The notes under the pieces: model-generated | The model's input: only the letters and a program-made list of their open reading frames with translations | Told to the model about the DNA's origin: nothing | Database searches by the model: none | IMG/VR virus record: IMGVR_UViG_3300028410_000645 | Span: 1 to 23,246 of that record | Strand: one strand, 5' to 3' | Source of the DNA: a virus | DNA length: 23,246 bases | Program-made: the position numbers and the translations under genes | Part shown: positions 1 through 23,246 of the stretch, piece after piece | Numbering within the stretch: the first letter of the stretch is position 1 | Layout of the letters: the number at the start of each line of letters is the position of its first letter

Positions 1-1
1 T

Positions 2-370
2 AATGATCTATATGTTAGTTGTTTCTTTCCAGTAGAATATGAATTTGTAATGAACTACCCAACATCGGTGAAAGTTGATCCAACAAGGAAAGTAGGTTGT
101 GGTAATAATCAATTAATTTATCATCATTATTATGAAAAAATCATAATGCATCATCTTTCTTATGTGAGAAAAGACATTTATAAGAAAATTAATAATGCTG
201 CTGCTAAGTTAAGATACCAGAAGAATCAAAGTAGATTTGAATTTTTTACTGATTGCTATGATAATTTTGAAGAAGATGGTATTGCAATATGTGCTGATGG
301 AAGTGAATATAACATCGAAAAAATTGATCCGATAATAGAATTAGATAAGTATTACTCGTATTTAAAATAA
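2..370 (+). CDS. C-terminal part of a probable glycosyltransferase (5' end outside window)
   Basis: The reading frame is open from base 2, so this is the 3' end of a gene that begins upstream; the first in-frame ATG (50) is internal. The visible 122 residues contain a segment reading MHHLSYVRKDIYKKINN followed by an acidic, aromatic tail. From memory, this M-H-H-x-S-x-V-R-x-D-I pattern occurs near the C-terminus of GT-A type glycosyltransferases in phage and bacterial polysaccharide clusters; the catalytic DxD region is not in the window. Its position at the head of a sugar-transferase and methyltransferase cassette supports the assignment. It ends at TAA, followed by remnants of other genes rather than a clean junction. 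The family assignment is an inference; the existence of the gene is fairly certain. Confidence 0.6.
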   Translation, partial: NDLYVSCFFPVEYEFVMNYPTSVKVDPTRKVGCGNNQLIYHHYYEKIIMHHLSYVRKDIYKKINNAAAKLRYQKNQSRFEFFTDCYDNFEEDGIAICADGSEYNIEKIDPIIELDKYYSYLK

Positions 371-379
371 AAGTAATGA

Positions 380-463
380 GTAGAAGTACCTGAAGATGTT
401 TCTAAATATAGTAGTGAAACATATTATGATAAGATAATTAATTTATATAAAGAAGTTACATGA
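380..463 (+). pseudogene. Gene remnant: C-terminal tail of a lost protein
   Basis: A 27-codon open stretch with no start codon, entered directly after a TGA. It ends IINLYKEVT and a TGA that overlaps the next ATG (ATGA). Its composition (KYSSETYYDK, then NLYKE) resembles the C-terminal helix of a glycosyltransferase. The ATGA overlap is the junction style used elsewhere in this cassette, which suggests the genuine 3' end of a deleted gene. Parent family unknown. Confidence 0.4.
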
Positions 464-507
464 AAAAAAAAGCGTTAAGTATATTATTAGTAATACACAA
501 CCAATAA
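460..507 (+). pseudogene. Gene remnant: N-terminal start of a GT2-type glycosyltransferase
   Basis: An ATG coupled to the preceding stop (ATGA) opens a 15-codon frame, MKKKALSILLVIHNQ, that then hits TAA. Lys-rich start, hydrophobic beta strand, then HNQ is how family 2 glycosyltransferases begin (typically I-S-I-L-I-V-T-H-N). The intact gene at 510 starts afresh two bases later with the equivalent strand LGILIVNLNN. I read this as the stump of a displaced glycosyltransferase. A tiny leader peptide is a less likely alternative. Confidence 0.4.
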
Positions 508-509
508 AT

Positions 510-1952
510 ATGAAATATAGTAAATATAAATCAAAAGATTTAGGTATATTGATTGTTAATTTAAATAATATTCAATTAACTAAAGACATAATTAATGATT
601 TAAATAATCAAATAAATAAAAATTTTAAGATTCATTTATTTGATCAAAATTCTTCTGAAGAAGGAACTTCAGAGTATCTAGATAGTTTGGAGAGAATGAA
701 AAAAATTATTGTTATTAAGAACAGTGAAAATATTCCTCTTAATCATTTATGGAACAACTTTGTTAATGATACTAATTATGAGTATATATGTTTTCTTAAT
801 AATGATGTAAGAGTAACAAATAATTTTACTTATGATATTATAAAGACATTAGATGAAAGAGACGATGTTGGGATTATAATACATCCAACTAATAACGATA
901 AAATTAATAAAACAACTGAATATAATTTAAAAATATTAGATAATCCACCATTATATCAAGGATGGGATTTCTCATTTAGAAGAGAAGTATATATGCCAAT
1001 TCCTCAAGAAATGCTAATTTTTGGTGGTGATGATTTAATATTCTCTTATGTACTAAAAAAGAATTATAAAATTGGATTAACAATCAGTTCACCAATCATT
1101 CATTTTAAAGAAAGAACTAGAGTTAAAATTGGTAATATTAAAGAAATACAAGCTAATGATGCAAGGTTATTTATTTCTGAAATCAGCAAGAATAAACTAC
1201 AGTTAGTTCAGTCAACAATGAATGGTGTTATTTCAAATAGATACCCATCACCAACCATGAAATTAATTGAGAATAAAAAGTGTATTTATACTGCACTCAT
1301 AGGTGATTACGATAAATTATATAGTGTTGATAATGATAAAATAGTAAAACAAAAAGATTGGGATTATATATGCTTTACAGATAATTCGGATATAAAATCT
1401 GACTTTTGGAAAATAATTTATATTGGTAACGACACTAAAGAACCATTAGATAATTATAGATTATCTCGATATCTTAAAACAAATTTTGACAAATATCTTT
1501 CATCATATGATTATTTAATATGGAAGGATTGTAGGTGTATAATAAATTGTAATTTAAATACATATTTAGATAACTTGAAAGATTCAGATATTTTATTTTC
1601 GGAACACAGTAATAGAAAAAATATCTTACAGGAGTGTGATGCATTAATTTCTGGTAATTTAGAAACCACCAAAATGATAAATAAAATAAAAAATAGATAT
1701 GAAGCGAATGGGTATAAATATGATAATGGATTATATGCTTCAAGAATATTATGTTTTAGAAATAATAAAAAAATAGTTGATTTCTTTAATGACTGGTGGT
1801 ATGAAATCAATAATTATTCACATAGAGATCAACTATCTTTAAATTATGTATTATCTAATCACAATTTAAAGATAAAAACTCTTTCATTTAAAATAGTGTT
1901 TAGTAATAATTTTAAACTGGGTCATAGAAAATCCACTAGATTATCTTTATAA
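510..1952 (+). CDS. Two-domain glycosyltransferase: GT2 domain fused to a DUF616 (TOD1/MUCI70-like) domain
   Basis: 480 residues. The N-terminal half (about 10-235) looks like a GT-A family 2 glycosyltransferase. It opens with the strand LGILIVNLNN, has FLNNDVRV as the probable metal-binding DxD-type site, and an acceptor-side segment with GGDDLIFSYVL. From about residue 258 a second domain begins, KCIYTALIGDYDKL, followed by WDYICFTDN, a YLIWKDCRC strand and a C-terminal WWYEI...HRDQLSLNYVL. That is the layout of DUF616, a glycosyltransferase-like family. The C-terminal domain is clearly paralogous to the stand-alone protein at 2679-3359. The next ATG lies one base past the stop, so the genes are likely co-translated. 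It probably transfers two sugars, or a sugar and its extension, onto a phage-directed glycan; the substrate cannot be read from the sequence. Confidence 0.75.
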   Translation: MKYSKYKSKDLGILIVNLNNIQLTKDIINDLNNQINKNFKIHLFDQNSSEEGTSEYLDSLERMKKIIVIKNSENIPLNHLWNNFVNDTNYEYICFLNNDVRVTNNFTYDIIKTLDERDDVGIIIHPTNNDKINKTTEYNLKILDNPPLYQGWDFSFRREVYMPIPQEMLIFGGDDLIFSYVLKKNYKIGLTISSPIIHFKERTRVKIGNIKEIQANDARLFISEISKNKLQLVQSTMNGVISNRYPSPTMKLIENKKCIYTALIGDYDKLYSVDNDKIVKQKDWDYICFTDNSDIKSDFWKIIYIGNDTKEPLDNYRLSRYLKTNFDKYLSSYDYLIWKDCRCIINCNLNTYLDNLKDSDILFSEHSNRKNILQECDALISGNLETTKMINKIKNRYEANGYKYDNGLYASRILCFRNNKKIVDFFNDWWYEINNYSHRDQLSLNYVLSNHNLKIKTLSFKIVFSNNFKLGHRKSTRLSL

Positions 1953-1953
1953 T

Positions 1954-2682
1954 ATGTTTTACAGTAAACAACATGATTTATATATTAATAAGCTGAATAA
2001 TGGTGAACATTTTAAATATTCAAGATTTAATGATGGTGAAATAATCGCTGCATCAAGAATTAATATAAATGGTAGTAATTGCGATAACCATAAATATTTT
2101 CCTGAAATGGGAAATGAACTTGAAAAAATATTATTAAACTATTCTTATAGTGATACCTATGTATTTGAACATTATAAGCATTGGTATAATACAAATAATC
2201 TAGTACATGGATATTTAGATAATATATATCAACAGAATAAAAATTTGAAATTTCTTGATGATGATTTTATTAGAAAAACTCATGAAATTAAACCGTACTT
2301 ATTTATTGATTTAATTGAATCGTTTAGAGATAAAAAAATTGTTATTATTGGTGCTGATTATTTAAAATCTTTAAATAAATTCTTTGATTTTGAATATATT
2401 GAAATACCTAGATTGAATTGTTATCTCAGTAAAGATAAAATCATATCAGATATTAAAGAAAGAAATAAAAAGGAAGATAATAATATCTATTTATTTTCAG
2501 CAAGTATGGCTACTAATATAATAATAGACGAATTTAAGGAGGATAATAATAATTCATATATTGATTGGGGATCAGTGTGGGATACTTTTTTCATTGGAAA
2601 AAACTATTCATATTTAAGAAAGAGAAGTTCTAGTAATATGGAAATATATAAAAATTATTATAATAAGTATTTAATATTATGA
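1954..2682 (+). CDS. GT-D-like glycosyltransferase (DUF1792-like), tentative
   Basis: 242 residues. The recognisable signature is FKYSRFNDGE at about 20-29. GT-D fold glycosyltransferases (DUF1792 type) carry an R-F-G-D-G-E segment near the N-terminus whose acidic residues bind the metal and nucleotide sugar. A later KIVIIGADY strand (about 128-136) fits a Rossmann-like nucleotide-binding core. YIDWGSVWD (about 202-210) matches the position of the conserved D-x-G-x-x-W-D region near the C-terminus of that family. It starts one base after the preceding stop and overlaps the next gene by four bases (ATGA), so it belongs to the same operon. The DUF1792 link is from memory of the motif. Confidence 0.5.
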   Translation: MFYSKQHDLYINKLNNGEHFKYSRFNDGEIIAASRININGSNCDNHKYFPEMGNELEKILLNYSYSDTYVFEHYKHWYNTNNLVHGYLDNIYQQNKNLKFLDDDFIRKTHEIKPYLFIDLIESFRDKKIVIIGADYLKSLNKFFDFEYIEIPRLNCYLSKDKIISDIKERNKKEDNNIYLFSASMATNIIIDEFKEDNNNSYIDWGSVWDTFFIGKNYSYLRKRSSSNMEIYKNYYNKYLIL

Positions 2683-3359
2683 ATAAAAATTGTATTTTCA
2701 CTTGTAACATTGCAAATTATGATTCCATACCAGTTATTAAAGAAAAAAATAAGAATTGGGATTATAAAATAATTACCGATAATAAGGATTTAAAATCAAG
2801 CAGTTGGGAAATAATATATATTGAAAATGTAAATAATCTTGATAAATTGAATAATACTAAATTATCTAGGTTTTGTAAAACTAATTATCATGTGTTTTTT
2901 TCTGAATATGATAATTACATTTATATTGATTCTCGATGTATAATTATCAACGATCTTAATAATTATGTTTCTAATTTAGGTGATTATGATTTCCTTTTTT
3001 TGAAACATCCACAAGCTAACAATATTAAAGAAGAGATGGATAGAGTATTAATTGGTTTCTTAGAATCACAAAAGATGATTGATAAAATAAAGAAAAGATA
3101 TGAGGAAGAGGGTTATAAATATAATAACGGATTATTTGCAGGTGGTATTCTATGTTTCAAGGGTAATGAAAGAGTGATAAATTTTTTTAATGATTGGTGG
3201 TATGAAATAAAAAATTACTCACATAGAGATCAATTATCATTGAATTTTGCTTTAAGTAAAAATAATAAATTAAAATATAAATATATAGATTTTAATTTAG
3301 TCTTTTCTAAATACTTCAAACAAGGAGTAAGAAAAAGTAGTAGATTAAAAATATTATAA
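2679..3359 (+). CDS. Stand-alone DUF616 (TOD1/MUCI70-like) glycosyltransferase-like protein
   Basis: 226 residues covering one DUF616 domain. It opens CIFTCNIANYDSI, continues WDYKIITDN, YIYIDSRCIII and a C-terminal FFNDWWYEI plus SHRDQLSLNFAL. It is paralogous to residues about 258-480 of the fusion at 510-1952; blocks such as KMI.KIK.RYE..GYKY.NGL and DWWYEI.NYSHRDQLSLN are almost identical. So one of the two arose by duplication of the domain within this cassette. Its ATG overlaps the preceding stop by four bases. The family is annotated as glycosyltransferase-like; the sugar and acceptor are unknown. No signal peptide or membrane segment is visible, so it should be cytoplasmic. Confidence 0.7.
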   Translation: MNKNCIFTCNIANYDSIPVIKEKNKNWDYKIITDNKDLKSSSWEIIYIENVNNLDKLNNTKLSRFCKTNYHVFFSEYDNYIYIDSRCIIINDLNNYVSNLGDYDFLFLKHPQANNIKEEMDRVLIGFLESQKMIDKIKKRYEEEGYKYNNGLFAGGILCFKGNERVINFFNDWWYEIKNYSHRDQLSLNFALSKNNKLKYKYIDFNLVFSKYFKQGVRKSSRLKIL

Positions 3360-3365
3360 TAAATT

Positions 3366-3914
3366 ATGGAATTTGATAAATATAAAAATAGAGGTGCATA
3401 TCATTGGATTGAATACGAAAATAATACACTATATGGTCAACATGTTAATAAATTATTATCATGGATGAGAAAAGATGGAAGAACATTAGATATTGGTGCT
3501 GGTGATGGATTAATAACCCATCTATTAGATGCAGAAGGGATAGATGATAATAAAATAGCTATTAAATTGGCTAAAGAAAAAAATGCAAATGTCTTATTTG
3601 GTGATGCTTATAAATTAAACTATGATGATAATACATTTGATAATGTTTTAATGGCTGATGTTATTGAGCATTTAGAATTTCCAGATGTTGCAATTAAAGA
3701 AGTAAAGAGAGTATTAAAACCAGATGGATATTTTTACGTGGTAACACCCCCAGCGAGAGAAGATGGTGTTTTACAAGATAAATATCATTATATAGAATAT
3801 TCTCCAAATAAATTAAGTGATTATTTATCTACATTTGATTTTGATTTAACTGAAGCAGTTGAAGTAGTAAGTAAATATGTTAGAATGTATGGAGTATATA
3901 TAAACCAAAAATAA
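3366..3914 (+). CDS. Class I SAM-dependent methyltransferase (Methyltransf_11-like)
   Basis: 182 residues. SAM-binding motif I is clear as TLDIGAGDG (about 40-48). The acidic end of strand 2 is degenerate, followed by NVLFGDAYKLNYDDNTFD (motif II region), DNVLMADVIEHL (motif III region) and VKRVLKPDGYFYVVTPP. This is the canonical order for the UbiE/Methyltransf_11 group, and the length is short but complete. In a cassette of glycosyltransferases it probably methylates a sugar or a precursor. It is separated from the upstream gene by six bases and shares one base (TAATG) with the next methyltransferase. No ribosome binding site is visible, as usual for Bacteroidota. Confidence 0.8.
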   Translation: MEFDKYKNRGAYHWIEYENNTLYGQHVNKLLSWMRKDGRTLDIGAGDGLITHLLDAEGIDDNKIAIKLAKEKNANVLFGDAYKLNYDDNTFDNVLMADVIEHLEFPDVAIKEVKRVLKPDGYFYVVTPPAREDGVLQDKYHYIEYSPNKLSDYLSTFDFDLTEAVEVVSKYVRMYGVYINQK

Positions 3915-4537
3915 TGATGGAATATAGGACTAAAATAATAAATACTATTGCTGATAAAATTAAAGCAAAAAAATATTTGGAAATAGGTGTTAGAAATCCA
4001 AAGGAAAATTTTAATTATATAAATTGTGATATTAAAGATGGTGTTGATCCTGAACCAGTAACACTATGTAACTATAGAATGACAAGTGATGAGTTCTTTA
4101 AGAAATATTCACATGACAAAGAATATGATTTAGTTTTTGTAGATGGTATGCATACTGCAGAGCAAGTTTATAAAGATGTAATGAATTCAATTGAAATATT
4201 GAGTGACAATGGTTTTATAGTTATACATGATTGTAACCCACCAACTGAATTTCACACTAGAAGTTATAATGAATATCTAAAAACTAGAGGTCAATGGTAT
4301 GGTGATGTTTACAAAGGGTTTATAAAATTGAAAGAAGATTTAAAAGACTATAGTTGCTTTGTTATAGATGAAGATTGTGGCTGTGGTATTATCACCAAAT
4401 CATCTAATTTTAATATTAAGAATAGTAATATTAAAGACCCTAGTGGTGAATATAATTGGAAATTCTTTAATAATAATAGAGAATGTGTACTATGTTTAAC
4501 ACAATACAATGAATTTGTTGAAAAATTATCTAACTAA
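3914..4537 (+). CDS. Class I SAM-dependent methyltransferase (Methyltransf_24-like)
   Basis: 207 residues. KKYLEIGVRNPKENF (about 18-33) is a glycine-poor motif I, followed by the acidic strand 2 (NCDIKDGVDPEP). YDLVFVDGMHTAEQVYKDV (about 72-90) is the VDG-x-H signature of the Methyltransf_24 group, and NGFIVIHDCNPP (about 99-110) its motif with the HDC metal/substrate loop. These enzymes O-methylate sugars or small molecules in surface polysaccharide and antibiotic loci. The start overlaps the preceding stop by one base; a second Met follows at once, so either could be used. The C-terminal 40 residues (Asn-rich, then CVLCLTQYNEFVEKLSN) look less conserved and run into a region of gene scars. 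Confidence 0.7.
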   Translation: MMEYRTKIINTIADKIKAKKYLEIGVRNPKENFNYINCDIKDGVDPEPVTLCNYRMTSDEFFKKYSHDKEYDLVFVDGMHTAEQVYKDVMNSIEILSDNGFIVIHDCNPPTEFHTRSYNEYLKTRGQWYGDVYKGFIKLKEDLKDYSCFVIDEDCGCGIITKSSNFNIKNSNIKDPSGEYNWKFFNNNRECVLCLTQYNEFVEKLSN

Positions 4538-4622
4538 TATAGCTGATTTAGGGGAAAAAGAAGATTATAAAGATTTACATAAAATATATAATTTAAATAA
4601 CAAAATTAAATATAGCTTTAAC

Positions 4623-5156
4623 ATGAAAAGAATATTACCAATACACATCGTAACCAAAAAAATAGAGATAATTAATGCAATTGGGTTTAGCTTTTTTATT
4701 TTCATTTTCACACACCCAAAAATTAGTAAAAAAAATTCGGGTAATACATTAGAAACATTAATAAACCATGAATTAATTCATTTTAAACAACAAGTAGAAT
4801 TATTATTTATATTTCATTGGTTATTATATGGATTCTTTTATATTAAGAATAGATTAACTAAATATAAAAGTCATGATGAAGCTTATATGAATAACCCATT
4901 TGAAAGAGAAGCTTTTTCTAATGAGGATAATCTTGACTATTTAAAAATTGATTGTGAAGGTGGTGAGTATGATTTTTTAATGAATATAGATTTGTCTAAT
5001 GTAAGATACATGGCAATTGAAATACATACTCAATTAGGTAATGATAAGATTAAAGAACTAAATAATCATTTATTACAATATTTTACCATAATAAACGATT
5101 TAAATGATGGTATAAATATGCATAAAGAATTAACTCTGAAAAATAAGTCTATTTAA
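4623..5156 (+). CDS. Chimeric protein: HExxH metallopeptidase-like domain joined to the tail of an FkbM-type methyltransferase
   Basis: From MKRILPIHIV the first ~105 residues form a small membrane-associated HExxH protein. There is a hydrophobic stretch (GFSFFIFIF), then INHELIHFKQQVELL (zinc HExxH), a second hydrophobic stretch (FIFHWLLYGFFYI) and NPFEREAFSNE, which supplies the downstream glutamate. Proteins of this shape are common in Bacteroidota and normally end shortly after a D-Y-L-K segment. Here, exactly at DYLK, the frame runs into KIDCEGGEYDFLMN and VRYMAIEIHTQLG, the C-terminal SAM-binding part of FkbM methyltransferases, whose N-terminal half is missing. The frame is open back to an ATG at 4509, but those 38 residues overlap the upstream gene and fit neither domain, so I chose 4623. 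Probably a recombination product; whether either half functions is doubtful. Confidence 0.55.
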   Translation: MKRILPIHIVTKKIEIINAIGFSFFIFIFTHPKISKKNSGNTLETLINHELIHFKQQVELLFIFHWLLYGFFYIKNRLTKYKSHDEAYMNNPFEREAFSNEDNLDYLKIDCEGGEYDFLMNIDLSNVRYMAIEIHTQLGNDKIKELNNHLLQYFTIINDLNDGINMHKELTLKNKSI

Positions 5157-5238
5157 TATAATAGATAAATTTTTAAATTTTATCGAACTTGATGAACAGT
5201 ATGTTGAACTAAAATATTATTATAAATACTATGAATAA
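5140..5238 (+). other. Possible gene remnant between the FkbM tail and the next gene
   Basis: A third frame is open for 32 codons without a start codon and ends FIELDEQYVELKYYYKYYE then TAA, overlapping the start of the next gene by eight bases. The acidic-aromatic composition looks protein-like and would fit another truncated 3' end. At this AT content a chance open stretch of this size is also possible. Confidence 0.2.
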
Positions 5239-5902
5239 AATAGGAAATATAATTTTTAAAGAGCAATTAGTCAATCATAAGCTGATTGACTATATCAATT
5301 ATTTTGATTGTAAAAATGATGGTAATGATTTAAATGTTGATTTTAATCTACCAACATTATTTGTTGGTTGGAATCACTGGAAATCATCTCTAAGTGAGCA
5401 TTCTAATAAACCAATAAGTATTTTAGAAAAAGAGATTATACCCAATAGTAAGTATTGGGAATTCTCATTTAATGAACAGAAATCTCAACATATTAGCGGT
5501 ATTGACATGTTTGTACGTAATGCACCTATCTATTATTTTGAGTCAAATTATGAATATGTATTAATTGATCCAGTAAAGGAAAAACTATTCGATAAATTTA
5601 ATATTCTTAACTGGTATAAATCTAGGACTGGTGATATTAAAACAGATGGTATTTACACATATAAAAATGATATGACTTACATATTATGTGATTATCATAA
5701 AAAAATATATGGTATTGATCATAATACTTGGGATTTCTTCGGCATGGAGAATGCAGCCAAAACCTTTATTGGTACATCAGACACCTCACCTGCTCATAAT
5801 ATAGTGCACGATATCGAAGGTGATACTTTTGCAAAATTCAATGAAATATTTGGTGGTTATGCCAATCTCAAGAGATATCTAGTAGTATTATTGTCAAAAT
5901 AG
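5231..5902 (+). CDS. Hypothetical protein, not recognised
   Basis: 223 residues with normal coding character (balanced charge, Trp and His present, no low complexity). Notable pieces are LFVGWNHWKSSL (about 43-54), SKYWEFSFNEQKSQH, YYFESNYEYVLIDPVKEKLFD and a C-terminal GTSDTSPAHNIVHDIEGDTFAKFNEIFGG. No signal peptide, membrane segment or nucleotide-binding motif is visible. I do not recognise the family. The start ATG lies two bases after a TATAAATA, and 74 bases separate it from the chimeric gene. It stands at the border between the sugar cassette and the virion genes; its neighbour downstream is followed by structural genes, so a morphogenesis role is possible but only inferred from position. 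Confidence 0.6.
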   Translation: MNKIGNIIFKEQLVNHKLIDYINYFDCKNDGNDLNVDFNLPTLFVGWNHWKSSLSEHSNKPISILEKEIIPNSKYWEFSFNEQKSQHISGIDMFVRNAPIYYFESNYEYVLIDPVKEKLFDKFNILNWYKSRTGDIKTDGIYTYKNDMTYILCDYHKKIYGIDHNTWDFFGMENAAKTFIGTSDTSPAHNIVHDIEGDTFAKFNEIFGGYANLKRYLVVLLSK

Positions 5903-5912
5903 TTATTCCGTA

Positions 5913-5935
5913 GTATTTATAAGAAACTATAAATA
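5913..5935 (+). promoter_or_regulatory. Candidate late-type promoter motif (GTATTTATA ... TATAAATA)
   Basis: GTATTTATA at 5913-5921 is followed by TATAAATA at 5928-5935, two bases before the ATG at 5938. The first motif recurs in front of other virion genes in the window. TATAAATA matches the T4 late -10 box, but at this spacing the transcript would start inside the gene, so GTATTTATA is the likelier functional element. Confidence 0.3.
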
Positions 5936-5937
5936 TT

Positions 5938-6123
5938 ATGAAAAAGACAAAAGAAGAAGCTTTAGAAGGATTTTTAGATAACGAAGAGCAGTCAAAAAAG
6001 CCAGAAAACGGTAATATTGACAAGAAAAAAGTCGTTATGAAAGAAAGAGAAGGTTTAATTGAGAGAGTTGATCCCATTTATGTAACTAAAAATGGTAAAC
6101 AATTACTTAGAGAGCAATACTAA
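5938..6123 (+). CDS. Small charged phage protein, function unknown
   Basis: 61 residues, very rich in Lys and Glu. A flexible N-terminal part (EEALEGFLDNEEQSKK) is followed by a more structured end, IERVDPIYVTKNGKQLLREQY. The ATG at 5938 is the only plausible start. It lies eight bases upstream of the acidic virion-like protein and is probably cotranscribed with it. Small charged proteins in this neighbourhood of T4-like genomes include prohead core components, but I see no sequence match and do not assign one. Length and codon use are consistent with a real gene. Confidence 0.55.
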   Translation: MKKTKEEALEGFLDNEEQSKKPENGNIDKKKVVMKEREGLIERVDPIYVTKNGKQLLREQY

Positions 6124-6131
6124 TTTAGAAA

Positions 6132-6863
6132 ATGGCACATATTAGAGAGACTGTTAATGAAAGACTCATGAGAATGAGAAAATTGTCTAATATTTCAGAA
6201 GCTAATTATTCATTAATTGGTGGTATGGATGAGGATGATGAAATGCCTGATTTAACAGAACCAGAAGTAGAAGACCCTGCTACACAAGAAGACCCTGCTT
6301 TAGGTGGTGGTGAAGAACCACCTGCTGAAGTACCTGTCGAACAACCTGAAGATGGTATGAATAATGTAGCAGATGATGGTCAAATGGGTATTGATGTTCC
6401 AGAAGAACCTGAAGGTGAAGAAATGTCACCTGAGATGGGGGTGGAGCAACCTATGCCTGAAGAACCATCTGTAGAAGAAAAGCAAAATGAAATCATTCAG
6501 CTTAATATTTCTGCAATGCAAAAAATGCAAGCAGTTATTGATGGTTTAGAAAATACTGTTGGGTCTCTAAATAGTAAGCTAGGCACACTATCTGCAGATG
6601 TAGAAGAAGTACGTGAACCTAAAAACGTGGAAAAGTTAATGAAACGTAAGGAAGATTCACATCCTTTTTATTATAATCTTAATGATATGTGGCAAGGTAA
6701 TTCTTTTCAAGCAAGAAGAGAAGTTGACGGTATTCAAGGCATTAAGCAGATGGAAGACGGCACATATATGGCTGATTTCGATGACCTACCTAAACACAAC
6801 AATCAAGAAATAAATCAGAGCTTCAACATGAATCTAGCTGAAAGTAAAAAATATCAGAAATAA
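6132..6863 (+). CDS. Acidic virion-like/scaffold-like protein, function unknown
   Basis: 243 residues. After an N-terminal basic helix (RETVNERLMRMRKLSNIS) comes a long, extremely acidic, Pro/Glu-rich stretch (about 34-116) of PEVEDP, EEPPAEVPVE and PEEP type. A coiled-coil-like segment follows (NEIIQLNISAMQKMQAVIDGLENTVGSLNSKL, about 118-150, shown here only by its ends and heptad pattern I/L/M), then a more folded C-terminus (HPFYYNLNDMWQG). The N-terminal pattern NERL.RM resembles SKERLKEM at the start of the next protein. That suggests a shared sorting or assembly signal, as used by proteins packed in phage heads; this is inference. It shares one base (TAATG) with the next gene. Confidence 0.6.
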   Translation: MAHIRETVNERLMRMRKLSNISEANYSLIGGMDEDDEMPDLTEPEVEDPATQEDPALGGGEEPPAEVPVEQPEDGMNNVADDGQMGIDVPEEPEGEEMSPEMGVEQPMPEEPSVEEKQNEIIQLNISAMQKMQAVIDGLENTVGSLNSKLGTLSADVEEVREPKNVEKLMKRKEDSHPFYYNLNDMWQGNSFQARREVDGIQGIKQMEDGTYMADFDDLPKHNNQEINQSFNMNLAESKKYQK

Positions 6864-8236
6864 TGAAAGTACATAATCCAAACGGTTCTAAAGAAAGACT
6901 CAAAGAAATGTTTGAGCGAGTTAATAAAGTTACAATTAATGAAACATTTGATGTACCAGTTGTTAATGATAAATCATATCTAGAAAAAAGTGGTGACGAA
7001 GAGGCTGAAAAAAAGCAAGTTAACAAATATGATGGTGGTGTAGATTATCCAGCTATTGATGATTTGAAAACTGACCATGAGTCATTAGATAAGATTGCCG
7101 AAGAAGAAGAGCTTGATGAAATATCGTTAGCTGGACTTAAAGGTGCTGGTCAATACGTTGGAAAATCTATTGGAGATAAAGTAAAGCAAGGTGTTGATAA
7201 TGTTAAGAACAAAGTTGGTAATGTTAAAAAAGCATATCATAGAAGTACTGGTGATGATCAACTAGGTAAAATACAAAAATATGCTGAAAATTTTGGTGAG
7301 AAATTTGGTAAGTATTTAGCTAAATATAATACTCAAGCAGAAAAAGCAGGTGAACAACCATTACAGCCAAGACAATTAGCTCAAGTGGTAACTAATGCAC
7401 TTGATAGAGCATATAAGCAAGGAGATACAAAAGCTCAAATAAATTTTGATAATTTAAAAATGCAGAAAGAAAGTGAAGAGTACCAAGAAATCGAAGGTGG
7501 TCTTGCTGATGAAGCTGATCCAAATGAATTTGATGCTAGACAAATCATGAAAGGCATGGAAGTAGAAATGGAACATACTGATGACCCAAGACAAGCTTTG
7601 GAAATTGCTATGGATCATTTGATGGAAATTCCTAACTACTATGATGAATTAGCTGATATGGAGTCTGGTGCTGATGTTGAACAACCAGAAGAAGATGATA
7701 ATTCTGCTGATGCTTTATTAGACCCATCGCAACATTGGGTTGATGACTATTCTCCAAAAAAATTAGGTGATGAATCTGAAATGACAGACGATATTAATGA
7801 AGAGGAATTAGGTGATACTTGGGCAAAAATGGCAGGTGTTTCTAGACAAGATTGGACTTATATGCCGTATGAAAAGAAAATGCAGTATATAAATAAGTAC
7901 TATGAAGAAAACCCTCCACAAAATAATAGTAATGCATATGGTAATGATCCAGAAGGAGTGGCTAAGTGGTTAGAAAAAGACAAAGCTGCAAGTAGATCAC
8001 CTATGGATGAGAACACTATTGATTTAAGCTTCAACGATGATGGTAAAGGTAATTGGATTCCTCAAGGAATGGAGGATAAAAAAATTGCAATAAGAAAAGT
8101 TGAGCAACCAATGGGTAGTGGTAATGAAAAATATTTATTAGTACAACTAGATCAAAATGGTAGTGTGGAAGATGTCTATGATAGAAAAGATTCTTGGGAA
8201 GAAGCAGTAGCAGCTTTAGGATCATCAATAAGCTAA
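6863..8236 (+). CDS. Large acidic protein with a DUF5661-like segment
   Basis: 457 residues. The N-terminus (SKERLKEMFERVNKVTINE) echoes that of the preceding protein. Residues about 88-125 are a Gly/Lys/Val amphipathic stretch (GLKGAGQYVGKSIGDKVKQG). Residues about 219-268 (DPNEFDARQIMKGMEVEMEH, then IAMDHLMEIPNYYDELADME) match the layout of DUF5661: G-x-E-x-E-H, then IA-x-DHL-x-E-x-P-x-YY-x-x-L-x-x-ME. This segment is seen in many phage proteins without a known role. The C-terminal part contains two further folded blocks (DTWAKMAGVSRQDW and a strand-rich end, KYLLVQLDQNGSVEDVYDRKDSW) separated by acidic linkers. Probably a virion or head-associated protein by position, not proven. Confidence 0.6.
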   Translation: MKVHNPNGSKERLKEMFERVNKVTINETFDVPVVNDKSYLEKSGDEEAEKKQVNKYDGGVDYPAIDDLKTDHESLDKIAEEEELDEISLAGLKGAGQYVGKSIGDKVKQGVDNVKNKVGNVKKAYHRSTGDDQLGKIQKYAENFGEKFGKYLAKYNTQAEKAGEQPLQPRQLAQVVTNALDRAYKQGDTKAQINFDNLKMQKESEEYQEIEGGLADEADPNEFDARQIMKGMEVEMEHTDDPRQALEIAMDHLMEIPNYYDELADMESGADVEQPEEDDNSADALLDPSQHWVDDYSPKKLGDESEMTDDINEEELGDTWAKMAGVSRQDWTYMPYEKKMQYINKYYEENPPQNNSNAYGNDPEGVAKWLEKDKAASRSPMDENTIDLSFNDDGKGNWIPQGMEDKKIAIRKVEQPMGSGNEKYLLVQLDQNGSVEDVYDRKDSWEEAVAALGSSIS

Positions 8237-8243
8237 GTTCAAC

Positions 8244-8252
8244 GTATTTATA
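8244..8252 (+). promoter_or_regulatory. Candidate late-type promoter motif GTATTTATA
   Basis: GTATTTATAT ends 13 bases before the ATG of the structural protein at 8266, in a 29-base gap. It is the same motif, at a similar distance, as in front of 5938 and 23080. Confidence 0.3.
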
Positions 8253-8265
8253 TTAAAATAATATA

Positions 8266-9663
8266 ATGAGTAGATTCAGGTCATATTTTTCCAAGAACAA
8301 TACATTAATTGAAGATAATAGAACAAATAACTCTCAAAATCCTGTAAGTGAAATATCTTACGGGACTTTAGAAAATCGAGTTAGCCGTTTTATCTTTGAT
8401 ATTGACTTACAACCCCTAGTTGATAAGTTAAATTCTGGTGTATTAAATCCTGATCTAATAAAATCTCACAAATTAAATCTTACTAATACAATAAGAATAA
8501 TTCCAGAACTAGTTGGTTCTAGATATGCTGATTGCGAAACACAAAGAGCAGCTAGTTTTACATTAGAGTTATTTAATATTGAAGAAGATTGGGACGAAGG
8601 TAATGGATATGATTTTGTTTATATAGATGAACAATTTCCAAGTATTCCAAAACAAGCATCAAACTGGTTTGAAAGAAAAACAAGTATCGAGTGGTCGGTA
8701 GAAGGTGCAGTAACTAGTGGCACGACAATATTAGATAGTTTAGATTTCCAAGATGGTAGTGAAAATTTCGTTACTGATATTACCGATTACATAAACTCAA
8801 GAATATTTGCTAGTGGTGTTACTGGTTTTACTGGAACTACATTCGGATTAGGTATTAAATTTACTGATGATCTTGAGTCTGGTACTACACTTCAAAGACA
8901 GGCAGTAGCGTTCCATGTGAAGGACTCTCCTACTTTTTATGAGCCATATGTAGAAACAATAGTTGAAGACCTTATAGAGGACGACAGAGAGTATTTCTAT
9001 ATGAATAAAGAAAATGATCTTTATCTATATGCTAATGCTGGTGGTAATAGTGTTGATGTTACTGTGAACAGTGTAACTATTAATGACTATCAAGGCAATG
9101 AAGCTACAGTTATTAGTGGTGATAGTATCCAAGAAGTAAGAAGTGGTGTATATAAAGTAACATATTCAACATCTACTGAATTATACCCAGATCAAGTAAT
9201 CTTCAATGATATTTGGAATGTGACTCGTAACGGAAGAACCAAAGACGTTGTGCAACAATTTTATCTTATAAATGAAGATCAATATCTAAATTTTGATTTA
9301 TCTAGAAGAGTTAATTTTGACAATTACTTTTTTAATGTAATCGGTGTTAATAATGGTGAAATCATAAAAGCAGGTGATACAAGAAGAGTTGTTGTTGACG
9401 TAAGAGAATTATATCCTGATCAAAACAATAATCTTCCATTAAATTTAGAGTATAGATTATTTGTTAAACAAGATGTCGATCATCATATAGATGTAATTCC
9501 ATTTACTAAGTTAGATCGTACTATTGCTGGATATGAATTTTTATTAGATACTTCATGGTTAATTCCACAAGACTATTATTTAGAAGTTAAAATTTCTGAT
9601 AGTGGTGTTTACAATGTGAAAAAACCAATTTATTTTACTGTAACTTCTACAGAAATAGTTTAA
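8266..9663 (+). CDS. Probable virion structural protein with DNRLRE-like and beta-sandwich regions
   Basis: 465 residues. After a polar N-terminus (SRFRSYFSKNNT) comes a block of about 190 residues (ISYGTLENRVSRFIFDIDLQ ... THITDYINS-type ending as TDITDYINSRI). Its repeated patterns, SRFIFDIDL, RAASFTLELFNIEEDWDEG and DYINSRIFASG, resemble the extracellular beta-sandwich DNRLRE type: an R-x-x-I/L-x-F-D strand, an Asp-rich W-x-E-G loop and a final axial strand. The rest (about 240-465) is regular beta-rich sequence ending in a strand TSTEIV. There is no signal peptide, as expected for a phage virion protein. Protein families of this sort occur in the tail or head decorations of large phages of Bacteroidota, though I cannot name this one. 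The start ATG is the first after the upstream stop. Confidence 0.55.
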   Translation: MSRFRSYFSKNNTLIEDNRTNNSQNPVSEISYGTLENRVSRFIFDIDLQPLVDKLNSGVLNPDLIKSHKLNLTNTIRIIPELVGSRYADCETQRAASFTLELFNIEEDWDEGNGYDFVYIDEQFPSIPKQASNWFERKTSIEWSVEGAVTSGTTILDSLDFQDGSENFVTDITDYINSRIFASGVTGFTGTTFGLGIKFTDDLESGTTLQRQAVAFHVKDSPTFYEPYVETIVEDLIEDDREYFYMNKENDLYLYANAGGNSVDVTVNSVTINDYQGNEATVISGDSIQEVRSGVYKVTYSTSTELYPDQVIFNDIWNVTRNGRTKDVVQQFYLINEDQYLNFDLSRRVNFDNYFFNVIGVNNGEIIKAGDTRRVVVDVRELYPDQNNNLPLNLEYRLFVKQDVDHHIDVIPFTKLDRTIAGYEFLLDTSWLIPQDYYLEVKISDSGVYNVKKPIYFTVTSTEIV

Positions 9664-9714
9664 AATTTTTATTTAAAATAACAGTTATTTTCCGAGTATA
9701 TTTTATAATTTCCA

Positions 9715-9723
9715 GTATTTATA
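9715..9723 (+). promoter_or_regulatory. GTATTTATA motif in the gp32 upstream region
   Basis: An exact copy of the motif found upstream of several virion genes, here 64 bases upstream of the -33 element of the gp32 promoter. It could provide a second, late start for gp32 expression; there is no other support. Confidence 0.2.
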
Positions 9724-9736
9724 TACACGAAATTTG

Positions 9737-9874
9737 AAGTGAAATAAAAAAAAGTGAAGAAAAATTAAGTGAAAAGTTGAAAAAGATTGACAATTGAAAA
9801 TTTAATTCGTAGTATTGTAAAGCATAACAAAAAAAGTGAAGAGTAATATAAGTGAAGTTTAAATATAAAGTGTA
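9737..9874 (+). repeat. AAGTGAA repeat cluster upstream of and within the gp32 leader
   Basis: Exact AAGTGAA copies begin at 9737, 9752 and 9767 (15-base spacing), then 9834 and 9850. Degenerate copies are at 9774 (AAGTTGAA) and 9868 (AAGTGTA). The first group lies upstream of the promoter, the second inside the predicted leader just before the gp32 ATG. The leader is A-rich and lacks any hairpin. T4 gp32 represses its own translation by cooperative binding to an unstructured A/U-rich leader, so the repeats are plausible gp32 or regulator sites. Confidence 0.55.
9787..9817 (+). promoter_or_regulatory. Bacteroidota-type promoter for gp32
   Basis: TTG (9787-9789), a 20-base spacer, then TAGTATTG (9810-9817), one mismatch from TAnnTTTG. 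Transcription would begin around 9822-9824 in GCATAACAAAAA, a sequence also found at the same place after the promoter at 13503. This gives gp32 an independent transcript with a leader of about 60 bases. Confidence 0.65.
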
Positions 9875-9881
9875 ATTATTA

Positions 9882-11168
9882 ATGGAAAACACAAATCAGA
9901 ATTCAGGAGCACCACAAGGTGGTAATCTTGATGCAGCGAAAGCCTTATTCGCTGACTACAAAACTCAAGGCGATGATAAACCTAAGAAACTTAGCAAACA
10001 AGAAATCCTCGCTAGGTATTTTACCCCAAGAAAAGAAAAAGAAGTATTTAGAATTCTACCACCACAAGCTGGTCGTAGACACGTTGAGACTGCATTTTTT
10101 CATGCAGTAAAAACTAATTCTTCAGAGGGAAAAAGATGGAGAAAAATTTACTGTCCAAAACACAACGATCCAGAAGTAGCAAAAGTTGATGCTAACGGTA
10201 ATGTTGTAACGGATGCGGATGGTAAACCATTTATGATTCCTGCTCCATGTCCAATTTGTGACAAAAAAGATGAGTTGCTTAAAAAGCAAGATCGATCTAT
10301 TCTTAAAGTTAAGAAAGATGATATGAACGCTCAACAATTGGAGATTAAAAAAGAAAACGATAGAATCTATAAGGATGCTATGGGATTCGATGCAAAAAAA
10401 TTCTATATTGTTAAAGGTATTGACAAAAACAGTACTGGTGATGGCGTTAAGTTTTGGAGATTCAAACATAACTTTAAAAAACAAGGTATCTATGATAAAT
10501 TAATGCCAGCACTACAAAACTTTGTAGAGCAAAATCAAGTTGATTTTGCTGATCCTTTCAAAGGTACTGATTTAATTATCAGTGTTGTTGATAATCAGAT
10601 ACCGGGTTCTAACAGAACATTTAAAGATGTATCTAACATTATGGCAAGAGGTTCATCACCATTAGTTGAGGACGAATTAATTCGTAATCAGTGGTTGAGT
10701 GATGACAAAACATGGAGAGATGTTTTTAAACCTGCAAGTGCACCTGAATTAACCGACTCTGAATTTTTAGATCGTGTTGCTAGGGGTACTGATCCATATT
10801 GGGATGATTCAGATTCTAATAACAAGAAGTGGGTTTTTCCTGATCCAAGAGATTATGAAAAACAAGAGAAAATGAACAATAGGAATAATTCTCTAGGTTC
10901 AACTCAACCTACTGAAAGAAAAGTGGAGAAAGCTTCTGACGTTGTTGGAAAGTCTTATGATGGTGTTGATATCAACAATGTTTCAAAAGAAGATGTTGGT
11001 GAGTATAATGACGATGCAGTAGACTTAAGTGGTGGTGTAGAAAAGACTGCAGCTAGTCAAGCACCAGTTGAGAATACTCCAGATGAACCACCAAAAGAAA
11101 CACAGCAAGAGCAACAAGTTCCTGCAGGTGATGATTCCGAAGAAGATTATGATGATCTTCCTTTCTAA
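9882..11168 (+). CDS. 32: gp32-like single-stranded DNA-binding protein
   Basis: 428 residues, longer than T4 gp32 (about 300). It coats single-stranded DNA during replication and recombination. A basic N-terminal segment (KKLSKQEILARYFTPRKEKE) fits the cooperative-binding arm. LPPQAGRRHVETAFFHAV opens the OB-fold core, and a zinc site is formed by His74, Cys91, Cys123 and Cys126 (H...YCPKH...CPIC), the His-Cys3 arrangement of gp32. The C-terminal ~90 residues are acidic and unstructured, ending DDYDDLPF-like (DYDDLPF). That is unlike T4 and like bacterial SSB tails. An insertion between the second and third zinc ligands (VDANGNVVTDADGKPFM) explains part of the extra length. It has its own promoter, repeat leader and strong terminator, so it is a monocistronic, probably highly expressed gene. 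Confidence 0.9.
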   Translation: MENTNQNSGAPQGGNLDAAKALFADYKTQGDDKPKKLSKQEILARYFTPRKEKEVFRILPPQAGRRHVETAFFHAVKTNSSEGKRWRKIYCPKHNDPEVAKVDANGNVVTDADGKPFMIPAPCPICDKKDELLKKQDRSILKVKKDDMNAQQLEIKKENDRIYKDAMGFDAKKFYIVKGIDKNSTGDGVKFWRFKHNFKKQGIYDKLMPALQNFVEQNQVDFADPFKGTDLIISVVDNQIPGSNRTFKDVSNIMARGSSPLVEDELIRNQWLSDDKTWRDVFKPASAPELTDSEFLDRVARGTDPYWDDSDSNNKKWVFPDPRDYEKQEKMNNRNNSLGSTQPTERKVEKASDVVGKSYDGVDINNVSKEDVGEYNDDAVDLSGGVEKTAASQAPVENTPDEPPKETQQEQQVPAGDDSEEDYDDLPF

Positions 11169-11190
11169 ATAACCAATATAATACTATATA

Positions 11191-11219
11191 AAGGTGGGAG
11201 TTATCTTCCACCTTTTTTT
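11191..11219 (+). terminator. Strong intrinsic terminator after gp32
   Basis: AAGGTGGGAG pairs with CTTCCACCTT (ten pairs, one G-U) around a TTAT loop and is followed by seven T residues. It lies 22 bases past the gp32 stop. Confidence 0.92.
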
Positions 11220-11235
11220 AACATTAACATTTAGT

Positions 11236-11243
11236 TATAAATA
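11236..11243 (+). promoter_or_regulatory. TATAAATA box upstream of uvsX
   Basis: TATAAATA, identical to the T4 late -10 sequence, lies eight bases before the uvsX ATG and just after the gp32 terminator. A promoter is needed here, but the spacing would place the start at the ATG, so this may only be an A/T-rich initiation context. Confidence 0.25.
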
Positions 11244-11251
11244 AAAATATA

Positions 11252-12439
11252 ATGGCTAAAACTCCAACAAACAAAGCTGCAAGAAAGCCAACAGGTAAGA
11301 AGAGCTTTTCATTGACAGACTTTAAGAAAAAAACAAATAGCGAGAATATCGCAAATAAACCATTAAAATGGTTGAAATGTTCTCCAGCATTTAAGGAAGC
11401 AACAGGACTAGATGGATTTCCAATGGGTTATGTTGCATTAACAAGAGGATTTTCAAATACAGGTAAATCAACGTCACTTTCAGAAGCGATTGTAGGTGCA
11501 CAAAAACAAGGTGTATTACCTATTATAATTGATACTGAGAATAACTTGAGTTTATCTCGTTTAGAAAAAATGGGATTTGATTTAGGTGATGACGATGATG
11601 GATTCTTTATCTATATTGATAATGATTATCTATTAGAAAACTTTGGTAAAAATCATGATAAAAACAGACAAGAAGCAGCCATAGAAGACATGGCAGAGTG
11701 TATTCATCACTTCTTAGATTTACAAGATGCAGGTGAGTTACCATATGATTTATTATTCGCTGTCGATTCATTCGGTACTTTAGATTGTATTAAAACAATC
11801 AATGCACATGAGAAGAATAGTAGTGATAATAACATGTGGAACGCTGGTGCATTTGAGAAATCATTTAAATATCTAGTTAATAGTAGATTACCAAGGTCTA
11901 GAAAAGTAGATAAACCATATACTAATACCTTAGTCGGTGTGCAAAAGATTTGGGTTGATAGTATGGGTGCTGGTGTCATTAAACATAAAGGTGGTGAAGC
12001 ATTATTTTACGGTGCTAGATTGATATTTCATCATGGTGGTATTGCATCACATGGTACTAAGAAGATTGCTGCAACATTCGGTGGTTCTGATGTATCTTAT
12101 GGTGTAGAAACTAAGATCAGAGTAGAGAAGAATCAGATTGATGGTGATCTAGGTGGTATATCATTCGAAGGTAAACTTATTTCAACACCACATGGATTTA
12201 TTGGTACTGATTCATCTGATAAAGATAAATATAAGAAGGATCATATAAAATTCTTTAGAGATGTTTTAAGGGAAGAAAATATCACTGCAGATGACATCAA
12301 GAATAAATATGTTGTTGATGCTGAGACTGAATTCAATCATGATGATTTAGAGGATGAGGTTAAGTCGTTGAAAGATGAAAAAAAACCTGATAATCAACAA
12401 TTAATGGATGATTTTGAAGAAGAGAAAAAGGATAGTTAA
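11252..12439 (+). CDS. uvsX: UvsX-like RecA-family recombinase
   Basis: 395 residues, close to T4 UvsX (about 390). It forms filaments on single-stranded DNA and performs strand exchange for recombination-dependent replication and repair. Walker A is GFSNTGKS (66-73), followed by IIDTENNLS, where a catalytic glutamate sits in RecA-like enzymes. Walker B is LLFAVDS within DLLFAVDSFGTLD. GGEALFYGARLIFHH and the following strand correspond to the L2 and C-terminal core regions. The C-terminus is acidic (DDLEDEVK, DDFEEEKKDS). It begins just after the gp32 terminator and runs with two bases of spacing into the nuclease gene, so recombinase and nuclease are expressed together. Confidence 0.9.
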   Translation: MAKTPTNKAARKPTGKKSFSLTDFKKKTNSENIANKPLKWLKCSPAFKEATGLDGFPMGYVALTRGFSNTGKSTSLSEAIVGAQKQGVLPIIIDTENNLSLSRLEKMGFDLGDDDDGFFIYIDNDYLLENFGKNHDKNRQEAAIEDMAECIHHFLDLQDAGELPYDLLFAVDSFGTLDCIKTINAHEKNSSDNNMWNAGAFEKSFKYLVNSRLPRSRKVDKPYTNTLVGVQKIWVDSMGAGVIKHKGGEALFYGARLIFHHGGIASHGTKKIAATFGGSDVSYGVETKIRVEKNQIDGDLGGISFEGKLISTPHGFIGTDSSDKDKYKKDHIKFFRDVLREENITADDIKNKYVVDAETEFNHDDLEDEVKSLKDEKKPDNQQLMDDFEEEKKDS

Positions 12440-12441
12440 TT

Positions 12442-13497
12442 GTGAGGACTAGAACATTATTAGTTGATGCATCATATCTATTAAAACGATCTTTTAATGG
12501 AGCTAAGGATACGTACACCGATAGTTATGGACATATCGGTGGACTATATTCCTTTATGACAACACTAAGAAAACTCATAAGAGACTTTAAATCTAATAAA
12601 GTGATACTTGCATGGGATGGAGAAAATGGCGGTCTTTATAGACATGTCATTGATCCAGCCTATAAAGCTAATCGTAAGAATAAGAAGTGGTATGGTAAAA
12701 TTGAGTTATCCGAAGCTGAGATAAGAAGAGAGCAATATAAAGAAGAGTCTTTATTAAAGCAGAGAAAAAGTATTCAGTCATATGCCGAAGAATTATTTAT
12801 TAGGCAAATAGAAGTGGATGAAATCGAAGCAGATGATTTAATTGCTGCATATGTAATGGAGAGTAATAAAGATGAAGATATTACAATATACACTAATGAC
12901 AGGGATTTTCTTCAACTACTTGAATATGATATAACTATCAAGTTCGGTAATATTGAAAATCCAATAAATAAAACCAATTTCTTTTTTGAATTTGATTATC
13001 ACTATAAGAATGCATTATCGATTAAAATAATCGAAGGCGATACTTCGGATAATTTAGTTGGAATAAAGGGAATTAAGTCAACTACATTACTTAAGCATTT
13101 TCCTGAGATGAAATTCAAGCAATTTACTGTTAGAGAAATATGTAGAAGAGCTGATGAGATTAACAAGGAAAGAATTGAGAATAAGAAAAAACCATTAAAA
13201 GCATTTGAAAGTCTACTTTCTAGTATTGAAAGATTGAAGATAAATCATAAACTAATGAATCTTTCTGAGCCATTCTTAAATGATGATGCAGAAGAAGAAT
13301 TAGGACAACTAATTGATATGCCACTATCCGATGAAGACAGAAATTCAAAGAATCTTATTAAGCTGATGAAAGAGGATGAATTTTTATCGGTTTACGGTGG
13401 AACTTTTGCAAATTATATTGAGCCATTTTATCCTGTAATAATGAATGAGAAGCAGATGTATAAAGATTATTTGAAAAAAGATAAGAACCTGATTTAA
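12442..13497 (+). CDS. rnh: T4 RNase H/FEN-1-like 5'-3' nuclease
   Basis: 351 residues (T4 RNase H about 305). It removes RNA primers and flaps from lagging-strand fragments. Visible active-site blocks are LLVDASYLLKRS (first Asp), ILAWDGENGG with HVIDPAYKANRK, VDEIEADDLIAAY (Glu/Asp-Asp cluster), IYTNDRDFLQLL, and IIEGDTSDNLVGIKGI, which joins the last acidic pair to the helix-three-turn-helix DNA clamp. The start is GTG at 12442, two bases after the uvsX stop, because no ATG occurs before the first conserved strand; a weak AAAGGA lies upstream. All key acidic residues are present, so it should be active. It is followed by a promoter, not a terminator. Confidence 0.88.
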   Translation: MRTRTLLVDASYLLKRSFNGAKDTYTDSYGHIGGLYSFMTTLRKLIRDFKSNKVILAWDGENGGLYRHVIDPAYKANRKNKKWYGKIELSEAEIRREQYKEESLLKQRKSIQSYAEELFIRQIEVDEIEADDLIAAYVMESNKDEDITIYTNDRDFLQLLEYDITIKFGNIENPINKTNFFFEFDYHYKNALSIKIIEGDTSDNLVGIKGIKSTTLLKHFPEMKFKQFTVREICRRADEINKERIENKKKPLKAFESLLSSIERLKINHKLMNLSEPFLNDDAEEELGQLIDMPLSDEDRNSKNLIKLMKEDEFLSVYGGTFANYIEPFYPVIMNEKQMYKDYLKKDKNLI

Positions 13498-13502
13498 AAC
13501 AA

Positions 13503-13533
13503 TTGACTTCTTAAAAATTATAAGGTATATTTG
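13503..13533 (+). promoter_or_regulatory. Bacteroidota-type promoter between rnh and the duplicated-domain gene
   Basis: TTG (13503-13505), a 20-base spacer, then a perfect TAnnTTTG (TATATTTG, 13526-13533). The start would fall in GCATAACAAAAA, the same initial sequence as the gp32 transcript. The -7 box decides the downstream start: an open frame back to the TTG at 13531 would begin inside the promoter, so the gene must begin at ATG 13561. Confidence 0.72.
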
Positions 13534-13560
13534 GAATGCATAACAAAAATATATATTAAG

Positions 13561-14214
13561 ATGGAAAATAAAGAACATGAGAATATGTTTAAGTTTGGTT
13601 TATATCAAGCTGACGAAACAATAATTGAAACCCTGTTTTCAGCAGATGTTTTTAACCCTGTTGTTCGTTATTCGGTAGATATCAGAGAAGACATATTTTC
13701 TATTATCGTAAGATTACAGAAAGCATTATCAAGAAGAAATTTATCACACAAGATAGACTTCGGTGAAAAAACATATGATTTCCTTGGTTACTATAAAAAT
13801 CTATTGGATTTACAAAGTAGCAACGGTAAATCATTTAATGACAAGCTAAAGCTTAAAAAAAGATCGAACCAGACGGTTAATGGAAAAACCTATAGTGGCA
13901 TTCAATTTAAGTTTGGTTTATATATCAATGATAATCCAATAGTTGAGAGAGATTTTTATGTTGAAGGATATAACCCTTCATCTAGATTCTCAATAGAGTT
14001 GAGTGAGACAGTGGATGATATTGCTCAAGAAATTAATAGTAAACTTAAAGATCAAGATACCACTCATATGTGGGACGACTACGATCTGATCTATACTTAT
14101 GGTTTACATATTAATCAAATAAGAGACCTTTCTAATAAGCGTAGGAGTTTAATGTTGGAAAACATTAGTAATCCTAATTTTGTGAAAAACACAAGACGTA
14201 GTTTAAGATATTAA
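13561..14214 (+). CDS. Hypothetical protein made of two tandem copies of a ~50-residue domain
   Basis: 217 residues from ATG 13561. Two blocks can be aligned by eye. The first is FKFGLYQADETIIETLFSAD (the full copy runs about 10-58). The second is FKFGLYINDNPIVERDFYVE (about 122-170). Both continue with N-P-x-x-R-[YF]-S-[VI] and a helix starting I-x-x-I/A. The blocks are separated by a Lys-rich linker, and a Tyr/Arg-rich tail ends RRSLRY. In T4-like genomes small proteins between the recombinase and the helicase include loader and mediator proteins, so a helicase-loading or recombination-mediator role is conceivable. No motif proves it, and I do not recognise the family. It has its own promoter and leads into the helicase gene, which may be cotranscribed. 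Confidence 0.7.
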   Translation: MENKEHENMFKFGLYQADETIIETLFSADVFNPVVRYSVDIREDIFSIIVRLQKALSRRNLSHKIDFGEKTYDFLGYYKNLLDLQSSNGKSFNDKLKLKKRSNQTVNGKTYSGIQFKFGLYINDNPIVERDFYVEGYNPSSRFSIELSETVDDIAQEINSKLKDQDTTHMWDDYDLIYTYGLHINQIRDLSNKRRSLMLENISNPNFVKNTRRSLRY

Positions 14215-14259
14215 AACTCTCTTATTCCTGTTTATTAATAACAATAAAAAAATTATAGA

Positions 14260-16011
14260 ATGATAGAAGAATATACTATTGATGGCTACCTCGGCAGTGG
14301 CTATCAATTGAAAGTATTGTGGCAGATATTAACAGAGCCTGAATTTGGTAACGATATTTTTCCTTTTCTTAAGACAGAATATTTTGATGATCCTAATCAT
14401 CGAAGATTTTTTACTGTCATAAGAGAATACTACGATGAGTATGGTAAAATACCAAACCTACAGAATAAAAGTATCTTTCATGCAATCACTCGATATAAAC
14501 AATCGGCAAATCCAGTAGATGAAGAAATCTTAATGGGTATTGCTGAAAATATTAAAAACTGGAATGATAGAGTAATTAATAAGAACCTTGATTACGATGG
14601 TGATGCTGTACAACAGGCTGTTTATAATTTTATCAAGCAAGGTGAATATGGTGATCTAGCAGATTTTATTATGTCAAATCTAAAAAAAGGATTTGATGAT
14701 GAAATTAATTATAAGCTTGATAAGAGAATTAAGAAGATCAGTGAAATTGGTAGTGATGAAGATGAAGGTATTGAAATATTTGACGATATAGATAGAGCCT
14801 TACAGGTAAACTTTAGAGAGCCAATTGGTACTGGTATACTTGCCATTGATAATTTGATGGGTGGTGGTCTAGGTAAGGGTGAAATGGGGATTATACTTGC
14901 AGGTACTGGTGTGGGTAAATCAACAGCACTAACTAAGATTGCCAATGAAGGACATGCATTAGGTAAAAATGTTCTTCAAGTGGTATTTGAAGATGCCGAA
15001 GATGAAATTAGACGTAAGCATTATGCAATATGGTCTGAAACAAAACTAAGTGAAATGAATGATAATCTTGAATCTGTTGGTAGACGTGTTAGAGATTATC
15101 AAAATAATGATAATTTAGGTAAGTTAATCATTAAGAAATTCCCTCAAGAGGGTATCACTATCCCTAAAATACGCCAGTGGATGGATCGATATAAGAAAAA
15201 GTGGGGGATTAGTTTTGATTTATTAGTACTTGATTATATTGATTGTGTTGATCCACATGAAAAGTATTTTGATCAGAATAAAGCAGATGAAGGTATTATT
15301 AAAGCCTTTGAAGGAATAGCTACTGATTATAATATACCATGTTGGACTGCAATACAGGCAAATCGTAGTGGTTTAGGTAGTAGTTCCAGTAATTCTAATA
15401 ATGGAAATGCTGCTGAGTTTATTGGTACATCACAAATGGGTGGTAGTATTAAACGTGCTCAAAAGACTCACTTCCTAATGTCTGTAGCAAAAACACCTGA
15501 ACAAAAACGTGCAGGATTAGCTAACATAGCAATTCTTAAAGCTAGGTTTGCTGCCGATGGTCAAAAATTTGAAGATGCTATTTTCGATAATAATTCAGTA
15601 AAAATAGTTGTGAGAGATAGTGATTACTCTTATCGAAATACAAGAGATGATGGTGACCAAGAACCTATTACAAAATCTGATGGTGAAATAGGTAAGTTAA
15701 GTGAAAAGATTGCAGCTATGAATAGAAACATGGATGCCAATAAACAAGGACGAAACTTAGTTAACTACAAAGCTGCTATCAGTGGTGATACTGCAACAAA
15801 CCAAGAAAATAAAGAAGAAGTGAAACTTCCTATTAATGAGGATGTTAGCAAAGAATCTAAAGAAAAGGTGGAAAATAATCAAAAAAATATTGCAGATGAG
15901 TTTGCAGAAATGAAAAATTCACGTACATTTGTGTCATCATCTAATTCGGAAATCGACATTAGAAAACAACTTGACGACATGTCTAATAGACATTTTAAAA
16001 ACTCAAGTTAA
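14260..16011 (+). CDS. 41: gp41-like replicative DNA helicase (DnaB-type)
   Basis: 583 residues; T4 gp41 is about 475. It is a hexameric helicase that unwinds the fork and works with a primase. The N-terminal part (about 1-150) is the helical DnaB-type N-domain (LKTEYFDDPNHRRFFTVI). The RecA-like core starts with IGTGILAIDNLMGGGLGKGE. Walker A is AGTGVGKST (214-222), FEDAEDEIRRK follows, Walker B is LLVLDY (321-326), and the GTSQMGGSIKRAQKTHFL segment carries the sensor and arginine-type residues. The last ~110 residues (after about 470) are Asn/Glu/Lys-rich and look disordered; they account for the extra length and may bind partners. The last codons overlap a terminator hairpin. Confidence 0.9.
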   Translation: MIEEYTIDGYLGSGYQLKVLWQILTEPEFGNDIFPFLKTEYFDDPNHRRFFTVIREYYDEYGKIPNLQNKSIFHAITRYKQSANPVDEEILMGIAENIKNWNDRVINKNLDYDGDAVQQAVYNFIKQGEYGDLADFIMSNLKKGFDDEINYKLDKRIKKISEIGSDEDEGIEIFDDIDRALQVNFREPIGTGILAIDNLMGGGLGKGEMGIILAGTGVGKSTALTKIANEGHALGKNVLQVVFEDAEDEIRRKHYAIWSETKLSEMNDNLESVGRRVRDYQNNDNLGKLIIKKFPQEGITIPKIRQWMDRYKKKWGISFDLLVLDYIDCVDPHEKYFDQNKADEGIIKAFEGIATDYNIPCWTAIQANRSGLGSSSSNSNNGNAAEFIGTSQMGGSIKRAQKTHFLMSVAKTPEQKRAGLANIAILKARFAADGQKFEDAIFDNNSVKIVVRDSDYSYRNTRDDGDQEPITKSDGEIGKLSEKIAAMNRNMDANKQGRNLVNYKAAISGDTATNQENKEEVKLPINEDVSKESKEKVENNQKNIADEFAEMKNSRTFVSSSNSEIDIRKQLDDMSNRHFKNSS

Positions 16012-16037
16012 AAATTTATAAAATTATTGAGTTTTTT
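15997..16037 (+). terminator. Intrinsic terminator overlapping the end of the helicase gene
   Basis: AAAACTCAA (15998-16006) pairs with TTGAGTTTT (16027-16035), with a 20-base A/T-rich loop and a T-run to 16037. The 5' arm lies within the last codons and stop of the helicase. It separates the replication module from the RNA island. Confidence 0.6.
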
Positions 16038-16101
16038 GTAACTTTTTGTAAAATTAATCGTATTTACTTTTACACGCTTTTTAAAAAAACATCAAAAAAT
16101 G

Positions 16102-16132
16102 TTTGATAGTTTTAAAAAAAAAGTTACATTTG
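16102..16132 (+). promoter_or_regulatory. Promoter of the giant ncRNA/tRNA transcript (perfect Bacteroidota consensus)
   Basis: TTTG (16102-16105), a 19-base A-rich spacer, then TACATTTG (16125-16132), an exact match to TAnnTTTG. The predicted start (about 16138) falls at the base of the hairpin GTTCTTAAAGAAGAAC (16137-16152), which would cap the 5' end of the RNA. Confidence 0.78.
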
Positions 16133-17135
16133 CATCGTTCTTAAAGAAGAACAGCAAATAAAAAAATTGACATATTGAATTAAAAATATTTGAGGGTGCT
16201 TATGCTCTCTTCTTTTCCTTCGGGATTAGAAAGTTCTTCGGAAAAAATAAACTTGGAAACAAGGATAAAGGTGTAGCAGATTACCAATACCTGTTATATC
16301 GATTTTTCCAGTCTTCGGATTGGTTGTAATTTGAGTAAGCAATACACTAACCAGTGTTAACAGGAACGTCCGAGTGGATAGCTGTTACATTGATAATGAA
16401 GTAAGGGCTTCATTATTGAGTATGATGAATACAATAGATTTAAGTGTAAGGTTATAGTCCGTAATTGTACCAGCAATGAAGGGCGGTAATCAGTTGAAAT
16501 ACTTAGTCCATAATACGAAAGTTCAGTAATGAATATAAGTATTGGAAGGTTAGAAACAGTGAGGTGGTACTCACATGGAGTTGTGTAGTATTTGCTGCCC
16601 AAAAGGTAGTAAGCTACTCCTTAGCCACAACTCTTCAGACTCCGTTATGGTTACAAAATTGCTTATAAAAAAAGCACTTCTCTGTTAAAGAAGTTATATA
16701 AAAGCATAAGTGCTAAGGCGTTGAAAGTGAAAGTTGCACAACTCGTAATTAATACGGGGCATGAAGGTCGCAAACCAGAGTGTGTGTTGCTGATGTTTAG
16801 TGGAGGCATCTCCTTAGTTTGCTCTGAAACGAGTAGAGTAGATATGAAGCAGCAGAAAAAGCTTCAACGATACGATTGGTTAACGTAATTAACTTGCAAT
16901 CACGGATTACTATAGGAAACTGTAGTGGATAAAGAAAGAACTAATAATGTTCTGAAAGGTTCGTGTCTAGTAGCTGTAGTCTCAGGCTTATTTAACATGG
17001 AGAGTTCTCTTTTGAGAGGGCATTTCGAGTGGATTGGTTCATTCCAATACTCTCCACAAATTCTACAAAAAAGTTGTAGACTAAAAAAATTCCCTATCGT
17101 CCCTGCAATGCAAACTTTAGGGTGTAAAGATACAT

Positions 17136-17212
17136 TGCGAGGTGGAGAAGTCTGGCATCTCGGTAGGCTCATAACCTACAGGTCGCAGGTTCAAATCCTG
17201 CCCTCGCTACCA
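17136..17212 (+). tRNA. Initiator-type tRNA-fMet (anticodon CAU), CCA encoded
   Basis: A 77-base cloverleaf. Acceptor GCGAGG/CCTCGC has an unpaired 1:72 (U-U); D-stem GAGA/TCTC; anticodon stem GTAGG/CCTAC with loop CTCATAA; T-arm GCAGG TTCAAAT CCTGC; discriminator A and an encoded CCA. Three features mark a bacterial initiator rather than an elongator: the 1:72 mismatch, the A11:U24 pair in the D-stem, and a gap-free alignment to E. coli tRNA-fMet as I remember it (shared TGGAG, CTGG, CTCATAACC, AGGTCG, GGTTCAAATCC). The usual three G-C pairs next to the anticodon loop are reduced to A-U, G-C, G-C. It lies inside the giant RNA transcript, so it must be cut out by RNase P and 3' nucleases. Confidence 0.93.
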
Positions 17213-17281
17213 TTATACCTAGTAAAGCCTCTTGCATAGCAACGTAACTAGGTGAAGTTATTTAGGTTTGATCACCTAGAT

Positions 17282-17317
17282 CATTAACGGAATACTGATA
17301 ACTGTTAATGTTTTTTT
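17282..17317 (+). terminator. Intrinsic terminator of the giant RNA/tRNA transcript
   Basis: CATTAACGG pairs with CTGTTAATG (nine pairs, one G-U) around an 11-base loop, followed by seven T residues and then GTTTATA, the same trailer as after two later terminators. Confidence 0.88.
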
Positions 17318-17330
17318 GTTTATAGAACGG

Positions 17331-17592
17331 AGCGTAAAACCCATCGATCTTTAGTCGATGGGATGTAAGCGACAAAAAATATTTATATTAATAGAAGGTA
17401 TTAATGGGGTTAGTATAATTAACTAATAAGTAATTTGTATATTAATTATATTTAATATATATTTACAATAATTAACTCTGGTTTTGGGATGCAATCAGAG
17501 GATAAACAAAAACAAGTGGAGGCGTTAACGTTGGTTAAGTCTATGAAACTTGAAGCCCATCCCATCGCCTCTGGCGTGGGTGGGTAGTTCAC
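17331..17592 (+). mobile_element. Possible IS200/IS605-type end palindromes or omega-RNA-like relic, no transposase/TnpB present
   Basis: The left side has a perfect 8-bp hairpin CCCATCGA/TCGATGGG with loop TCTTTAG (17340-17362), flanked by GCGTAAAA and ATGTAAGCGAC. The right side has CCCATCC / GGGTGGG enclosing CGCC-TCT-GGCG (17556-17584), followed by TAGTTCAC. A CTTTAG-type loop on a C/G-rich palindrome, and a palindrome followed by TAGTTCAC, are what I remember of IS200/IS605 ends and the 3' end of TnpB guide RNAs. GAGGCG (17519) can also pair with CGCCTC (17566) as a pseudoknot, and TTAAC-GTTG-GTTAA forms a hairpin between them. The ~200 bases between the ends are AT-rich without an ORF. 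Alternatives are a non-autonomous PATE-like element or simply another phage ncRNA. Confidence 0.35.
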
Positions 17593-17756
17593 ACTCTGAT
17601 AGTGGAGAAGTTTTTGTAGTTTTTTCTAGTAAGAAAATTAAATAAAAAACTAGTATCACTGTTTAGTTAACAGCTTAACTATGAGAAGTTGTCGTTTTTT
17701 ATAAATGTTTCAGTGCATTTTTGAATTTCAACGATAAGTAAATTTAAAAACATAGT
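17593..17756 (+). other. AT-rich spacer with one clear hairpin, no gene
   Basis: The only clear structure is the perfect hairpin TAGTTAA-CAGC-TTAACTA (17664-17681), which is followed about 12 bases later by GTCG and six T residues. It could be a weak terminator for the preceding RNA. No ORF, promoter or repeat was recognised in the rest. Confidence 0.4.
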
Positions 17757-17788
17757 AAACCCATAGGAGAAATTTTATGGGTTTTTTT
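17757..17788 (+). terminator. Intrinsic terminator, first copy of a repeated terminator cassette
   Basis: AAACCCATA pairs perfectly with TATGGGTTT (nine pairs), loop GGAGAAATTT, followed by T residues to 17788 and then GTTTATA. Nearly identical to the terminator at 17971-18002. Confidence 0.85.
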
Positions 17789-17803
17789 GTTTATAGTAAA
17801 TAT

Positions 17804-17943
17804 TATGGATTGTCTATATTGTAAGGTGTAGACTTATTGGTTGGAGCAAGTAATTTTAAATTACAAGGGTAGGTGAGAGACCTACATGCATATAAGGTGG
17901 AACAGTAATGCCATACACGTCCAATGATACCTTATAATCCATA
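17804..17943 (+). ncRNA. Compact multibranch small RNA of unknown class
   Basis: TATGGATT (17804-17811) pairs with AATCCATA (17936-17943) and closes a domain with four perfect hairpins. These are GTCTA/TAGAC (17812-17833), GTAATT/AATTAC (17850-17864), GTAGGT/ACCTAC with loop GAGAG (17869-17885) and ATAAGGT/ACCTTAT (17892-17935, with an inner GGA/TCC). Terminators sit immediately before and after, so it forms its own cassette of about 180-210 bases. No tRNA cloverleaf can be drawn and no known small RNA is recognised. No Bacteroidota promoter with a full -7 box is visible, so it may be made by read-through of the first terminator. Confidence 0.6.
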
Positions 17944-17970
17944 TTAATATAATAAATGGCGTACCGAGTA

Positions 17971-18002
17971 AAACCCATAGGAGAAATCTTACGGGTTTTT
18001 TT
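17971..18002 (+). terminator. Intrinsic terminator, second copy of the repeated terminator cassette
   Basis: AAACCCATA with TACGGGTTT (eight of nine pairs, A-C mismatch), the same GGAGAAAT loop start as the copy at 17757, then T residues and GTTTATA. It ends the compact RNA at 17804-17943. Confidence 0.75.
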
Positions 18003-18032
18003 GTTTATATCAGTTTTTAAAAACGTAACAAT

Positions 18033-18041
18033 GTATTTATA
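18033..18041 (+). promoter_or_regulatory. GTATTTATA motif upstream of the tail-fibre-like gene
   Basis: The same motif as before other virion genes, here 93 bases before the ATG at 18135. No Bacteroidota -33/-7 pair is visible in this gap, so this is the only promoter candidate. Confidence 0.25.
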
Positions 18042-18075
18042 TGTAAAATGACTTGAATTTATCATGATCATTTTT

Positions 18076-18112
18076 AAAAATCTAGATAATATTCTGAATA
18101 TGATAGATTTTT
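18076..18112 (+). terminator. Weak A/T hairpin with T-run, uncertain
   Basis: AAAAATCTA pairs perfectly with TAGATTTTT across a 19-base loop and is followed by ATTTT. It is mostly A-T pairs and lies only 22 bases before an ATG, so it may instead be a leader structure of the tail-fibre gene. Confidence 0.25.
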
Positions 18113-18134
18113 ATTTTAAAAAACAAATATAGAT

Positions 18135-20429
18135 ATGGCTTTTTTTACACGTCCTAGACTTGACAATTTACAATTTCAACAACAAAGTTCTGATAACTTA
18201 ACATTATCAGGATCAACCATATTCTCTAAAACAATTGGTGGTATTAATCTAACTGATGATCAAAAGAATATAATACCAATTGATGCATCAAGTCCTTTTG
18301 ATGGTGCTGGATTAATTTATAGTGGAGGTACGCTTATCTTTCGCCAAGGTGGTGGCGGTGGTGCTGCATTTCTTGACAACGTTGGTGGTGGTAGTGGTAT
18401 AATATATAATGCAGGTAGTAGTACAGGAGCAACTAGTAATCTTCGAACAATATCTGGAGGTAGTGGTGTTGATATTGAAACTATTGGAAATACAATAGTT
18501 GTAAATGCTTCTGGTGGTTTATTAGGTAAACCAAATAGAGGTCTTGTTGGTGATCAAGATGATGATTATGACGATGGATTATTTCCATTTACATCTGGAA
18601 CAACCGTAGGTAAAGCTGTTGATAATATAAATGAGTTTTTAGGATTATTAGCACCAGCACAGCCACCAATATTAGATAATCAAAATACTTTAGGTGGGTT
18701 TGTTGAGGGTAAACTATCTTTTGGTGCTACAAAAAATGATATTGGATATGCTAATGTTACTGCAGGTCAAACTGCAGGTGCTTTAGATATAAATGATAAT
18801 TTCCCTATTGTTGGTTTTAGAAAGGGTTTAACTCAAAATAGTATACTTACTAATAATAATATATTTGGTGTTTTAAATGATGATGTTGCAGGTAATGAAA
18901 CTGCTGCTGGAGTTCCATTTGAAGAGAATGCATTTAGAGATGGTAGTGTAGGTACATTATCATTATATCTTAATGGTGTCATAATTGATGTATTGGATTT
19001 ATTTTTAACTGATAATGCAATAGATGGCTTATCAGGTTATTTAAGTGTAGGACAAGCAAAGGCAGTTAAATTTGATAATGGTAATGATTTCGGTGGTGCT
19101 AAATATAGACAAGGAGATTTTACGATCCCAACAAGTCTTTTACGTGATGGATATAATTATGTAAGAGTAATTCATAGTGATGGTAGTAACTTCACTAGAA
19201 CAACAAACTTTACTGATTGGGTGTATGATGATAATACCGAAAACATTGATTTTGTTGCAGTTAATAATGGTGCTACATTTGAGTCAGTAAACTTAAGTGG
19301 TAGTAGATTAATATCGGGTGTTGAATATTATACATCAGGTAATGTGGTTTATGAAGGTACAGCATCAAATGTTTATAAAAAAGTATATAGTAATTCAAAT
19401 ACAGCAATTAGATTTCTTAATAGAGTAAATCTTGCATCTAGTCCTAGTGCTATATTAGTATCTGGTGCTGGAATACTTAATGGTACTAATACTGCTTTAC
19501 CTAATTTAAATACTAATGTTCAAAATCCACAGGATACACTTATTACGATAAGTGCGACATTAGATATTAATACTGACAGAGTTTTAGGAAGAAAAAACTT
19601 TCAAAGTGCTGGTTCATTACCATCAGGTGAGTTAAGATCAAGTATTAATGTCTTGCATCCGTTTAATGTAAAATCATTTAACAAAGCAGCTAATATAACA
19701 TCAAGTGAAGTTTCAGAAACAGGTGTTTTACTTTATAATGTAAATCAAACATCAAATTCTTCAAGTGAAAATTTTACAGGTGAAGTTGATAGATTAAAAT
19801 CTAGAAATTATACAGGTACATTATACAGTAATTTACTTGGTAGTCTATACAACTGGGAAAGTTCATTAAGTTTGATAGGTACTAATGTAGAACATAACAC
19901 TGGTATGTTAGTGTTTAATGGTGGATTATATTATCCTAACTCAAGTGAATTAAATAGTGATTACAATATAATCAACGGTAATTTTGATAGTTTAACATAT
20001 TCACCAGCAAACAATGTTAATTATACTAGTGCCAGTGGTATTAGAAATTATTATAGAAAATTTAGAGCTACAACTACCACTGCTTTAGCAACTATACAAG
20101 GTGGTATTGTACATGATGGTGATACTACTACATTCTTAACCAATCCAGCAACACAAGGAACTCCAACTGCAAATAGAATTAAATTTGAAGTTTTAATTAA
20201 AAGAGTCGATGGAAGTAGTATTGGTTATATGAATCCTTTCTCAACTGATTTTGCATCACAAAGTGGTGTATCAAATGTTACATTGAGTCAATCAGGTAGA
20301 CGAACAAATTTCTCATTTACATTAGGACAGGGACGTGTAGATAATGGTGATATTATGATTGTAAGATTATTCTTTTCATCTGATTATAATCAAAAAATAA
20401 ATCTTATCGAATTTACAAATATAAATTAA
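18135..20429 (+). CDS. Tail-fibre/virion appendage-like protein
   Basis: 764 residues, poor in Cys and Lys and rich in Asn, Ser, Thr and Gly, as in trimeric phage fibres. The N-terminus (FFTRPRLDNLQFQQQSSDNL, then TLSGSTIFSKT) is probably the virion-attachment part and echoes that of the gene starting at 23080. A Gly-rich hinge (GGGGGAAFLDNVGGGSG) follows at about 73-90. DDGLFPFTSGTTVGKAVDNI with NEFLGLLAPAQPP (about 148-178) matches a segment I remember from large-phage structural proteins (T-x-x-G-x-x-[IV]-D-x-x-N-E-x-L-x-x-L-A-P). The remainder is regular beta-rich sequence ending in LIEFTNIN. No catalytic or peptidase motif is visible. The stop is one base before the next ATG, so the two fibre-like genes form an operon. 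Confidence 0.65.
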   Translation: MAFFTRPRLDNLQFQQQSSDNLTLSGSTIFSKTIGGINLTDDQKNIIPIDASSPFDGAGLIYSGGTLIFRQGGGGGAAFLDNVGGGSGIIYNAGSSTGATSNLRTISGGSGVDIETIGNTIVVNASGGLLGKPNRGLVGDQDDDYDDGLFPFTSGTTVGKAVDNINEFLGLLAPAQPPILDNQNTLGGFVEGKLSFGATKNDIGYANVTAGQTAGALDINDNFPIVGFRKGLTQNSILTNNNIFGVLNDDVAGNETAAGVPFEENAFRDGSVGTLSLYLNGVIIDVLDLFLTDNAIDGLSGYLSVGQAKAVKFDNGNDFGGAKYRQGDFTIPTSLLRDGYNYVRVIHSDGSNFTRTTNFTDWVYDDNTENIDFVAVNNGATFESVNLSGSRLISGVEYYTSGNVVYEGTASNVYKKVYSNSNTAIRFLNRVNLASSPSAILVSGAGILNGTNTALPNLNTNVQNPQDTLITISATLDINTDRVLGRKNFQSAGSLPSGELRSSINVLHPFNVKSFNKAANITSSEVSETGVLLYNVNQTSNSSSENFTGEVDRLKSRNYTGTLYSNLLGSLYNWESSLSLIGTNVEHNTGMLVFNGGLYYPNSSELNSDYNIINGNFDSLTYSPANNVNYTSASGIRNYYRKFRATTTTALATIQGGIVHDGDTTTFLTNPATQGTPTANRIKFEVLIKRVDGSSIGYMNPFSTDFASQSGVSNVTLSQSGRRTNFSFTLGQGRVDNGDIMIVRLFFSSDYNQKINLIEFTNIN

Positions 20430-20430
20430 T

Positions 20431-23013
20431 ATGTCAGAAATTGGATTAAAAGAAATTAATAAGGATGCTATATCGTTTAAGAGGCTATCTGGAAAAGCAC
20501 ATACACAAGTTGGTTTTGACTCTACCGAAGAGGGTTTAACATCAAATATTCAAATTGCTGCTTCAACAGTCTTTGGTGAAAAAATTAATCCGAATCCTGC
20601 TGATAGCCCAAGTGCACTAACTTCTTTATATAGTACTGACGGTGTAGTTGAGAGAGTAAGATTTGAGATAGATATCATTGCTAGTACTACGGTAGGTACT
20701 AATCAATCACAAGGGTATCAGTTAAAATTACCATCTGATTATAGTTCTAATGGTGTATTAAAAGATATATTTAGTTCAGGTACTTATTTACATACTGGAT
20801 TGGGTAAATTACAAATTGTACCTTCATTATATGGTACATTGAAACCTGATGGCACTACACAATATGACCCTACTTTATTCGACACAAATTTAAACCCTAT
20901 ACCTAAATTTTCAGATATTAACTGGAATTTAGACCCTTATAGTGGTATTTTATTTGTTCAAGACCCACCTGCTCTTTTTAATACTAGTGCAGCAAGACCT
21001 AGATTCTTAGATGCGTATTTATATGTTGGTGAATTTTTAGATTCAATATTAACTACTACTACCAGTGAAAATCAAAGTGGTACTAGTGAAAGAATAGAAA
21101 AGAAAATTACTCAAATATCACATGGTTTTGTTATCGGTGATGTATTATTATCGTCAGGAAATACATATACTAAAGCATTAGGTATTCAACAACAACCTGA
21201 AGCTTTAGGTGTAGTTACAGTAGTTGAAGACGTTGATAATTTCACATTAACATATGCTGGTTATACTGATCTAGTAACTGGAATGACTGATGATGTTGGT
21301 AATCCACTATCTGGTGATACTGTATACTATTTGTCTGATGTTGAAGAAGGTAAGTTAACGGCTGCACCACCTGTATCAGTAGGTGATATAGTAAAACCAA
21401 TGATGTATGTCATTGAAACAAATGCAACTGCAAACATATTCCAAGTAAGAGGTAATGTAATTACTAGTGGATCAACTAATAATGAAGGTGATCTACTAGT
21501 AGTGAATTCTGGAGCTGGTGCTGAAATAGGTGTTACACCTAATGTGTCTGATACTGTTGAGTTAAGAACGTTAATTGGGTCTGGTAATACTACTGTCACT
21601 ATAGATGGTAATGAAATAATTATCAATACTATTAGTGATTTATTTAATGCATTTTCATATACTGGAGTAACAATATCGGGTGATGGTACTACTACTGAAT
21701 TTGCAATAGGACATAATTTTAACACTAGAGATGTTATCGTTCAAGTTTATCAGGGACAACCACCATATGGATGGATATTAGTTAGCACTGAAAGAACTGA
21801 TGAGAATACAGTAACTATTAATTTCCAAAATGCACCTGATACTGGTGTTAATTTTAGAGTATTAATATTCAGTGCTACCGAAGGTAATGGTGGAGGTGGA
21901 TCAGGGGGTGCTTCTGGTTCAACATTTGGTGAATGGATTGATATTGAAAACCAATCATCATTATTAACTAATGTTCAAATACCTTTACAGTATAGATTTG
22001 ATGATGTTTTAGATTCTGAAATAGTTTATTTCAGAGGACAGTTTGGTAGAAATATTAACAGTCCTAATTTAAATAATTGGGTTATTGGTAATGTTCCTGC
22101 TGAGGCTAGACCAACATATGACTATATTATATATAGAGAAAAGGGTAATTTTAGTTATAGAATTACAGTTACTGCATCTAATGGAAACATTATATTAAAT
22201 AGTGTTGATAATGATTCATTACCTTTAACTGCTGGAGGTATAAATGATGTTAATCCATATTCAATTAATGATGCTTTTTATAGACCAAATCATCCGTATA
22301 ATGTTGAAATATCACAAAGTCAAGATTATGTTGGTTTTGAACCAACCACTTATAATGGTACTGGTGTTAATGGGTCTCAGTCAGCTACAGCTACAATAAT
22401 TAATGCAGATCAATTTGGTAATAATTTAAGAAATACTATTAAAGATTATTCAGTTTTTATTGATGAAATAAGGAAATTCGATAATGATACTACCACAACT
22501 CAAAGTATTGTAGTATCCTTTATTGCATCAAATAGTAGTATTAATAGAACATATAACCAAGTGGATAATACACATACTGGTACAACATTACAAATAACAA
22601 GTGCTGATATCCCAACATTTAATACCCAAGCATCTATATTTTTTGATGTTACAACACCACCACAACCTATAGCTGTTTGTCCTAACAATAACACGGTATC
22701 AACTATATTAATTGATGGTGATGCAAATAATGTAGATGATGCAACAATGGATTATGGTGTGTTTGTTATTGTTGATAGTGAAATTGATTTTAATGATTAT
22801 GAAATTTCTGGTTCGATAACACCCGAAGGTGGTAGTTTTGAATCACCACTAAATATTATTAATTATATTGTAGGTACAAATAAATTTCAAGTTCCTATTA
22901 TTAGAGGTACTAATAATGCTGAAGTAGAAATAACATTTAACCCTAAAGCAGGACTTGCACCTCCAGAATGTAGTGAATATGTTACACAATCAATAGCAGT
23001 AGAAACTAACTAG
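20431..23013 (+). CDS. Tail-fibre/baseplate appendage-like multidomain protein
   Basis: 860 residues. The N-terminal ~220 residues (GKAHTQVGFDSTEEGLTSNI, then IQIAASTVFGEKI) are beta-rich and likely bind the virion. About 220-345 is a domain typical of phage fibres (ISHGFVIGDVLLSSGNTYTK, ALGVVTVVEDVDNFTLTYAG, DTVYYLSDVEEGKLT). About 410-485 is another short fibre domain (DGTTTEFAIGHNFNTRDVIV, then DENTVTINFQNAPDTGVNFR). A Gly/Ser hinge (NGGGGSGGASGS) follows at about 486-498, and then a C-terminal half of beta-sandwich character that may contact the host receptor or glycan. It starts one base after the preceding stop. No enzymatic motif is visible. Confidence 0.68.
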   Translation: MSEIGLKEINKDAISFKRLSGKAHTQVGFDSTEEGLTSNIQIAASTVFGEKINPNPADSPSALTSLYSTDGVVERVRFEIDIIASTTVGTNQSQGYQLKLPSDYSSNGVLKDIFSSGTYLHTGLGKLQIVPSLYGTLKPDGTTQYDPTLFDTNLNPIPKFSDINWNLDPYSGILFVQDPPALFNTSAARPRFLDAYLYVGEFLDSILTTTTSENQSGTSERIEKKITQISHGFVIGDVLLSSGNTYTKALGIQQQPEALGVVTVVEDVDNFTLTYAGYTDLVTGMTDDVGNPLSGDTVYYLSDVEEGKLTAAPPVSVGDIVKPMMYVIETNATANIFQVRGNVITSGSTNNEGDLLVVNSGAGAEIGVTPNVSDTVELRTLIGSGNTTVTIDGNEIIINTISDLFNAFSYTGVTISGDGTTTEFAIGHNFNTRDVIVQVYQGQPPYGWILVSTERTDENTVTINFQNAPDTGVNFRVLIFSATEGNGGGGSGGASGSTFGEWIDIENQSSLLTNVQIPLQYRFDDVLDSEIVYFRGQFGRNINSPNLNNWVIGNVPAEARPTYDYIIYREKGNFSYRITVTASNGNIILNSVDNDSLPLTAGGINDVNPYSINDAFYRPNHPYNVEISQSQDYVGFEPTTYNGTGVNGSQSATATIINADQFGNNLRNTIKDYSVFIDEIRKFDNDTTTTQSIVVSFIASNSSINRTYNQVDNTHTGTTLQITSADIPTFNTQASIFFDVTTPPQPIAVCPNNNTVSTILIDGDANNVDDATMDYGVFVIVDSEIDFNDYEISGSITPEGGSFESPLNIINYIVGTNKFQVPIIRGTNNAEVEITFNPKAGLAPPECSEYVTQSIAVETN

Positions 23014-23061
23014 AATAGTGGTGGTCTTTAAATGAAATAATGAAATATATAAGAATATTGG

Positions 23062-23074
23062 GTATTTATAAATA
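23062..23074 (+). promoter_or_regulatory. GTATTTATA overlapping TATAAATA before the last gene
   Basis: GTATTTATA (23062-23070) overlaps TATAAATA (23067-23074), giving a palindromic TATTTATAAATA five bases before the ATG at 23080. It is the best match to a late-type box in the window, but very close to the start codon. Confidence 0.3.
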
Positions 23075-23079
23075 AAAAA

Positions 23080-23246
23080 ATGAGTTTACAATTTTATAGC
23101 AATTTACAGGGTAGTACTTCAACAGATACAACTAGATTATTAATATCAGGTGTGACATTTTTTGGAGCAGGTAGTGGAACTACTTCATCAATAAGAATTG
23201 GTGAAAACGCTACCACTCTTTCAAATAATAATTCCCTAGCTATTGG
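23080..23246 (+). CDS. N-terminal part of another virion appendage-like protein (3' end outside window)
   Basis: An ATG at 23080 opens a frame that runs to the end of the window (55 codons): MSLQFYSNLQGSTS, then RLLISGVTFFGAGSGTTSSI and a Thr/Asn-rich continuation. Composition and the LQF...L.ISG pattern resemble the N-terminus of the fibre-like protein at 18135 (LQFQQ...LTLSGSTIF). It is therefore probably a third member of the same appendage family. The 66-base gap upstream has no terminator. Confidence 0.6.
   Translation, partial: MSLQFYSNLQGSTSTDTTRLLISGVTFFGAGSGTTSSIRIGENATTLSNNNSLAI

Follow-up and report, generated by a model that had tools for sequence, protein, structure and literature searches.

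The 23,246-nt stretch of DNA analysed here (the window), a 23-kb IMG/VR virus record, probably encodes one phage transcript that combines a GOLLD giant RNA and a processed trailer with two hairpins acting as antitoxin-like decoys against Abi_2 proteins. Beyond this locus, we lean towards the broader reading that solitary mimics of two undescribed families of Abi_2-linked antitoxin RNAs are widespread in Bacteroidota phages. Expressed from GOLLD/tRNA operons as well as from other transcripts, they would form a counter-defence made of RNA only and directed against two Abi_2 subtypes at once.

Organisation of the RNA locus

The RNA locus lies downstream of UvsX-like recombinase, exonuclease and DnaB helicase genes, and upstream of a gene with virion structural-protein matches. 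The following features were assigned.

16102–16132, + strand: Bacteroidota-type promoter, with TTTG at 16102–16105 and TACATTTG at 16125–16132 (sequence)
16185–16575 (start approximate), + strand: GOLLD 5′ domain, divergent subtype, with the hairpin ATAAACTTGGAAACAAGGATAAAG common to most GOLLDs
16576–16988, + strand: GOLLD 3′ domain, RF02032 model 1–416, with a variable internal linker at ~16640–16717
16998–17058, + strand: degenerate tRNA-like fold, with a 7-bp acceptor GGAGAGT/ACTCTCC and T-arm ATTGG-TTCATT-CCAAT
17062–17080, + strand: hairpin TCTACAA/TTGTAGA (sequence and fold; similar hairpins in L122)
17087–17129, + strand: motif 2, model R2 60.6 bits, with outer stem CCCTA/TAGGG, loops UCGUCCC and AACUU, and inner stem UGC/GCA
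17136–17212, + strand: tRNA-Met(CAT), ARAGORN, Rfam tRNA 60.6 bits, CCA encoded
17213–17257, + strand: motif 1, model R1 62.6 bits, with outer stem CCTAGT/ACTAGG, loops AAAGCCUC and CGUA, and inner stem UUGC/GCAA
17260–17281, + strand: hairpin ATTTAGGT/ACCTAGAT (fold; conserved in L122)
17282–17317, + strand: intrinsic terminator, a 9-bp hairpin at 17282–17310 followed by T7 (sequence and fold)

The promoter pointed out by the initial annotation is present, and it is conserved in the relative L122. The assignment is further supported by an enrichment of the −7 box TAnnTTTG, which occurs in the 100-nt bin upstream of the GOLLD at 65 of 97 loci, compared with 0–5 in the bins inside the GOLLD. 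Transcription would begin near 16139, and a single transcript extending from there to 17317 would carry several separate RNAs. Several GOLLDs located within tRNA arrays (L003, L021, L074, L085, L101, L116 and L117) are devoid of this box and have tRNAs near both sides; the window locus is a hybrid, with its own promoter and a tRNA trailer.

The terminator was recovered in the folds, and the three C(UUCG)G and two GAAA loops described earlier all occur in the sequence. The region had also been said to hold no believable open reading frame (ORF), and this agrees with our results: of the three ORFs of 81–104 amino acids, two were scanned against PHROGs without a match, and none of the three is intact in the relatives L122 and L126, which are 75% identical. 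Reading the region as coding was rejected on this lack of conservation. The initial annotation had taken the whole 1.18 kb as a single ornate RNA. The long, structured, noncoding stretch is real, but it comprises a GOLLD of ~0.84 kb and a separate trailer rather than one fold, and the tRNA-Met gene inside the claimed RNA had been overlooked.

The giant RNA belongs to a divergent GOLLD subclade

The segment 16576–16988 matches the Rfam family GOLLD (RF02032) over the full length of the model (positions 1–416), with a score of 200.2 bits against a cut-off of 150. It is therefore not a new giant RNA class, which had been offered as one of two options. The other option, a divergent member of GOLLD or ROOL in a Bacteroidota phage, is correct as to GOLLD; ROOL is ruled out, as its Rfam model gave no match in the window, nor in 15900–18200 at permissive E-values.

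Judged by its sequence, the giant RNA is a new GOLLD member from a divergent subclade with an unusual 5′ domain. As expected for this family, it is a non-coding phage gene near a tRNA, here a neighbouring tRNA-Met, and it forms its own transcription unit. It likewise joins a conserved 3′ domain, present in full, to a variable 5′ domain, and its body ends near 16993. It differs from most GOLLDs in its low score and in its largely different 5′ domain, where the hairpin ATAAACTTGGAAACAAGGATAAAG and its spacing are in common and the rest is divergent, as well as in its trailer, with its tRNA-like fold and its pair of Abi-linked hairpins.

A GOLLD above the cut-off was found in 118 of 129 viral records reached via a GOLLD motif or the neighbouring helicase. 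Within the window subclade (L072, L121, L122, L123 and L125–L128) the scores range from 173 to 208 bits, compared with 270–340 bits for most others. The window-type 5′ domain was found in only nine IMG/VR contigs and had no match in bacterial genome contigs. Covariation, which had been proposed as a check of the structure, was observed for GOLLD as a family: in an alignment of 45 full-length homologues, 110 of the 125 consensus pairs show at least one double change, with the 5′ helices of the subclade represented by only about three distinct sequences. The GOLLD env-38 forms a 14-mer nanocage (PMC12286853), and the window RNA (~16155–16993) may, by homology, assemble into such a multimeric cage.

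A tRNA-like fold and a tRNA in the trailer

Beyond the GOLLD, the trailer contains the degenerate tRNA-like fold, motif 2, tRNA-Met(CAT), motif 1 and the terminator. The tRNA-like fold has a six-base T-loop and is without a normal anticodon arm. It begins exactly at +73 from the GOLLD motif GTGGATAA, at the site of the tRNA in other GOLLDs; the GOLLD model ends at +63, and at many loci the GOLLD is followed by a tRNA, frequently Met(CAT), that begins at about +70 to +80. At loci of the L003 and L012 types, other shortened acceptor/T-arm folds replace the tRNA. A scan for such folds at the GOLLD 3′ end was positive at 23 of 94 loci, compared with 9 of 282 shuffles. In the tRNA-Met of the window, the first acceptor pair (1–72), read from the sequence, is unpaired, which is initiator-like.

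In the mammalian MALAT1/mascRNA pair, the 3′ end of the long RNA is formed by an RNase P cut before a tRNA-like fold. By analogy, the GOLLD 3′ end could be made by an RNase P cut before the tRNA or tRNA mimic, which suggests a general rule for GOLLD biogenesis. In the window, the tRNA-like fold and the tRNA would offer cut sites for RNase P and RNase Z, whereby the GOLLD 3′ end and the small RNAs would be freed.

Unusual tRNA-related genes were also observed at relatives of the window. L123 (8050–8167 and ~8470–8600), and likewise L122 and L125, contain two RNAs in which the tRNA 3′ half precedes the 5′ half and in which leader and trailer pair. The first matches the YrlA Y RNA with 37 bits (cut-off 69), and in L123 this phage Y RNA pair adjoins the GOLLD and tRNAs. 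An interpretation as circularly permuted tRNA genes in L122 and L123 was rejected: because one copy matches YrlA, albeit under the cut-off, such an order is already known from the permuted tRNA-like module of Y RNAs. Directly behind the GOLLD of L122 (6283–6420) lies a tRNA-Ile(UAU)-like gene with a D-loop insertion of ~63 nt that resembles an intron or an added hairpin. In the relative L126, two genes of the GOLLD trailer are unusual (7956–8043 and 7780–7853): a tRNA-Met(CAT) whose variable region is extra-long, and a tRNA whose anticodon loop has 6 nt.

Two covarying hairpin families outside Rfam

Motif 1 has the consensus outer stem NNNNGU/ACNNNN, loops [AC]AAGCCUC and CGUA, and inner stem UUNN/NNAA; motif 2 combines an outer stem such as CCCTA/TAGGG with loops UNGUCCC and AACUU and an inner stem UG../..CA. 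The loop pattern of motif 1 occurs in 108 viral contigs, and both stems form in 96 of the 111 matches. Since the search pattern prescribed the loops, their invariance arises partly by construction. In an alignment of 50 motif 1 sequences, 96.8% of the cells are paired, compared with 20–52% when the partners are slid, and 100 cells are double-changed against a shuffled mean of 26. This alignment kept sequences with at least five of the six outer pairs, but the selection effect on pairing is small because most matches reached that threshold. Motif 2 also covaries (seven sequences). The two motifs lie within 130 nt of each other in the window and in L126, L247, L264, L266 and L301.

No Rfam family matches motif 1 or motif 2. 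The abiF RNA family (RF03085) was considered as their identity and rejected, as neither the window nor the motif loci in chromosomes are hit by its model; what relates the motifs to AbiF RNAs is thus the arrangement, not the sequence. We know of no description of either motif family, with most subscription papers lying outside the literature covered. The expectation of an undescribed system at this locus is borne out in the trailer hairpins, and not in the giant RNA, which is a GOLLD.

Chromosomal copies adjoin Abi_2 genes

In genome contigs, motif 1 with all six outer pairs gave 13 matches and one partial match, all in Bacteroidota; the pattern without full stems gave 37 matches spread over many phyla. 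The Bacteroidota chromosomal copies have the appearance of stand-alone small RNA genes, several with a terminator behind, and TAnnTTTG is found at a fixed position of −17/−18 in 8 of the 13. Several of them are divergent to an Abi_2 gene at a distance of 47–77 nt. The linked proteins match PF07751 (Abi_2) and PADLOC PD-T4-5 and carry a HEPN-type RxxxxH motif; a search by sequence gave no PDB relatives of the Abi proteins. In chromosomes, motif 2 likewise has a divergent Abi_2 gene ~75 nt away, and this gene belongs to a second subtype. The motif 1-linked subtype A and the motif 2-linked subtype B are ~27–29% identical.

Of 396 Bacteroidota genomes searched with models R1 and R2, 13 contain motif 2 and five contain motif 1. 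In the reverse direction, starting from the Abi protein alone in 16 Bacteroidota genomes, one of the motifs adjoins the gene in 13: motif 1 in five and motif 2 in eight (one of these copies being cut by a contig end), with both in none and neither in three. At the genome level, the co-occurrence of motif and Abi gene has a Fisher p of 1.6e-13. The Abi gene is absent at 8 of 19 chromosomal motif 1 loci and 8 of 16 motif 2 loci.

By analogy with known systems, the chromosomal RNA is most likely an antitoxin that keeps the HEPN ribonuclease inactive. RCd22 binds the AbiF of C. difficile directly and thereby neutralises it, both in cis and in trans (PMC12373285). Like the present loci, the AbiF/RCd22 (AbiFr) type III toxin–antitoxin system (PMC12373285, PMC12737573) combines a HEPN Abi protein and, next to its gene, a small hairpin ncRNA with a promoter of its own. 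In contrast to it, the motif RNAs do not match RF03085, the gene order in chromosomes is divergent, the linked Abi protein is closest to PD-T4-5, and the RNA is solitary in phages.

Phage copies stand without a toxin gene

Abi family matches were obtained at 11 of 19 chromosomal motif 1 loci, compared with 0 of 74 viral ones (p = 1.2e-9). No Abi HMM match was found in the window or at any viral motif locus, and the motifs of the window are therefore orphan copies, not a complete system. Some viral copies of motif 1 lie between tRNAs, others in a 5′ leader immediately behind a Bacteroidota promoter or ahead of a terminator. The isolated Tenacibaculum phage pT24 (LC168164, near 233934–233979) contains motif 1 directly before a terminator (60.8 bits), and the crAss-like cr114_1 also has a match (44 bits). 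Among the other loci searched, model R1 found no motif 1 near GOLLDs outside the window subclade. GOLLD and decoys may therefore co-occur by chance.

Two further arrangements of motif 1 were observed. In L264 (506–551 and 449–494) and L301 (9584–9629 and 9641–9686), motif 2 adjoins motif 1, and a Y-RNA-like leader and a T-arm follow; this cluster of small phage RNAs recurs and has no GOLLD. In L221, L224, L226, L233, L252, L262 and their relatives, motif 1 stands at the leader start of a gene for a small predicted zinc-finger-like protein (MKDTYGK...), in several cases just after a Bacteroidota promoter.

The phage motifs are most likely mimics of antitoxin RNAs that serve in counter-defence, as the analogy with other phage RNAs suggests. 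Motifs 2 and 1, orphan copies of RNAs adjoining two subtypes of Abi_2 HEPN toxins, would each bind their own subtype and thereby silence it. When infection disturbs the antitoxin of the host, the extra copies from a strong phage RNA operon would hold the toxin, and with the toxin kept bound the cell would not undergo abortive infection.

Phage RNAs that act in a comparable way have been described. Phage PhiTE escapes ToxIN with pseudo-ToxI, an RNA mimic of the antitoxin (PMC3475682); the phage hairpins are predicted to be mimics of the same kind. However, the ToxI mimic arose in escape mutants and targets ToxIN, whereas many natural Bacteroidota phages carry the present hairpins as fixed, single, Abi_2-linked elements. 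RNA anti-CRISPRs (Racr), solitary phage repeat RNAs that block CRISPR-Cas (PMC10651486), are likewise copies of a defence RNA without the defence proteins, but their target is CRISPR-Cas instead of the HEPN Abi toxin proposed here. According to a reference given in PMC12737573, phage sk1 carries a region that protects against AbiF; we found no abiF RNA in phage sk1.

The locus could instead be an ordinary GOLLD and tRNA locus, in which the hairpins serve the structure or processing of phage tRNA arrays (e.g., as RNase or protein sites), were borrowed by bacterial Abi_2 loci and have no anti-defence role. This is an unlikely explanation. A same-strand tRNA is indeed found within 3 kb at 36 of the 74 viral motif 1 loci, and 27 motifs lie less than 150 nt upstream of a tRNA. 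The other half, however, is located away from tRNAs, in promoter-proximal 5′ leaders or, as in pT24, before terminators, and in chromosomes the motif forms a gene of its own, linked to a HEPN toxin.

We consider it still less probable that the hairpins are remnants of phage-carried toxin–antitoxin modules, kept by drift or for addiction only. Abi systems do occur on prophages (PMC12373285) and the AbiF of C. difficile is phage-encoded, and the toxin is also missing beside some chromosomal copies. Yet none of the 74 distinct viral loci has retained a toxin, while compensatory changes have preserved the stems; the maintenance of the stems where the toxin is gone argues for a present function without it. 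That the whole 1.18 kb forms a new class of giant ornate RNA is practically refuted, since this long, structured, non-coding region with its own promoter and terminator has a full-length GOLLD match above the curated cut-off and otherwise consists of a tRNA and small modules found independently elsewhere.

The orphan Abi_2-linked RNAs would thus represent phage mimicry of antitoxins by two RNA families outside Rfam. If so, some of the non-coding cargo of phage tRNA/GOLLD islands that has lacked an explanation gains a function, namely as RNA decoys against HEPN abortive-infection toxins, which belong to a wider family linked to the origin of Cas13 (PMC12737573). With each RNA family paired with one Abi_2 subtype, toxin–antitoxin specificity becomes directly testable, and mimicry would predict which phages overcome which Abi_2 systems.

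Other features of the window

A BLAST comparison of the whole locus with phage records gave the tRNA as the sole match. Positions 510–5156 of the window hold a cluster of glycosyltransferase and methyltransferase genes. Behind the terminator, a 261-bp insertion (17324–17584) is present in the window and absent from the near-identical relatives L072 and L121. It resembles a mini-element of the IS200/IS605 type: both ends carry a hairpin, the 3′ end is omega-RNA-like (...GGGTGGGTAGTTCAC), and a TnpB gene is missing. A 39-nt direct repeat (17757–17795 and 17971–18009, 95% identical) with a terminator-like hairpin lies after the RNA operon and before the structural gene that follows it.
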